Below are positions 1 to 64,000 of a stretch of DNA of 64,000 nucleotides, in pieces. Position 1 is the stretch's first letter; every line of letters starts with the position of its first letter. The position numbers and the translations under genes were made by a program. The stretch covers positions 813,965 to 877,964 of the forward strand of contig NZ_NSKH01000018.1 of the NCBI RefSeq assembly GCF_003144095.1, given 5' to 3'. Source of the DNA: Streptomyces sp. ICBB 8177 (lineage in GTDB: Bacteria; Actinomycetota; Actinomycetes; Streptomycetales; Streptomycetaceae). A model generated the notes under the pieces. The model saw nothing but the letters and a program-made list of their open reading frames with translations. It was not told the origin of the DNA and did no database searches.

Positions 1-261
1 ACGCCCGTCGAATCCTCCGGGGGCGGCCGAAGGGACGCACCGGCGGGCGGTGGGGCGCCGGCCCTGACCCGGCGCGAGTCCCAGATCACCGGACTGGTCG
101 CGAGCGGTCTGCCGAACAGCCAGGTGGCGGCCAGGCTCGGCGTCAACGCCAAGACCGTCGAGGCCCATCTCACACGGATCTACCGGAAGTTGGGCATCAC
201 ACGGCGATCGTCCCTGGTCTCACTGCTGGCCGCGGGGACACCCGGCAGGGCCGGCCACTAG
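1..261 (+). CDS. LuxR-family regulator, C-terminal part only (5' end outside window)
   Basis: The frame is open from the first base and stops at a TAG at 259-261, giving the last 86 residues of a protein that starts before the window. About 20 low-complexity linker residues are followed by a LuxR/GerE DNA-binding domain: LTRRESQITGLVASGL, the recognition-helix segment NSQVAARLGV and the conserved KTVEAHLTRIYRKLGI. In actinomycetes this HTH usually ends a large LAL ATPase regulator or a response regulator. The close resemblance to the HTH of the convergent gene at 277-3177 suggests a LAL protein, but the N-terminus cannot be seen. Only 15 bp separate the two stop codons. Confidence 0.85.
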   Translation, partial: TPVESSGGGRRDAPAGGGAPALTRRESQITGLVASGLPNSQVAARLGVNAKTVEAHLTRIYRKLGITRRSSLVSLLAAGTPGRAGH

Positions 262-276
262 GAAGCCGCCGTCGCC

Positions 277-3177
277 TCACGTCGTGCGCGGCGGCCCCGC
301 CGCCGTCGTCGTGCCGTCCCCGCGGAACTCGTGCCCGCCCATCGCCACGAGGGCGGAACGGGACGTCACCCCGAGCTTGCGGTACGTCCGGGTCAGATGC
401 GCCTCGACCGCCTTGACGGTCACGTGCAGCCGTTGCGCCACCTGCGCGTTGGTCAGCCCCGACCGCACCAGCGCGACCACGTCGTGCTCGCGCTGCGTCA
501 GGTCCGCCGGACGCTTCCGCTCACCCGGCGGGGTCGCGGCGGCTGACGGGTGGACGTCCGCCGCACCCGACGGGCTCAACTGGCCGTAGCGGTACGCCGC
601 CCGGTCGGCCAGGCCGCGGGCGCCCCCGGCGTCGCCGATGGCCCACGCCCGGGCCAGCTCCGCCCGCGCGGCCCCCGCCCTCCCCGACGCGGCCCGCGCC
701 TCGGCGGCCAGCAACCGGCAGCGCGCCTCCTCCAACGGCTGACCGCAACGCCCGAACGTCGCCGCCGCCCACCGCGCGACGGTCGCCGCGCCGGCCGGAT
801 CGCCGGTGCGCAGCAGCAGTTCGGCCCTGGCCGCCAGCGCGTGGCCCCGCTGGGCGGGCAGCGACACGGCGGCCGGGTGCGTCAGCGCCCTCCGTACCAG
901 TGGCTCCGCCTCGTGCGGCCGCCCGAGGACCAGCAGCGCCTCCGCCTGGACCGCGAGCCACATCGGCAGGGCGCACACGTCGACTCCGGGCATCCCCGGT
1001 CCGCCACCCGCGTCGTCCAGAACGCGCAACGCCTCCAGCGCGTCGCCCTCCAGCAGCCTGACCCGGGCCAGGATGCGCCGGGCGACGCCCGTCCACCAGC
1101 CGCGCCCCCGGCTGCCCAGCCGCACCGCCCGCTCCGCCACCGGAGCGGCACCGGCAGGGCCGTCTCGCCACAGCAGCGCCCCGGCCCGCATCGACAGGGC
1201 GAACGCCAGCATCGGATCGCTGCGCAGCAGGCGGCTGCGTTCCTCCGCCTCGTCGGCGGCGCGCAGCGCGGCGCGCACGTCGCCGAGCCGGAGGACGGCG
1301 AGAATCTGGCCGATGAGCAGATACGTCGACAAATGGCTCTGCCCGGTGTGCTCCGCGACCCGCAGGCCCCGGGCGAAGTGCTCGCTCGCCCGCGCGGGCT
1401 GCTCCAACAGGACCTGTGCCCAGCCGAGTTGACCCAGGCAGTCCAGCAGCGGCGCCAACTCGTCCTCGGAGCGGCCGGACAGCAGCCCGTTGGCCTGCCG
1501 CGCCGACTCGAGGGCGTGCGGAACGCTCCCGCGGCACGCCTCGACGAGGGCCCGGGTGCTCAGCGCGAGCAGCCGCGCGTCGTCGGCGACGGACCGGTCG
1601 GCGCAGGCCCGCACCGCACGCCGCACGTGATCGACCGCCTGCCGCCGTCCGGCCAGCACCTCGCAGGCCGCCCGCAGGGCCAGCACCGACGGCAGATCGG
1701 GACCACCGCGGCGGGACTCCTCGTGCAGTACGGCGGCGCCCTCCTCGTACTTGCCCTGCATGCGGTCGACCAGCGACAGCAGCCGCAACGCCGCCGCCCG
1801 GTGCGGTGAGTTTGGCGGCAGTGCCGCCAGCAGGTCGTGCAGGATGCGCCGCCCACGTTGGAGATCACCGGCCGCCGCGCAGGCGTGGGCCAGCAGCAGC
1901 GACAGTTGCCGCCGCGCCCCGGACTCCCCCTCGGGCAGCAGGGGCAGCGCGCGCCCGAGCCAGTGCGCCGCCGACGCCGGAACGCTGCTCAGCACCGAAC
2001 GGGCGGCCCGCACCAGCACGTCGGCCGCCTCCCGGTCACCGGGCGCGGCACTGCGTGCGACGTGCGGGGCGAGCGCGGTCGCGGGCGCCCCGCGTTCCGC
2101 CAGCGCGGCGGCGACCCGCCGATGGGTGGCCAGCCGCCAGCCGGGGCCCGCGTCCTGGTAGACGGCGTGGCGCAGCACGGGGTGCCGGAAGCAGAGCAGC
2201 CGGCCGCCGGAGGGCTCGGGGCGCACCAGGTCGCGGTCGCACAGCCCGTCCAGCAGCGCCGGCGCGTCGGGTGCCTCGGCGCGGGCGAGGCCGCTCACGA
2301 ACCGCGGGTCGAAGGGGTCCCCGACGAGGGCCGCCGTGCGCAGCACCGCCAGCGGCGCCGGATCGAGGGCCCGCACCTCCGCGAGCAGCACCTGCGCGAC
2401 CGCGTCGGCCACGTCACCCGGCGGGCCGTTCGGGTCGCCGTGTCCGTCCGCGGCCCGCAGCCCTTCGGGTCCCGCGGTCATCAGGGCGCGGGCGTACAGC
2501 GGATTGCCCTCGCAGCGGGCGTACAGCCCCGGCGGACAGAAGGCGCCAAGGGCGCGGGCCAGCGCGGCCACGTCCTCCTCCGACAGCGGCCGGGGCACGA
2601 TGCGCTCCCGGTGGAAGGCGGCGGCGTCGGCCAGCGCCTCCGCCAGCAACTCGCCCGTCTGGCGCGGCCGGTGGGCCACCGCGATCATCAACGGGCGCTC
2701 GGGCGTACCGCGCAGGATGTGGCGCAGCAGTTCCAGTGAGCCGTTGTCCGCCCAGTGCAGGTCGTCTAGGACGACGACCACCGGGCCGCCGCCCCCGAGC
2801 CCGGCGAGCCGGTCCGCCATCTCCCGGTGGAAGCGGCCGCGTTCGAGCCCGGGAAGCGAGCCCGAGGTCGGTCCGGGAGGTCCGGGGAGTCCGGACGGCC
2901 CTGTCGGCCCGGTGTCGAGGAATCCGGCGAACGCCGAGAAGGGCCGGTCCCGTTCGTACTCGCTGCACCGCCCGGCCATCACGGTGGCCCCGCCGCTCCG
3001 GGCGATCCTGGCGAGTTCGTCCAGCAGCCGGGTCTTGCCCATCCCGGGCTCACCGGTGATCTCCACCAAAACCGGCCGCCCGTCGGCCAGGCAGGAGAAC
3101 GCCCGCTGCAACCGGCGCAGTTCGCTCCCGCGCCCGACCAGACCACGTGCGTCCGCCGTATGTCTTCGGCCACTCAT
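277..3177 (-). CDS. LAL-type LuxR transcriptional regulator (AAA ATPase + TPR-like + LuxR HTH)
   Basis: This 966-residue protein has the layout of LAL (MalT-like) regulators. A Walker A motif GEPGMGKT lies at residues 42-49 and a Walker B strand with VVVLDDLHWAD at about 134-143. A long alpha-helical, TPR-like middle section follows, and the last ~65 residues form a LuxR HTH with LTQREHDVVALVRSGL and KAVEAHLTRTYRKLGV. Such proteins are ATP-dependent activators of metabolic or antibiotic genes and sense a ligand through the helical part. The ATG at 3177 follows a GGGGGG-rich ribosome site. No obvious target lies next to it, so the regulon is unknown. It faces a second LuxR protein tail to tail. 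Confidence 0.92.
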   Translation of the reverse strand: MSGRRHTADARGLVGRGSELRRLQRAFSCLADGRPVLVEITGEPGMGKTRLLDELARIARSGGATVMAGRCSEYERDRPFSAFAGFLDTGPTGPSGLPGPPGPTSGSLPGLERGRFHREMADRLAGLGGGGPVVVVLDDLHWADNGSLELLRHILRGTPERPLMIAVAHRPRQTGELLAEALADAAAFHRERIVPRPLSEEDVAALARALGAFCPPGLYARCEGNPLYARALMTAGPEGLRAADGHGDPNGPPGDVADAVAQVLLAEVRALDPAPLAVLRTAALVGDPFDPRFVSGLARAEAPDAPALLDGLCDRDLVRPEPSGGRLLCFRHPVLRHAVYQDAGPGWRLATHRRVAAALAERGAPATALAPHVARSAAPGDREAADVLVRAARSVLSSVPASAAHWLGRALPLLPEGESGARRQLSLLLAHACAAAGDLQRGRRILHDLLAALPPNSPHRAAALRLLSLVDRMQGKYEEGAAVLHEESRRGGPDLPSVLALRAACEVLAGRRQAVDHVRRAVRACADRSVADDARLLALSTRALVEACRGSVPHALESARQANGLLSGRSEDELAPLLDCLGQLGWAQVLLEQPARASEHFARGLRVAEHTGQSHLSTYLLIGQILAVLRLGDVRAALRAADEAEERSRLLRSDPMLAFALSMRAGALLWRDGPAGAAPVAERAVRLGSRGRGWWTGVARRILARVRLLEGDALEALRVLDDAGGGPGMPGVDVCALPMWLAVQAEALLVLGRPHEAEPLVRRALTHPAAVSLPAQRGHALAARAELLLRTGDPAGAATVARWAAATFGRCGQPLEEARCRLLAAEARAASGRAGAARAELARAWAIGDAGGARGLADRAAYRYGQLSPSGAADVHPSAAATPPGERKRPADLTQREHDVVALVRSGLTNAQVAQRLHVTVKAVEAHLTRTYRKLGVTSRSALVAMGGHEFRGDGTTTAAGPPRTT

Positions 3178-3327
3178 TTCCGACCCCCCGAAGGCCGCCT
3201 ACCACCGCGTGAGCCGAGGCTAGTGCGCGGGGTGGGGCGTGCTCCGGTGCTGTGCGCGGAATGACCGGAACTCTTCCCTGTCGCTCCGCCGCCGGGACCG
3301 ACCTGAGGCCGACCCCGGTACGGCGCG

Positions 3328-3364
3328 GTCACCGTGGGCGCGCGTGTCACGCACCCACGGTGAC
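3328..3364 (-). terminator. Hairpin just after the DUF4232 gene
   Basis: A perfect 11-bp inverted repeat, GTCACCGTGGG and CCCACGGTGAC, is separated by 15 nt. It begins 7 nt beyond the stop codon of the leftward gene at 3371-3892. There is no U-tract, which is normal for high-GC actinomycete terminators. The rest of the ~190-bp gap to the LAL gene shows nothing else. Confidence 0.6.
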
Positions 3365-3370
3365 GGCGCG

Positions 3371-3892
3371 TCAGGAACGCGGCTTGGTCAGCGAGAGCGC
3401 GGTGACCGACAGCCGGCCGTCACCGACCGGTTCGCTGAACGCCACGGTCTTGTACGTGCGGGCGTTGGGCGGCGTGACGATCAGGTAGCTGGAGTGCGTG
3501 ATCCGCGGGTACGCGGTGGCCCACGACACATCGGCCCAGGCGTCGGCGCCCGGCTTGAGGGTGAGGGTGCTCACGCCGGGCGTCGGGTCGAAGTACGTCG
3601 AGCCCCACGTGACGCTGGACTTCAGCGTCTTGTGGGCGGAGTCCTGGAGTCCGAGGCCCGGGTAGCCGCGCAGCAGGCAGGTGTGGCCGCTGGTGTTGGT
3701 GAAGCGCAGGAACGCGCCATCGTGGCTCATCCCGGCCTGCCCCGGTGCGGTCTGCACGGTGACGCGCAGCCCGCTGGTGTCGCAGCGCGGAGCCGACGTC
3801 GACTGCTGGGGCGTGGCGGCCTGGGCGGAGGTGGCGCCCAGGCCCACGGTTGCTGCGGCGGTTATGGCGGCCAAGGCCAGTATGCGACGCAT
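3371..3892 (-). CDS. Secreted DUF4232 domain protein
   Basis: The 173-residue product begins with a Sec signal peptide (MRRILALAAITAAATVGLG, cleavage probably after AQA near residue 25). A single DUF4232 beta-sandwich domain follows. It has the usual pair of cysteines (APRCDTSGL and HTCLLRGYPGLGL) expected to form a disulphide, and the typical C-terminal strand pattern (ADAWADVSW, SSYLIVTPPN). DUF4232 proteins are very common exported or lipoproteins in Streptomyces with no proven function; no lipobox is present here, so this one is probably released. The ATG at 3892 has an AAGGA ribosome site. It appears monocistronic, with its own terminator. Confidence 0.88.
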   Translation of the reverse strand: MRRILALAAITAAATVGLGATSAQAATPQQSTSAPRCDTSGLRVTVQTAPGQAGMSHDGAFLRFTNTSGHTCLLRGYPGLGLQDSAHKTLKSSVTWGSTYFDPTPGVSTLTLKPGADAWADVSWATAYPRITHSSYLIVTPPNARTYKTVAFSEPVGDGRLSVTALSLTKPRS

Positions 3893-4072
3893 GTGGTGTC
3901 CTTACCTGAGGAGTGGTCGTGGGTGAACCGGATCCCCGTTCGCCCGAATGCGGGCGAGTCACCCGCAGACAGGATGGACGGCCTTTGTGACCGGACCGCA
4001 ACGATCCCGCCCCGTCCTGGTAACCGGCGATCCCGTCACCGGGACGTGACTTCGCCTCCAGCGTGCGACGGA

Positions 4073-4933
4073 TCAGCTCAGCCAGGAAGCGGTGAGCTGC
4101 TGGACGCGGGAGCCGTCGAGGTCCGCCAGCTTGGTGGCGACGAAGTCGCGGGCCTCACCGGAGGTCTGCGCCCGGAACGGCGGGCGCTCGGCGGTGAGTG
4201 CCTCGACGACAGTCGCCGCGACGTCCACCGCGGTCTGCGCGCCCTCGAAGGTCGCCATGACGTGGTCGACGTAGCCCTTGAGCGGCGCCGCGTACGGACC
4301 GGCCGCCTCCAGCAGGGCGGGCACGTCGAGGTCCAGGTTGGCGACGAACTCCGTTGCCACAGGGCCCGGTTCGACCACCGTGACGCCCACTCCCACGGCC
4401 GCCGCCACCGGAGCCAGGGACTCCATGAAGCCCTCGGCGGCGAACTTGGCCGCACAGTAGGCCTCGTTGAACGGCTGGCCGACGACCCCGCCCACACTGG
4501 TGACGGTGATGATCCGGCCTCCGGTGGCGCGCAGCAGCGGCATGGCCGCGCCGGTCACCTCCACGACACCGAAGAAGTTGACCTCCATCGCGGTACGGAA
4601 CAGCTCGGTGCCGACGCGTTCGACCGTGCCGACCGCTCCGACGCCGGCGTTGTTGACGACCGCGTCCAGGTGTCCGTGCTCGGAGGCCACCTCGTCCAGG
4701 CAGGCCGTGATCGAGGCGCGGTCGGTCACGTCGAGCCGCTTGACGTGCACGCGCTCCGCGACGCCCGCGGCGGTCGCGGCCTCGCGCAGCGCGCCGGACC
4801 GGGCCGGGTCGCGCAGGGTGGCGACGACCGTCCAGCCGGCCTGCGCGGCGGCCACCGCGGTGGCCAGACCGATGCCGGTGGAGGTGCCGGTGATCAGGAC
4901 GACCTTGGGGGCCGGGGAGGTGGAAGAAGGCAT
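4073..4933 (-). CDS. Short-chain dehydrogenase/reductase (SDR)
   Basis: This is a classical NAD(P)-dependent SDR of 286 residues from the ATG at 4933, chosen because AAAGGG precedes it; an in-frame start 23 codons upstream has no ribosome site. The Rossmann motif TGTSTGIG is at residues 15-22, NNAG at 94-97, and the catalytic set Ser146, Tyr159 and Lys163 (YCAAK) is intact. The C-terminal stretch resembles oxidoreductases acting on hydrophobic alcohols or ketones; the substrate is unknown. It is divergent from a MarR gene, with palindromes in the shared 117-bp spacer, so it is probably the MarR target and may respond to the MarR ligand. Confidence 0.92.
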   Translation of the reverse strand: MPSSTSPAPKVVLITGTSTGIGLATAVAAAQAGWTVVATLRDPARSGALREAATAAGVAERVHVKRLDVTDRASITACLDEVASEHGHLDAVVNNAGVGAVGTVERVGTELFRTAMEVNFFGVVEVTGAAMPLLRATGGRIITVTSVGGVVGQPFNEAYCAAKFAAEGFMESLAPVAAAVGVGVTVVEPGPVATEFVANLDLDVPALLEAAGPYAAPLKGYVDHVMATFEGAQTAVDVAATVVEALTAERPPFRAQTSGEARDFVATKLADLDGSRVQQLTASWLS

Positions 4934-4988
4934 GGCGTTGCCCTTTCTGATGAGGGGAGCCAGGGGTGTGGAGAAGGGCTTCATATCT

Positions 4989-5043
4989 GTGCGTGCACAC
5001 ACACTCTACGGGTTCCGTGCGTGCGCACGCAACCCGCTACAGT
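4989..5043. promoter_or_regulatory. MarR-type operators and leaderless promoter in the SDR/MarR spacer
   Basis: Two related dyads lie between the divergent genes: a perfect 14-bp palindrome TGCGTGCGCACGCA at 5018-5031 and an imperfect one, TGTGCGTGCACACA, at 4989-5002, 29 bp apart. TACAGT at 5038-5043 ends 7 nt before the ATG of the MarR gene, the arrangement seen for leaderless Streptomyces transcripts. The palindrome at 5018 would therefore overlap the spacer or -35 region of that promoter, as expected for autorepression. Which protein binds is inferred from the arrangement. Confidence 0.6.
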
Positions 5044-5050
5044 GGACGCC

Positions 5051-5545
5051 ATGGCACGCACCGACCTCACCCTGGGGGAGCTCACCGCCCGCGACCACGC
5101 CTTCTACGGGCTGGTGTGGGCCAGTACGACTCTTACGGCGCGCGTGGACCGCGTCCTGGCGCGTGCCCACGACCTGCCCCTGTCGTGGTTCGAGGTCATG
5201 CTCTGGCTCAGCGTCCAGGCCGAGCCGGTCGCCGCCTCCGATCTGGGGGAGAAGACCCTGCTCAGCCGCAGCCAGGTCTCCCGGGTCGTCGACGCCCTCC
5301 AGGCGCGCGGTCTGGTGGAGCGCGTGCCCTCGCGGACCGACGCGCGCTCGGTGCGGATCGGGCTGACGCAGGCCGGGCGCAGGGCGTTCGCCGAGGCCGA
5401 CGCGACCCGGCGCGAGGCGCTGGCGGAGGTCTTCGACGACCGCCTCGACGAGGCCGACATCCAGGCCCTGGGAAGGGTGTGGAACAAGCTCAAGACGCCC
5501 CCGCCGCCCGGCGAGCCCACCTGCGGGTCCCCCTCCGCGCCCTGA
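5051..5545 (+). CDS. MarR-family transcriptional regulator
   Basis: The 164-residue protein has the MarR winged-helix fold. A dimerisation helix (residues 1-35) is followed by the HTH (SDLGEKTLLSRSQVSRVVDA, about 73-92), then the wing with the hallmark RTDARSVRIGLTQAGR and a C-terminal dimerisation helix. MarR proteins are usually repressors released by phenolic or other small ligands. The ATG at 5051 was chosen because a TANNNT -10 box sits 7 nt upstream. It diverges from the SDR gene and is its likely regulator. The last ~15 residues are proline-rich and probably unstructured. Confidence 0.92.
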   Translation: MARTDLTLGELTARDHAFYGLVWASTTLTARVDRVLARAHDLPLSWFEVMLWLSVQAEPVAASDLGEKTLLSRSQVSRVVDALQARGLVERVPSRTDARSVRIGLTQAGRRAFAEADATRREALAEVFDDRLDEADIQALGRVWNKLKTPPPPGEPTCGSPSAP

Positions 5546-5620
5546 GGACTGCGCAGCGCGATCGCGATGCCCTTGGCAGCCCTTGCCCCCTCTCTCCTTC
5601 CACCTCCACGGACGTGACGC

Positions 5621-6238
5621 ATGGCCCCCGCTTCCCCGACCTGCTGGGCGGACCTGGCCGCGCGCCGGGAAGGAGTCGACTTCCGCAGGCTGTGGCGCAG
5701 CGCGCCGGGCTCCACCCTGCTGCATCTGGCGATACACGGGGGCGGCATCGAACCGGGCACCACGGAACTCGCCGACGCCGCCGCCGGATCCGCCGACCAC
5801 TTCTACTCGCTGGAAGCCCTGCGCAGCAGCGGAAACGCCGCGCTGCACCTGACCTCGACGCGCTTCGACGAGCCGAAGGCGCTGGCCATGGTCCGCGAAG
5901 CCGACCACGTCATCTCCTGGCACGGCGCCGGCGGCGAGACGCCTGTCACCTACCTCGGCGGCCGTGACGAGCGCCTGCGTGACGCGATAGGTGACGCGCT
6001 GGCGGCGGCGGGTTTCGCCGTCGAGCCCGCTGGGGCCGACATCGACGCGAGCAGCCCGCGCAACATCTGCAACCGCAACACCCGCGGTGCCGGCGTCCAG
6101 TTGGAGATCAGTACGGCGCAGCGCAAGGCGTTCTTCGCGCGCGGCGACCTCGCGCGCCCCAACAGGGCCAGGAGAACGGCGGAGTTCAGCGCCTACGTGA
6201 TGGCGGTGACGAACGCGGCGGCACACACCGGGAGTTGA
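5621..6238 (+). CDS. Poly-gamma-glutamate hydrolase family protein (phage PghP type)
   Basis: The 205-residue protein matches the family of zinc-dependent poly-gamma-glutamate hydrolases first known from Bacillus phages. The N-terminal metal motif AIHGGGIEPGT (residues ~37-47) carries the expected His and Glu. It is followed by the conserved FYSLEA, LHLTSTRFDEP and SWHGAGG segments and a C-terminal RGAGVQLEIS. The family carries a carboxypeptidase-like fold and cuts gamma-glutamyl polymers. No phage genes surround it, so this is a chromosomal copy. No signal peptide is visible, so action on extracellular polymer would need lysis or another export route. The start is tentative because the ribosome site is weak. 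Confidence 0.8.
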   Translation: MAPASPTCWADLAARREGVDFRRLWRSAPGSTLLHLAIHGGGIEPGTTELADAAAGSADHFYSLEALRSSGNAALHLTSTRFDEPKALAMVREADHVISWHGAGGETPVTYLGGRDERLRDAIGDALAAAGFAVEPAGADIDASSPRNICNRNTRGAGVQLEISTAQRKAFFARGDLARPNRARRTAEFSAYVMAVTNAAAHTGS

Positions 6239-6242
6239 CGGG

Positions 6243-6265
6243 CTGTCGGCTTTCCGGGCCGACAG
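6243..6265. terminator. Hairpin between convergent genes
   Basis: An 8-bp perfect stem (CTGTCGGC/GCCGACAG) with a 7-nt loop starts 4 nt after the TGA of the hydrolase gene. It lies before the 3' end of the leftward rhomboid gene and can serve both directions. Confidence 0.55.
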
Positions 6266-6328
6266 ACACGCCCACGGCGGAACGCGCGATGCGGCCGTCC
6301 CGGCACCGCGACGCGGCCGTCCCGGCCC

Positions 6329-7012
6329 TCAGGGCTGCGCCGTGGACCAGGCCTCCAGGTCGACCGCGCCCTCCCACAGGGCCAGCCCCACGCCGAGCAC
6401 GCAACCCACCACGACGCCCACACCGTGGTTGTTGGTGATCGCGCACAGCACGATCCCGGCGAGCGGCACCAGCAGTGCCAGCTTGCGCAGCGCCGGGTCG
6501 GGCCCGCGCAGGGCGTAGACGACGGCCAGGGCGCCGACCAGGCCGCAGATGGCCACCGAGTTGCCCGCGCCGTGCTTGCTCCAGCTCGCCAGGCTCACGG
6601 CCTGCGCGGCGATCCCGCTCACCAGGTAGACGACGAGCATGCGCACCGGCCCGAACAACCGCTCGGCCACCGGGGCCACCGCGATCAGCGCGGCCAGGTT
6701 GAACAGGATCTGGATCCATCCCGACGATTCCACCAGCAAGGCGGACGGCGCCCGCCACCACGGCCCGTCGGGGACCCGCTCCAGGTGGTGCAGGACGGCG
6801 GGCGCGATGGTCTGCACGACGGCCATCGCCGTCATGAGGGCCACCAGGACCGAGGCGACGACCGGCAGCGGGCGCTGCCAGATCCGGCGGACCAGTTGAG
6901 GACCGGCGACCTGCTCGGCGGGGGCCGTCGCCGCCACCAGGACGCGCATGCCAGGGACGACGACGGCCGCGGCGCAGGCGTAGAGAAGCACAGTTCCCGT
7001 ACTCATGCTCAT
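6329..7012 (-). CDS. Rhomboid-family intramembrane serine protease
   Basis: This 227-residue membrane protein has about six or seven hydrophobic helices. A GxS motif, AGNSVAICGLVGA (around residue 150), supplies the likely catalytic Ser. A helix with NNHGVGVVVGC (around 193) supplies the partner His, and a preceding segment FNLAALIAV carries the conserved Asn. This is the rhomboid layout, although the usual GASG is GNSV here, so activity is probable rather than certain. Rhomboids cut transmembrane segments within the bilayer; the substrate is unknown. The neighbours on both sides are convergent or separated by more than 100 bp, so it seems to stand alone. Confidence 0.75.
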   Translation of the reverse strand: MSMSTGTVLLYACAAAVVVPGMRVLVAATAPAEQVAGPQLVRRIWQRPLPVVASVLVALMTAMAVVQTIAPAVLHHLERVPDGPWWRAPSALLVESSGWIQILFNLAALIAVAPVAERLFGPVRMLVVYLVSGIAAQAVSLASWSKHGAGNSVAICGLVGALAVVYALRGPDPALRKLALLVPLAGIVLCAITNNHGVGVVVGCVLGVGLALWEGAVDLEAWSTAQP

Positions 7013-7131
7013 GCTCCCAGCCTGCCAGAAGCGGTGACCCCCACCACAGACTTCACTGAACGCGGCGCGCCTGCAACCGTATTGCGGCGGGCGGCGGCTC
7101 GGGATGCGGGAAGGCCCGGCTTCCCGTTCGC

Positions 7132-8475
7132 TCAGAGCCCGACGTCGCGCATGCTGAGGTCCGCGAGCGACTCGCGCCGCACCAGCAGCCGGGTACGACC
7201 GTCGCGGATGGCGACCACGGGCGGCCGGCCGACGAGGTTGTAGGCCGATGCCATCGACAGGTGGTAGGCGCCGGCCGCAGGTACCGCCATCAGGTCGCCG
7301 GGACGGGTGTCGGCGGGAAGCCTGACGTCGTCCGCGATCACGTCGCCCGCCTCGCAGTGCCGGCCCACCACGGTCGCCGTCATCGTCCGGCCGCCGCGGG
7401 GGCGCCCGACCAGCCGGGGCGCGTACCTGACCCCGTACAGCGCGGGCCTGGGGTTGTCGCTCATCCCGCCGTCGACCGCCACGAAGACCCGCTTGCCGCT
7501 GTGCTTGACCGCCAGCACACGATACAGCGCCACCCCCGCCGGACCCGCGATCGCGCGGCCGGGCTCCACCGTCAGACGTGGCACGGGCAGACCGGCGGCG
7601 GCGCAGCCGCGGTGCACCTCCGCACTCAGACGGGACGCCAACACCGCCACGTCGAGCGGCCGTTCATCTGGCCGGTAGGCGATGGAATGGCCGCCGCCGA
7701 GGTCCAGCTCGGGCAAAATCACCCCGTGCTGCTCCCTGATGCGGGCCAGCAGCCCCACCACCCGGCGGGCGGCCAGCAGGTACGGCTTGACCGCGTCGAT
7801 CTGCGAGCCCAGGTGGCAGTGGAGACCGGTCAGGAGCAGCCGGGGCTGGCCCAGGATGCGGGCCGCGGCGTGCGACGCGGCGCCGTCCGCGATGGGCACG
7901 CCGAACTTCTGGTCGGCGGTGCCGGTGCGGACCGCGGCATGTCCGCCGGCCGCGATCCCCGGCGTGACGCGCAGCAGCACCTTCTGGCGACTGCCCTGCG
8001 GTACTTCGGCGGCCAGCCGGGCGATCTCGCTCGTGCTGTCCACGACGATCCGGCCGACCCCGAGCCGTAGCGCGGCGCGCAGGTCACCGGGGCTCTTGGC
8101 GTTGCCGTGCATGATGACGCGCTCGGGCGGGAAGCCGCTGGTGACGGCGAGTTCGAGCTCTCCGGCCGAGCACACGTCCAGCGACAGCCCCTCCTCGTCG
8201 ATCCAGCGCACCATCGCCCGGCACAGGAACGCCTTCGCCGCGTAGGCGACCTCCGCGCCCCGGAACACCGCGCGGTAGCGCCGGCAGCGGGCCCGTACCT
8301 CGGACTCGTCCAGGACGTAGGCGGGCGTGCCGAACTGCTCGGCGATCTCGGCGAGCTGGACGCCGCCCACGCTGAGGCCGCCGTGCGGTGCCGAACGGGC
8401 GGAGGCCGGCCAGAGGTCCAACTCGTCGTCCTCCAAGCGCTCTTCGGTGCGGCCCTCCACCAACTGAACACGCAT
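7132..8475 (-). CDS. Diaminopimelate decarboxylase-like PLP enzyme (fold type III)
   Basis: The 447-residue protein has the alanine-racemase/ODC-type barrel with the PLP lysine in VAYAAKAFLC (Lys81). Downstream are the glycine-rich phosphate-binding region, LLTGLHCHLGSQI, the EPGRAIAGPAGV motif and the C-terminal GRHCEAGDVI cysteine region that completes the dimer active site. It fits meso-diaminopimelate decarboxylase, the last step of lysine synthesis, but no other lysine or threonine genes are nearby. It is probably a secondary copy with a specialised role. AGGAGG before the ATG at 8475 overlaps the stop of the upstream gene at 8489-8884, so the two are co-transcribed and translationally close. 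Confidence 0.85.
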   Translation of the reverse strand: MRVQLVEGRTEERLEDDELDLWPASARSAPHGGLSVGGVQLAEIAEQFGTPAYVLDESEVRARCRRYRAVFRGAEVAYAAKAFLCRAMVRWIDEEGLSLDVCSAGELELAVTSGFPPERVIMHGNAKSPGDLRAALRLGVGRIVVDSTSEIARLAAEVPQGSRQKVLLRVTPGIAAGGHAAVRTGTADQKFGVPIADGAASHAAARILGQPRLLLTGLHCHLGSQIDAVKPYLLAARRVVGLLARIREQHGVILPELDLGGGHSIAYRPDERPLDVAVLASRLSAEVHRGCAAAGLPVPRLTVEPGRAIAGPAGVALYRVLAVKHSGKRVFVAVDGGMSDNPRPALYGVRYAPRLVGRPRGGRTMTATVVGRHCEAGDVIADDVRLPADTRPGDLMAVPAAGAYHLSMASAYNLVGRPPVVAIRDGRTRLLVRRESLADLSMRDVGL

Positions 8476-8488
8476 CGCCAGTCCCTCC

Positions 8489-8884
8489 TCAGCCGATCCA
8501 CAACGCGACGGCGTCGATCAGCGCCGCGGCCCCGGTGACACGGATGACACCGACCATGCGGGGATCCCAGTCCCGCCAGAAGGAGTGCGCGGCGGCGGTC
8601 GGCGGCGCCGAGAGCCGGGGGTCGACGACGACCTGCGTCACGCCGAGCGGCTCGGCCAGGGCGCGCAGCGCGGGCTCGGCGAGGGTGACGTACGCCTGCC
8701 CGGAGCCGAGAGTGCCGGCGAGCCTCCCGCGCGTGGTGAAGCCGACCGCGGTACGGCGGCCCAGCGGCGTGCGGAACAGACGGGCGGCGCAGCCGGCGGG
8801 CCCCGGCCGGACGGGCACGTACAGCCGCCCGGCCGGGACGCGTTCGGAAGGCTCCGGGTCGTCGCCGCACAGATGCTCGGTCAT
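8489..8884 (-). CDS. SAV_915-like small protein upstream of lysA-like gene
   Basis: The 131-residue protein starts at an ATG preceded by GGAGAAAG. It has an alternating alpha/beta pattern with a conserved-looking core (AGRLYVPVRPG, RTAVGFTTRGRL, GQAYVTLAEPALRALAEPLG). The short C-terminal segment is hydrophobic. I believe it belongs to the Streptomyces SAV_915 family, whose function is unknown; this is from memory of the family pattern and is tentative. It lies 13 nt upstream of the diaminopimelate-decarboxylase-like gene, and that pairing is the only hint of its role. Confidence 0.6.
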   Translation of the reverse strand: MTEHLCGDDPEPSERVPAGRLYVPVRPGPAGCAARLFRTPLGRRTAVGFTTRGRLAGTLGSGQAYVTLAEPALRALAEPLGVTQVVVDPRLSAPPTAAAHSFWRDWDPRMVGVIRVTGAAALIDAVALWIG

Positions 8885-9147
8885 GGGCTTTCTCCTCGCG
8901 GAAGGTGGTGTGCGCGGGCCGTGACGGTGTGCCCCGGCCACACCACTGACGCTATTCCCGCTGGTCCGCACGGTGCCGCGCCCTCTGACGCGACGTTGAC
9001 GCCACGCGGCACGGCTTTGACGCGACGGAGACGGCAGGGAGCAGGCCGCGTCGCGGCACTCCGACCGCCCAGTGTCCAGCCTCCTCACCGTGTGACGTGT
9101 CGTCACCGTGGAGTGTCCGTAACGCCGGTCCATGGGGGTCTATGTCC

Positions 9148-9153
9148 TATTCT
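9148..9153 (+). promoter_or_regulatory. Leaderless -10 box of the LtrA gene
   Basis: TATTCT ends 7 nt before the GTG at 9161, matching the TANNNT spacing of leaderless transcripts and deciding that start. No convincing -35 is seen. The remaining ~260 bp back to the leftward gene at 8884 holds nothing recognisable. Confidence 0.5.
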
Positions 9154-9160
9154 CGCCCGT

Positions 9161-10468
9161 GTGTCGGTGAGCGAGGGCAGTGGGCGCGGCGGAGTCGGCC
9201 GCGATGGCGGCGGCCTCGGGGAGCATGGGCGCGGTCCCGGTGACGGCGGCGGGGCCGACCGGGCCGTGCCCGCGGACCGCCGCCTCGCGGGTCACCGGGC
9301 CACCTCCATCGAGCTGCTCTTCGACCTGGTCTTCGTCTTCGCGTTCTCGCAGATCTCGTCATTCCTGGTCCACCACCAGAGCACGGCCCAACTCGGTCAG
9401 GGCCTGGTCGTCCTCACGCTGCTGTGGTGGGTGTGGGCCGCCTACGCCGTGCTGGGCAACCAGGCGCGGGGCGACACCGCCGTGGTCAAGATGGGCTTCA
9501 CCGCCGGAATGGCGGCGATGTTCATCACGGCGCTGGCCATCCGCGAAGCGTGGAGCGACGCTCCGGGAGGCCTGTACGCGCCGCTGGTGTTCGTGTACGG
9601 CATCATCGCCAACCGCGTCGTCTACTGCCTGCTCGCGTTCCACATCGCCGAGGACGACCCCCAACTCCTGTCCTACGTAAGGCGATCCGCGGTACGCATG
9701 GCCGCCACCAGCGCTGCCCTGCTGGTCGGCGCGGAGCTGGCGGGCACCTCGCAACTCGTGCTGTGGACGCTGGCCGCCGCGGCGGACTGGCTGATGCCAC
9801 GGCTCGTCGCGGCGGACCGCGGCTGGCCGGTGCCGAACGCCGCGCACTTCACGGAACGGCACGGGCTGATCCTCATCATCGCCATCGGGGAGCTGCTGAT
9901 CTCGGTGGGCGACGGTGTCTCGGTGAACCAGGCGGGCCGGCACATCGCGCTCAGCCTGCCCGTGATCGAGACCGGCCTGTACTGCATCGTGCTGGCGGTG
10001 TGCCTGTGGTGGCTCTACTTCGACTTCGTCGGACCACCGGCCGCCGCGCGGCTGCGGGTGCTGCACGGCGTCGACCGCACCCGCTTCGCCCGCAGGGCCT
10101 ACGGGCTGCTCCACTTCCTCCTGATCGCCGGAGTGGTCTACATCGCCCGCGGCCTGGAGCAGGTCATCGACGTGCTGCAGCACACCCCCGACCACCCCGA
10201 CCTGCACGCACCGCTGCCGTGGAGCGCCCTGATCGCGCTGTACGGGGGCGTGTGCGCGTACCTGGCGGCGGGGCCCGCGATCCAGTGGCTGAGCACCCGT
10301 GCGCCCTCCGCACTCCAACTGGCGGCAGCCGTGCTGTGCCTGGCGTTCCTGCCGGTGGCCCACGAGGTGAGCGCGCTCGCGGCGCTGGCCTTCGTGGCGG
10401 GCCTGCTGGTCGTCCTGGTCAGCACGGAGGGCCTGCGCCAGGCGCGCGCGGGTCTCCCGTGGTGGTGA
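9161..10468 (+). CDS. Low-temperature-requirement A (LtrA) family membrane protein
   Basis: The 435-residue polytopic membrane protein begins with a Gly-rich, charged cytoplasmic tail of about 45 residues. The signature of the LtrA family then follows: TSIELLFDLVFVFAFSQISS. About ten transmembrane helices come after it, including the conserved ERHGLILIIAIGELLIS. LtrA was named from a Listeria mutant unable to grow in the cold; its molecular role is unknown. The GTG start at 9161 is supported by the -10 box 7 nt upstream. The gene is monocistronic and converges on the acyl-CoA synthetase, with hairpins between. Confidence 0.9.
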   Translation: MSVSEGSGRGGVGRDGGGLGEHGRGPGDGGGADRAVPADRRLAGHRATSIELLFDLVFVFAFSQISSFLVHHQSTAQLGQGLVVLTLLWWVWAAYAVLGNQARGDTAVVKMGFTAGMAAMFITALAIREAWSDAPGGLYAPLVFVYGIIANRVVYCLLAFHIAEDDPQLLSYVRRSAVRMAATSAALLVGAELAGTSQLVLWTLAAAADWLMPRLVAADRGWPVPNAAHFTERHGLILIIAIGELLISVGDGVSVNQAGRHIALSLPVIETGLYCIVLAVCLWWLYFDFVGPPAAARLRVLHGVDRTRFARRAYGLLHFLLIAGVVYIARGLEQVIDVLQHTPDHPDLHAPLPWSALIALYGGVCAYLAAGPAIQWLSTRAPSALQLAAAVLCLAFLPVAHEVSALAALAFVAGLLVVLVSTEGLRQARAGLPWW

Positions 10469-10592
10469 CGGCGCCGCGTCGACGGCGTGACGGCCCGAAC
10501 TCGTCCGCGTTGAGCCGGCGCTTCCTCCTGCGCGACAGCGGGGCAGCCGACCAGAGGCGATCGCAGGGCCAAGCAGCCTCAACGATGCCTTG

Positions 10593-10652
10593 GCCCAACC
10601 GGGTTGGGCGACTGGCCGGGCGGTCTGTGCCGACAAGACGGACCGCCCGGCC
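10593..10652. terminator. Two tandem hairpins between convergent genes
   Basis: GCCCAAC/GTTGGGC (10593-10609, 3-nt loop) is followed by a 12-bp perfect stem GGCCGGGCGGTC/GACCGCCCGGCC (10614-10652, 15-nt loop). They lie ~125 bp after the LtrA stop and ~100 bp before the end of the leftward synthetase, a plausible two-way terminator. Confidence 0.55.
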
Positions 10653-10724
10653 GCGCCCTCGCGGGGTCCGAGCCCAGGCCCCACGAGTCACAAGGCCGTC
10701 GGCGTACGGGACGGCCCGACCCTC

Positions 10725-10767
10725 TCAGGACACGGTACGCGCGCCCTGTCAGGACACGGTACGCGCG
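10725..10767. repeat. 24-bp tandem duplication over the synthetase stop codon
   Basis: The 19-mer TCAGGACACGGTACGCGCG occurs at 10725-10743 and again at 10749-10767, a 24-bp period. The second copy contains the last codons and the TGA (reverse strand) of the acyl-CoA synthetase, so the first copy is a duplicated gene end just past the stop. Confidence 0.7.
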
Positions 10768-12296
10768 GCCGCCTCGTCCCGGCGCCGCAGCTCCTTCTTG
10801 TCCGGCTTGCCCGCGTCCGTGAGCGGAAGGGCGTCCAGGAAGGTCACCCGGGCCGGTTCGTACATCGCGCCGCGCTCGGCACGTACCCACGCCCGCAGAC
10901 CCTCGGCGTCGAGCTCCGTGCCCGGCACGCGGACCACGGCGGCGTGCACCCGTTCCATGTGATCGGCGTCCCGGACCCCGAAGACGGCGCTCTGCCGCAC
11001 CTGCGGATGAGCGTTGATCAGGTCCTCCAACTCCGTGGTGTACACGTGCCCGCCGACCACCACGATCATGTCCTTGAGCCGGTCGACGATCGTCAGGTAG
11101 CCCTCGTCGTCCAGGTAGCCGACGTCCCCCGTGTGAAGCCAGCCGTCCCGCAGCACCTCGGCGGTCAGCTCGGGCTGCTTCCAGTAACCGGCCATGATCT
11201 GCGACGAACGCACACAGATCTCGCCGTGCTCACCGGTCGGCAGGTCGCGTCCGGACGGGTCGCGGACGGCCACCTCCACGCCCTCCAGCACCCGCCCGGC
11301 GGAACGCAACCGCTCCGGGCGGTCCGGGTCGTGCTCGTCGGCGGGCAGCACGCTGATGCCACCAGCCTCGTTCTGCCCGTAGAACTGCGTCAGCACCGGC
11401 CCGAACCTGCGCACCGCGTCGGCGATCCGGGTGGGTGACGCCTGGCAGCCGCCGTACACCACGCTGACGAGGCTGGAGGTGTCGGTGGTCGCCGCGTCCG
11501 GGTGGTCCATCAACTGGTAGAGCAGCGGCGGCAGGAGGAAGAGGTGGGTGATGCGCTCGCGCTCGATCGTCGCCAGCGCCGAGGCGGCGTCGAAGTCCTC
11601 CAGCAACACCACGACGCCACCGGACTGCAACGTGGTGTCGGCGAGGAAGCCCGCCGCGTGGGCGAGCGTGGTGCACACCAGCTGCCGGTGCCGCCCCTCA
11701 CGGGTCTCACCGAGCCGGCCGCGCCAGGCGCCCATGTGCGCGAAGGTGGTGCAGATGCCCTTGGGGTGGCCGGTGGTGCCGCCGGTGTGGCGGATGATGC
11801 AGATGTCGTCCGGCTCGGCGATCCCGGTCAGCGGTTCCGCGGACTCCTGCGAGGCCAGCTCCAGCAGATCCGTCCCGTTCTTCGCGGTCCCGAGCACGAG
11901 GACGTCGGCGACCGGCGCCTGCTCCGTCACCTCGGCCGCGCGCTCCGCGTACCGCGGGTCGACGATCAGCGCGCGCGTCTCCACGTCACGCACGATGGCC
12001 GCCTGGACCTCCGCCGACAGCTTGTTGTAAAGGTGGTTGACCCGGCACCCCACGAGGTTCGCCGCGTAGCGGGCAGCGATGGTCTCCGGAAGGTTCCCGC
12101 ACAGCAGCGTCACGGTGTGACCGCGCCCGAGGCCCCTGCCCCGCAGCGCACGCGCCATCCGGTGGACCAGATCACGGAACTCGCCCGCGGTGATCCGCCG
12201 CCCTTCGTGGACCAGCGCCTCCCGCCCCGGTTCCGCCTCCAGGGCGTCGAGAGTCTCCTCCACGTAGGTGCGGAAATCGTCGGCGTCGTCGGACAT
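10749..12296 (-). CDS. AMP-binding acyl-CoA synthetase / acid-CoA ligase
   Basis: This is a 515-residue class I adenylate-forming enzyme. The P-loop-like A3 motif IIRHTGGTTGHPKG lies around residues 178-191. FYGQNEAGGISVL (A5), GWLHTGDVGYLDDEGYLTI (A7) and RLKDMIVVVGG (A8) follow, and the A10 lysine is in LPLTDAGKPDKKEL. This is the order of acyl-/aryl-CoA ligases: the acid is activated with ATP and then thioesterified. The substrate cannot be told. The ATG at 12296 is preceded by AGGAG; an upstream in-frame start is less likely. No beta-oxidation genes are beside it. Confidence 0.9.
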   Translation of the reverse strand: MSDDADDFRTYVEETLDALEAEPGREALVHEGRRITAGEFRDLVHRMARALRGRGLGRGHTVTLLCGNLPETIAARYAANLVGCRVNHLYNKLSAEVQAAIVRDVETRALIVDPRYAERAAEVTEQAPVADVLVLGTAKNGTDLLELASQESAEPLTGIAEPDDICIIRHTGGTTGHPKGICTTFAHMGAWRGRLGETREGRHRQLVCTTLAHAAGFLADTTLQSGGVVVLLEDFDAASALATIERERITHLFLLPPLLYQLMDHPDAATTDTSSLVSVVYGGCQASPTRIADAVRRFGPVLTQFYGQNEAGGISVLPADEHDPDRPERLRSAGRVLEGVEVAVRDPSGRDLPTGEHGEICVRSSQIMAGYWKQPELTAEVLRDGWLHTGDVGYLDDEGYLTIVDRLKDMIVVVGGHVYTTELEDLINAHPQVRQSAVFGVRDADHMERVHAAVVRVPGTELDAEGLRAWVRAERGAMYEPARVTFLDALPLTDAGKPDKKELRRRDEAAARTVS

Positions 12297-12792
12297 CGGG
12301 GGCTCCTGCCTCGGTCGATAGATTGCCTCGGGCAATCGAACACGATGCCTGTGGCCGCTCTGTGACGACAAATCGCTTCGTCGTCACCCGGGGGCGGGGG
12401 AAAAGATCAAGCCAGCCGTTCCGGCCGACGGGAATGATGTACAGGCCAACTATGGCGCCGGTCCATCCGCCCCGGGGTGTCCAGGACGCGGCTCAGGGCC
12501 CCACGGAAACTGTCCGGTTCCGGGTTCGAACGCAGGTCATCCGGCCGAGCGGCCTGTTTCAGCACGTACGGATCAGCGCGCACGGTCCGCGCGTACGAGG
12601 ACGTGTGACCGCGGGCTGTCGCACCGAGCCGGAGGGCGGGTTCGGCCGGGTGGTGCCGTGAAGACGTCGGATCGCCGCGGCCCGGCCGGACGCGCGGCGG
12701 ACGCACCGCCGTTGCCGATACGGTGGACGTCGCGCGGGAAGCGGTGGGCGGGCCCGCGGCCGACGGACCGGTTCGAGGAGTGGGGGCGGCAC
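12297..12792. promoter_or_regulatory. Divergent intergenic region with two inverted repeats
   Basis: This 496-bp gap separates the leftward synthetase from the rightward STAND gene. GATTGCC-TCG-GGCAATC at 12321-12337 is a perfect 7-bp dyad placed 25 bp upstream of the synthetase start, a good operator position. GTGACGAC-N10-GTCGTCAC at 12362-12387 is a second, perfect 8-bp dyad. The remaining ~400 bp show no gene with coding character that I can support. Confidence 0.45.
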
Positions 12793-14949
12793 ATGGTGGA
12801 CCCTGCATCGCTGACGGCGATCACCACGGTGCTCGGGGCAGTGGGCGGCGGCCTGGCCAACGAGGCCGGCAAGGCCGCATGGGAGTCCGCGGGCGTCCTG
12901 ATCCGCCGCATCGCGGGCCGCGAGGTGCAGGCACCCACCGACGCCGATCAGCGTGCGGCCGTCGCGCGCGTCGTCCTCGACGGCATCCGCCGCGAACCCA
13001 CGCTCGCCGCAGCCTGGGCGGTCTTCGCCGGCGGCGTCCCCCGCAGCAGCCCCGGCGCGGGCGTCCCCCAACTGCTGCCGTTCGCCGACCGGTTCTTCAC
13101 CGACCGCAAGCATCCCCTCAAGACGCTGGACCAGGAGTACGACCGCGCGTTCGACGGCACACCGCGCGCCGTCCTGCTGCACGGTCCCTCGGGCATCGGC
13201 ACCAGCGCGCTCGCCGTCCAGTGGGGTTGGCGGGAGCCGAGCCGCTTCCCCGACGGCAGACTGTACGCGGACCTGCGCGGCACCTCACCGGACACCACCC
13301 GGGACGCGGCCTCCGTGCTCGCCCACTTCCTGCGCAAGCTGGGCGTCGCCGACGCCGAGATCCCACCGGCGACGGCCGACCGCGCCGAGCGGTTCCGCGC
13401 GGAAGTCGCGAGCAGGCGGCTGCTGGTCGTCCTGGACCACGCCCACTCCGCGGCGCAGGTCAAGCCCCTCCTGACCGCCGCGCCGGGCGTGTTCACCGTG
13501 GTGGTGGCCCGCAGACCGCTGGCCGGACTGGACCTGGCCGCCGTGCCGCTCGGCCCGCTGACCGAACGCGACGCGCTGCGCCTGCTGACCGGCGTCGCCG
13601 GCAAGCCCGCCGTCACGGCCGCCCGCGCCGTGCTGCCCTCGGCGCTCGCCCGCTGCGCCGGTTCGCCCTTCGCGCTGCGAGCGTTGGCACCCCGGCTGGC
13701 CGAACTGCCCCCGGCAGCGCAGCAGTTCGGGACTGCGGGGGAGGGTGACACGGACGACGCCGACCGCGATCCGGTACGGGCCGCCGTTCACGACGTCTAC
13801 CGCGGCCTGCCGCCCGCGAGCGCCCGCGCCTACCGGCTGCTCGCGGGGCGGCCGTGGCCGTGGATCACCGCGGGGCCGGCGGGTGCCGCGCTGAACGTCC
13901 CGCAGACCGAAGCCGCCGACTTCCTGTCCCAACTCGCCGGCCACCGGCTGCTGGACACCACCGACGGCGTCCGCTACGCCTACCGGCCCAGCGTGCGACG
14001 GCACGCCGAAGGGCTCGCACTGCGCGAGGAAGGCGTCGCGGCTTGCGCGGGAGCCGTGCGCAGGATGACGAAGTGGCTGCTGGAGTTCGCCGTCACCGCG
14101 GACCGCGCCGCCCACCCCGACCGCTGGTGGCTGGGACCGCTCTACACCATCCTGCCGCCGGGACCGTATGGCGAAGACCAGAGCGCCGCGCTCACGGACC
14201 TGGTCGAGGTGCTCGACGTCCTGGTCGAAGCGGTGCGGGCCGCGGAGGAGTTGGAGGACCCGGCCACCGCCTGGCAGTTGTGCGAAGCGATGTGGGCCGC
14301 CCAGTTGCGAGCCGGCCGCCACGACCAGGTCCTGCCCGCCCTTCGCGTCGGGGTCCGGGCCGCCGACGGCCTGGACCCGGACTCCCGGGTCGCCGGACGC
14401 CTGCACACCCAGCTGGCCCTGGCGCTGATGGAACGCCAGGAGTACGACGCGGCAGCCGGTGAACTGCGCACCGCGGCCCGGGCGGAGAGCGCCGCGGGCC
14501 ACCTGCGCGGCCGGGCGACGGCGCTGGAAACCCTCGGCCTGCTGCGGTTACGGCAGTGGCGCCACGAGGACGCCCTCGGCCTGTTCGAGGAGGCGGCCGC
14601 CACCCTCGACGGCGTCGGCCCTGACGACGAGGGGCACGCGGACCTGCCCCGGGCCTGCGCCCTGCTGCGACGCCACCGGGGCCGCGCCCTGCGCGGTCTC
14701 GGCCGCCGCCAGGAAGCACGCGATCTGGGCCGCGAAGCGCTGGAGTACTTCCGGGGCGACGGCCGAGACCCGTACAACGCCGGACGGACGCTGACCGACC
14801 TCGCCGAGATCGAGATCGACGCCGAGGACTACCGGGCGGCCGTCCCCCTCCTCGACGAGGCGATCGCCGCCCTCGCCGCGCAACGCGCCGACTACCACGT
14901 CGACCGGCTCAGGGCGCAGCGCGCGGCATGCGTCAGCGCGGGAGGCTGA
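12793..14949 (+). CDS. AfsR-like STAND (NB-ARC/TPR) protein with altered P-loop
   Basis: From the ATG at 12793 the product has 718 residues. It starts with a conserved-looking helical segment (VLGAVGGGLANEAGK), then an NB-ARC-type ATPase, then TPR-like helices to the end. The nucleotide-binding loop reads GPSGIGTSALA (~residues 132-142): the Walker A lysine is replaced by Thr. A Walker B-like strand RLLVVLDHAHS (~214-224) and a downstream winged-helix-like region follow. There is no DNA-binding HTH or BTAD domain, so it is a signalling or scaffold protein rather than a regulator like AfsR itself. An in-frame GTG at 12658 would add 45 residues but has no family-like sequence. It overlaps the convergent gene's end by 17 bp. 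Confidence 0.85.
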   Translation: MVDPASLTAITTVLGAVGGGLANEAGKAAWESAGVLIRRIAGREVQAPTDADQRAAVARVVLDGIRREPTLAAAWAVFAGGVPRSSPGAGVPQLLPFADRFFTDRKHPLKTLDQEYDRAFDGTPRAVLLHGPSGIGTSALAVQWGWREPSRFPDGRLYADLRGTSPDTTRDAASVLAHFLRKLGVADAEIPPATADRAERFRAEVASRRLLVVLDHAHSAAQVKPLLTAAPGVFTVVVARRPLAGLDLAAVPLGPLTERDALRLLTGVAGKPAVTAARAVLPSALARCAGSPFALRALAPRLAELPPAAQQFGTAGEGDTDDADRDPVRAAVHDVYRGLPPASARAYRLLAGRPWPWITAGPAGAALNVPQTEAADFLSQLAGHRLLDTTDGVRYAYRPSVRRHAEGLALREEGVAACAGAVRRMTKWLLEFAVTADRAAHPDRWWLGPLYTILPPGPYGEDQSAALTDLVEVLDVLVEAVRAAEELEDPATAWQLCEAMWAAQLRAGRHDQVLPALRVGVRAADGLDPDSRVAGRLHTQLALALMERQEYDAAAGELRTAARAESAAGHLRGRATALETLGLLRLRQWRHEDALGLFEEAAATLDGVGPDDEGHADLPRACALLRRHRGRALRGLGRRQEARDLGREALEYFRGDGRDPYNAGRTLTDLAEIEIDAEDYRAAVPLLDEAIAALAAQRADYHVDRLRAQRAACVSAGG

Positions 14950-16723
14950 CCGACACGGTGTGCGCGGCCGGGCCCGTCACGACGACGAGCCCGTCCGCCG
15001 CCAGGTCCCGCACCGTACGGCCCTCGGACAGGCTGCCGTGCAGCGCGCAGACCCACGCGGCGGGATCGGCGGCGCCCGGCGCCCCGGTGAGCCAGAGTGT
15101 CGCACCGTCCCGGGTCCGCACCACGCACTCGGCGGGACCGGTCAGGTACGCCGCGACCGAGCAGTGCGGAAACCGCGTGAGCGTCCGCGCCGCCCACGCC
15201 TCCGGCCTTCCCAACCGGGGGTCGTCGCGGTCGCCGTGACGCCAGATCACGTCCGCGTGGGAAAGCACCCCGGGATCGAGTGCGTCCTCGTGGACCGCCG
15301 TGTGAACGTACCCGCCGGCGCCGTCGGGCTCGTGGCGCGGATCGGCGTACCGGGTCACCACGACCTCGTTCGTCGCCGCCACCCGCGTGACCACCCGCAC
15401 CGGCGCCGTGCACACCCGCGGCTCGTACGGTGGCAACGGCAGCGGGTCCAGCACCGCCGGGCCGGCGGGTTCGTCGATGCCGATCAGCGCGTAGAAGGCG
15501 CGGCGCAGCAGCGCCGCCGACCCACCCGGCGCCGACGTGGTGAACTCGGCCGGCCAACGCGGTGGCGTGTGGGAGGCGAGCAGCGCGGACACCTGCTTCT
15601 CCAGGGGCCCGTACGGGTCGAGTCGCGGCGCCTGGCGCACGAACGCGGCCACGGGGGAGCCCTCGTCGAGCGCGTCGTGTGAGGTGGTCCCGACCAGCAC
15701 GGGCGTGCCGAGTGCGGCCGCGTAGTACGAGACGCTGCCGAAGTCGCCGATCACCACGTCGGCCGCGATCAGGGCCTGCCGCCAGCCTTCGATCGGGTCC
15801 ACCAGCGCCAGTCCGGCGCGCCGCGCCCGGTCCGTCCAGGCGCGGACCTGGCCCGGGCCGTGTCCCTGCCAGATGTTGGGGTGCAGGACGGCGGCCAACC
15901 GGTATTCGTCCAACGGGAGTTCGGAGACCAGGCGGGGAAGGAGTACCGGCAGCAGGTCCTCGGCGCCACCGTCGCCGAAGAGCGATTCGGGATTCCAGGT
16001 CGAGTTCAGCACCACCAGGCGCTGGCCGTCGTGGACCCCGAGTGCCCGGCGGAAGCGGTCGCGGTGGCAACGCGCGGCCAGCATGCGGTCGTAGCACGGG
16101 TCCCCGGCGAGCAGGGCCGCCGGAGCCGCCTCGGGGCAGGCCGCGCGCAGGCGGTCCAGTTGCTCCGGATGGGAGAGGACGAACGCGTCCGCCACGGGGA
16201 CGCCTTCGGGGGTGAGCACCCAGTCAGGCGAAAGCCCGAAGACCGGCGTTCCGGCGTTCCGGCGTTCCGGCGTTCCGGCGTTCCGGCGTTCCGGCGTTCC
16301 GGCGTTCCGGCGTTCCGGCGTTCCGGCGTTCCGGCGTTCCGGCGGCGCCAGCCTTTTATTGTATCCGATCCCATGCGAAAGCACCGCCAACTTGCCCCGC
16401 AAAGCGTGGAGTTGACCCCCGAGGCTCGCCGAGATCGCCAGATCGACCGGTGTGTCGAGCGCCTGCTCCCACGGAAGGACCGGTACCCCCACGGCGGCCA
16501 GCAACTCGCCGACACCGCCCTGGAAGGGCGAGGACCCCGTGCACGTGGCGAGCAGCTGAATGCGGAAGTCGTCCCGGAACAACGGCAGTACGTCCAGCAG
16601 GCGCGTCGCCGACGTGACGTTGTGCACCACGAGGAGAACGCGTCGGCACAGGCCCCGCGTGGCCCACCGCGCCGCCTCGTCCCCGACCGGCACCCGGAGC
16701 CACCCGAACCCCGCTCGGGTCAC
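14933..16723 (-). CDS. CDP-glycerol glycerophosphotransferase-like GT-B protein with octanucleotide repeat
   Basis: The GTG at 16723 follows a strong AGGAGGGG. The 596-residue product has a Rossmann-like N-domain (LLVVHNVTSATRLLDVLPLF, LAVLSHGIGYNKRL) and a central/C-terminal GT-B domain (LHPNIWQGHG, DVVIGDFGSVSYYAAALGTP). These resemble CDP-glycerol:polyol-phosphate glycerophosphotransferases that build teichoic-acid-like polymers. The last ~150 residues form an extra domain. Residues ~127-160 are four copies of ERRNAGTP, encoded by 12 copies of an 8-bp unit inserted in a loop after GYNKRL. Since 8 is not a multiple of 3, loss or gain of one unit would truncate the protein. The reading frame is intact as sequenced. 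Function is inferred from motifs only. Confidence 0.8.
   Translation of the reverse strand: MTRAGFGWLRVPVGDEAARWATRGLCRRVLLVVHNVTSATRLLDVLPLFRDDFRIQLLATCTGSSPFQGGVGELLAAVGVPVLPWEQALDTPVDLAISASLGGQLHALRGKLAVLSHGIGYNKRLAPPERRNAGTPERRNAGTPERRNAGTPERRNAGTPVFGLSPDWVLTPEGVPVADAFVLSHPEQLDRLRAACPEAAPAALLAGDPCYDRMLAARCHRDRFRRALGVHDGQRLVVLNSTWNPESLFGDGGAEDLLPVLLPRLVSELPLDEYRLAAVLHPNIWQGHGPGQVRAWTDRARRAGLALVDPIEGWRQALIAADVVIGDFGSVSYYAAALGTPVLVGTTSHDALDEGSPVAAFVRQAPRLDPYGPLEKQVSALLASHTPPRWPAEFTTSAPGGSAALLRRAFYALIGIDEPAGPAVLDPLPLPPYEPRVCTAPVRVVTRVAATNEVVVTRYADPRHEPDGAGGYVHTAVHEDALDPGVLSHADVIWRHGDRDDPRLGRPEAWAARTLTRFPHCSVAAYLTGPAECVVRTRDGATLWLTGAPGAADPAAWVCALHGSLSEGRTVRDLAADGLVVVTGPAAHTVSVSLPR
16243..16344. 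repeat. (GGCGTTCC)12 octanucleotide microsatellite inside a CDS
   Basis: Twelve perfect, uninterrupted copies of GGCGTTCC occupy 16245-16340, with partial units on both sides (CC at 16243, GGCG at 16341). Read on the gene strand, GGAACGCC repeated gives the same cyclic octapeptide (GTPERRNA) in all three frames and no stop. Slippage therefore only alters the frame after the tract. Tracts of this kind are typical of contingency genes in pathogens and rare in Streptomyces coding DNA. Confidence 0.97.
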
Positions 16724-16853
16724 GGACCCCTCCTCGTGCCGGCCGACTCATCGCGCGTTCGGCCGATCACCCTAGCGCACCACGAGGTGACGGCCGGGGC
16801 AGCGGCTACCAGGCCACCGGCAGCCCGCCGGGAGGGTGCCGCGCCCAGCCACC

Positions 16854-16859
16854 TAGGGT
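16854..16859 (+). promoter_or_regulatory. Leaderless -10 box of the OsmC gene
   Basis: TAGGGT ends 6 nt before the ATG at 16866 and there is no Shine-Dalgarno sequence, so the transcript is probably leaderless. Confidence 0.5.
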
Positions 16860-16865
16860 GGGGAC

Positions 16866-17354
16866 ATGGCCGACACGCACACGTACGACGTCGCGATCGA
16901 GTGGACCGGCAACCTCGGCCCGGGCACGGCCGGCTACCGCGCCTACGGTCGTGACCACGAGATCCTCGCCGCCGGGAAGTCCCCGATCGCCGCCTCCGCC
17001 GACCCTGCCTTCCGCGGCGACCCCGCGCGCTGGAACCCCGAGGAACTGCTTGTCGCCTCGGTCGCCCAGTGCCACATGCTCTGGTACCTCCACCTGTGCG
17101 CCACCGGGGGCGTGGTCGTCGTCGACTACGAGGACCACGCCCGCGGTGTGATGACGATGGACGACTCCGGGGGCGGCGGCCGCATCACGGAGGTCGTCCT
17201 GCGCCCCGAGGTCACGGTGGCGGACCCGGTCATGACGGACAAGGCGCAGGCTCTGCACGGGGAGGTGCACGCGGTGTGCTTCATCGCCCGCTCGGTCGCC
17301 TTCCCCATCCGCCACGAGCCGTCCGTCCACGCCCTGAACGCCGAGGACGCCTGA
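16866..17354 (+). CDS. OsmC family peroxiredoxin-like protein
   Basis: The 162-residue protein has the OsmC/Ohr fold with its two redox cysteines. One is in the helix VASVAQCHMLWYLHL (~residue 68) and the other in HAVCFIARSV (~139). The family reduces organic hydroperoxides, drawing electrons from lipoylated proteins or thiols. The N-terminus (HTYDVAIEWTGNLGPGTAGY) is typical of the OsmC subgroup rather than Ohr. It is monocistronic, convergent on the methyltransferase gene 85 bp downstream, and probably leaderless. Confidence 0.9.
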   Translation: MADTHTYDVAIEWTGNLGPGTAGYRAYGRDHEILAAGKSPIAASADPAFRGDPARWNPEELLVASVAQCHMLWYLHLCATGGVVVVDYEDHARGVMTMDDSGGGGRITEVVLRPEVTVADPVMTDKAQALHGEVHAVCFIARSVAFPIRHEPSVHALNAEDA

Positions 17355-17439
17355 GCGACACGCCTGGGGTCCTGACGTGCGGGCAGGCCGCGCGGCGCAC
17401 GGTGGCGGCGTGGTGTGCGACGTCGGGCGAGCAACTGGC

Positions 17440-18297
17440 TCAGGTGGTGGCGAGCAGGAAGTCCTCACCGCTGGACGGGCGGAGGCCGTCGGTCCGGTCG
17501 GCGAAGTAGCGCTCGGCGAGCGAGGCGCCCGGTACGTGCCGGGCGTCCTCGAAGCCGGCCTCACGCGCCAGGGCCAGCATCTCCCGCGGTGTGTAGAAGC
17601 TGATGAACGGTGTTCCGGACGCTCGTGCGCCTTCCTCGCTCGTCCGCAGTCCGCGTCGGTCGGCGCTGTCCACCAGCTCGGTCGGCAGAAGGAAGGTCAT
17701 GGCGAGCGTCGAGCCGGGGGCCAGCCCCGCGCTCCGGCGCAGCGTGGCGGAGGTGGCCTCCTTGGTGAGGTACATGGTGACGCCGGTGGACGCGATGACC
17801 GCCGGGCGGCCGGGATCGAATCCGGCGGCGACCAGCTTCTCCAGCCAGTCCTGGCCGGCTTCGAAGTCGACCGGCACCAGACGCAGCCGGTCGGGGACGC
17901 CGTAGCCGAGCTCGACCAGGCGGCGCCGCTTCCACGCCTGGGTGCCGGGCTGGTCGACCTCGAAGACCCGTAGAAGTGAGGCGAGTTCGGGCTCGCGCTG
18001 GGCGAAGGTGTCCAGCCCCGCCCCCACGATGACGTACTGGTCCACGCCCTGCCCGGCCTGCTCGGCGACCAGGTCCTCGACGAAGCGGGCGCGCGCGACG
18101 ATGGCGGCCCTGAACCCTCTGGTGGCTCCCGGGGCCATGTCCGGGCGGTCGCGCCACCCCTCGCCCGGGTCCGCCAGCCGCAGGCCGACCTCGTCCACGA
18201 TCACGTACGGGGGCGGGTCGACCTGGAGGTGCATCGCCCGCCAGAGGGCGGTGCGCACCGCGGTGTTGTCCGGTGGTTCCAACTGCTCGTGTGTCAT
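17440..18297 (-). CDS. Class I SAM-dependent methyltransferase, leucine-carboxyl-methyltransferase-like family
   Basis: The 285-residue protein belongs to the LCM/TIGR00027 type. The N-terminal segment DNTAVRTALWRAMH is followed by the SAM motif QYVIVGAGLDTFAQR and the acidic loop RVFEVDQPGTQAWKRR. The motif ASTGVTMYLTKEAT follows. Substrates of this expanded actinobacterial family are mostly unknown. The ATG at 18297 was preferred over an upstream in-frame start because GGGGA precedes it. It is the third gene of a compact leftward operon after an RHH regulator and a VOC protein (20-nt gap). Confidence 0.85.
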   Translation of the reverse strand: MTHEQLEPPDNTAVRTALWRAMHLQVDPPPYVIVDEVGLRLADPGEGWRDRPDMAPGATRGFRAAIVARARFVEDLVAEQAGQGVDQYVIVGAGLDTFAQREPELASLLRVFEVDQPGTQAWKRRRLVELGYGVPDRLRLVPVDFEAGQDWLEKLVAAGFDPGRPAVIASTGVTMYLTKEATSATLRRSAGLAPGSTLAMTFLLPTELVDSADRRGLRTSEEGARASGTPFISFYTPREMLALAREAGFEDARHVPGASLAERYFADRTDGLRPSSGEDFLLATT

Positions 18298-18317
18298 GGT
18301 GTCCCCGTTCGCCGAGG

Positions 18318-18662
18318 TCAGCTCTCGGCGGGAGCCTGGAGGGTCCACAGGCGCCCGTCGGGGTCGCGGACGGTCATCTCCCTGGTCCCGTAATGGGTGT
18401 CCTCGAACGGCGTGACCACCTCGACGACAGGGTCGGGACGGAACGCGTCCGTCTCCGGCGCCTTGAGCACGATCCGCGTCTGCGGCTCCTGGTCTTTCGG
18501 GACCTCGGCGATGAACACGTACGGACCGTCGCCGTTGCGCAGCTGACCGGAGTCGTGGTCCGTCGCGAACTCCAGCTCGTAGCCCAGTTCCTGGAAGAAC
18601 TTCGCTGCCTTGCCCCAGTTGTGCGTGGTCAGGAAGACGGCCTCGATGCCTTCGGTGGTCAT
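18318..18662 (-). CDS. VOC-family (glyoxalase/bleomycin-resistance fold) protein
   Basis: The 114-residue protein has the duplicated beta-alpha-beta-beta-beta fold of the VOC family. The first half has GKAAKFFQELGYELEFATD; the second has THYGTREMTVRDPDGRLW with a conserved C-terminal Glu. VOC members include metal-dependent isomerases and drug-binding resistance proteins; the activity here is unknown. Its ATG follows the stop of the RHH gene by one base (TGACATG) and its AAGGAG lies inside that gene's end, so translation is coupled. Confidence 0.88.
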   Translation of the reverse strand: MTTEGIEAVFLTTHNWGKAAKFFQELGYELEFATDHDSGQLRNGDGPYVFIAEVPKDQEPQTRIVLKAPETDAFRPDPVVEVVTPFEDTHYGTREMTVRDPDGRLWTLQAPAES

Positions 18663-18663
18663 G

Positions 18664-18843
18664 TCAGTTCTCCTTATTGGCCGATTGCTGTCCGCCCCCG
18701 TGGGCGTCGTCGAGGTAGGCGCGCAACGCGTCAGCGACGAGCGCCGACAACGACATGCCCGACTCGATGGCGCGGAACTTGACCTGCTTGATCAACCCGA
18801 CCGGCAGGTACACGTTGAACTGCTTGACTCCCTCATCGCTCAC
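18664..18843 (-). CDS. Small ribbon-helix-helix (CopG/Arc-like) regulator
   Basis: This 59-residue protein starts at a GTG (18841-18843) and ends in TGA one base before the VOC gene. An N-terminal beta-strand [20 protein letters not shown] leads into helix A, and [18 protein letters not shown] forms helix B, which is the RHH pattern. Such dimers bind short repeated sites and often repress their own operon. An array of CTAGC-containing 8-bp repeats begins 5 bp upstream of the start, which fits autoregulation of the RHH-VOC-methyltransferase operon. It does not look like a toxin-antitoxin pair, because the next gene is an enzyme-type VOC protein. Confidence 0.85.
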
Positions 18844-18847
18844 ATGA

Positions 18848-18874
18848 GAATGCTAGCATTCTAGCAAGCTAGAT
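18848..18874. promoter_or_regulatory. CTAGC repeat operator upstream of the RHH operon
   Basis: A perfect 14-bp palindrome GAATGCTAGCATTC (18848-18861) continues into TAGC-AA-GCTA (18862-18871). Three 8-bp half-sites TGCTAGCA, TTCTAGCA and AGCTAGAT follow head to tail at 18851, 18859 and 18867. The 8-bp phasing and AT-rich core stand out from the surrounding DNA and are typical of RHH operators. Confidence 0.7.
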
Positions 18875-18891
18875 GCCGTGGAGGGGTCGAC

Positions 18892-19195
18892 GTGACCTTG
18901 GGGGGCGTCGTGCCAGAGATTTCCGAGGGCGCCGGCGCGCTCGCCCACTCGGTTCGCGCGTACGTCGCCACCAAGTGGCCGCTCCTCGTCGCCGACGCCC
19001 TGGTCGCAGCAACGCTGCGGTTCGGCCAGGTCAAATCGCGGGTGGCCGGGGGCAGTCAGAAGATGCTCGCGCAGACTCTGTGCAATCGGGAGCGGGACGG
19101 AATCGTCGACCGCACCGCGTACGCCACCGTGCCCCCGCGGGGGAATACTGCCTGACCGGGGCCGGGCGCGAGCTTCAGCGGACACCGCCTCCGGG
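18892..19195 (+). pseudogene. HxlR-type winged-helix regulator, frameshifted and decayed
   Basis: The first frame gives RFGQVKSRVAGGSQKMLAQ and ERDGIVDRTAYATVPPR, a clear HxlR HTH and wing, and then stops at 19153-19155. The expected continuation EYCLTGAGRELQRT is present directly afterwards but in another frame. The junction reads CGG-GG-GAA, as if one base of a Val codon between PPR and EYC had been lost. The N-terminal part has also drifted (no conserved Cys, unusual ATKWPLLVADAL), and the last helix is missing. It is therefore a recent but disabled gene. Confidence 0.75.
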
Positions 19196-19830
19196 GCAAC
19201 CGCGCCCTTCTTGCGGTGTCGCGAAGAACCGACCCCAATCAGGGGAGTCCGGAACGGGCACTCTCAAGATCCACGCGCGCCTGAGGAGCGAGGGCCTGGA
19301 CAAGGTGTTGCCTCCGCGGTCGCGCTGGCCGGAGCCCCGCCTGCGGCTCCCGTTCGGCGAGGTGTAACTGGCGCTATCGGCGCCTTCCTGGTGATCGCGG
19401 GCGCCCCGCAAGCCGCCGCACGGCTTCGCGAGGCGTCCGCGACCGTCGTCGTGAGCTACCTGGGAGAGTTTCAGGTGATGCTCACCTCGCACGGCGCCGA
19501 GGTCACCGTCGGGCCCGCTTGAGGGGCCGACGGGCTCCTTCCTGTACGCCCGGCACGCCGACGGTGCCCAAGTCGAATACGTTCAGTGGAGGCCCGAGTT
19601 GGTGGCCCGGATCCTAGCCTGAGGCCGACGCGTCCGTCGGCCCGGTCGCCGACGTCGCCGAATGATGGCGGCCGCCCCCGATGTCGAGGCGGCCGCCACC
19701 GCTGTTCACGCTGCGGACGGCGATCGTGGGCCGGGAGGCTCCGCCGCGATGCCGGTGCGAACCACCGGCCGGAACAATGCCCCGCCGTAGCACGGGAGTT
19801 CGCCGCCTCCCCGCGAACGGCCTTGCTACG
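19196..19830. other. Gene-poor stretch, probably decayed coding DNA
   Basis: Open frames here are short and none matches a family I recognise. A segment on the plus strand near 19370-19522 (FLVIAGAPQAAARLREA, SYLGEFQVMLTSHGAEV) has coding-like composition but no plausible start or complete domain. It may be the tail of another lost gene. Confidence 0.4.
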
Positions 19831-20097
19831 TCAGTTGCAGACGCCGCTGTTGCCGAACGCCGGGTTGAGGATGCCGATGACGTTGACGGTGTTGCCGACC
19901 AGGTTGATCGGGACGTTGAGCGGGACCTGGATGGCGTTGCCCGAGATGACGCCCGGCGACATGGCGGCCTTGGCCGCCGCGACGCTGCTGCAGCCGTGGG
20001 CGTGGTGGTGGTCGTTCGCCGACGCCGTCGTGGCGGACGCGCCCGCGGCGACGCCGGCCGCCAGGATGACGAGGGCGGCCTTCTTGGCAGTGCGCAT
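19831..20097 (-). CDS. Chaplin-family surface protein (short, one domain)
   Basis: The 88-residue precursor has a Sec signal peptide (MRTAKKAALVILAAGVAAGA, cut near ASA at 27), a His-rich start (DHHHAHGC) and one chaplin domain. That domain contains SPGVISGNAIQVPLNVPINL and GNTVNVIGILNPAFGNSG. Chaplins are amyloid-forming, surface-active proteins that let aerial hyphae leave the aqueous phase. In typical short chaplins two cysteines lie inside the domain. Here the first is absent (INLVGN instead of the usual NxCGN) and a cysteine sits before the domain at residue 36, with the second at 87. The ATG at 20097 has GAGGAG. The gene appears monocistronic. Confidence 0.88.
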   Translation of the reverse strand: MRTAKKAALVILAAGVAAGASATTASANDHHHAHGCSSVAAAKAAMSPGVISGNAIQVPLNVPINLVGNTVNVIGILNPAFGNSGVCN

Positions 20098-20368
20098 GGA
20101 AAGTTCTCCTCTTGTCGTTCCGCGGCCGCCGCTGCGGCCACATCGAGGCAAACGTCTCAACGGCCCCGATGACACGCGTTCCATCGCCGATACCACCGGA
20201 CGGCGTAAGGCGGTGACATATGCGGGCCCGTTGAGCGTCCGTCTCGGGCGGCAGGACGGCATAACCGCAGGCCAGAGGCGGGGCTGCTGCATTGGGATCA
20301 GCCGATTGTCGGCCTGTTGGTCAAGGGTGGCGGTGGTGGGCCGCCCCCCCCCGCAGCGCATCTGCCGC

Positions 20369-21500
20369 TCAGCCGTCGACGTACCGCCGTGCCCGGGAAG
20401 CCCGCTGCGGTCCCTCCAGCAAACGCAGCCCTTCCTCGACGTGCCCCGGGATCCGCCGCCTCTCCCGCGGCACCCAGGGGAGCCCGCCGAGCGCCTCGCC
20501 GAAGGCCCGCGCGGAAGTGATGTCCTTCGGCACGCCCGCCATCATGGCCGCCGTACGGCGCAGGGCACCGGTGAGCGAGCGGCGCGACCAGGTGAACCAC
20601 AGGGTGTTGCGGATGCCCTGCGCTCGGCGCCGCCTCGGTTCCCGCTGCCGGGACGGGCGGTGGTGCACCGTCAGCGTCTCGTCGTACACCAGCCACCACC
20701 CTCCGGCGCGCAGGTCGGTGGCCAGCAGCTCCTCCTCCCCGCCCAGCCAGAGCCGCGGGGAGAACCCGCCCGCCGCGCGGAAGGCGGCGGTGCGCATCAC
20801 GGTCGCTCCCGCGAGGAAGGACCCCAGCGCCGGGCCCGGCAACCACGCGGGCCGGGGCAACGGCGACTCGCGCAGTTCGGCGACGACCGGGTCCTCGTAC
20901 GGCACCGGGCCGCAGGCCGCCGGTGGTTCCGTGCCCGCCACGGACCGGGAGCCGGGGCGGCCGCGGACTCGGACGACGGAACGCGCCGCGGCGCACCACA
21001 CTCGCGCACGCCAGGAACCCCAGCACCGAAGGGCCCGGCAGGTCCGGGCGGGTGCCCAGAGCCGAGCCGGCCAGCAGCAGGTTGAGCGGGTCGGGTTCGC
21101 CGTCCGGGCCGACCCGCGTCTCGGCGGCCAGCAGCCCCAGGCGCGGGTGGGCGTCGAAGGCCCGGGCCGCCGCGGTGAGCGCGCCCGGCTGCCACCACGA
21201 GTCGTCGTCACTGAACGCCACATAGGGCGTGTCCAGCGCCTCCGCCCCCGCGTTGCGGGCCACCGCGCCCTCGTTGCGCGGTAGACGCAGGACGCGGACC
21301 TCGGGGTGGGCGGTGCGCAACGCCGCGGTCGTGCCGTCGCCGGAGGCGTTGTCGCAGACCACGATCCGGGGGCGTTCCGGCAGTGCGCGCAGGCGGCCCA
21401 CGGTGGCGACGACGCAATCGCGGCGGTTATGCGTGATGACGACGATGCCGACGCGGCCGCCCGCGCCGCCTTTCGACTCCGCGTGCTCTCCGGCCGTCAC
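20369..21500 (-). pseudogene. Family 2 glycosyltransferase, frameshifted chimera
   Basis: From a GTG at 21500 the first frame gives a good GT2 N-domain for ~175 residues: GIVVITHNRRDCVVATVGRL, VCDNASGDGT, RNEGAVARNAGAEA and FSDDDSWW. After ~20975 it loses sense. From ~20905 a different frame gives a GT2 C-part: GSFLAGATVMRTAAFRAAGG and LWLGGEEELLATDLRAGGWW. The homologous segment (DP...LPGP...FLA) occurs once at the end of the first part and again at the start of the second. This looks like fusion of two tandem GT2 genes plus a frameshift. The start overlaps the stop of the GT9 remnant (GTGA). Confidence 0.7.
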
Positions 21501-21860
21501 CTGGGCACCTCCGTTGGCTCGTCGTCGCGACGGTTCGCGTACGCGCGCGCCTCCCGAACGGCCCGCAGCACCTCCTCCACCGTGACGCGCGAGAGCCGTT
21601 CGTCCAGGCTCTCGCCGTGCGCGTCGCCGGGGCGCGCCGCGCCGTGCGGGTCGCCGTGCCACACCGCGCGGTGGCGTGGGTGGCCGGGCGGACCCCACAA
21701 CAGGGGTGACACCGGGCCGAAGAGCACGACCGACGGAGCGCCGAGCGCCGTGGCGAGATGGGGCAGGCCGGTGTCCCCGGCCACCACGCACCGGGCCGAT
21801 GCCACGAGTGCGGCCAGGTCGGCGAACGGCACGTCCGCGTGGCGCAGGCATGAGCCGGTC
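21497..21860 (-). pseudogene. Family 9 glycosyltransferase (heptosyltransferase-like), C-terminal remnant
   Basis: About 120 residues of the GT9 C-domain remain: PFADLAALVASARCVVAGDT, GLPHLATALGAPSVVLFGPV and LLWGPPGHPRHRAVW. The N-terminal half, including the first Rossmann domain, is missing. The frame runs upstream into the promoter of the divergent DUF1360 gene without recognisable sequence. With the GT2 pseudogene it marks the residue of a former glycosyltransferase cluster cut by a deletion near 21.85 kb. Confidence 0.75.
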
Positions 21861-21953
21861 GGCGCGGGGAACCCGGAGGCGTCCGGACCTCCCGCGCGGG
21901 GACGCCCGGCAGGCGCCCGTCGGGTGCTCGACGCCGACCACGGAGGATGAGCG

Positions 21954-22469
21954 ATGCCCACCAGCGACAGCGGCAACCCCGTCAGCGACACCCTGGACGA
22001 GTACGCGGGCGAGTCGGGGCACCCGGTGGCCCACTACGCGGCGCTCATGGCCGTGTACGCCACCGCCGTGGGTGGTGTGACCGCCGTGGTCCGTGCCAAG
22101 CGGCTGCCGGTGCCCCAGCCGGGCCCGTGGGACGTCCTGCTGTGCGCGGGCGCCACGCACCGGCTCTCCCGGCTGCTGTCCAAGGACCCGGTCACCAGCC
22201 CGCTGCGCGCGCCGTTCACCCGTTTCGAGGGCACCAGCGGCCCCTCGGAGCTCGCCGAGGACGTCCGGGGATCCGGGCTGCGCAAGGCGCTCGGCGAGCT
22301 GGTGACCTGCCCGTTCTGCGTCGGGCTGTGGGTCGCCACGGCGCTGTCCGCAGGGCTCGTCCTCGCACCCCGGGTGACCCGGCTCGCGGCGGCCACCCTC
22401 ACCGCCGACGCCGCCTCCGACCTGCTGCACTTCGTCCGCGTACGGCTCCAGCACGCGGCGGGGGAGTGA
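21954..22469 (+). CDS. DUF1360 membrane protein
   Basis: This 171-residue protein has about three hydrophobic segments (HYAALMAVYATAVGGVTAVV; near 85-110; VGLWVATALSAGLVLAP) and the family hallmark LVTCPFCVGLWVA with the CxxC pair. DUF1360 proteins are found in Bacillus spore loci and widely in Streptomyces, with no assigned reaction. GGAGG precedes the ATG. It heads a group of small stress-type genes. Confidence 0.85.
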   Translation: MPTSDSGNPVSDTLDEYAGESGHPVAHYAALMAVYATAVGGVTAVVRAKRLPVPQPGPWDVLLCAGATHRLSRLLSKDPVTSPLRAPFTRFEGTSGPSELAEDVRGSGLRKALGELVTCPFCVGLWVATALSAGLVLAPRVTRLAAATLTADAASDLLHFVRVRLQHAAGE

Positions 22470-22494
22470 CCGACGCGCTGCCGATGCCATCGAA

Positions 22495-22532
22495 CCCCCG
22501 GCCGGGGGAGTCGGCTCGCGCTTCGGGGGTAC
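22495..22532 (+). promoter_or_regulatory. Palindrome and possible SigB-type promoter before the hemerythrin gene
   Basis: CCCCCGGCCGGGGG (22495-22508) is a perfect palindrome 26 bp after the DUF1360 stop and may end that transcript. GAGT at 22508-22511 and GGGTAC at 22527-22532, 15 nt apart, fit the GNNT-N14-16-GGGTAY pattern of Streptomyces SigB-like stress promoters, about 50 bp ahead of the hemerythrin start. The match is short, so this is tentative. Confidence 0.35.
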
Positions 22533-22583
22533 CCGCCTGGTGTCGTCGGGAGAAGCCGGTGGCACGGGAAGTGGTGACAGAGG

Positions 22584-23168
22584 ATGACAGAGGGTCACAC
22601 GGTCGGCACCATGCCGGAGAGCAACGACGTCGTCCTCCTGCTGCGAAAACAGCACGGCCAGATCCGCGACCTGCTCGACCAGGTGGCCGACGGACCGGCC
22701 GACCGCCGCCGTGAGTCCTTCGAACGGCTCACCCACCTGCTGGTCGTCCACGAGACCGCCGAGCAGGAGATCGACCACACGTACCTGCGGCGCTCCGGCG
22801 GCGACGGGGAGCGGGTGGCGGCGCGCCGGACGGCCGAGGAGGACGACGCCACACGTGCGCTCGACGCACTGGTGGCCATGGATCCGGACGACGCCGGATT
22901 CGCGGAACGGTTCCGGGCTCTGCGCCGTGACCTGCTGGACCACGCGGCGGCCGAGGAGGACGAGGAGTTCCCCCTGCTCCACGACATGGCGGGCCCGGCC
23001 GCGTTGCAAGCCATGGCCAAGGCCACCCGGGCGGCCGAGATGCTCGCCCCGACCCGGCCGCACCCGGGACTGGACTCCGTCCCGAAGAAGGCGGCTGCCG
23101 GCCCTCTGGCCGGTCTGGCCGACCGTACCCGGGACGCTGTCCGCGCGGTGAGGGAACACCTGCCGTGA
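22584..23168 (+). CDS. Hemerythrin-domain (HHE) protein
   Basis: The 194-residue protein carries the four-helix hemerythrin-like fold. Metal ligands are visible in LLRKQHGQIRDLL (helix 1), LVVHETAEQEIDHTYL (helix 2), RRDLLDHAAAEEDEEFPLL (helix 3) and an acidic helix. It probably binds a di-iron centre and may sense or bind oxygen or NO, as family members do. The C-terminal ~50 residues are Ala/Pro-rich. The start could also be the ATG at 22611, since the ribosome site before 22584 is very close. It is followed by three further small genes in the same direction. Confidence 0.85.
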   Translation: MTEGHTVGTMPESNDVVLLLRKQHGQIRDLLDQVADGPADRRRESFERLTHLLVVHETAEQEIDHTYLRRSGGDGERVAARRTAEEDDATRALDALVAMDPDDAGFAERFRALRRDLLDHAAAEEDEEFPLLHDMAGPAALQAMAKATRAAEMLAPTRPHPGLDSVPKKAAAGPLAGLADRTRDAVRAVREHLP

Positions 23169-23244
23169 CGCGCCGGGCGCCGCCGAGGCGCTCCGGCCGA
23201 TGTGACCGTCCCGCCGACGCGGGGCGGCGAAGGAGAGAGAGGAC

Positions 23245-23406
23245 ATGGGAGACCTGGCAGGACGTGGCAAGACCGTCGAGACCCCGCGTGAGTCCGACCC
23301 GCGGCAGACCCTCGTCGCACGTGTCGGAGCGGCCCGCGTGCCGTCGATCGACTGGTCGGCCGCCACCGAGAAGGGCGAGCCGAACATCGTCCGCGGCGAG
23401 AACTGA
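23245..23406 (+). CDS. Small conserved-looking hypothetical protein (53 aa)
   Basis: The ATG at 23245 is preceded by AAGGAGAGAGAGG, and the frame ends at 23406. The product is hydrophilic (DLAGRGKTVETPRES, VPSIDWSAATEKGEPNIVRG) with no membrane segment or recognised domain. Good codon bias, the ribosome site and its place between the hemerythrin and DUF2795 genes support a real gene. I do not recognise the family. Confidence 0.6.
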   Translation: MGDLAGRGKTVETPRESDPRQTLVARVGAARVPSIDWSAATEKGEPNIVRGEN

Positions 23407-23456
23407 CGGCGAGCGCACCCTGGCCGCTCACGACACCAGGAGATCGGGAGGACGCC

Positions 23457-23870
23457 ATGACGACGCACGGCCGTGACAAGACGGGTCCGGTGCGGGACGA
23501 CGAGGTCAAGAAGGAGATGGCGAACCAGCTGCGCGCGTCCAGGCAGACCCGCGTGGAGGAGCCGTACGAGCTCCAGCCCTCCGGAGAGGACCAGCCGTCC
23601 GCAGACACCTCTCCCGAAGCACAGCGCACCGGCGGGACACCGCGTGGCATCACCCCCGAAGGCGTCGAGACGCGCTCCAGTCTGGCCCGCTCCCTCGGCA
23701 GGGCCGCCTTCCCCGCGGACCGTGCCGGGATCGTGGCGAGGCTGCGCGACGGTCACGCCGACGACCGGTTGATCCGGCTGGCGGAGACCCTGCCGGGCGA
23801 CAAGGAGTACGACAACGTGCAGAGCGTCTCCCGCGACCTGGGCCTGGGCGCGGAGAAGCCCGGCACCTGA
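23457..23870 (+). CDS. DUF2795 protein
   Basis: Of 137 residues, the first ~80 are charged and disordered. The last ~55 form a DUF2795 domain (LGRAAFPADRAGIVARLRDG, LAETLPGDKEYDNVQSVSRD), a small helical unit related to cold-shock-associated proteins in actinobacteria, with unknown function. GGGAGG precedes the ATG. It is likely co-transcribed with its neighbours, with a 50-bp gap on the left and 89 bp on the right. Confidence 0.85.
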   Translation: MTTHGRDKTGPVRDDEVKKEMANQLRASRQTRVEEPYELQPSGEDQPSADTSPEAQRTGGTPRGITPEGVETRSSLARSLGRAAFPADRAGIVARLRDGHADDRLIRLAETLPGDKEYDNVQSVSRDLGLGAEKPGT

Positions 23871-23959
23871 GGCCGGACCGCGGCGCGTCACACGGACCGC
23901 GAGCCTGGCAGGGCCCGCGGAAGCCGCTCTGACGCGGGGCACCGGCCCGAAGGAGAGCC

Positions 23960-24199
23960 ATGACCGAACGAGACCGCTCCCACGTGGGACCGGAAGAAGG
24001 CATCGCCGTCCCCGAGGACACCTCCATGCGCCCCGGTGCGACTCCGCCCGCCGAGTCGGGGGTCTCGGGCCTGGGCGCCCCGGAACGCGAGGCGCTCCGC
24101 AGAGGCTGGGCGGGTGTGCCGCTGACACTGATCTGGATCGTCGTGGTGTTCGTCGTCGCGGTGCTCGTGGCGATGGCGGTGGTGCTTGCCGTCACGTGA
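23960..24199 (+). CDS. DUF6480-like single-span membrane protein
   Basis: The 79-residue protein has a Pro/Glu-rich head (GATPPAESGVSGLG) and one C-terminal transmembrane helix (PLTLIWIVVVFVVAVLVAMA). This is the layout of the Streptomyces DUF6480 family, whose function is unknown. AAGGAG precedes the ATG. It is the last gene of the rightward group before a strong double hairpin. Confidence 0.7.
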   Translation: MTERDRSHVGPEEGIAVPEDTSMRPGATPPAESGVSGLGAPEREALRRGWAGVPLTLIWIVVVFVVAVLVAMAVVLAVT

Positions 24200-24258
24200 A
24201 CACGTCTGCCATGGGCGGCAGTTGAACGGCCCGCCGCCCAGAACCGGCGAGCCGAGTT

Positions 24259-24329
24259 CGGGACGGGCTGCCGAGCCCGTCCCGCACTCAACCTCCCCGC
24301 CGCGGGCTCGTCGAGCCCGCGGCGGGGAG
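24259..24329. terminator. Strong double hairpin between convergent genes
   Basis: CGGGACGGGCT/AGCCCGTCCCG (24259-24284, 4-nt loop) is followed by an 18-bp perfect stem starting CTCCCCGCCGCGGGCTCG at 24293 and closing at 24329 around a single central base. It lies between the DUF6480 gene and the leftward catalase and is well placed to stop both transcripts. Confidence 0.8.
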
Positions 24330-24380
24330 TCTCTTGGAACTGTCGCGACAACCGTCACGCCGCGGAGCGAGGCCGCGGCG

Positions 24381-26654
24381 TCACACCGTGGCGGGAAAGC
24401 GGTCCCACACGCGGTGCAGAGCCAGCAACTCCTTCACCTGGCGCAGCACGGCGTCGGCGCCCTCGGCCGTGACCACCCCCGGCGCCTCGACCGGGATGCC
24501 GGCCGCCCGCAGCGCCTCCACACCGTCGCCCCACGCGCCGAGCGCCTTGCCGTGGCGGAACGCCTCCGACAGCATCAGGCTGATCCGCGGGTCGATCCGG
24601 CCCGCCCCCAGCGCGTGCCCGGCCTTCGCGTCGCGCGCCCCGTGGGCGTCACTTCCCGGCGCGACGGAACCGCTCAGCAGCACCGTGTCGAACTCCACCG
24701 ACCGTGCGGCGGCGAACGTGCGCTGCACGGTGACCGCGTCGTCGCCGTCGCCGAGTTCGCCGCCGACCGGCGCGATCACCAGCGGCACCATGTCCGCCTC
24801 CAGCACGGCGTCGCGCAGCGAACGGATCGCGGCCAGGTCGCTGTCGGGACCGGCCACGATGCCCACGATCCGCCCGTCCAGCGGCCAGCTCCGACCGATC
24901 TGGGAGAGCGCGGGGCTCGGCTCGACGGACGCGAGCGCCTCGCTCGCCTCGGGCGCCGGGAGACCCAGTCCCGCGGCGACCTCCTCGCACAGCTGGGTGT
25001 CGATGTTGGCCAGCACCCGCAGGGCGCGCTCCTTGATCGCCTGCTCGTAGCACTTGCTCAGCTCGAAGGTGTACGCGGCGATGATGTGTTCCCGCTCCGG
25101 CGGGGTCATGCTGAGCCAGAAGCGGCGCGCCTGGCTGAAGTGGTCCGCGAACGAGGCCGGCGCCTTGCGGGTCTTCGTCGCGGCGGGGATCTCCACCGGC
25201 GCCTCGACGTACGCCCCGGTGGCGGCGCCGGCCTGGAACGGGCAGCCGCCGTCGAGGGAGTTGGGCCGGTACGGTGCCACACCGCGGTGCACGGCGGTCT
25301 GGTGCATCCCGTCGCGCAGCATGTCGTTGACCGGCGCGTGCGTACGGTTGATCGGGATCTGGGCGAAGTTCGGCCCGCCCAGGCGGCTGATCTGCGTGTC
25401 GAGGTAGGAGAACAGGCGTCCGGTCAGCAGCGGGTCGTCGGTGATGTCGATGCCGGGGACGAGATGGCCGGGGTGGAAGGCGACCTGCTCCGTCTCGGCG
25501 AAGTAGTTCGACGGGTTGGCGTTCAGCGTCAGCAGGCCGATGGGCTGCACCGGCGCCAGCTCCTCGGGCACGATGTTCGTCGGGTCGAGCAGGTCGATGC
25601 CCTCGAACGTCTGGTCCGGGGTGTCGGGGAAGGTCTGGATCCCGAGCTCCCACTGCGGGTACGCGCCCGCCTCGATCGCGTCGGCCAGGTCACGGCGGTG
25701 GAAGTCGGGATCCATGCCGTTGATGATCTGCGCCTCCTCCCACACCAGGGAGTGCACGCCCAGCTTCGGCTTCCAGTGGAACTTCACCAGCGTCGTGGCG
25801 CCCTCGGCGTCGACGAGCCGGAAGGTGTGGATGCCGAAGCCCTCCATCATGCGGTACGAGCGCGGGATGCCACGGTCCGACATGTTCCACAAGGTGTGGT
25901 GGGTGGCCTCGGTGTGCAGGGTCACGAAGTCCCAGAACGTGTCGTGCGCGCTCTGCGCCTGGGGGATCTCGCGGTCCGGGTGCGGCTTGCCTGCGTGGAT
26001 GATGTCGGGGAACTTGATGGCGTCCTGGATGAAGAAGACCGGGATGTTGTTGCCGACCAGGTCGAAGACGCCCTCGCTGGTGTAGAACTTCGTGGCGAAC
26101 CCGCGGGTGTCCCGCACGGTGTCCGACGAACCACGGGACCCCAGCACGGTGGAGAACCGCACGAACACCGGCGTGCGCACGTCCTTGCCCAGGAACGCCG
26201 CCTTGGTGACGTTGGAGGCCGTGCCGTATCCGACGAAGACGCCGTGCGCGGCCGCACCGCGGGCGTGGACGACCCGCTCGGGGATGCGCTCGTGGTCGAA
26301 ATGGGTGATCTTCTCCCGCAGATGGTGATCCTGCAACAGCACCGGACCGCGTTCACCGGCCTTGAGGGAGTGGTCGGTGTCGTACAGCCGCGCGCCCTGC
26401 GCGGTGGTGAGGTATTCGCCGCTCTGGGCCACGTCGGCCTGGTCCGCGCCGGTCTCCTGCCCGGTCGGGCTGAGCGTGTCCGGGCCGCTCTGGTCCGGCT
26501 TCGGCGGCAGGGGGCCCGTCGGCTCGGTCGGCTCCTCCACCGTCGCAGTGCCCGGCGAGGGCCTGCCCGGGACTCCCTCCGGGGGCCCGGCGTCACCGCG
26601 CAGCTTGCCGGCGACGGCTTCCGCCGCGGCCTTGACCGGGTTGGAGTCGTTCAT
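24381..26654 (-). CDS. katE: Large-subunit monofunctional catalase (HPII type) with C-terminal flavodoxin-like domain
   Basis: The 757-residue protein has the length of clade II catalases. A disordered ~75-residue head precedes the catalytic His130 (ERVVHARGAAAHG), Asn203 (LVGNNIPVFFIQD) and the proximal haem Tyr in LLTGRLFSYLDTQ. From ~residue 600 a DJ-1/PfpI-like domain follows (RIVGIVAGPDSDLAAIRSLR, VEFDTVLLSGSV). It converts hydrogen peroxide to water and oxygen and is typically a stationary-phase or osmotic-stress enzyme. The ATG at 26654 has AGGAGGAG. It shares the region with other stress-type genes but has its own promoter. Confidence 0.95.
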   Translation of the reverse strand: MNDSNPVKAAAEAVAGKLRGDAGPPEGVPGRPSPGTATVEEPTEPTGPLPPKPDQSGPDTLSPTGQETGADQADVAQSGEYLTTAQGARLYDTDHSLKAGERGPVLLQDHHLREKITHFDHERIPERVVHARGAAAHGVFVGYGTASNVTKAAFLGKDVRTPVFVRFSTVLGSRGSSDTVRDTRGFATKFYTSEGVFDLVGNNIPVFFIQDAIKFPDIIHAGKPHPDREIPQAQSAHDTFWDFVTLHTEATHHTLWNMSDRGIPRSYRMMEGFGIHTFRLVDAEGATTLVKFHWKPKLGVHSLVWEEAQIINGMDPDFHRRDLADAIEAGAYPQWELGIQTFPDTPDQTFEGIDLLDPTNIVPEELAPVQPIGLLTLNANPSNYFAETEQVAFHPGHLVPGIDITDDPLLTGRLFSYLDTQISRLGGPNFAQIPINRTHAPVNDMLRDGMHQTAVHRGVAPYRPNSLDGGCPFQAGAATGAYVEAPVEIPAATKTRKAPASFADHFSQARRFWLSMTPPEREHIIAAYTFELSKCYEQAIKERALRVLANIDTQLCEEVAAGLGLPAPEASEALASVEPSPALSQIGRSWPLDGRIVGIVAGPDSDLAAIRSLRDAVLEADMVPLVIAPVGGELGDGDDAVTVQRTFAAARSVEFDTVLLSGSVAPGSDAHGARDAKAGHALGAGRIDPRISLMLSEAFRHGKALGAWGDGVEALRAAGIPVEAPGVVTAEGADAVLRQVKELLALHRVWDRFPATV

Positions 26655-26830
26655 GAGTGATCTCCTCCTGTGTAGGACAGCAACGCCAACATGGGTCTCC
26701 GCGCTCGGCGGGTCCAAACGGGAAAGGGCCAACGTCACTCAGGCGGGCCACCACCGGGCAGGTGGCTGCCCGAACCCCACCGGGTCGCCGAGTCCGCGGC
26801 ACCCCTCACCGGCCGCCCGTCACGGCGCGG

Positions 26831-27700
26831 TTACGCGGACTTCTGCGAGGCGGCGGCATCAGGCCGCAGGTCGTCGAGGCCGAGCGGGTGTGCGGGGGGA
26901 TCGGGGAGGATCACCTGGCGCTCCGTGCGCAGGTCGGCGTCCACGTGGAGGAGTTCGCCGGCCCGCATGGGGGACCAGTGGGGGTTGTCGTCCATGGGCT
27001 CGCTGGCCACGACGACGGAGGGGTGGCCGGTCAGGTGGGCCGAGTGCACGCGCAGGTGGCCGTCGCTGCCGCTGTGGTCCAGGTGGCGACCGCCGTGCGG
27101 GCCGCCGGCGCGGCGCTCCAGCACGTACAGGCCGTGAGTGTCCGGGTAGCGCAGGGCCCACAGCTGGTCGGCACTGACGAGGACCAGGTTCAGGGCGTAG
27201 ACGGGCAGGTTCTCGGCGATCCAGCCGGCGGCCTGCCGGATGCCCGCGCCGACGTCGCCGCCGTTCCTGCGGATCTCCCGGGTGATCAGCGCGAAGAACC
27301 GCTCCGAGTCGGTGTCACCCCGCACCAGCGACCGGTCCTGGTCCAGGTGCCGGTCGAGTGCGTCGATCCCCTCGATGACCCCGTTGTGCGCGAAGAGCCG
27401 TCCGTCCTGCGCGAAGGGGTGGGTGTTGCGCAGGTCCAGGCTGCCGGTGGAGGCGAAGCGCACGTGGGCGATGAAGGTCGTCGACTCCTCCTGCCTGGCC
27501 TCCTCGGCGAAGGCCCGGTCCTCGTAGGCCGCGATGGGGGCCTTCTCGACGCGCGGGACGCCGTCGGCGCCGAAGTAGCCAAGGCCGGTGCCGTCCGGGT
27601 CGCGGTGGCTCTGCCGGCTGAGGCTGTCCGGCGCGTCCAGCAGCCAGAACGTGGCGCGGGCGCGCCGCGGGGCGCAGCTGAGACCGAACAGACGGCACAT
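26831..27700 (-). CDS. Class II glutamine amidotransferase-like protein (Ntn hydrolase)
   Basis: The 289-residue protein starts MCRLFGLSCAP. Cys2 is the N-terminal nucleophile of class II amidotransferases, and FIAHVRFASTGSLDLRNTHP and LFAHNGVIEG contain the conserved Arg and the GlnH-binding region. It consists of the glutaminase domain alone, as in the YafJ/EgtC-like group, so the ammonia acceptor or true substrate (possibly a gamma-glutamyl compound) is unknown. AGGAGG precedes the ATG. It is in the same direction as the catalase but 176 bp upstream of it, so separate transcription is likely. Confidence 0.88.
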   Translation of the reverse strand: MCRLFGLSCAPRRARATFWLLDAPDSLSRQSHRDPDGTGLGYFGADGVPRVEKAPIAAYEDRAFAEEARQEESTTFIAHVRFASTGSLDLRNTHPFAQDGRLFAHNGVIEGIDALDRHLDQDRSLVRGDTDSERFFALITREIRRNGGDVGAGIRQAAGWIAENLPVYALNLVLVSADQLWALRYPDTHGLYVLERRAGGPHGGRHLDHSGSDGHLRVHSAHLTGHPSVVVASEPMDDNPHWSPMRAGELLHVDADLRTERQVILPDPPAHPLGLDDLRPDAAASQKSA

Positions 27701-27930
27701 GGGTTTCCTCCTCGGGACGCGGGCCGCGCCGGACGGGCGGCCGTGTGCGGGGCCGCTCAGGGTGCGGATCGGGCCGTGCGGTCGCCCGGGGTCCCGAGCG
27801 GCCTCTTCTCCGTGGCGCACGGCGCCGTGCCTTCCCGTCTGCCCGTACGTTCCGCTTCGACGCCTTCGCCGATCCGGCCCTGTCGCGACGCCCGGCAGCG
27901 GCCGCGACGGCGACGCAGGCCCGCTCGCCC

Positions 27931-28326
27931 TCACTCGCCCGTCACGGCGCGCTCCGCCGCGCTTCGCTCCACGCAGAACTCGTTGCCTTCGGGGTCGGCC
28001 AGGACCGCCCAGCCGGTGCCGTCCGGGGCACGGTGGTCGGCGAGCAGAACGGCGCCCAGGCCGAGGAGGCGGTCGACCTCGGCCTCGCGAGGCAGGTCCG
28101 TGGGCTGGAGGTCGAGGTGGAGGCGGTTCTTCACGGTCTTGCCCTCGGCGACGGGAAGGAAGAGCAGGTTGGCCTGCGAGGGGTCGGCCGGGTCGGCCAG
28201 CAGGTATTCGGGGGACTCCGGCGTGCCGTCGTTGACGACCGCGCGGCCCGTGACGCCTGCCCAGAACGCGGCGAGGGCGGCGGGGTCGCCGCAGTCGAAC
28301 GTGATGCTGCGGACGCGTGCGGTCAT
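27931..28326 (-). CDS. VOC-family protein, glyoxalase-like
   Basis: The 131-residue protein contains the paired VOC modules (RVRSITFDCGDPAALAAFWA; a second starting KNRLHLDLQP) and ends in the frequent WAVLADPEGNEFCV signature. This is the small PhnB/glyoxalase-like type common in Streptomyces, with no assigned substrate. The ATG at 28326 was chosen over an upstream frame extension because GGGGAGGA precedes it. The 230 bp between it and the amidotransferase start show no further gene. Confidence 0.85.
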   Translation of the reverse strand: MTARVRSITFDCGDPAALAAFWAGVTGRAVVNDGTPESPEYLLADPADPSQANLLFLPVAEGKTVKNRLHLDLQPTDLPREAEVDRLLGLGAVLLADHRAPDGTGWAVLADPEGNEFCVERSAAERAVTGE

Positions 28327-28554
28327 CGTGGTTCCTCCCCAAGGCCATCGCTTCTGACGCGACGTCAACGTTCCGGCCAGTCAAGCGCATGACCCCCCGG
28401 AACCCTGAGACGGCCCGTACGCCGGAATGACCACGCCGCTCTCCCGATGGCTACCAGAGTCTGATCCGACAACGGGCACACAGAGTGATCCCGGGGTCCC
28501 CGGCTTGCGGATACGTTCGTGACCGTTCCCCCCGACGATCACGAGGACGGACGG

Positions 28555-29592
28555 ATGTACGGCAAGGCATCGGCTCCGGAGTACCAGGGCGCCCTGCGGG
28601 CGCGGCTGTCGGTGAACTCCTCCTACGAGGAGGTGCTCGCCCAGGCGGCCGAGGAACAGCGGCGCTCGGTCCTCGAGTACGCGCGCGCCGGCCTCGCCGT
28701 GGCCGAGGCACACCGCCGGCTCGGCCACGCGGAGGCAGCCGAACTCGCCTGGCGTGACAGTTACCGGGCCGCCGCCCGCGCCGGGGACAGCGGGGCGATG
28801 GCCTGGGCCCTGTGGAGCGGCGGCACGCTGGCCCGTCAGCGCGGCCGGCTGGCGTTGGCACGGCGCTGGCTGTCGGCCGCCGCGGCGTGCGCGGAGACCG
28901 GCGGGGACCGGGTGGCCCGCGGCTACGCGTTGGCCGGTCTCGCGGAGACGGGCCGTATCCAGGGCGACTACGCCGCCGTCGCCGAACTGCACGAGCGCCT
29001 GCTGGCCGAGGCGCGCGAACACGGTGAGCCGCGGCACGCCGTGTGGGCGCTGGAGGGCATCGCGCAGATGCGGCGCAACACCGGCGACCACGACGCCGCC
29101 CTTGCGCTGTTCGAGGAGGCCGCCGACATCGCGGAACGGGCCGACGACGCGCGCGGCCGGGCCTGGGCGTTGCGTGGCATGGCGGACGTGCTGTCGGTGC
29201 GGGGCGAGCCGGACCGGGCGCTGGAGCTGCTGAGCGAGGCCGAGGAGACCTGCCGTGCGATGCGGCTGGACAGCGCCCTCGCGTACAACCACAAGATGCG
29301 CGGCAACGTGCTGTTCCGGGCCGGACGCCACCGGGAGGCACAGGAGACCTACGAGGGCGCCCTCGCCGAGTTCCGGTCGATCGGCGAGCCGCGTGGTGAG
29401 GCTCTGGCGCGCCTCGGCCTGGTCAAGTCCCGCGCGATGCTGGGTACTTGCCCTGCGGACCGCACGGCGGCCGAACTCGACGAGCTGGACGACACGTTCC
29501 AGCGCATCGGCCTCCGGCACGCCCGCGAGATGGTGCGGCAGTTCCGTGCCGGACGCGGCCTCCCCAGCAGGGCCGACCGGTACGGCGGTTGA
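28555..29592 (+). CDS. Tetratricopeptide-repeat protein
   Basis: The 345-residue product is built from about seven TPR-like helical pairs at ~40-residue spacing. Examples are HRRLGHAEAAELAWRDSYRA, RKQR-like turns and MRRNTGDHDAALALFEEAAD. There is no catalytic or DNA-binding domain, so it is a protein-interaction scaffold of unknown partner. An in-frame GTG at 28519 would add 12 residues; I favour the ATG at 28555 because the segment YGKASAPEYQGAL looks like a natural N-terminus and GAGGA lies upstream. It is transcribed alone. Confidence 0.75.
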   Translation: MYGKASAPEYQGALRARLSVNSSYEEVLAQAAEEQRRSVLEYARAGLAVAEAHRRLGHAEAAELAWRDSYRAAARAGDSGAMAWALWSGGTLARQRGRLALARRWLSAAAACAETGGDRVARGYALAGLAETGRIQGDYAAVAELHERLLAEAREHGEPRHAVWALEGIAQMRRNTGDHDAALALFEEAADIAERADDARGRAWALRGMADVLSVRGEPDRALELLSEAEETCRAMRLDSALAYNHKMRGNVLFRAGRHREAQETYEGALAEFRSIGEPRGEALARLGLVKSRAMLGTCPADRTAAELDELDDTFQRIGLRHAREMVRQFRAGRGLPSRADRYGG

Positions 29593-29664
29593 CGCGTCGG
29601 ACCGGTCTCCGCTCGGGCGAGGAGGCCGGGTGACCTCGCGCCGTCATCCGTCCGCGGTGTGCTG

Positions 29665-30111
29665 TCACTCCTCCAGGGCCTGCGCCATGCGGTCGAAGTC
29701 CTCGAGGAGCCCGGCCAGACGGTGAGGAGCGATGGCGCGGGTCATCCGGGCCTCGATGGCATAGACGGCCTCCTGCGCCGCTTCCAGCACCCGGCGGCCT
29801 TCCGTGGTGAGCCTCGTGGGGCGGGCACGGCCCGACTCGACGGTCTCCGGGCGGCCGATGAGTCCGGTGGTCTCCAAGCCGCGCATGACCACGTTCATGG
29901 ACTGCCGTGTGACGAAGGTGGCGCGGGCCAGGTCGGCGTTGGACATGCCGGGGCGCGCGGCGAGCACTTCGAGACACGCGTACTGCGGCACGGTCAGGCC
30001 GTGCTCCCGCAGGGCCTTGTCCATGGCGCCGCGCAGCGCGGCGTGGGCGCGTTTGAGCCGGTAGCCCACGTGGGAGAGCACATCGTCGTCGGCCGGGTGC
30101 GGTGTGGCCAC
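29665..30111 (-). CDS. MarR-family transcriptional regulator
   Basis: The product has a MarR fold with VGYRLKRAHAALRGAMDKAL (helix 1), the HTH in MSNADLARATFVTRQSMNVV and a wing RARPTRLTTEGRRVL. The GTG at 30111 is preferred (148 residues) because GGAAGG precedes it. The in-frame ATG at 30129 lies inside an operator-like dyad and has no ribosome site. It diverges from a VOC gene, and two identical-format dyads in between suggest it represses both promoters. Confidence 0.88.
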   Translation of the reverse strand: MATPHPADDDVLSHVGYRLKRAHAALRGAMDKALREHGLTVPQYACLEVLAARPGMSNADLARATFVTRQSMNVVMRGLETTGLIGRPETVESGRARPTRLTTEGRRVLEAAQEAVYAIEARMTRAIAPHRLAGLLEDFDRMAQALEE

Positions 30112-30128
30112 GGGTGGTCCGCCTTCCA

Positions 30129-30189
30129 TGTCAGTACTTTGACATCCGAGTGGTGGTGTCCTAGTGTCGATTATGTCAAAGTCCTGACA
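30129..30189. promoter_or_regulatory. Paired MarR operators TGTCA-N6-TGACA
   Basis: TGTCA-N6-TGACA occurs at 30129-30144 and again at 30174-30189, 45 bp apart, one beside each divergent gene. The identical arms and spacing in a 100-bp spacer make a specific binding site very likely; the left copy overlaps the alternative ATG of the MarR gene. Confidence 0.7.
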
Positions 30190-30215
30190 TTGAATCCAGG
30201 TGAAAGAGGTTTCCC

Positions 30216-30584
30216 ATGTCCGTGAGCGTCGACGGTCCCGACTTCGTGGCCCTTCAGGTACGTGATGTGGAAGCCGCCGCGCGGTTCTGCGAAGAACACC
30301 TCGGCCTCGTCCGCACCCCCGCCTCGCCCCCGGGCGCGGTCGTGTTCGACACCAAGCCCTGCCCGCTCGCGGTCCGCGAGCCCCTGCCGGACACCGACCT
30401 GGACGCCGGCCGTGCGGGTCTCGGAGTCGCCCTGTGGTTCTCCACCCCTGACGCGCAGGCGCTCCACGAGCAACTCGTGGCGGGCGGCGTCGAGATCCTC
30501 ACGCCCATCAGCGACAGCCCCTTCGGGCCGGTGTTCTCCTTCACCGGTCCCGAGGGCTACGTCCTGACCGCCCACGAAGGCTGA
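30216..30584 (+). CDS. VOC-family protein under MarR control
   Basis: The 122-residue VOC-fold protein has ALQVRDVEAAARFCEEHLGL at the start and LHEQLVAGGVEILTP plus FSFTGPEGYVLTAHE at the end. It is a candidate for detoxification or sequestration of the ligand sensed by the adjacent MarR. It is followed after 2 nt by the DNA-glycosylase-like gene (TGACCATG), so the two are co-translated. The ATG has GAAAGAGG. Confidence 0.88.
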   Translation: MSVSVDGPDFVALQVRDVEAAARFCEEHLGLVRTPASPPGAVVFDTKPCPLAVREPLPDTDLDAGRAGLGVALWFSTPDAQALHEQLVAGGVEILTPISDSPFGPVFSFTGPEGYVLTAHEG

Positions 30585-30586
30585 CC

Positions 30587-31534
30587 ATGCCCATCGCCTC
30601 CTTCGCCCCCGAGGGGCCCTTCTCCCTGGCGTCGTCCATCGGGTTCCTCGAGGGCTTCACCCCGGCCTCGTACGACCGCCCGGCCGACGGCGTGCTGCGG
30701 CTCGCCTTCCCCGCCGACGACGGCCGCGGTGTCATCGGGTGCGCGGTCGCTCAGGAGGAGGCGGTGGGCACCTCGCCCGGGACCGTGTCGGCGCGGTTCA
30801 CCCTCCACAGGGACGGCCGTACGGTCCGGGCCGCCGAGGGCACCGCGACGCACGCCGCGGTGCGCGACCAGATCGCCCGCATCCTGTCCCTGGACGTCGA
30901 CGCCACCGGCTTCCCCGCCCTGGCCGCCACCGATCCGGTGGTCGCCGGGCTCCAGGCCGACTACCCCGGGATGCGCCCCGTCTGCTTCCACTCGCCCTAC
31001 GAGGCGGCGGCGTGGGCTGTCATCGGCCACCGCGTGCGCAGGAGCCAGGCCGCCGCCGTCAAAGCCCGGCTCGCCCGTGACCACGGTCAGGCCGTCGACG
31101 TCGCCGGACAGCGGCTGTACGCCTTCCCCACCCCCGAGGTCCTGCGCGGCCTCGGTCACGTCGATGGCCTGACCGGCACCAAGACCGAGCGTCTGCGCGC
31201 GATCGCGGAGGCGGCCCTCGACGGGCGACTCGACGCCGCCGCACTCCGTGCCCAGCCCGCCGAATTCGCCCTCACCGACCTCAGGGAGCTGCCCGGCATC
31301 GGCCCGTTCTCCGCCGAACTCGTCCTCATCCGGGGCGCGGGGCACCCCGACGTCTTCCCGGCCGCCGAGCCGCGGGTCCACCAGGCCGTGGCCGCCGAGT
31401 ACGGCCTCGACGCGGACGCCGCAGACGATCCGGCCCGCCTCGCGCGGATCGCCGACGCGTGGCGTCCCTACCGCAGTTGGGTCGCCACGCTGCTGCGCGT
31501 CCGCGCCCAGGACCGGGCGACGGGGCGCGGGTAG
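30587..31534 (+). CDS. AlkA-like HhH-GPD DNA glycosylase
   Basis: The 315-residue protein has an N-terminal beta domain and a HhH-GPD domain with the hairpin LRELPGIGPFSAELVLIRGA (~227-246). This resembles 3-methyladenine DNA glycosylase II, which removes alkylated bases in base-excision repair. By my alignment the stretch FPAAEPRVHQ falls where E. coli AlkA has LPDD, so the catalytic Asp is replaced by Glu. Activity may differ. Pairing with a VOC gene behind a MarR operator suggests a chemically induced stress unit. Confidence 0.82.
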   Translation: MPIASFAPEGPFSLASSIGFLEGFTPASYDRPADGVLRLAFPADDGRGVIGCAVAQEEAVGTSPGTVSARFTLHRDGRTVRAAEGTATHAAVRDQIARILSLDVDATGFPALAATDPVVAGLQADYPGMRPVCFHSPYEAAAWAVIGHRVRRSQAAAVKARLARDHGQAVDVAGQRLYAFPTPEVLRGLGHVDGLTGTKTERLRAIAEAALDGRLDAAALRAQPAEFALTDLRELPGIGPFSAELVLIRGAGHPDVFPAAEPRVHQAVAAEYGLDADAADDPARLARIADAWRPYRSWVATLLRVRAQDRATGRG

Positions 31535-31549
31535 CCGGGCAGCCGTGCA

Positions 31550-31582
31550 CCGTCCCCACTTCCGCACGGGAAGCGGGGACGG
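31550..31582. terminator. Hairpin between convergent genes
   Basis: CCGTCCCC-A-CTTCC, a 5-nt loop, then GGAAG-C-GGGGACGG form a 13-bp stem with one mismatch. It starts 16 nt after the AlkA-like stop and 20 nt before the end of the leftward secreted-protein gene. Confidence 0.75.
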
Positions 31583-31601
31583 GGCGCGAGGGCCGCGGGC
31601 G

Positions 31602-32863
<1,262 letters not shown>

Positions 32864-33655
32864 ATGAACGAACTCGTGGGGGACCCGCAGCCGGTGGTGT
32901 TGCCCGGCACCCGTACCGGCCGCGAGCCGGACCGCTCCATTCGCCGCGGCCCCAGGAGCACGACGCCGGAGGCCGTCGCGGCCAACCAGCGCGACCGGCT
33001 CTTCGACGGCCTGGTGCGCACGGTCGCCGACAAGGGCTATCCACACGCGCGGGTCAGCGACATCTGCCGGGCCGCCGGCGTGACCCGCCCTGTCTTCTAC
33101 GACTTGTTCGCCGGCAAGGAGGACGCGTTCCTGGCCGCCTACCGGCACGGCACCGACCTGCTGCTCGCCACGATGGGCACCGCGTTCGCGGGGACGGCGC
33201 ACTGGCCGTCCGCGGTGCGCGACACGATGGGCGCCATGCTGGCGCTGCTCGCCGACGCCCCGCGGTTCGCGGTCGCGGCCATCGTGGAGATCGACGCGCT
33301 GGGTGCGGCGGGCCGGCAGGCGCGGAAGCGGCTCGTGGCCCGCCTGCACCGTTTCTTCACACCGGCCCCCGGCCTGCCCGCCGGTGTGCCGGTCGAGCAG
33401 GTCGTGACCGGCGTGATCGGCGGCGCCTACTCGGCGCTGTACCGCGAGGTGGACGAGGGGCGCGCCCAGCAACTGCCCCAGCTGCTGCCGACCATGTGCT
33501 ACCTCGTCCTCGCGCCTTTCCTCGGTCCGCAAGCCGCGGCCGACGAGGCGGAGAAAGCGCTCTCAACCCGTTGCGCGGCCCTGTCCTGCGCGAACGCCGC
33601 CCGGCGTGCCGAACCCGGCGAGCCCGTCAACATCCCTTCTTCACAAGTGGGTTGA
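32864..33655 (+). CDS. TetR-family transcriptional regulator
   Basis: The 263-residue protein has a disordered ~40-residue head and a TetR HTH (KGYPHARVSDICRAAGVTRP then VFYDLFAGKEDAFLAAY). A ligand-binding domain of about 150 residues follows. The gene lies just upstream of the DUF6230-DUF6114 pair, a combination I recall from other Streptomyces, so it may control them or share their function. The start at 32864 follows GGAAGGGCGCAG. Confidence 0.88.
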   Translation: MNELVGDPQPVVLPGTRTGREPDRSIRRGPRSTTPEAVAANQRDRLFDGLVRTVADKGYPHARVSDICRAAGVTRPVFYDLFAGKEDAFLAAYRHGTDLLLATMGTAFAGTAHWPSAVRDTMGAMLALLADAPRFAVAAIVEIDALGAAGRQARKRLVARLHRFFTPAPGLPAGVPVEQVVTGVIGGAYSALYREVDEGRAQQLPQLLPTMCYLVLAPFLGPQAAADEAEKALSTRCAALSCANAARRAEPGEPVNIPSSQVG

Positions 33656-33680
33656 CCGCGCACTTACCTCTGGGTAACAC
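33652..33680 (+). promoter_or_regulatory. Candidate promoter of the DUF6230-DUF6114 unit
   Basis: TTGACC (33652-33657) and TAACAC (33675-33680) are 17 nt apart, overlapping the TetR stop codon and ~150 bp ahead of the DUF6230 start. This is a sequence match only. Confidence 0.35.
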
Positions 33681-33828
33681 TGCGATCGCCGCCCGCGTAC
33701 GAGTGGTGCGCCTCGGTCCTCCTCTGCCAGGGACTCCAGGACCAAGTCCTCACCCGTTCGCGCACGCTGTCCGCGCCAGGGCAACGCACGGAACGGCTGT
33801 CCCACGACACGCCACACCTGGAGTTCCC

Positions 33829-34452
33829 ATGGCCTCGAAGAGCGTCCCACCCACCACCGCCCGCGTCGGCAGAGTCCGCCTGCGGCGGGCAGCGATCATG
33901 GCGGGCCCCGCCGCCGCGGCGGCGGCCGTCCTGGTGGTGCTCACCGCCCAGGGTGCGATCGCCGCGCAGTTCTCGATCTCCGGCATACCGTTCACCGTCA
34001 CCGCAAAACAGCTCCAGGGCAACGGCTTCGAGCAGTACGGCGGCCTCGACAACATGGCCGACGGCAGCCCGAACGCCGGGGACACCGGCGGCCAGGAAGT
34101 CGTCGTGGTCTCCGCGATCAAGGACGCGACACTCACCGACCTGTGCCAGAGCGTCAATCTCGGCGGCATCAACATGGTCATCCGGGCGGGCACCGGCAGC
34201 ACCCCGGTGTCCGCGCACGACCTGGTCACCGACTCCTCCGTGATCAGCGGCGACGCCGGATTCAAGAACATCGAGATCGGCGGCGACGCGAGCACCTTCA
34301 CCAAGGGCGACTCCAAAGGCCCCTCCGGCGACTTCGGTCAGCAGGCCGACACCGTGACCATCGACAACCTGCGGCAGACCAACTACGCCACGACGGCCGC
34401 CACCTTCAAACTGCCCGGCCTCCACCTGAGCTTCAAGAACAACGGCTGCTGA
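33829..34452 (+). CDS. DUF6230 exported protein
   Basis: The 207-residue protein has a long basic N-terminus (RRAAIMAGPAAAAAAVLVVL) acting as signal anchor or signal peptide. A beta-rich domain follows: QFSISGIPFTVTAKQLQGNG, QEVVVVSAIKDATLTDLCQS and KLPGLHLSFKNNGC. This is the DUF6230 pattern, often mislabelled cholesterol esterase in older annotations without support. The ATG at 33829 has GGAG 5 nt upstream. The DUF6114 gene follows after 3 nt, so they form one unit, probably located at the membrane. Confidence 0.82.
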   Translation: MASKSVPPTTARVGRVRLRRAAIMAGPAAAAAAVLVVLTAQGAIAAQFSISGIPFTVTAKQLQGNGFEQYGGLDNMADGSPNAGDTGGQEVVVVSAIKDATLTDLCQSVNLGGINMVIRAGTGSTPVSAHDLVTDSSVISGDAGFKNIEIGGDASTFTKGDSKGPSGDFGQQADTVTIDNLRQTNYATTAATFKLPGLHLSFKNNGC

Positions 34453-34455
34453 CCC

Positions 34456-34917
34456 ATGACCGACCCGGACCAGGCCCTCGTTCCCGACCCCGCCGCCCAG
34501 GCCGACGAGACCGCCGCACCCGAACAGCCCCGGGTGCGCCGGTGGCGGGCCTGGCGCGGCCGGCGGCCGTTCGCCGGCGGCGTGCTGGTCACGCTGGCGG
34601 GAGCCGAGATCCTCGCCACGGAGAAGGCGTCCTTCGGCGTGATCGTGCACATCGGCATGCAGGGCCTGAGCGGCTACCTGATCCCCGTGGTCATGGTGGT
34701 CTGCGGCTTGCTGCTCCTGTTCAACCCGGCCCAGCGGCTCTTCTACTCGATCCTGTCCGTGCTGCTGACGCTGGGCAGTTGGGTCACCTCGAACCTCGGC
34801 GGCTTCTTCGTCGGCCTGTTGCTCGGCCTGCTCGGCAGCTGTCTGTCCTTCGGCTGGCTGCCGGACCAGGCCCCGCGCCGCAGACGGTGGCGCCGCCGCG
34901 CGCCGAGTACGCCGTGA
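34456..34917 (+). CDS. DUF6114 membrane protein
   Basis: The 153-residue protein has a charged N-terminal region (~40 residues, RVRRWRAWRGRRPFAGG) and four hydrophobic segments (LIPVVMVVCGLLLLF; SILSVLLTLGSWVTS; GGFFVGLLLGLLGSCLSFGW). It is the constant partner of DUF6230 proteins in Streptomyces. The two probably act together at the cell envelope, by an unknown mechanism. Confidence 0.82.
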   Translation: MTDPDQALVPDPAAQADETAAPEQPRVRRWRAWRGRRPFAGGVLVTLAGAEILATEKASFGVIVHIGMQGLSGYLIPVVMVVCGLLLLFNPAQRLFYSILSVLLTLGSWVTSNLGGFFVGLLLGLLGSCLSFGWLPDQAPRRRRWRRRAPSTP

Positions 34918-35395
34918 GGGCGTGGGGCGCGTCGCCGCCGAGAGCGAGGCGCCCCACGGGCCCGGCCTCCGCCATGTGACGCGCGTCGCCCCGGCCCCCG
35001 AATCCCGGCCGGCCCCGTTCGTGCGGCGCGTCACCGCCCGCGTCCTCCTCGCGGACGACGCGGTGGCCCTCTCCGCCCCGGATCCCGGGAGCGATCACGG
35101 TGGTGATCGCCGGTGCCGTATCCCGCGGCCGACAGCCCGGACCGCGGTGTCCCGGACGCCTTGCGCGCCCCGTAGACCTGCCGTCGCTCCCGTACGCGGT
35201 GCGCGGCCGCGCGCCCGCCTGCCGGCGAGCGGCGTCCGCCCCGGCGGGTGGGCCGCGCGGGGTATCCTTCGCGTGACCAGTTCTGTTGTCCTATGACAAC
35301 GAAACTGGTGCGGTTGTTCCACCAACCACTGTCCGCCCGGCCGGGTCGGGCGGTCGCGACTGGGCCGGGGCCCGCGTAGCGGAAGAGACTGGGAA
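34918..35395. promoter_or_regulatory. Upstream region of the hybrid kinase, with an inverted repeat
   Basis: About 480 bp carry no supportable gene. GTTGTC-CTAT-GACAAC at 35285-35300 is a perfect 6-bp dyad in a locally AT-richer stretch, 95 bp before the kinase start, and is the best candidate for its promoter/operator region. Confidence 0.45.
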
Positions 35396-39979
<4,584 letters not shown>

Positions 39980-40060
39980 AGCCGGGACCGCAGACCGAGA
40001 CGCCCGAACGGCCTGGTTCCGCCCCCTGGAGCGGAAGCCGGCCTCGGACCGAGGAGCGCA

Positions 40061-42526
40061 GTGAGCAGCGACCAGTGGCCCGCCGCACCCGTCGACGCGA
40101 CGGACACGGCCCACACACCGGGGGCGGCCGACACGGCGGCGACTGCGGCCTCGGACGACCCGTCCGCCAGGCAACTGGGCCGCCTGGCCGCCACCGTGGC
40201 ACGGCTGCGCGAGGAGGTCGAGCAGGCTCACGCCGCCGCCGACGGCCGGGCACTCGTCGAAATGGCCCGAGGAGTCCTGGTCGAGCGCCTGAGGTTCGGC
40301 CCAACCCAGGCGGCCAAGCACCTCGCCGAACTCGCCCGCGCCGCCGACGTGACGGAACTGGAACTCGCCGCCGACATCGTCAGCCACGCCGCCCAGGACC
40401 GGCTCACCGACGCGGCCCGCGACTTCCTCGACCGCGTCGCCCACGCCACCCCCGCGGACACGGCCGAACCACCACCGGTGGGCGGCGCCGACGCCACGGT
40501 GCGCCTGCGCACCGCCGAAAGCGGAGTCCTGGCGGCAGGCGACACGCAGACCGTCGCCGAATCGCTTCTCGAACACGCCCTCAAGCCCTTGGACGCCACC
40601 GCGGTCGCGGTGTGGGCAGCCGGCCCGGGCACCTCGCTGCGACTGGCAGGGCACGCGGGATTCCGGCCCGACGAGGCCGACCAGTGGCACTACGTCCCAC
40701 CCGGCGTCGCCACCCCCGCCCGCCAGGCGCTCCTCACCCGCCGCTCCATGTGGTACCCCGCGTGGACCGAGAGCGAACTGCCGTCCATCGGCGGCCGGGG
40801 CGGACCCCACGGCAGCCGGATGGCCGTACCCGCCAGTACCGAGGGACGCATCCAAGGTGTACTCGAGGTGGCCTGGCCGCGGAGGCAGCCCCCGTTGTCG
40901 CCACAGATACGCCGGCAGATCGAGGCCCTGGCCGAACTCGTCGGACACACCCTGGAGTCGCTGCCGCACACCGCCGCGCAGTGGCCGCAGGCGGGTGCCG
41001 GCACGTTGAACGAGTTGATCGCACTGGCCGACGGACTACGCGATCCGGTCCTGCTGCTCCGCCCCCACTTCGGCCCCGACGGCACCCTCACCGACTTCCG
41101 CATCCACCACGTCAACCCCCGGTTCAACGACCCGGCCGGCCGTTCCGCCGCGGCGGTCACGGGTGCGCTGCTCCTGGAGGCGTATCCCATGGTGGCGGGG
41201 GAGGGCGGCCTGCTGGAGATGATCGAGCACGTGCACGCCACCGGTGAACCCTTCCGTGCCACGGCAATGGACTTCACCGCGCTCGTCGGACAGGTCCCCG
41301 TCACCGGCCCGGTCGACATCAGCATCAGCCGCCACGGCGACGCGGTGCTCTTCGTGTGGCGCGTCGAGGACGAGGCGGCCCGGCTCGCCCGCCTGCTCCA
41401 GCACGCCCAACGACTCGGCCGCATCGGCGCGTTCGAGGAGAACTTCCTGACCAACGAAGTCACCTGGAACAGCCAGCTGTTCGACCTCTTCGGGTTGCCG
41501 GACGACGCCGCACCGACCCGCCTGGAACAGGTCGCCACCCATGCCCACGGCGACGACGCGGCCCCCCTGGGCAGGTTCCTGCGCACCGTGCTGCACCACC
41601 GCAGGCCCGCCACGGCCGCGTTCCGCCTGCTGCGGCCGGACGGGGTCATCCGCCACATGCGGATCGTGGCGGAACCGGTGCTCGACGGCGCGGGCCACCT
41701 GGGCGGCGTCCGAGGCGCCTACCAGGACATCTCGGCCCAGCACTGGACCGAGGTGGCCCTCGCCGCCACCCGCGACCAACTCGCCCTGAGCGAGCAGCAG
41801 ACCGCCGAGAGCAACCGCCTCGCCCGCCAGCTGCAACACGCGATCATGCCGCCCACCCACGGCCCGATCGACGCCCCCGGACTCGAGATCGCGGTGCGCT
41901 ACCGCCCCGCGGAGGACGACAGCCTCGTCGGCGGTGACTGGTACGACGCCATCGTGCTGCCGTCGCAACAGGTACTGCTGTCCGTCGGCGACGTCGCCGG
42001 ACACGGCATCTCGGCGGCCACCGGCATGGTCGCCCTGCGCAACGCCCTGCGCGGCCTGGCCACCACCGGCGCGGGCCCCGCACAGCTGCTGACCTGGCTC
42101 AACCTCGTCGCCCACCACCTGACCCAACGCGTCACCGCCACGGCCATCTGCGCCCTGTACGACCCCGAGACGCACATCCTGCGGTGGGCCCGCGCAGGGC
42201 ACCTGCCCCCGCTGCTGATCCGGGCCGGCGAACCCACCACCGTCCCGTCCCCCGACGGCCTCCTGCTCGGCGCGGTCAGCGAAGCCGTCTACGAGGAGGG
42301 GCAGGTGCGACTGGAGCACGGGGACGTCCTGCTCATGTACACCGACGGCCTGATCGAACGGCGCGACCGTTCCCTCCAGGAGAGCCTGGACCAGCTCCTG
42401 GCCACCGTACGACGCCCGGCGCAGGCGCTGGACCAGCGCCTCGACCAGATGCTCACCCACAGCAGCGCCGACACCGACGACGACACCTGCGTCATCGGAA
42501 TCCACCTGCGCACTCCGGCGGCCTGA
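40061..42526 (+). CDS. ANTAR-GAF-PAS-SpoIIE protein phosphatase
   Basis: The 821-residue soluble protein starts at a GTG with GAGGAG. Domains in order are an ANTAR-like helical domain (VEMARGVLVERLRFGPTQAA, ~67-115), a GAF domain (~145-310), one or two PAS-like domains (~325-580) and a PP2C/SpoIIE phosphatase (~600-815). The phosphatase metal motifs are GGDWYDA, VGDVAGHG, YTDGLIER and DDDTCVIG. Such phosphatases usually dephosphorylate anti-anti-sigma factors. An RNA-binding-type ANTAR domain on this scaffold is also frequent in Streptomyces. Its place after the hybrid kinase suggests shared input. Confidence 0.92.
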   Translation: MSSDQWPAAPVDATDTAHTPGAADTAATAASDDPSARQLGRLAATVARLREEVEQAHAAADGRALVEMARGVLVERLRFGPTQAAKHLAELARAADVTELELAADIVSHAAQDRLTDAARDFLDRVAHATPADTAEPPPVGGADATVRLRTAESGVLAAGDTQTVAESLLEHALKPLDATAVAVWAAGPGTSLRLAGHAGFRPDEADQWHYVPPGVATPARQALLTRRSMWYPAWTESELPSIGGRGGPHGSRMAVPASTEGRIQGVLEVAWPRRQPPLSPQIRRQIEALAELVGHTLESLPHTAAQWPQAGAGTLNELIALADGLRDPVLLLRPHFGPDGTLTDFRIHHVNPRFNDPAGRSAAAVTGALLLEAYPMVAGEGGLLEMIEHVHATGEPFRATAMDFTALVGQVPVTGPVDISISRHGDAVLFVWRVEDEAARLARLLQHAQRLGRIGAFEENFLTNEVTWNSQLFDLFGLPDDAAPTRLEQVATHAHGDDAAPLGRFLRTVLHHRRPATAAFRLLRPDGVIRHMRIVAEPVLDGAGHLGGVRGAYQDISAQHWTEVALAATRDQLALSEQQTAESNRLARQLQHAIMPPTHGPIDAPGLEIAVRYRPAEDDSLVGGDWYDAIVLPSQQVLLSVGDVAGHGISAATGMVALRNALRGLATTGAGPAQLLTWLNLVAHHLTQRVTATAICALYDPETHILRWARAGHLPPLLIRAGEPTTVPSPDGLLLGAVSEAVYEEGQVRLEHGDVLLMYTDGLIERRDRSLQESLDQLLATVRRPAQALDQRLDQMLTHSSADTDDDTCVIGIHLRTPAA

Positions 42527-42631
42527 CCACGTGGACGGGGCCCGGGCACCGTCATCCCGGATCACCTTGAGACGTGTTCGCCCTGAGCCGACGCCGTCGT
42601 GTCCAGGGCGTCGGCGCGGCAGGATGCCCGT

Positions 42632-43330
42632 GTGAACCCGACCTTCGTTCTCGTGCACAGTCCCTCAGTGGGCCCTTCGACCTGGCGACCCGTGGCCGAC
42701 CACCTGACGTCGATGGGCCATCAGGTCCGCATACCGTCGCTGCTGAGCATAGGCGACGGCAGCACGCCCCCCTTCTGGCCCCGGGTCGTGAGCGCGGTCC
42801 GCGACGACCTCGCGGAGGTCCCCGCCGACACCCCTCTCGCGCTCGTCGTGCACAGCAACGCGGGCCTGTTCCTCCCCGCGATCCGTTCCGGGATCGCGCA
42901 CCCCGTGCTCGCCTCCGTCCTCGTGGACGCCGCGCTGCCGGCCCGTACCGGGGCGACCCCTGTCGCATCGGGGGAGTTGCTCGAATTCCTGCGCCCGATG
43001 GCCGTGGACGGCAGGCTGCCCCGCTGGACCGACTGGTGGGACGAGGTAGACGTCGCGCCCATGTTCGACGACCCCGTGACGCGGGAGACGGTCACGACCG
43101 AACAGCCCAGGCTCCCGCTGTCCTACTACGAGCAACTCGTCCCGGTCCCCGACGGGTGGGAGGACCACCCCTGCTCGTATCTGCTGTTCGGCCCCCCGTA
43201 CGACGAGTACGCCGCCGAGGCCCGCGAACGCGGCTGGCGCGTCGCGCACCTGCCGGGCGAGCACCTGCACCAGATCGTCGACCCCGCTGGCACGGCACGG
43301 CACATCGTCGAACTCGCCACCACACCGTGA
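42632..43330 (+). CDS. Alpha/beta hydrolase
   Basis: The 232-residue protein begins PTFVLVHSPSVGPSTW, the oxyanion strand-loop of alpha/beta hydrolases. The nucleophile elbow appears as LALVVHSNAGLFLP (Ser in HSNAG instead of GxSxG), an Asp/Glu is available around VDVAPMFDDP, and the His is in LPGEHLHQIVDP. The substrate is unknown. The GTG at 42632 was chosen because a CAGGAT -10-like box lies 6 nt upstream and the sequence begins directly with the core strand. It is transcribed alone. Confidence 0.82.
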   Translation: MNPTFVLVHSPSVGPSTWRPVADHLTSMGHQVRIPSLLSIGDGSTPPFWPRVVSAVRDDLAEVPADTPLALVVHSNAGLFLPAIRSGIAHPVLASVLVDAALPARTGATPVASGELLEFLRPMAVDGRLPRWTDWWDEVDVAPMFDDPVTRETVTTEQPRLPLSYYEQLVPVPDGWEDHPCSYLLFGPPYDEYAAEARERGWRVAHLPGEHLHQIVDPAGTARHIVELATTP

Positions 43331-43565
43331 GCCACCTCGACGGACGTGGCCCTGCGTCCAGGAGCGTCCCTGCCCGGTGAGGATGAACCACCTGCGCGAC
43401 ATGCCCCCATGCGACCGCCCTCCACGACGGCCGAGGGGCAAAGTGGTAACCGATACGTCCGGTGACGCGGTCGGCGAGGACCCGGCAGGGGCCGTCGCAT
43501 CGTGAGTTCACCGGCGCCGCAGTCGCACACACCGAACGGCACGACCGACGCACCGGGAGCAGGAC
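43331..43565. other. Intergenic, nothing recognised
   Basis: This is a 235-bp spacer between the hydrolase and the reductase-like gene. I see no small gene, dyad or promoter worth reporting. Confidence 0.4.
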
Positions 43566-44210
43566 ATGGGCCTCATCCACATCGAACTCTTCGCCACGCT
43601 CGACCTGGTCGGGCAGGCGCCCGGCGGTCCCGACGAGGACCCGTCGGGGTTCCCGTTCGGCGGCTGGCAGGCGCCCCTGATGAACGAGGTCACCGGGGCG
43701 CAGATCGGTGCCGCGTACGAGGGCACGGACGCGCTCCTGCTCGGGCGGCGGACCTACGACATCTTCGCCGCCTACTGGCCGCACCAGGAGGGCGGCGAGG
43801 ACAACCGGATGGCCACGCTCTTCAACAGCGTTCCGAAGTACGTGGCCTCCCGCGGCAGGCCCGACCTCTCGTGGGCCGGCTCCACGCAGCTCGGCCCGGA
43901 CCTGGCCGCGGCGGTGCGCGAGATCCGCGACCGGCACCAGCACGTCAGGGTCGTCGGGAGCCTCGACCTCGTGCAGACCCTGCTGCGCGAGAAGCTCTTC
44001 GACCGTCTCGACCTGTGGGTGCATCCGATCGTGCTCGGGGTCGGGAAGAAGGTGTTCGACGGTGGTGAGGTACCCACCAACCTCACCCTCCTCGAACCGC
44101 CGGTGGCCAGCCCGAAGGGCACCGTGTACCTGCGCTACGCGCTCGCCGACGGCACTCCCGCGACCGGGGACATGAGCGCACCCGATCGCGGCACCGGGCG
44201 CGCCGACTGA
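43566..44210 (+). CDS. Dihydrofolate-reductase / RibD C-terminal-like protein
   Basis: The 214-residue protein has the DHFR-like fold of the RibD C-terminal family: LIHIELFATLDLVGQ at the start, DALLLGRRTYDIFAAYWP, HVRVVGSLDLVQTLLREKLF (NADPH-binding) and LWVHPIVLGVGKKVF. These proteins reduce pteridine- or pyrimidine-like substrates with NADPH; most stand-alone members are uncharacterised. AGCAGGA precedes the ATG. The C-terminal ~20 residues are extra. Confidence 0.88.
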   Translation: MGLIHIELFATLDLVGQAPGGPDEDPSGFPFGGWQAPLMNEVTGAQIGAAYEGTDALLLGRRTYDIFAAYWPHQEGGEDNRMATLFNSVPKYVASRGRPDLSWAGSTQLGPDLAAAVREIRDRHQHVRVVGSLDLVQTLLREKLFDRLDLWVHPIVLGVGKKVFDGGEVPTNLTLLEPPVASPKGTVYLRYALADGTPATGDMSAPDRGTGRAD

Positions 44211-44318
44211 GGCCGCGCCCCTCTCGCCGGCGTCCCGACGCGGCGGCGACGTCACCCTCGACGGCACCGTGGTGCGGGGTGACCCCTTCCGCCGCGTCCC
44301 ACGTCCCGGGGCGCGAGG

Positions 44319-44816
44319 TCACACGGCGGTCAGGCTCTTGGCCAGGACCCGCTCCCTGCGGACACCGTCAGGCAGCAGAGCACCGGGTTCACCGGTGTCC
44401 GTGAAACCGTGGCGCGCATAGAGCGCGGCCGCCACGGTGTTGTCCGGCATCACGGACAACCGCAGCGTCCGGGCACCACGCCCCGCGCCCCACCGCTCGA
44501 CCGCCCGGATCAGGGAGTCGCCCACGCCTCGGCCCCGAGCCGCGGGGCTGACCCACATCGAGATCAACTCCACGCTCTCCGCCTCTTCGCCCGGGACCCC
44601 GCTGACCATGCCCACCGGGAGCCCGTCGAGGAGCGCGACGAGATCGTGCGCTCCGGATATCGACAGACGGGCACGCCAGCGTTCCTCCCGATCACCGGAG
44701 CCTTGCCACTCGGCCAGCGTCGAAGTGAAGGCATAGGGCGCCTCGGCGAGCGCGGCCAGTCTCAACTTGCGCCAAAGGGGCCAGTCGTCGGGCCCCAGAA
44801 CGCGTACTTCGAGCAT
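44319..44816 (-). CDS. GNAT-family N-acetyltransferase
   Basis: The 165-residue protein has the GNAT fold with motif A in ISMWVSPAARGRGVGDSLIR (the RGRGVG acetyl-CoA loop), then RTLRLSVMPDNTVAAALYAR and HGFTDTGE. It transfers an acetyl group to an amine that cannot be predicted. The start may be the ATG at 44816 or an in-frame GTG at 44825; neither has a strong ribosome site. It is convergent with the DHFR-like gene. Confidence 0.88.
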   Translation of the reverse strand: MLEVRVLGPDDWPLWRKLRLAALAEAPYAFTSTLAEWQGSGDREERWRARLSISGAHDLVALLDGLPVGMVSGVPGEEAESVELISMWVSPAARGRGVGDSLIRAVERWGAGRGARTLRLSVMPDNTVAAALYARHGFTDTGEPGALLPDGVRRERVLAKSLTAV

Positions 44817-44829
44817 GATCGCCACTCTG

Positions 44830-45050
44830 CTGCCGACGCTCCAGCGGCGGCAAGCTGATTACGGCGACGTGAACGGCGTCATGGGCCCGGCAACCGGCCA
44901 CCGCAAGCTGATGAGGACCGCCGCGGCGGCCGACCTGTACCCGGTCGCGGTCTGCGCGGACGCCATCGTCTACCCCTCGCCCGGCCCGTCCCCGCTGGAC
45001 GTCCTGTCCCACACCGACGACGGCGAGCCGGTCGACGACGGGGGAGTGAG
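44830..45050 (+). pseudogene. Gene fragment, possibly from a telomere-associated (Tap-like) protein
   Basis: One plus-strand frame has strong coding character over ~70 codons: TLQRRQADYGDVNGVMGPAT, RTAAAADLYPVAVCADAIVY and PSPGPSPLDVLSHTDDGEPV. There is no natural start, because its left edge runs into the opposite-strand acetyltransferase. It runs on, without sense, over the aldehyde dehydrogenase. The pattern recalls the Tap-like telomere-associated proteins of linear Streptomyces replicons, but I say this from memory and with low certainty. In any case it is a broken piece of a longer gene. Confidence 0.4.
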
Positions 45051-45096
45051 CGGGATCGACGCAGGTTCCCGCCTCCGCACGGCGTCTCCCCGGCCC

Positions 45097-46521
45097 TTAC
45101 AGCATGACGTGCTTGGGCTGCGTGTATTCCAGCAGCCCGGTCATCGACAGGTCGCTTCCGTAGCCCGAGTGCTTGCACCCGCCGTGCGGCATCTCGGAGA
45201 CGGTCGTGCCATGGGTGTTCACCCACACGATGCCGGTGGCCAGCGCGCGGGTGGCGCGCATGGCCCTGCCGTGGTCACGGGTCCACACACTGGCCGCGAG
45301 GCCGTACCGCACCCCGCACGCCAGCGCCAGCGCCTCCGCCTCGTCGGTGAAGGGCTGCACGGTCACGACGGGGCCGAAGACCTCCTCCTGCACGATCTCG
45401 TCGCTCTGCCGCACCCCGGTCACGACGGTCGGCTCGTGGAAGAAACCCGGCCCCGGCACGGCCGATCCACCGGTCACCACGCGGGCACGCCCCGGCAGCC
45501 GCTCCAGCATCCCCGAGACGGAGGCGAGTTGGGCCGCGCTGTTGAGCGGTCCGAAGTCGTTGCCCGCCACACTGCCGGGGCCGGTGCGCAACCGTTGCGC
45601 GTAGGAGGCGAATCCGGCCACGAACTCGTCGTGGACGTCGCGCTGCACCAGCAATCGCGTCGCCGCGGTGCAGTCCTGGCCCGCGTTGTAGAAGGCGACG
45701 GACGCCAACTCGCGGGCGGTCGCGTCCAGATCGCAGTCGTCGTACACGATGACGGGCGCGTTTCCGCCGAGTTCGAGGTGGAGGCGCTTGAGGTCGGCCG
45801 CCGCGGCGACCGCGATCTCCCGCCCGGCCCGGACGCTGCCGGTCACCGCCACCATCCGCGGTACCGGATGCGCCACGAGGGCCCGGCCGGTGTGCCGGTC
45901 GCCGCAGACCACGTTGAGCACTCCCGGCGGCAGGTGATCAGCCGAGATCCTGGCGAGGAGGGCGGCGGAACCCGGAGTGCTGTCAGCGGGTTTGAGGACC
46001 ACCGTGTTGCCCGCGGCCAGCGCCGGGGCGATCTTCCACACGGCCGTCATCAACGGGTAGTTCCACGGCGTGATCTGGGCGCACACCCCTACGGGGTCCC
46101 TGCGCAGCACGGAAGTGTGGCCCGGGGTGTACTCGCTCGCGGCCGGACCGGGCAGGGCACGCGCGGCGCCGGCGAAGAACCGCAGCGTGTCGGTGATGGC
46201 CGGCAGTTCGTCCGCGCGGAAGGCCCGGACGGGCTTGCCGGTCTCGCGCACCTCGGCGTCGACCAGTTCCTCCGCGTGGTCCTCCATCGCGTCGGCCATT
46301 GCGAGCAACGCCCGCTGCCGCTGCCCGGGGGAGGTGGCGGCCCATCCGCCGAACGCCTTCTGGGCCGCGGTGCAGGCGGCGTCGACGTCGTCCGCCCTGG
46401 ACCGCGGCGCCCGCGCCGACCGCCGCCCGGTGGCGGGATCGACGAGGTCCAGCCAGGTGCCGGACGAGGCGGCGACATCGCGGCCCGCGATGTGGTTCAG
46501 GATGGTGAGCGGTTCAGCCAC
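45097..46521 (-). CDS. Aldehyde dehydrogenase, aminoaldehyde (gamma-aminobutyraldehyde) type
   Basis: The 474-residue enzyme has all ALDH catalytic residues: Asn154 (ITPWNYPL), Glu250 (LHLELGGNAP) and Cys284 (NAGQDCTAATR). The C-terminal SGYGSDLSMTGLLEYTQPKH is typical of 4-aminobutyraldehyde/betaine-aldehyde dehydrogenases, which oxidise omega-amino or trimethylamino aldehydes with NAD+. It is the last gene of the leftward run. Its GTG at 46521 lies 8 nt inside the end of the amine oxidase gene, so the two are coupled and presumably act in sequence: amine to aldehyde to acid. Confidence 0.9.
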   Translation of the reverse strand: MAEPLTILNHIAGRDVAASSGTWLDLVDPATGRRSARAPRSRADDVDAACTAAQKAFGGWAATSPGQRQRALLAMADAMEDHAEELVDAEVRETGKPVRAFRADELPAITDTLRFFAGAARALPGPAASEYTPGHTSVLRRDPVGVCAQITPWNYPLMTAVWKIAPALAAGNTVVLKPADSTPGSAALLARISADHLPPGVLNVVCGDRHTGRALVAHPVPRMVAVTGSVRAGREIAVAAAADLKRLHLELGGNAPVIVYDDCDLDATARELASVAFYNAGQDCTAATRLLVQRDVHDEFVAGFASYAQRLRTGPGSVAGNDFGPLNSAAQLASVSGMLERLPGRARVVTGGSAVPGPGFFHEPTVVTGVRQSDEIVQEEVFGPVVTVQPFTDEAEALALACGVRYGLAASVWTRDHGRAMRATRALATGIVWVNTHGTTVSEMPHGGCKHSGYGSDLSMTGLLEYTQPKHVML

Positions 46522-47827
46522 GGCGCAGCGCCTCCTTCGCGGCGGCGCGACCCGTCCGCACCGCCCCTTCCATGTATCCGGCCACCCACTGGTCGGATCC
46601 GCAGACGTAGAAGGGCGGTTCGTGGCTGCCGTGCAGCGGTCCCACCGCTGTCACGTCGCCGGGCGCCCACTGGGTGACGTAGCCCTGCGTCCAGGGATCG
46701 GTGCCCCACAGCCGCAGGTCCGTGGTGAGCGGTTCGCGTGCCTGCTCACCGTAGAGCCGTGCCACGTCCGCGAGCAGTTCCGCCCGCCGCACCGCCGGGG
46801 GCATCCCGAGCAGGACCCCGTACCGTTCCGGTGGGATCAGCGCGGACAGTACGCCCTCGGTCTGCGGCCAGGTGCTGCCGAGCACACCTTCGCACTCCGA
46901 GAGGCCGTTGAGGTCCGCCTCACGCCAGAAGGCGCGGTCGTAGGCGGCGACGAACTTGGCCGCCACCGCCTGCCGTTGGGCACGCAGCGAGGCCAGCCGC
47001 CGGTCGCTCACGCCGCTGATGGAGACCGACCGCAGAGGGCCCACGGGAAGCGCGCTGATCACGGCGGAGGCGGTGAGGGCTTCACCGCTCGCCAACTCCA
47101 CCCTGCATTTGCCGGGCCGCGCGACGAGCGCCACCACGGGCGACCCGGTGCGCACCCGTGGGCCGAGTTCCCGAGCCATGCGCAACGCCACGGTGGCCGA
47201 GCCCTCCGCGACGCGCAGTCCCTCCCAGTCCTCGTAGTCGTAGTGCCCCTCGCTGGGAACGGCCGCCTGTTTGCGCAACGCCGCGAGCAGGGAGGTGCGT
47301 TCGACCGACCCCGCGGCGAGCCCCAGCGCGCCGATCTCCCACAACCGGACCACCGCGGGCGTGGCCCCGGACGAACGCAGCCACGCGCCGACGGACAGGC
47401 CGTCCAGTTCCGCGGCGCGCGGGTGGGACCAGGGGTCCTCGGGCCGCACGCTCCGGGCCGCAGTGACGAACAGTGCTGTCACGTCGTCATGGCATCGAGC
47501 GTCGTCGACGGTGAACCACTGCGGCGGATCACCCGCCCCGACGCCTTCCGGGACCGCACGGCTGATCCGGCCCGGCTCGGCGACGTAGCTGGGGACCAGG
47601 GTGAGGCCCAGTTCGGCGACGAGGCCGAGGTAGGAGGAGTGAGCGCGTCCCACGACCTCGCCCCCCAGCTGGACCAGGCGCCCGTCGGGCAGCGTCCGTT
47701 GTTCCACGCGTCCCCCCACCCGGTCGCGGGCCTCCACCACCAGCACGTCGGCTCCGCCCGCGGCAAGGTCCCGCGCGGCGCTGAGCCCGGCCAGCCCGGC
47801 ACCGAGCACGATCACGTCGTGGTTCAC
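46514..47827 (-). CDS. Flavin-containing amine oxidase
   Basis: The 437-residue protein begins with the FAD Rossmann motif VIVLGAGLAGLSAARDL and VVEARDRVGGR (which binds the ribose) and ends with the second FAD-contact region YVCGSDQWVAGYMEGAVRTG. This is the monoamine/polyamine oxidase family. It oxidises an amine to an aldehyde, releasing an amine and H2O2, or passes electrons to another acceptor. There is no signal peptide, so it is cytoplasmic. The GTG at 47827 has GAAGGAAG. It is 82 bp downstream of the transporter ATPase and overlaps the aldehyde dehydrogenase. Confidence 0.9.
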   Translation of the reverse strand: MNHDVIVLGAGLAGLSAARDLAAGGADVLVVEARDRVGGRVEQRTLPDGRLVQLGGEVVGRAHSSYLGLVAELGLTLVPSYVAEPGRISRAVPEGVGAGDPPQWFTVDDARCHDDVTALFVTAARSVRPEDPWSHPRAAELDGLSVGAWLRSSGATPAVVRLWEIGALGLAAGSVERTSLLAALRKQAAVPSEGHYDYEDWEGLRVAEGSATVALRMARELGPRVRTGSPVVALVARPGKCRVELASGEALTASAVISALPVGPLRSVSISGVSDRRLASLRAQRQAVAAKFVAAYDRAFWREADLNGLSECEGVLGSTWPQTEGVLSALIPPERYGVLLGMPPAVRRAELLADVARLYGEQAREPLTTDLRLWGTDPWTQGYVTQWAPGDVTAVGPLHGSHEPPFYVCGSDQWVAGYMEGAVRTGRAAAKEALRRG

Positions 47828-47909
47828 ACCGTCTTCCTTCCGGTCTGCGTCCGCATGGCATCGCGGCGCTTCGTCATGGCGCCCCCCCGCACCGGCGGGG
47901 CGTGGCCGT

Positions 47910-48980
47910 TCACACGAGGAGCAGGCAGTGCTCCGGCTCCCAGCCCAGTTCGACGGTCTCGCCACCCTCCCAGCGGTCCTCCATGCGGGAGCGCGCCGTG
48001 TTCTGCTCCAGCGCGGCCACCGTGACACCAGGTGCCAGCTCGATCAGGTAGGTGGTCGTCGGCCCGGAGTAGACCGTCTCGCGCACCACTCCGCGGATCA
48101 CCGGCATCCCGGGCCGGAAGTCGGAGAGCCAGATCTTCTCGGGGCGGATCGACACGCTCACGGTGCTCCCGTCGGCACAACCGTCACGACGGCCCACCGG
48201 CAGGGCGGGACCACTGTCCAGCCGGACCTCACCATCCCGGTACACACCACTGACCAGGTTGGACGTGCCCATGAAGGACGCCACGAACCGGCTGGCCGGG
48301 TGCTCGTAGACGTCTTCCGGCGTGCCGCACTGCTCTAGGCGGCCGTCGTTGAGGACCGCCACCCGGTCCGACATGGTGAGCGCCTCGTCCTGGTCGTGGG
48401 TGACGAAGACGAAGGTGATGCCGACCTCCCGCTGGATCTGCTTGAGTTCGACCTGCATCTGGCGGCGCAGTTTCAGGTCGAGGGCCGCCAGCGGTTCGTC
48501 GAGCAGCAGGACCGCGGGACGGTTCACGAGCGCCCGGGCCAACGCGACCCGCTGCCGCTGCCCACCGGACAGCGTCCGCGGCCTGCGACCGGCCAGGTCG
48601 GCGAGCTGCACCATCTCCAGCATCGCGCCGACCCGCTCGCGGATCTCCGCCTTGGCCACCTTCCTGCGTTTGAGGCCGAAGGCGACGTTGTCGGCCACGG
48701 ACAGGTGGTCGAAGAGCGCGTAGCTCTGGAAGACCGTGTTGACGTTGCGCTTGTCCGGCGGCAGGCCCGTGACGTCCTCGCCGCCGAGCAGCACCGTGCC
48801 GGACGTCGGGTCGGCGAAGCCGCCGATCATGCGCAGCGATGTCGTCTTGCCGCAACCGGACGGGCCGAGGAGGGAGAAGAACTCCCCGGGCGCGATGTCC
48901 AGGCACAGGTCGCGCACGGCGTGGTTGCCGGCGAACTCCTTGCTGACGTGGTCGAGCCGGACCGCGGGGGTCGCGTTCAT
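47910..48980 (-). CDS. potA: ABC transporter ATPase, spermidine/putrescine type (PotA-like)
   Basis: The 356-residue protein has Walker A LLGPSGCGKTT (~38-48), Q-loop VFQSYALFDHLSV, signature LSGGQRQRVALARAL, Walker B VLLLDEPLAALD and switch His VTHDQDEALT. A C-terminal TOBE domain (VSIRPEKIWL) completes it. This is the PotA class that energises import of polyamines and, in related systems, quaternary amines. Its ATG is 5 nt downstream of the PotC-like stop, so it is the fourth gene of the transporter operon. Confidence 0.92.
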   Translation of the reverse strand: MNATPAVRLDHVSKEFAGNHAVRDLCLDIAPGEFFSLLGPSGCGKTTSLRMIGGFADPTSGTVLLGGEDVTGLPPDKRNVNTVFQSYALFDHLSVADNVAFGLKRRKVAKAEIRERVGAMLEMVQLADLAGRRPRTLSGGQRQRVALARALVNRPAVLLLDEPLAALDLKLRRQMQVELKQIQREVGITFVFVTHDQDEALTMSDRVAVLNDGRLEQCGTPEDVYEHPASRFVASFMGTSNLVSGVYRDGEVRLDSGPALPVGRRDGCADGSTVSVSIRPEKIWLSDFRPGMPVIRGVVRETVYSGPTTTYLIELAPGVTVAALEQNTARSRMEDRWEGGETVELGWEPEHCLLLV

Positions 48981-48985
48981 GGCTG

Positions 48986-49849
48986 TCACTCCCCTGAGAG
49001 GACGTCGAGGCCGCCGCCGCGGCCGAAGAGGCGGGGGATCGCCAGCGCGAGCGCGATCAGCCCGATGGAGCCGGCCAGCATCAAGGTGCCCACCGCGTTG
49101 ATGGTCGGCTGGACACCGAACCTGATGGCGGAGTAGATGCGCACGGCCAGCGGCTGCGGATCGACGCCGGTGGTGAAGTAGGCCAGCACGAAGTCGTCGA
49201 AGACGAGGGCGAAGACGAGCACGGCACTCGCCAGGATGGCCGGGAGCAACGCGGGGAAGGTCACCAGCCGCAGGGACTGCCAGCGGGTCGCGCCCAGGTC
49301 CATCGCCGCCTCCTCCACCTCCGGATTGAGCGCCGCGACGCGCGAACGCAGGATGACGGTCACGTAGGAGATGGAGAAGGTGACCTCGGAGACCATCACC
49401 GTCCCCGTGGACAGGGTGATCCCCAGGCCCTTGAAGAGCAGGAGGGACGCCACTCCCGTCACGATCTCCGGGGTGATCAGCGGCACCAGCATGATCAGCC
49501 CCGCATAGCTGCCCAGGCGGCCACGGGCGCGTACCAGGCCCATGGCGAGGGCGGCACCCAGGGCCACCGACCCCACCGTCGCCACCAGTGAGACCTTCAG
49601 ACTCATTCCCAGGGAGCCGATCAGTACGTGATCGGAGAAGAAGGCCCGGTACCAGCGCAGCGAGAAGCCCTTGAAGACGGTGAGCGACTTCTGGGAGTCG
49701 AAGGAGAACAGCGCCACCATGGCGATGGGCAGGTAGAGCAGGAAGAAGAAGACCGCGGTGAGGGCGATGGCCACCCGGGGCCTGCGTTCCGCCCGGCGGC
49801 GCCCGGGCCACCCGTGACGTGCGGGCCAACGGCGACGTCCGGCGCTCAC
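48986..49849 (-). CDS. potC: ABC transporter permease, PotC-like
   Basis: The 287-residue protein has six transmembrane helices, starting after a basic N-terminal tail, with the EAA loop EEAAMDLGATRWQSLRLVTF facing the ATPase. The context LVPLITPEIVTGVASLLLF is the usual PotC pattern. Its GTG (49849) overlaps the TGA of the PotB-like gene as GTGA, ensuring balanced expression of the two permeases. Confidence 0.9.
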   Translation of the reverse strand: MSAGRRRWPARHGWPGRRRAERRPRVAIALTAVFFFLLYLPIAMVALFSFDSQKSLTVFKGFSLRWYRAFFSDHVLIGSLGMSLKVSLVATVGSVALGAALAMGLVRARGRLGSYAGLIMLVPLITPEIVTGVASLLLFKGLGITLSTGTVMVSEVTFSISYVTVILRSRVAALNPEVEEAAMDLGATRWQSLRLVTFPALLPAILASAVLVFALVFDDFVLAYFTTGVDPQPLAVRIYSAIRFGVQPTINAVGTLMLAGSIGLIALALAIPRLFGRGGGLDVLSGE

Positions 49850-50733
49850 CGTGCCGCCTCCGCCTCGTCCTTGTTGGCGCGCCGCAGGTAGCCGACCATG
49901 CCCACCAGCAGCACGGCCATCAGCAGCATGGTGAGCGCGGCCCCCAGCGGCCAGTCCTGGCCCTCGAAGAACTCGTCCTGGATCAGGTTGCCGATCATCA
50001 ACTGGTTGGGCCCTCCCATGAACTGGGCGCTGACGAAGTCCCCGACGGCCGGCAGGAAGACCAGCACCAGACCGGCGGTGGCGCCCTGCCGGGTCGCGGG
50101 CACGGTGACGAACAGGAAGGTCCGCAGCGGGCCGCCGTACAGGTCGCGTCCCGCCTCGATCAGGGAGACGTCCATGCGTTCCATGGCCGCGTAGAGCGGA
50201 ATGATCATGAAGACGACGAAACCGTAGACCAACCCGGCGATGACGCCGGGCCCGGTGTTGAGGATCTTGGTGTGCGGTCCCGCGAGGCCGATCGCGCGCA
50301 ACGCACGCAGCAACGGGCCGTCGTCGGAGAGCACCACGGACCAGCCGTACATGCGCACCAGGTAGTTGGCGAAGAACGGCACGACGATCGCCGCGATCAG
50401 GGCGTTCTTGAAGCGTCCCGCGTGCAGCGCGATGGTGTACGCCACAGGATAGGCGATCAGGAGGCACAGCGCGCAGGTCAGCAGGGCGTACACCAGGGAG
50501 CGCACCAGCACGTCGCGGTAGACCGGGTCGCCGAGCGCGGAGAGGTTGGCCAGTGTGCGGCCGAAGTGCGGATTGCCCAGCTCGTCCGTGGTGCCGAAGG
50601 AGAGCGCGGCGACGAGGAGCAGCGAGCAGATGAAGAATGCGGACATCCACACCGTGCCGGGCAGGGTGAGCCAGTTCCACAGCCGGGCCCCGGCGGCGGC
50701 GGGGCGCGGTCGTGCGGGGACGCGGTCGGCCAT
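49846..50733 (-). CDS. potB: ABC transporter permease, PotB-like
   Basis: The 295-residue protein has six transmembrane helices (LTLPGTVWMSAFFICSLLLV near the start) and an EAA-type loop (VSLIEAGRDLYGGPLRTFLF). PNQLMIGNLIQDEFFEGQDW is the characteristic PotB segment before the last helices. The ATG at 50733 shares bases with the stop of the substrate-binding protein gene (TGATG), so it is translationally coupled. Confidence 0.9.
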   Translation of the reverse strand: MADRVPARPRPAAAGARLWNWLTLPGTVWMSAFFICSLLLVAALSFGTTDELGNPHFGRTLANLSALGDPVYRDVLVRSLVYALLTCALCLLIAYPVAYTIALHAGRFKNALIAAIVVPFFANYLVRMYGWSVVLSDDGPLLRALRAIGLAGPHTKILNTGPGVIAGLVYGFVVFMIIPLYAAMERMDVSLIEAGRDLYGGPLRTFLFVTVPATRQGATAGLVLVFLPAVGDFVSAQFMGGPNQLMIGNLIQDEFFEGQDWPLGAALTMLLMAVLLVGMVGYLRRANKDEAEAAR

Positions 50734-51860
50734 CACTCGGCCTCCACGTCTGTCCAGGTGGCGTCCCGGGCTTGTTGCGCCGCGGGCGAACTGTTGCGGA
50801 AGTAGCGGTCGGTCGTCAGGTCACCGGGCTCGATGACGCAGTTGGGCAGTTGTTTCACGATTGCCGCGTACGCGTCCTCGGTGCCGTGCACCGGCATGGG
50901 GTAGCCGATGTAGCGGATGTTCTTGATGACGTTGCTCGGGCGGAGCATGTAGTCGATGAAGAGCATCGCGGTGCCGGGGTGTTGTGCGTTGGCGGGGATG
51001 GCGTAGCAGTCGGAGTTGATGGGGCAGCCCTCCTTCGCCGTCTCGAATCCGTAGATCGAGGGGTCCTTGGCCTGGCCCAGCACGCTGACCATGTCGCCGC
51101 TCCAGGCCTGGGTCATGGTGGCGTTGCCGTTGAGCAGGTTGTCGTAGTCGTCGCTGGAGAAGCCGCGCAGATGCGGGCGGAGGGACTTGATCGTGGCGGC
51201 GATGCGGTCCAGGTCGTGCCGGCTGGAGGTGTTGATGTCCAGACCCAGCTTGAGAGCGGCCATGCCCAGGACCTCGTCGCGGTCGTCCAGCAGGAAGACA
51301 GTGCCGCTCGCGGCCGGATCCCACAGGTCGTCCCAGGAGCCGCTGAGGTCGCCGAGCTTGTCGCGCCGCCATCCGATGCCGGTCTTGTACATGGTGAAGG
51401 GCACCGTGTGTGCCGAACGCGGGTCGTACCAGGGGTCGCCGAAGTACGGATAGCTGCCGAAGACCAGCTCGGCGTTGCGCAGCTTCGTGTGGTCGATGCG
51501 CCGCAGCCGCCCCGCCGAGGCGAGCAACTGGGCCCACTTGGCCGAGGGGAAGATGATGTCGTACTTGTTGCCGGCGTCGAGTTTGGCGGCCATGCCTTGC
51601 ATGGAGTCGAAGTTGGACTGGACGACGTTGACGCCGTACTCCTTCTGGAATCCGGCGAAGACCGAAGGGTCCACGTAGTCGGCCCAGTTGAAGTAGACGA
51701 GGTCGCCGTCGACCTTCACATCGATGGGAGCGTCGTCGTCCGCGGTCATGGCGGTGTTCTGCTGGACGAATCCGCAGCCGGCCAGGGAGAGACCGAGGCC
51801 GCCGGCGGCGCATGAGCGCAGGAGGGAGCGACGGGAGAGTGGGCGTGCCTCGTGGGACAT
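50733..51860 (-). CDS. potD: ABC transporter substrate-binding lipoprotein, PotD/F-like (Tat signal)
   Basis: The 375-residue precursor has a twin-arginine lipoprotein signal: PLSRRSLLRSCAAGGLGLSL followed by the lipobox LAGC (Cys ~29). The mature part is a PotD-type spermidine/putrescine-binding protein (DLVYFNWADYVDPSVFAGFQ, FPSAKWAQLLASAG, TMYKTGIGWRRDKL). The ligand could be a polyamine or another cation; the binding-site acid residues cannot be judged here. The ATG at 51860 has GAGAGGA. It is the first transporter gene after a 331-bp gap below the TetR gene. Confidence 0.9.
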   Translation of the reverse strand: MSHEARPLSRRSLLRSCAAGGLGLSLAGCGFVQQNTAMTADDDAPIDVKVDGDLVYFNWADYVDPSVFAGFQKEYGVNVVQSNFDSMQGMAAKLDAGNKYDIIFPSAKWAQLLASAGRLRRIDHTKLRNAELVFGSYPYFGDPWYDPRSAHTVPFTMYKTGIGWRRDKLGDLSGSWDDLWDPAASGTVFLLDDRDEVLGMAALKLGLDINTSSRHDLDRIAATIKSLRPHLRGFSSDDYDNLLNGNATMTQAWSGDMVSVLGQAKDPSIYGFETAKEGCPINSDCYAIPANAQHPGTAMLFIDYMLRPSNVIKNIRYIGYPMPVHGTEDAYAAIVKQLPNCVIEPGDLTTDRYFRNSSPAAQQARDATWTDVEAE

Positions 51861-52191
51861 GGGTCGTCCTCTCCGGAGGGGGACACGAAGGCAGGGGAAG
51901 GGAGGCGGGGGAGTTGGGGGATAGCGCGGGGCGTGCGAGGGCCGCGCGGTCGACCCCACGAGCGCGAAGGCAGGGGTGGTCAGGGGGAGGTGCGGCACCG
52001 GCGCCGTGGCCGCTCCACGAGCGGTTCACCCAGCGCTGCGCGAGCCGCCGAACCGGCAACCGTGGCGGCCGTGGATGACGGCGAGTCGACACGTAAGCCG
52101 GCACGAGCGGTACGCGACCGGGGGCCCGGAACCACGGCGGGGCGGCGGGGGCCGGGGGTGTCCAGCGGACGGCGACCCCGGAGGCGTGAGG
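51861..52191. other. Spacer between TetR and transporter genes
   Basis: About 330 bp without a gene. No clear terminator or dyad is seen; a separate promoter for the transporter genes may lie here, as the spacing is larger than elsewhere in the leftward run. Confidence 0.4.
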
Positions 52192-52848
52192 TCAGGCCGG
52201 GTCTAAGGCGGAGGCGTTGGACGGTAGGGGGTCCGCCGGTGGGAACGGGACGTCGAGACCGATCTGCGGTGCGACCACCGACCAGACGCGCCGGCGGACC
52301 TCGTCGGTCTCCCGCGGGGTCGGGTCCATCAGCAGGCGTGCGCCGTAGCCGTCGGTGAGCGCGATGATCAGGTCGGCCAGCCGCTCGGCGTCGCAGGGGG
52401 CGAACTCCCCGGCTGTCACTCCGGCCCGCACCACGTCGGCGACCCAGTCGGTCACGCCGGCGTACAGCTCGCGGGCGACCCGCAGCGAGCCCTTGTCGCG
52501 TGCGGCCCGAAGGTGCAGCTCCTGCCAGAGCAGGAAGTCCCGGCGCAGTTCGGAGTCGAGCGGCAGACACGCGTCGATCACCCGGGCGAGCCGCCAGGCG
52601 TGCGGTGCGTCGGCCGGTGGCTCGGCGTCGTAACCCGCCCGGCCCGCGCTCTCGTACGAGAACTTCAGGGCTTCGAGGAAGAGCTTCTCGCGGGTGTCGA
52701 AGTGGTAGTGCAGCAGCGCGGTGGAGACTCCGGCGTGCTCCGCCACCATGCGCATCCTGACCTTCTCGAACCCCGCCTCCGCGATGGTCTCGCAAGCGGC
52801 GGCCAGGATCAGCCGACGGGTGGCCTCCGTACGGGCCTCCGCGGTCAC
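52192..52848 (-). CDS. TetR-family regulator of the catabolic island
   Basis: The 218-residue protein has an N-terminal TetR HTH (ETIAEAGFEKVRMRMVAEHA, then GVSTALLHYHFDTREKLF) and a BetI-like C-terminal domain (RRDFLLWQELHLRAARDKGS, LIIALTDGYGARLLMD). Its GTG at 52848 overlaps the stop codon of the Rieske gene as GTGA, so it is co-expressed with that enzyme. This fits autoregulation from the divergent promoter region at ~54.15-54.22 kb, where two matching operator-like repeats occur. The inducer is probably a pathway substrate. Confidence 0.9.
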   Translation of the reverse strand: MTAEARTEATRRLILAAACETIAEAGFEKVRMRMVAEHAGVSTALLHYHFDTREKLFLEALKFSYESAGRAGYDAEPPADAPHAWRLARVIDACLPLDSELRRDFLLWQELHLRAARDKGSLRVARELYAGVTDWVADVVRAGVTAGEFAPCDAERLADLIIALTDGYGARLLMDPTPRETDEVRRRVWSVVAPQIGLDVPFPPADPLPSNASALDPA

Positions 52849-54056
52849 CGGAACGTCCCCCGGGGCGCACGGCTGTCCGCCGGTCCGGAGGGCTGGAGGC
52901 AAGGGGCGTCCCGCAGGTCGGCCCGGACCCGGTCGGCGAACCAGCCGACGCCGCGCTCCCGCCGGGAGAGGGGCCCGGGCTCGAACTCCGGTGTGGCGAC
53001 GCCGTGTTGGACGCGCGACACCAACTCGGCGTCCTCGTCGTTGGTGACCCACCCGATGTGGATGTTCAGCCGCCGGGCCAGCCGGGTGCGGGCGGTCGTC
53101 CCGCGCCGGGTGAAGAAGGCACCCGGGATGGCGACGCGGTCCTGCGCGGTGGGTATGGCGGTCCAGGCGAGCACGTGGTCAGGATAGAAGTCCAGCAAGG
53201 TGTTCGGGTAGATCACCGCGTAGCGCCAGGTCCTGCGGTCGGCCTCGGTGAGCCCGGGCATGGGGGCGGCGACCTTCTGGTAGAGCCGCTCGAACCAGTT
53301 GGAGGACGGTTTGTCGCGCAGCGGTGACTGGAACAGCACGTACGACTCGTCGACGACGTCGCACTCGTAGCGCTGGTAGTCCAGCAACCGCATCAGCGCC
53401 GGGTGGGCGACGGGCACGTGGTAGCCCTCCAGGTAGTTGTCCACCACCACCTTCCAGTTGGCCTGCTGGACCTCCGCGCCCGCCAGATCGTGGATGCGGC
53501 TGCGCCCGACGGGCGTCAGGTCGGGGCCGGCGTAGTGGCCGACGGCCTCGGCCAGCCCGGCGCACTGGACGGCCAGGGGCACCGCGTCCGGGTCGAGGTT
53601 GACGAAGACGAATCCCAGGAAGGACTCCACGCGCACCGCGTGGAGCCCGAGGGCGGCCTTGTCCAGGCAAGGGATCTGGCGGTTCTCGGGTGCCCCGACG
53701 AGCGTGCCGTCGAGCCGGTACGTCCAGCCGTGATACGGGCAGCGGATGGCCTTGGCGGCAGGCTCGCTGCCGGAGACCAGGCGGGTGCCGCGGTGCCGGC
53801 AGACGTTGAGGTGGGCGGCGAGCCCTCCGTCCTCGGTGCGCACGACCAGGACCTCGCGGCCGGCCGCCCAGGCCGCGAGCCGGGAGCCGGTCTCGCGCAG
53901 GTCGGACTCGTGGCACACCAACTGCCAGGACCTGGCGAAGATGCGCGGGACCTCCTCCTCGGCGATCCGGGGGTCGGTGTAGTAGCGGCCCGCCAGAGCG
54001 GGGGCGGGCGCGGCATGGTCGGCCGGGCCGGGGGAGGTGACGGTTTCGGACTGCAT
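52845..54056 (-). CDS. Rieske-type oxygenase alpha subunit, quaternary-amine group
   Basis: The 403-residue protein has a Rieske domain with Cys86-x-His88 and Cys106-x2-His109 (CRHRG and CPYHGW) and a catalytic domain with the iron ligands His213 and His218 (NYLEGYHVPVAHP). The residue three before the first His, which bridges the two centres, is Glu210 and not Asp. Glu at this place is known from carnitine oxygenase CntA and relatives acting on quaternary amines. The enzyme needs an electron donor. The ATG at 54056 has GGAGGA; it leads the leftward run, with TetR overlapping its end. Confidence 0.9.
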   Translation of the reverse strand: MQSETVTSPGPADHAAPAPALAGRYYTDPRIAEEEVPRIFARSWQLVCHESDLRETGSRLAAWAAGREVLVVRTEDGGLAAHLNVCRHRGTRLVSGSEPAAKAIRCPYHGWTYRLDGTLVGAPENRQIPCLDKAALGLHAVRVESFLGFVFVNLDPDAVPLAVQCAGLAEAVGHYAGPDLTPVGRSRIHDLAGAEVQQANWKVVVDNYLEGYHVPVAHPALMRLLDYQRYECDVVDESYVLFQSPLRDKPSSNWFERLYQKVAAPMPGLTEADRRTWRYAVIYPNTLLDFYPDHVLAWTAIPTAQDRVAIPGAFFTRRGTTARTRLARRLNIHIGWVTNDEDAELVSRVQHGVATPEFEPGPLSRRERGVGWFADRVRADLRDAPCLQPSGPADSRAPRGTFR

Positions 54057-54147
54057 CGGATGGTCCTCCACGCCGTCGGGCGATGAGAGAGTGCAGCGGT
54101 CCAGGAGCGACGGACGCCGGTCGTCGAGCGGCCGGGGGAGTCGCGCT

Positions 54148-54225
54148 GATTGATTGGTCAGTCAGGTTGCGGCCGGATTGCCGCCATGTCAACTCTTGTG
54201 AACTGACTGATTGGTTAGTTAGCGT
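54148..54225. promoter_or_regulatory. Divergent promoters with two 18-bp operator-like repeats
   Basis: GATTGATTGGTCAGTCAG (54148-54165) and GACTGATTGGTTAGTTAG (54205-54222) match at 15 of 18 positions in the same orientation, 57 bp apart, and each is a loose dyad around TTGG. The right copy lies between TTGTGA (54196-54201) and TAGCGT (54220-54225), an 18-nt-spaced promoter towards the acyl-CoA genes. TTGACA on the minus strand (54187-54192), 17 nt from CAACCT (54164-54169), could drive the Rieske gene, with the left copy at its -10. The co-expressed TetR is the likely binder. The remaining ~220 bp up to 54446 show nothing else. Confidence 0.7.
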
Positions 54226-54446
54226 GTGGCCCTCGCCGACCCGGCCAACCGACCGGTCGACCCTCCTGGCGCCTGAGCGTCCCCGCACTCACACCCGCCC
54301 CTCTCCACCCCACTCACCACGGCGGCCCGCATGCCCGGCGGCGGTTCGAACTCCCCCGGCCGCTGGCCGTTCGCTGCCACTCCACCACCCGGCCCGGACC
54401 TGCGCCGTCCGAGCCGGGCAAGCCGTCGCACCAGCGGAGGCATCCC

Positions 54447-54857
54447 ATGCGCGGAGCCCGCACCACGTCCTGGCTGGGGCTGACGCCGGAACCCGAGAGG
54501 GAACTGCCGTCAGCCGTAGCCGCACTGCGAGCCCAGGCCGCCGGCCCCCTCGGCACTTCCGAACCCGACGAGTCGGCTGAACGCCGCCGCGTGGAACAGC
54601 TCGTCCTGCACGGCACGCAACGCGGCTGGCTCCGCTACCTGGCGGAGGTCACGGCACTGGTCACCGATGTCGCGACCGGCGCCGCGCCGGGCGATCCGGA
54701 CACCGCACTGCTCGTCGCCGACGTGGTCCTGGAGCACCACCGCATGCTCATCGGCCTGCCCGGTCCCGGCTACCGGCTGGCCGAGACCCAGCGGTCGGCA
54801 CTGACACAGGCGGTTCGCACCCTCGGCCAACGTCCCGAAGGCAGGAAGACCCCATGA
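54447..54857 (+). CDS. Hypothetical 136-residue protein, first gene of the rightward operon
   Basis: The ATG at 54447 is preceded by GGAGG, and the stop overlaps the next start (ATGA at 54854-54857). The product is helical and acidic: RRVEQLVLHGTQRGWLRYLA, LLVADVVLEHHRMLIGLPGP. It has no cysteine pairs, signal or membrane segment. I do not recognise the family. Tight coupling to the NuoF-like gene suggests a small partner subunit or assembly factor of that flavoprotein. Confidence 0.7.
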   Translation: MRGARTTSWLGLTPEPERELPSAVAALRAQAAGPLGTSEPDESAERRRVEQLVLHGTQRGWLRYLAEVTALVTDVATGAAPGDPDTALLVADVVLEHHRMLIGLPGPGYRLAETQRSALTQAVRTLGQRPEGRKTP

Positions 54858-56104
54858 CGACGATCCGCCCTCTTCTCCCCGCGCACTTCGCGACGGCACT
54901 CGGCTCCGCCCCGGGCGTCGGCGAGGACCTGGAGGCCTACCTGCGCGCGGGGGGCTACCGGCCGTGCGACCCCGCCGAGTTGCTGGAGAGAATCACCCGC
55001 AGCGGGCTGCGCGGGCGCGGCGGCGCGGGTTTCCCCGCGGCGCTGAAGCTCGCCACCGTGCGTGACGCCCGAGGCGAGGCGGTCGTGGTCGCCAACGGAG
55101 AAGAGGGCGAACCGGGCTCCGTCAAGGACCGCTGGCTGCTGCGCGCCCGGCCCCACCTGGTCCTGGACGGCCTGGCCCGTGCCGCGGCGATCACCGGGGC
55201 ACGAGCCGGCTACGTCTACGTGTCGGACCCCGACGCGGCCGACCGGGTCCGCGCCGCCCTCAAGGAGCGCGGTGCGCAGTCGCAGGTGCGGGTGGTGCTC
55301 ACGGAGCCCGCCTACGTGGCCGGTGAGGAGACAGCGGTGGTACGCCGTATCAACGGCGGCCCCGCCCTGCCGACGGCCAAGCCGCCGCGACCGTACGAGC
55401 GCGGGGTGGACGGGGCACCGACGCTGGTCGCCAACGTGGAGACGCTCGCGCGGATCGCATTGCTGGCCGCGAGCGCCGAGGATCCGGGGCCCCCGGGTCC
55501 GGCCGACGCCTACCTGCTCACCCTTTCCGCCGGAGACCGCCCCGCCGTCCTGACCGAGGCGGTGGCGCACACCACCCTGGACGAACTGGCCCGCCTCCTG
55601 GGCACCGAGCGCCCGCGGGCCGTGCTGACGGGCGGCCTGTCCGGCGGTCTGCTCGGGCCGGGCAGCGGACTCCCCGTGGAACGCGACGCGCTCGCGTCCG
55701 CCTCGGCGTCGCTGGGCTGCGGGGCGATCCGATTTCTCGGACCCGACGAATGCCCGGTCGCCGTCGTGGCGGACTCCCTCGCCTACCTGAGCGGGCAGAG
55801 CGCGCGGCAGTGCGGTGTGTGCGTCTCGGGTACGTCCGCGCTGCGCGACACGGTCGCGGGCCTGACGGCGGGCCGGGTGGACGACGAGCGGATCGCACGG
55901 CTGACCCGCTGGTCGTCGACCCTGCCCGGTCGCGGTGCGTGCGGCCTGCTGGACGCGGCAGCCCGCCTCGTCGCCTCCCTCCTGCGGGTCTTTCCCGCTC
56001 TCGTCGAAGCCCATCGAGGCCGCCCCTGCGCGCCGGTGAAGGTCTCAGGCCAGCACCGTCTCCGCGTCCCGGTGCCCGAGGTCTCTGTCCGCCTGCCGGC
56101 CTGA
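54854..56104 (+). CDS. NuoF-like FMN/NADH iron-sulphur flavoprotein
   Basis: The 416-residue protein resembles the complex I/formate-dehydrogenase NADH-binding subunit. FMN-binding GLRGRGGAGFPAALK lies at 51-65, followed by NGEEGEPGSVKDRWLL, an SLBB-like middle domain and a C-terminal cluster domain. That domain keeps Cys320, Cys323 and Cys363, but the third ligand of the canonical CxxCxxC is Gly326, so only three of four cysteines are present. It should pass electrons between NADH and the ferredoxin encoded 113 bp downstream. No other complex I genes are near, so it works as a stand-alone diaphorase-type unit. Confidence 0.87.
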   Translation: MTTIRPLLPAHFATALGSAPGVGEDLEAYLRAGGYRPCDPAELLERITRSGLRGRGGAGFPAALKLATVRDARGEAVVVANGEEGEPGSVKDRWLLRARPHLVLDGLARAAAITGARAGYVYVSDPDAADRVRAALKERGAQSQVRVVLTEPAYVAGEETAVVRRINGGPALPTAKPPRPYERGVDGAPTLVANVETLARIALLAASAEDPGPPGPADAYLLTLSAGDRPAVLTEAVAHTTLDELARLLGTERPRAVLTGGLSGGLLGPGSGLPVERDALASASASLGCGAIRFLGPDECPVAVVADSLAYLSGQSARQCGVCVSGTSALRDTVAGLTAGRVDDERIARLTRWSSTLPGRGACGLLDAAARLVASLLRVFPALVEAHRGRPCAPVKVSGQHRLRVPVPEVSVRLPA

Positions 56105-56217
56105 CGCCCCGCCCGCACGCCCCAACACCCAAGCCCGTCCCCCGCAACACCCCAACTCCCAAGCACATCCCCGAGCTGCGAACCCCTTCCGCCCGACGCG
56201 AACAAGGAGCCGGACCG

Positions 56218-56409
56218 ATGAAACTCCTCCTCGACTCGACACGGTGCCAGGGCTACGGCCTGTGCCAGGAAGCCGCGCCCGCCCTGATCGACCTCGACGA
56301 CTGGGGATACGCGGCCGTGCCCGACACGGCCGTGCCCCCCGGTGAGCAGTCGGCCGCGCGGGCCGCCGTCGAAATCTGCCCCAACCACGCGCTGCGGACG
56401 GCGAAGTGA
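56218..56409 (+). CDS. Small ferredoxin with three cluster cysteines
   Basis: The 63-residue protein has Cys10-x5-Cys16 (RCQGYGLCQEAAP) and Cys54-Pro (VEICPNHALR). This is the pattern of actinobacterial [3Fe-4S]-type ferredoxins that feed cytochromes P450 and some oxygenases. AAGGAG precedes the ATG. Its stop overlaps the start of the acyl-CoA ligase (GTGA). With the NuoF-like protein it could deliver NADH electrons to the Rieske oxygenase encoded divergently, or take electrons from acyl-CoA oxidation; no other ferredoxin partner lies nearby. Confidence 0.9.
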   Translation: MKLLLDSTRCQGYGLCQEAAPALIDLDDWGYAAVPDTAVPPGEQSAARAAVEICPNHALRTAK

Positions 56410-58505
56410 GCGCGGCACGCGACCTGGCCGCCCTGTTCGATCCCGCCTCGGTGGCCGTGGTCGGCGCGAGCGACGACCCCGCCAAGTACGGTCACGCGGT
56501 CGCCTCCCAGGCGCTGCGGGCGAGCCGCCGCCCTGTCCACCTGGTCAACCGGCGCGGCGGCACCGTGCTGGGGCGCACCGCGGCCACCAGCCTCACCGGC
56601 ATAGGAGAGCCCGTCGACCTCGTGGTGGTCTCGGTGCCGGGGCCAGGGTTCGAAGCGGCCGTGGACGAGGCGCTGGCCTGCGGTGCCCGCGCCGTCGTGG
56701 CGATCACCGCCGGGTTCGCCGAGACCGGCGCCGACGGGCTCGGGCGGCAGCGCGCCGTCGCGGAGCGCGTCCGCCAGGCCGGCGCGGTCCTCGTCGGCCC
56801 CAACTGCCTGGGCGTCGTGGACAACACCACCGAACTCTTCCTCGCCTCCGACCACTTCGCACCCGGCGGCGTGGCCCTGCTGAGCCAGAGCGGCAACCTC
56901 GCACTCGAACTCCAACTGCGCCTGACGCCGTACGGACTGGGCTTCTCCCGATTCGTCTCGCTGGGCAACCAGGCCGACGTGGACCTGGTGGACCTGGTGA
57001 CCGACTGCGCCCGGCACCCGCAGACCAGCGCGATCGCCGTCTACGCCGAGGACTTCGGTGACGGCAGGGCCTTCGCCGAAGCGGCGGCGGCCGCGGACAA
57101 GCCCGTCGTCCTGCTCACCGCGGGCGGTGGCGCCGCCGCGGCGCGCAGCGCCCGCTCCCACACCGGCGCCCTGACCACCTCGTCGGACGTGGTCTCCGCC
57201 GCCTGCCGCGACGCCGGGATCCACCAGGTGCGCACACCCCGCGAAATGGCGGCGGTGCTGGCCGGGCTGAGCGGCGGGCGCCGCAGCCCCGGCCGCCGGG
57301 TCGCGGTCTTCACCGACGGCGGCGGGCACGGAGCGATCGCCGCGGAGGCCGTGGAGTCGGCAGGGCTCGAGGTGCCCGAGACCGGTGAGGCCACCACCGA
57401 GCGGCTGCGCGGCTTCCTGTGGGAGCAGTCAGCCGTCGGCAACCCGGTGGATCTCGCCGGCATGGGGGAGCGGGACCCGATGTCCTACGCCCGGGCCGTC
57501 GACGCGCTGTTGTCCGCCAAGGAGATCGACGCCGTCCTGATGACCGGCTACTTCGGCGGCTACGCGGAGCAGGGCGGCGGGCTCGGAGGCCCGCACAACA
57601 CCCTGGGCCATGCGGAACTGGCCGCCGCCGAGGCCATCGCCGCGCGGATGCACGGCGCGCCCAAGCCGCTCGTGGTGCAGTCCATGTACCCGCGGTCGGC
57701 CAGCTGCCGGGCGCTCGCGGACGCCGGGGTCCCGGTCTTCTCCGCGATCGAGGACGCCGCGGGAGCACTGGTCGCGCTGGCGCCCTCGACGGAGCCGGGA
57801 CCTCCGACGGATCAGCCGGGAGCCTCGATGGATCAGCCGGGAGCGTTGCAGCCCCTGCCCGACGCGGCGCCGCCGTTGGACGACGTGGGGTACCACCCGA
57901 TCCGCACCGCGCTGACCGAGGCGGGCCTCGTCTTCCCCACCGCCCGGGAGGTGAGCACCGAGGCCGAGTTGGGCGCGGCGGCGGCCGAGTTCGCCGGGCC
58001 CTACGTCCTCAAGGCGCTGCACCTTCTCCACAAGTCCGACGCCGGGGGCGTGGTGCTGGACATCGCGGACGAGGAGGGGTTGCTCGACGCCTATCGGCGG
58101 ATGCACGCCCGCCTCGGCTCCCCCTCCTACTCCGTGGAAGCGATGGCGGACCCGTCCCGCGGCGTCGAGCTGATCGTCGGGGTCAACCGCGATCCGCGCT
58201 TCGGGCCCGTCGCCATGGTCGGCCTCGGAGGGACCCTCACCGAGGCGCTCGGCGACGTGGCCTTCGCCCTCGCTCCCGTCACGCCGCGGCGGGCGAGGCA
58301 CCTGCTGGGCCGACTGCGCTCGGCGGCACTCCTGCGGGGAGCGCGGGGACGACCGGCCGCCGACCTCGACGCGGCCGCCGAAGCCATCGCCCGCATCACC
58401 CGGTTCGCCGCCGCCCACCCCGAGATCGCCGAACTGGAGGTCAACCCCCTGCTCGTGGGCCCCGACGGTGCCCTGGCACTCGACGCCCGAGCAGTCCTGG
58501 GCTGA
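56406..58505 (+). CDS. ADP-forming acyl-CoA synthetase (acetate-CoA ligase family)
   Basis: The 699-residue fused alpha-beta protein has an N-terminal CoA-binding Rossmann domain (FDPASVAVVGASDDPAKYGH), a succinyl-CoA-ligase-like domain with the phospho-His in RSHTGALTTSS (His252) and a C-terminal ATP-grasp domain (GPYVLKALHLLHKSDAGGVV). It would form or use an acyl-CoA with ATP/ADP and phosphate. A Pro/Gln-rich linker of ~35 residues containing a short duplicated TDQPGA/MDQPGA segment lies at ~455-490. It sits between the ferredoxin and two acyl-CoA dehydrogenases, so it probably activates the acid they oxidise. Confidence 0.9.
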   Translation: MSAARDLAALFDPASVAVVGASDDPAKYGHAVASQALRASRRPVHLVNRRGGTVLGRTAATSLTGIGEPVDLVVVSVPGPGFEAAVDEALACGARAVVAITAGFAETGADGLGRQRAVAERVRQAGAVLVGPNCLGVVDNTTELFLASDHFAPGGVALLSQSGNLALELQLRLTPYGLGFSRFVSLGNQADVDLVDLVTDCARHPQTSAIAVYAEDFGDGRAFAEAAAAADKPVVLLTAGGGAAAARSARSHTGALTTSSDVVSAACRDAGIHQVRTPREMAAVLAGLSGGRRSPGRRVAVFTDGGGHGAIAAEAVESAGLEVPETGEATTERLRGFLWEQSAVGNPVDLAGMGERDPMSYARAVDALLSAKEIDAVLMTGYFGGYAEQGGGLGGPHNTLGHAELAAAEAIAARMHGAPKPLVVQSMYPRSASCRALADAGVPVFSAIEDAAGALVALAPSTEPGPPTDQPGASMDQPGALQPLPDAAPPLDDVGYHPIRTALTEAGLVFPTAREVSTEAELGAAAAEFAGPYVLKALHLLHKSDAGGVVLDIADEEGLLDAYRRMHARLGSPSYSVEAMADPSRGVELIVGVNRDPRFGPVAMVGLGGTLTEALGDVAFALAPVTPRRARHLLGRLRSAALLRGARGRPAADLDAAAEAIARITRFAAAHPEIAELEVNPLLVGPDGALALDARAVLG

Positions 58506-58573
58506 CGCGCCCCGCCGGCCCGGCATCGCCGCACGTGCCCGCACGCCGCACGAATGTCTACGGAGAGACACGC

Positions 58574-59746
58574 ATGGACTTCCGCTACACCCCCGAGCAG
58601 GCCGACCTCAAGCGTCGCGCCGCCACGTACACCGCGCTGCTCATGCGGTACGAGGACCAGGCGGAGCAGGCCGGCGGCCCGCTCCCCGCCGATCTGGTCA
58701 AGGAACTCGCCCGGGCCGCGATCGATGCCGGGGTCTACGCCATCAACATGCCCGCCGAATGGGGCGGAGCCGGCCTGTCGCTGCTCGACCAGGTCATCGT
58801 GGAGGAGGAGTTCGGCAAGGCGACCAACTGCCTGTGGGACATCCCCTGGAGGCCGGCCAACGTCCTGGCCCACGGCACCGCCGCGCAGCGGGAGAAGTAC
58901 CTGCTGCCGGTGATCCGCGCCGAACGGTTCGACGCGTTCGCCGTCACCGAGCCCGGCGCGGGCTCCGACCCGTCCTCCGGGAGCACCACCGCCACCCGCA
59001 CCGACGGCGGATGGTTGCTGAACGGTGAGAAGTGGTTCGTCACCTGCGGCGACATCGCCGACTTCCTCCTGGTGCAGGCCGACGCCGGGCCGGATCGCGA
59101 GCCCACCCTGTTCTTCGTGGACAAGGAGGCGCCCGGCCTGCGCATGACCCGCGTCCCCGCCTTCATGCACAGCGCCGTCAACGGCCATCCCGAATTCACC
59201 CTCACGGATGTGTTCGTGGCCGACACGGACGTCCTCGGCGAGGTCGGCCAAGGATACGAACTGACCAAGGAGTGGTTCACCGACGAACGGCTGATGATCG
59301 CCGCCCGCACCGTCGGCGCCGCTGAGCGCGCGTTGCAGCTGGCGCGTGACTGGGCGGTGGGGCGTGAGCAGTTCGGGCGGCCGATCGCCGAGTTCCAGTT
59401 GGTGCAGGGGATGCTGGCGGACTGCGCGGTCGACATCGCGGTCAACCGGGCCTACACCCACCAGGTCGCCTGGGAGGCCGACCAGCCGGGCGCCGATCCC
59501 AAGACCCTGCACGCCAAGGCGTCGACCGCCAAGCTGGCGGCGAGCGAGGCGGCGGGCCGCGTGATCGACCGTTGCGTGCAGATCTTCGGCGGCCGCGGCT
59601 ATGACCGCTCCTACCCGGTGGAGCGCCTGTACCGGGAGATCCGGGTGGATCGGATCTGGGAGGGCACCTCAGAGATCCAGCGCCTGATCATCGCCAACGA
59701 ACTCATCAAGCGCGGCACCCGCGCCCTCGCACTGCCCACCCGCTGA
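58574..59746 (+). CDS. Acyl-CoA dehydrogenase (first copy)
   Basis: The 390-residue protein has the complete acyl-CoA dehydrogenase fold: FAVTEPGAGSDPSSG (FAD and substrate loop), GEKWFVTCGD, and GREQFGRPIAEFQLVQGMLA. It ends IWEGTSEIQRLIIANELIK, with the catalytic Glu in WEGT. The N-terminal helices (YTPEQADLKRRAATYTALLM, PLPADLVKELA) resemble CaiA-like enzymes that work on carnitine-type or branched CoA thioesters. The ATG follows GGAGAGA. The second copy begins 115 bp downstream and is ~60% similar overall, with a stretch of identical DNA at the C-terminal domain. Confidence 0.9.
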   Translation: MDFRYTPEQADLKRRAATYTALLMRYEDQAEQAGGPLPADLVKELARAAIDAGVYAINMPAEWGGAGLSLLDQVIVEEEFGKATNCLWDIPWRPANVLAHGTAAQREKYLLPVIRAERFDAFAVTEPGAGSDPSSGSTTATRTDGGWLLNGEKWFVTCGDIADFLLVQADAGPDREPTLFFVDKEAPGLRMTRVPAFMHSAVNGHPEFTLTDVFVADTDVLGEVGQGYELTKEWFTDERLMIAARTVGAAERALQLARDWAVGREQFGRPIAEFQLVQGMLADCAVDIAVNRAYTHQVAWEADQPGADPKTLHAKASTAKLAASEAAGRVIDRCVQIFGGRGYDRSYPVERLYREIRVDRIWEGTSEIQRLIIANELIKRGTRALALPTR

Positions 59747-59860
59747 CCGGCGGCACGACGCCCGGTGTGCCGCTACGCCCGCCCCGCCGTCGTGCGAGCC
59801 CCCGCGTTCCCGCCCCCCGCCCCGCCCGCGCCCACGCGCACTCACCCCACGAGGACTCCC

Positions 59861-61036
59861 ATGGACTTCAGGCTCACCCCCCGTCAGGCCGAACTCAAGG
59901 CCCAGGCCCGCCGGCTCGCGGACTTCATGGAGCGTTACGAAGCCGAATGCGAGGAGAACAACGGCCTGCCCGTCAGCGCCCACGAATCCGTGCGCGACGC
60001 GGTTCTGGACAGCGGACTGCAGGCCATCAACATGCCGGCCGAATGGGGCGGCGCGGGGCTCACCATCCTGGAGCAGGCCGTCGTCCAGGAAGAGCTGGGA
60101 CGTCTGACCGGCGCCCTGTGGGACATGGTCTGGCGCCCCGCCAACGCACTGCGCTTCTGCACCCCGCAGCAACGGGAGCGGTACCTGATCCCCGTCATCA
60201 AGGGCGAGCGCCGCGACTGCTACGCGGTGACCGAGCCCGGCGCGGGCTCCGACCCGCAAAGCGTCGCCACCACCGCCACCCGGGTCGCCGACGGCTGGCG
60301 CATCGACGGCGAGAAGTGGTTCGTGACCATGGGCGACCACGCCGACTTCATCATCGTGCTGGCCGCGGCGGGGGAGGAGAAGGCGCCCACCCTCTTCCTC
60401 GTCGACAAGGAAGCCCCGGGTGTCGAGATGAAGCGGGTCCCGCGCTTCATGCACACCTTCGTCTACGAGCACCCCGAGTTCACCTTCACCGACGTCCGCG
60501 TGACGGACGACGCGATCCTGGGAGGGCTGGGCCAGGGGTACGACATCACCCGTTCCTGGTTCACCGAGGAACGGCTGATGATCGCCGCCCGCACGATCGG
60601 CGCCGCTGAGCGTGCGCTGGAGTCGGCGCGTGACTGGGCGGTGGGGCGTGAGCAGTTCGGGCGGCCGATCGCCGAGTTCCAGTTGGTGCAGGGGATGCTG
60701 GCGGACTGCGCGGTCGACATCGCGGTCAACCGGGCCTACACCCACCAGGTCGCCTGGGAGGTGACCGAGGGGACGACCGACCGCAAGACCCTGCACGCCA
60801 AGGCCGCCATGGCCAAGCTGGCGGCGAGCGAGGCCTCCGGCCGGGTCGTCGACCGTTGTGTGCAGATCTTCGGCGGTCGCGGCTACGACCGCTCCTACCC
60901 GGTGGAGCGCCTCTACCGGGAGCTGCGGGTGGACCGGATCTGGGAGGGCACCTCAGAGATCCAGCGCCTGATCATCGCCGGGGAACTGACCAAGCGGGGA
61001 ACCGGCGTCCTGAACCTGCCCGGCGCGGTCGGCTGA
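59861..61036 (+). CDS. Acyl-CoA dehydrogenase (second copy)
   Basis: The 391-residue paralogue has the same organisation: YAVTEPGAGSDPQSVATT, GEKWFVTMGDHADF and WEGTSEIQRLIIAGELTKRG. The N-terminal half differs clearly from the first copy (CEENNGLPVSAHESVRDAVL), so substrate preference may differ or the two may form a hetero-oligomer as some paired dehydrogenases do. 137 bp (60625-60761) are identical to 59341-59477 in the first copy. GAGGA precedes the ATG. It is the last gene of the rightward operon. Confidence 0.9.
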   Translation: MDFRLTPRQAELKAQARRLADFMERYEAECEENNGLPVSAHESVRDAVLDSGLQAINMPAEWGGAGLTILEQAVVQEELGRLTGALWDMVWRPANALRFCTPQQRERYLIPVIKGERRDCYAVTEPGAGSDPQSVATTATRVADGWRIDGEKWFVTMGDHADFIIVLAAAGEEKAPTLFLVDKEAPGVEMKRVPRFMHTFVYEHPEFTFTDVRVTDDAILGGLGQGYDITRSWFTEERLMIAARTIGAAERALESARDWAVGREQFGRPIAEFQLVQGMLADCAVDIAVNRAYTHQVAWEVTEGTTDRKTLHAKAAMAKLAASEASGRVVDRCVQIFGGRGYDRSYPVERLYRELRVDRIWEGTSEIQRLIIAGELTKRGTGVLNLPGAVG

Positions 61037-61180
61037 CCGGACGGCAGGGCGCAGGAGGGCGACGACGGACATCACAGTGGTCGGCGGGCCGGCGCCTTGC
61101 CGCTACGGGCGGGCGCGCGCCGGCCGCGCCCGCTCCGAAGTCCGACGGGAACGCCGCCGAAGCCCTCGCGTCCCGGCTCG

Positions 61181-62944
61181 TCACAAACCGGAGTACTCGG
61201 AGTCCGGCAGTTCTGGCAGCAGATCGGCGTAGAGGTCGGGCTCGGCAGGCACGCGGATGGCCAGGACGGCCACGTCGTCCTCGTTGCGGGTGGGGCGGGT
61301 CCGCTCCAGCAGCAGATCGATGAACGACTCCAGTGGGCGGTGGGCCAGGGACGCGGCGTGCCGGCGCAGGATCTCCAGGCCCTCGTCGATGGAGCGGTCG
61401 GGTGCTTCCACCAGGCCGTCGGTGTACAGCACGAGCGTGTCTCCGCGTCGCAGCGTGACGGAGGCCTCGGGGCGGGGCTGCTGGGAGCCGGTTCCCAGCA
61501 GCACGCCGTGGCCGCCGGTGAGGTAACTGGTCACGCCGTCGTAGCTGATCAACAAGGGCGGCGGGTGGCCGGCGTTGGTCCAGGTCAGTTCGTACTGTCC
61601 CTCACGGGCCGTGGCCAGCCGAGCGAAGATCAAGGTGGCCATGGACACCTGGGCGATGGGTCCGGTCGCGTGGTCGAGCCAGTCGACGACCTCGCTGGGC
61701 GTCTGTTCACGCATCCAGGCGTAGGCACGCAGCATGTTGCGCAGCTGGGCCATGCCGGCCGCCGCCTCCAGGTCGTGACCGACGACATCCCCGACGGCCA
61801 GCGCGGTGGTGCCGTCCGTGAGGGTGAAGGCGTCGTACCAGTCACCGCCGACCTGCGAGGCGTCGGGCGCGGGCAGGTAGCGGGCGGCCAGGCGCAGGCC
61901 TTTTACCCGCGGCAGGCGGGGCAGCAGATAGCGCTGCATGGTCTCGGCCACTCGGCGCTGCCGCTCGTAGAGGAGTGCGTTGTCCAGAGCGAGCCCGGCC
62001 CGGCGCGTGATGTCCTCCAACAGGGCGAGGTCACCCGGGGTGAACCGCTCCGGCTGGTCCGAGCGGCCCAGGGTCAAGGCGCCAAGCGTTCTGCGATGAC
62101 TGAGGATCGGGGCGATCGCGGCCGAGTGCATACCGGTCGCCTCGAACAGACGGCGTTGCTCGACCGCGATTCCGGCGTCCGGCGGGCCGTTGTACGTCTC
62201 CGGGCCGGTCAGGCTGGCCGCCGCGCCGCGCAGAGCCCTGGACAGCGGCATCGGCGAGGCCTCCGGCACCGGCGGCATGGGCCCCTGGAGATCGTCCCTG
62301 TACACCACCTCGCCGTCCTCGCAGTGCGCCACGGCGAAACGCCGCACCTCGTCGCCTTTGGTGATCAGGTCGATCACTGCCCAGTCGGCGAGACGGGGCA
62401 CCACCAGGCGCACCAGGCTGCTCAGTGCTTCTTCGACGTCGAGAGTGGTGCTCAGCAGGGTGGTCGTCTCGGCGAGCAGCGCCAGGCGCTCCAGTTCGGT
62501 GAGCGACGACATCAGCTGTCTCGGCCGCGCAGCGGGTGATTCCGGGGCGTCCTGGGCCCAGAAGATCACCAGCGAGCCCGAGGGGCGGCCTTCTGGGCCG
62601 TACGGCGTCGCCAACCATCCGACCGGCAACAGGGCGCCGTCGCCGCGCTCCAGCCATTCCTCGCGACCCTGCGCCGTGCGCCCGCCCAGCACGGCCTCCT
62701 TGAACGCACACTGCACCCCCGGAAGCGGTCCTCCGTGGCGGTTGCGGTGCAGCGCCTCATGGGCGTCCCGGCCGACGAGCTCCGAGGCGGGACGAGCGAG
62801 CAGGTCCACGGCTGACTCGTTGACGGCGAGGATGTGGCCCCGCTCGTCCGCCAGGTACGCGGCCGCACTCAGGCAACCTATCGCCTTCTCCAGAATGTCC
62901 GGCGCATGGCCGCCCACCACGTCTGGTGTCTGCTCGCCCTTCAC
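61181..62944 (-). CDS. PAS-GAF-SpoIIE protein phosphatase
   Basis: The 587-residue soluble protein has a PAS domain (~15-130, SAAAYLADERGHILAVNESA), a GAF domain (~150-335) and a PP2C/SpoIIE domain (~345-565). The phosphatase metal motifs are VGGDWYDAFTLT, AVGDVVGHDLEAAAGM, VLYTDGLVEAP and NEDDVAVLAIR. The usual GHG is GHD here, a common variant. It probably dephosphorylates an anti-anti-sigma factor in response to a ligand or redox cue. The GTG at 62944 has GGAGACG. It is not linked to a kinase and is transcribed alone. Confidence 0.9.
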   Translation of the reverse strand: MKGEQTPDVVGGHAPDILEKAIGCLSAAAYLADERGHILAVNESAVDLLARPASELVGRDAHEALHRNRHGGPLPGVQCAFKEAVLGGRTAQGREEWLERGDGALLPVGWLATPYGPEGRPSGSLVIFWAQDAPESPAARPRQLMSSLTELERLALLAETTTLLSTTLDVEEALSSLVRLVVPRLADWAVIDLITKGDEVRRFAVAHCEDGEVVYRDDLQGPMPPVPEASPMPLSRALRGAAASLTGPETYNGPPDAGIAVEQRRLFEATGMHSAAIAPILSHRRTLGALTLGRSDQPERFTPGDLALLEDITRRAGLALDNALLYERQRRVAETMQRYLLPRLPRVKGLRLAARYLPAPDASQVGGDWYDAFTLTDGTTALAVGDVVGHDLEAAAGMAQLRNMLRAYAWMREQTPSEVVDWLDHATGPIAQVSMATLIFARLATAREGQYELTWTNAGHPPPLLISYDGVTSYLTGGHGVLLGTGSQQPRPEASVTLRRGDTLVLYTDGLVEAPDRSIDEGLEILRRHAASLAHRPLESFIDLLLERTRPTRNEDDVAVLAIRVPAEPDLYADLLPELPDSEYSGL

Positions 62945-63372
62945 GTGCCCGTCTCCTGCCCTTCGTCACTGCCGGGCCGTTTCGGCGGCCCACGTCGTGG
63001 AGTCCTCCGTTGCAGATGTCCCCGGCACGGCTAACTCATGCAGGAAGTGCGAGGCCACACCGGACCAGGGGGCCGGCGCACGGCTCGCGCGCCGTCGCCG
63101 CCGGTGCGGGACGGCCCGGTCAACCCGACGATAACGCGAATGGCCGGCCGGCGTCGGCCGACGAGAGGAGGACGGAGAGTGGGCGCCGGCGGTGAGGCGC
63201 CCTCGCGTCGCGCCGCGGTCCGTCGCGCCACCGGTCGGCCGGGCGCGAGCGGGGCACCGCCTGTGTCGCAGCGTCCTCGGCCGTGCCGACATGTCGCGGT
63301 GGCCTTGGGGCAGAATGCCTATCCGTAGTCCTGGGGGACCCAGGATCGGCACCAACCTGGCAGGACGGACGG
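62945..63372. promoter_or_regulatory. Divergent region with a short hairpin
   Basis: This 428-bp spacer separates the phosphatase from the transporter. The only structure seen is the perfect dyad TCCTGGG-GGA-CCCAGGA at 63329-63345, 28 bp before the transporter start. It could be an operator or a hairpin in the 5' leader. No small gene is supported. Confidence 0.45.
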
Positions 63373-64000
63373 ATGGCCGCGACCGACACCCCTTCATCCT
63401 TCGGACCGCCGCCCCCGCCGGAGGACGGTGCGGTGACGCCACCGCATTCGCGGCCGGGCGTGGCGGCCAGGAGACCCCGCGGGACGGTGTCGTGGTTCAC
63501 CGCCGGCTTCGGCGCCACGCTGGGCGGCGTGTTGGCGTACTCGCTGGCCGACGAGGTGCTGCGGATCAGCCAGCTGGTCGTCCTCCTCATGCTGGCGTTC
63601 TTCGTCGCCGTCAGCCTCGACCCGTTCGTCCGCTGGCTGGAGCGGCACCGGGTGCGCAGGGCCGTGGCGGTGGCCGTCGTGCTGCTGGCGTTCACAGCTG
63701 TCTTCGCCGGATTCCTGGCCCTCGTCATCGCGCCGGTGACGAGCGAGGTGCAGGCGTTCCTGCGGTCCTTGCCGCGGTGGCTCCAGGAACTGCGCGACCA
63801 CCACTCCAGGCTGGGCAGACTGGAGGACCGCTACCACCTGATCGACAAGGCGAAGAGCGAGTTGGGTTCCTCCGGCGGCTCAGGTGTCGTCTCGGGACTG
63901 CTGGGGGCGGGCCAGGCGATCTTCAGCACGCTGAGCGACTTCGTCATCGTCATGGTCGTCACCATGTACTTCATGGCGGGACTGCCGCAGATCAAGACGT
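63373..64000 (+). CDS. AI-2E family transporter, N-terminal part (runs off the window)
   Basis: From the ATG at 63373 the frame stays open to the window end (209 codons). After a Pro-rich cytoplasmic tail it shows paired N-terminal helices (LVVLLMLAFFVAVSLDPFVR then VAVAVVLLAFTAVFAGFLAL). A helical soluble region and a further membrane segment (FVIVMVVTMYFMAGL) follow, the layout of the AI-2E/PerM family. Members export or exchange small molecules or ions; the name does not imply AI-2 transport. Only the first half is visible. Confidence 0.85.
   Translation, partial: MAATDTPSSFGPPPPPEDGAVTPPHSRPGVAARRPRGTVSWFTAGFGATLGGVLAYSLADEVLRISQLVVLLMLAFFVAVSLDPFVRWLERHRVRRAVAVAVVLLAFTAVFAGFLALVIAPVTSEVQAFLRSLPRWLQELRDHHSRLGRLEDRYHLIDKAKSELGSSGGSGVVSGLLGAGQAIFSTLSDFVIVMVVTMYFMAGLPQIKT

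Follow-up and report, generated by a model that had tools for sequence, protein, structure and literature searches.

The window analyzed here is a 64,000-nucleotide stretch of DNA (positions 813,965 to 877,964 of contig NZ_NSKH01000018.1) from Streptomyces sp. ICBB 8177, and it contains two convergent genes, called gene A and gene B below, the first of which carries a perfect tandem array in its coding region. Gene A is an open reading frame of 596 codons on the minus strand (positions 14933–16723) that begins with GTG and is preceded by a probable ribosome-binding site, GGAGGGG (16727–16733, minus strand; recognized by eye). The array lies at 16243–16344 and consists of 12.75 perfect copies of the octanucleotide GGCGTTCC as read on the plus strand, or GGAACGCC on the coding strand; Tandem Repeats Finder (TRF) reports it with period 8, 12.8 copies, 100% matches and a score of 204, so the perfect tract given in the preliminary description is real and its count of exactly twelve units needs a small correction. 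Shuffled windows are expected to have 0.23 adjacent unit pairs with two or fewer mismatches, compared with 11 perfect matches in this tract. The array's pattern occurs a single time in its own genome, and in the 864 kb of that genome surveyed for arrays of 4–12 nt units the array, at 102 bp, is the longest (the runner-up is 32 bp), which rules out its being one of many genomic copies. The folding energies of its DNA strands are no better than those of shuffled sequences (z = +1.6 and +2.0), and the idea that the unit sequence acts through DNA structure was set aside for that reason; an Rfam search of positions 12500–18500 returned no matches. Two other repeats were seen in the window: a 276-bp tandem repeat at 35583–37459 (6.8 copies at 81% matches, with a unit length divisible by 3), whose consensus resembles by eye repeated HAMP-type signaling domains, and a degenerate C/A-rich tandem repeat with 22–30 nt units at 56111–56172.

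Two motifs, both encoded on the minus strand, lie on either side of the array within gene A. HGIGYNK (residues 117–123; 16355–16375) is conserved and immediately precedes the array on the coding strand, and it was used to locate the array site in homologues; GDFGSVSYY (residues 326–334; 15722–15748) lies downstream and aligns with the TDYSSVMFDY of TagF-type proteins. The full 596-residue frame is open at the window's copy number, as had been described. When the copy number was changed in silico, removal of one unit gave a product of 163 amino acids and addition of one unit gave 241 amino acids, which bears out the earlier expectation of truncation within about 100 residues, and three-unit steps restored the frame (588 amino acids at −3 and 604 at +3). 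All three frames of the array are open and encode one cyclic peptide, the identical octapeptide that had been pointed out before; this follows trivially from the unit length, as any unit not divisible by 3 behaves in the same way. In the AlphaFold model of gene A (mean pLDDT 83.9) the array-encoded residues, 130–158, are disordered and directly follow the HG motif, and the model suggests that the ON-state enzyme probably tolerates changes in the length of this loop.

What does gene A encode? The model has a TagF/UDP-GlcNAc 2-epimerase-like core at residues ~22–417 and an extra C-terminal region at ~420–596. The best structural matches of the GT-B core, all at low identity, are UDP-GlcNAc 2-epimerases (Z up to 22.6) and TagF (3l7k; Z 20.9), and the GT-B fold is thus not exclusive to the TagF family, PF04464 (Glyphos_transf), since the epimerases tie with it or lead. 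On the PF04464 profile, whose cut-off is 22.1 bits, gene A scores 13.2; of 28 gene A homologues, 13 match it at E ≤ 1 (best 2.3e-4), and one distant homologue (G039, the gene at locus L008) scores above the cut-off at 24.1 bits. Profile–profile alignment with PF04464 brings the GDP motif and the DxGS motif into register, with an E-value of 0.0049 and a probability of 7%. Searches against Pfam, NCBIfam, PHROGs and PADLOC did not place gene A confidently in any family, and no relevant PDB chain was hit by sequence. Elsewhere in the genome lies a bona fide PF04464 gene. Gene A therefore shares with the TagF/TarL-type CDP-polyol phosphotransferases a GT-B core, the HG motif and an aligned D..SS/GS motif, and differs from them in its sub-cut-off profile score and in matching UDP-GlcNAc 2-epimerases equally well. 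The earlier assignment as a CDP-glycerol glycerophosphotransferase-like protein stands at the level of the fold and of a weak profile match; gene A is best described as a TagF-like GT-B enzyme for which a role as a wall-polymer transferase is plausible. An insertion in a CDP-glycerol glycerophosphotransferase of S. albulus (PMC11768054) was set aside, as it is a 1-nt insertion from adaptive evolution.

Gene B (12658–14949, plus strand; likely start ATG at 12793), which the preliminary description did not mention, shares 17 nt with gene A where their 3′ ends overlap, and a consensus terminator was not found where the two genes converge. It encodes an AfsR-like NB-ARC/STAND ATPase with TPRs: its NB-ARC region matches that of AfsR (E 5e-42), HaaT is matched over 600 amino acids, and a Walker-type GPSGIGTS is present. 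Like AfsR and other NB-ARC-TPR (STAND) regulators it thus has an NB-ARC ATPase with TPR repeats, but it differs from AfsR in having no N-terminal SARP DNA-binding part (the match to the AfsR model begins at model position 287 and scores 143.9 bits, where the cut-off is 1430) and in being convergent with gene A rather than operonic. Its N-terminal ~90 residues have no match in the libraries searched, and PADLOC gave one weak, unrelated candidate model for it (E 0.036). A paper on NTPase "conflict systems" names glycosyltransferase effectors and possible teichoic acid targets (PMC7159879); the passages found there do not mention the gene A/gene B pair. Among 134 loci with enough flanking sequence, gene B adjoins gene A in 127, with a median stop-to-stop distance of −4 nt, and the pairing extends across genera. 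The upstream gene neighborhood is not conserved. Gene B is open for at least 500 amino acids at 89 of 90 loci with an ON gene A and at 36 of 37 with an OFF gene A (states defined below), and it has no non-3n array of its own at the loci with enough flank, so co-switching of gene B with gene A was rejected. A gene B homologue also lies near every distant-subfamily gene A that was fetched with enough flank, with or without an array and including that of L238, although the positions were not all checked singly and the L233 match belongs to a neighboring orthologue. From this distribution the two genes appear to be an old module.

Comparison of the array site was carried out on an even sample of 395 Streptomycetaceae genomes plus fetched loci, which yielded 89 orthologues of gene A. 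Eighty of these have a perfect array (at least three copies) directly after the conserved HGxGYNK, starting at the same position to within a few nucleotides, and nine have none; the check for orthologues lacking the insert after GYNKRL, which the preliminary description had suggested, thus finds both kinds. Some of the array-less orthologues have only a short linker, a gap of 15–48 nt, in its place. The main unit is 7 nt long in 74 of the 80 arrays, 8 nt in three, 4 nt in two and 10 nt in one; none is 9 nt long and none is divisible by 3. In 627 kb flanking the same genes we found 20 arrays, 16 of which have 3n units of 6 or 9 nt, a difference from 0 of 80 that corresponds to a Fisher p of 3.6e-15 uncorrected for shared ancestry. 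The bias holds in a wider set of 189 non-identical family genes, where 145 of the 147 main arrays have a non-3n unit; the other two have 6-nt main units, and one of these (L031) also has a 7-nt array. Unit sequences vary widely among species (ACACCGG, AGCCGGG, ACGCCGG, AAGCCGG and others), and so many different units imply that the array was probably re-formed repeatedly at one site. Coding-strand T makes up 0.5% of the units, compared with 14.8% across the rest of the gene, and no unit in the orthologue arrays contains a stop codon in any frame; the array can therefore be read through in any frame, and whether a long or a short product results is decided downstream of it. By their sequences, then, these arrays look built for frame switching. 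In two related species (L135 and L172) a tetranucleotide GCCA array replaces the 7-mer at this site; at one of the two loci it is ON at 13.8 copies, and at the other it is apparently OFF, with an N run.

Similar arrays are found beyond the orthologues. Paralogous subfamilies with 36–55% identity have arrays at the same site, some of them OFF (L190, L234–L236). Arrays at this site also occur in relatives from a second family of the order, namely L011/L238, with 39 copies of a 7-mer (ON), and L008, with 5-mers (OFF). Several paralogue subfamilies have no array, and because these and nine of the 89 orthologues do without it, the switch appears not to be essential to gene A. Beyond the order, members of the gene family are rare: of 396 genomes drawn across the phylum, a single one, from another family, has it. 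Some loci have more than one array or gene copy. L087, from the same genome as L140, has two array-bearing gene A paralogues within 5 kb (~563–2400 and 5001–6764; GAGCCGG × 14.7 and GACACCG × 7.9) with a gene B homologue beside them, a possible double switch. At L146 a long 7-nt array (3227–3392; GCGGCTC × 23.7) flanks an orthologue that lacks an array, and the region holds two more gene A paralogues; at L169 (3815–3879) 8.1 copies of CAGGGCGT lie ~0.7 kb upstream of gene A within an uncharacterized open frame and could be a second slippage site.

Both states of the array occur among the orthologues. Using tblastn frames and one genome per species, we called 46 of the 80 array-bearing orthologues ON and 34 OFF, the latter split 19 and 15 between the two wrong frames. 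ON genes exceed the one-third expected by chance (binomial p 1.3e-5), and ON is therefore favored and OFF could be partly transient. A state of this kind might in principle be created by short-read assembly through repeats, and N runs do lie inside the array at a few loci (L004, L160 and L172); however, 13 OFF alleles are in near-finished genomes of 10 or fewer contigs, and the ON:OFF ratio there (20:13) is about the same as in drafts (26:21; Fisher p 0.65), so that short-read collapse is not the cause of OFF and we consider it extremely unlikely that the OFF alleles are artefacts. The nearest relative of the window's organism, which groups with Streptantibioticus and not with Streptomyces, is itself an OFF case: Streptantibioticus parmotrematis (L003/L024) has GCCGGAA × 16.7 at the site, its N-terminal half stops just past the array, and its C-terminal half is intact in a different frame. 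Several close pairs, all of them between species, differ in state by whole units (L054/L166 by +7 nt, L120/L156 by +14, L082/L184 by +77, and L088/L180 by +10 with 10-nt units), and L026/L027 differ by +21 with both ON. Others differ by non-whole units, for example L036/L100 by +10 with 7-nt units, and the array flanks therefore change too. On a quick FastTree tree of the 189 genes the ON/OFF state changes 38 times, compared with 37.8 ± 2.0 for shuffled labels, and array presence changes 21 times, compared with 38; the state thus has no phylogenetic memory and array presence has it, with the reservation that shared ancestry is left uncorrected in these statistics and that arrays shared since a recent ancestor are not independent of one another.

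The OFF genes do not look like decaying genes. In none of the 34 is there a stop in the aligned downstream half, 33 are open for at least 427 residues from the start of that half, and downstream-half dN/dS is 0.14–0.31 for ON/OFF pairs and 0.18–0.36 for ON/ON pairs. The OFF downstream halves thus appear intact and under purifying selection. These values largely refute the view that the array is a microsatellite that expanded neutrally in a disordered loop, within a gene the cell can do without, so that frame loss is of no consequence and the OFF alleles are decaying. That view fits the modeled disorder of the loop and the orthologues with only a short linker, but it also conflicts with the avoidance of 3n unit lengths, the reverse of what the flanking arrays show, and with the occupation of one site by arrays of many different units, and we regard it as quite unlikely. 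Programmed ribosomal or transcriptional slippage within the array would offer another account, in which OFF alleles yield some full-length protein and the array tunes its amount or gives two products. With three open frames and one cyclic peptide, a frame change anywhere in the array would be harmless to the loop; the differing unit sequences among species argue against such slippage, and units of 5, 7, 8 or 10 nt are not known to be slippery. This account is very unlikely in our estimation.

The combined results are those expected of a reversible switch rather than of a pseudogene or a neutral loop, and we conclude that the array is very probably an evolved simple-sequence contingency (phase-variation) switch. 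The preliminary description had proposed such a switch for the window alone, and the proposal is now strongly supported by the conserved site in orthologues, the changing non-3n units, the ON and OFF states and the intact OFF alleles; its further argument, that the perfection of the units implies ongoing slippage, is not borne out by the window itself, and evidence of that kind comes from the orthologue comparison instead. The mechanism we infer is slipped-strand mispairing that would reversibly add or remove 8-nt units; since 8 cannot be divided by 3 and no frame of the unit contains a stop, the array would stay open and the frame downstream would shift. At 12.75 units, and at three units more or fewer, the full GT-B enzyme would be made (ON), with the array encoding a disordered, hydrophilic loop past HGxGYNK, and at other unit numbers an N-terminal fragment of ~163–241 amino acids, lacking most of the GT-B core and GDFGSVSYY, would result (OFF). 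Such a switch would have been rebuilt from 4-, 5-, 7-, 8- or 10-nt units and kept across Streptomycetaceae and another family of the order. As to the phenotype, our best guess is that a surface glycopolymer is modified in an on/off fashion, with some link to the convergent gene B. By analogy with phase-variable surface genes and pglX (below) we would guess, too, that the surface is altered in this way when phages or other antagonists attack. In its broadest form, which we offer tentatively and think rather less likely than not, genes A and B could be an ancient, undescribed module of filamentous actinomycetes in which a hypermutable GT-B surface enzyme stands tail-to-tail with a STAND NTPase and is kept switching by repeated rebuilding of a stop-free, frame-breaking microsatellite, probably as bet-hedging against phages or surface antagonists.

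Phase variation through simple repeats is seen chiefly as a trait of host-adapted bacteria with small genomes, and a gene family in large-genome, multicellular soil bacteria that has one putative switch site and turns over its repeat sequence suggests selection on switchability itself. The switch predicts clonal heterogeneity in the cell-surface chemistry, and possibly the phage sensitivity, of antibiotic-producing strains, and it may explain split or "frameshifted" annotations of gene A; its constant partner, gene B, provides a handle on function.

The contingency loci of Haemophilus and Neisseria carry their arrays, tetranucleotide ones among them, in LPS/LOS and restriction-modification genes. 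Gene A shares with them an intragenic perfect array, a non-3n unit and ON/OFF alleles, as well as a type of gene that may act on surface polysaccharide. It differs in that its hosts are GC-rich soil actinomycetes with large genomes, its units are mostly 7 nt (also 4, 5, 8 and 10 nt) long, the unit sequence is replaced between species with the site and the non-3n length kept, and the array lies in the middle of the enzyme core, past the conserved HG motif. In Streptomyces, pglX of the S. coelicolor Pgl (phage growth limitation) system phase-varies by a G tract (PMC4365076), so the earlier statement that this is not an established mechanism in the genus was too strong. This single G tract is the one Streptomyces example that we found in the literature; in the open-licence literature on Streptomyces repeats and phase variation we found neither the gene A family nor long-unit actinomycete switches, which is weak evidence of their absence. 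Gene A and pglX are alike in having repeat-length phase variation (proposed here for gene A) inside a Streptomyces coding gene, but the pglX tract is a homopolymer in a DNA methyltransferase gene and gene A has long units. Gene A was also considered as a phase-variable defense gene of the Pgl/BREX kind and rejected, as it matches no PADLOC model at E ≤ 1 and no Pgl or BREX component. Phase variation by repeats is itself known; what appears to be new here is a taxonomically wide, site-conserved putative switch whose unit sequence turns over and whose partner is of the STAND type.
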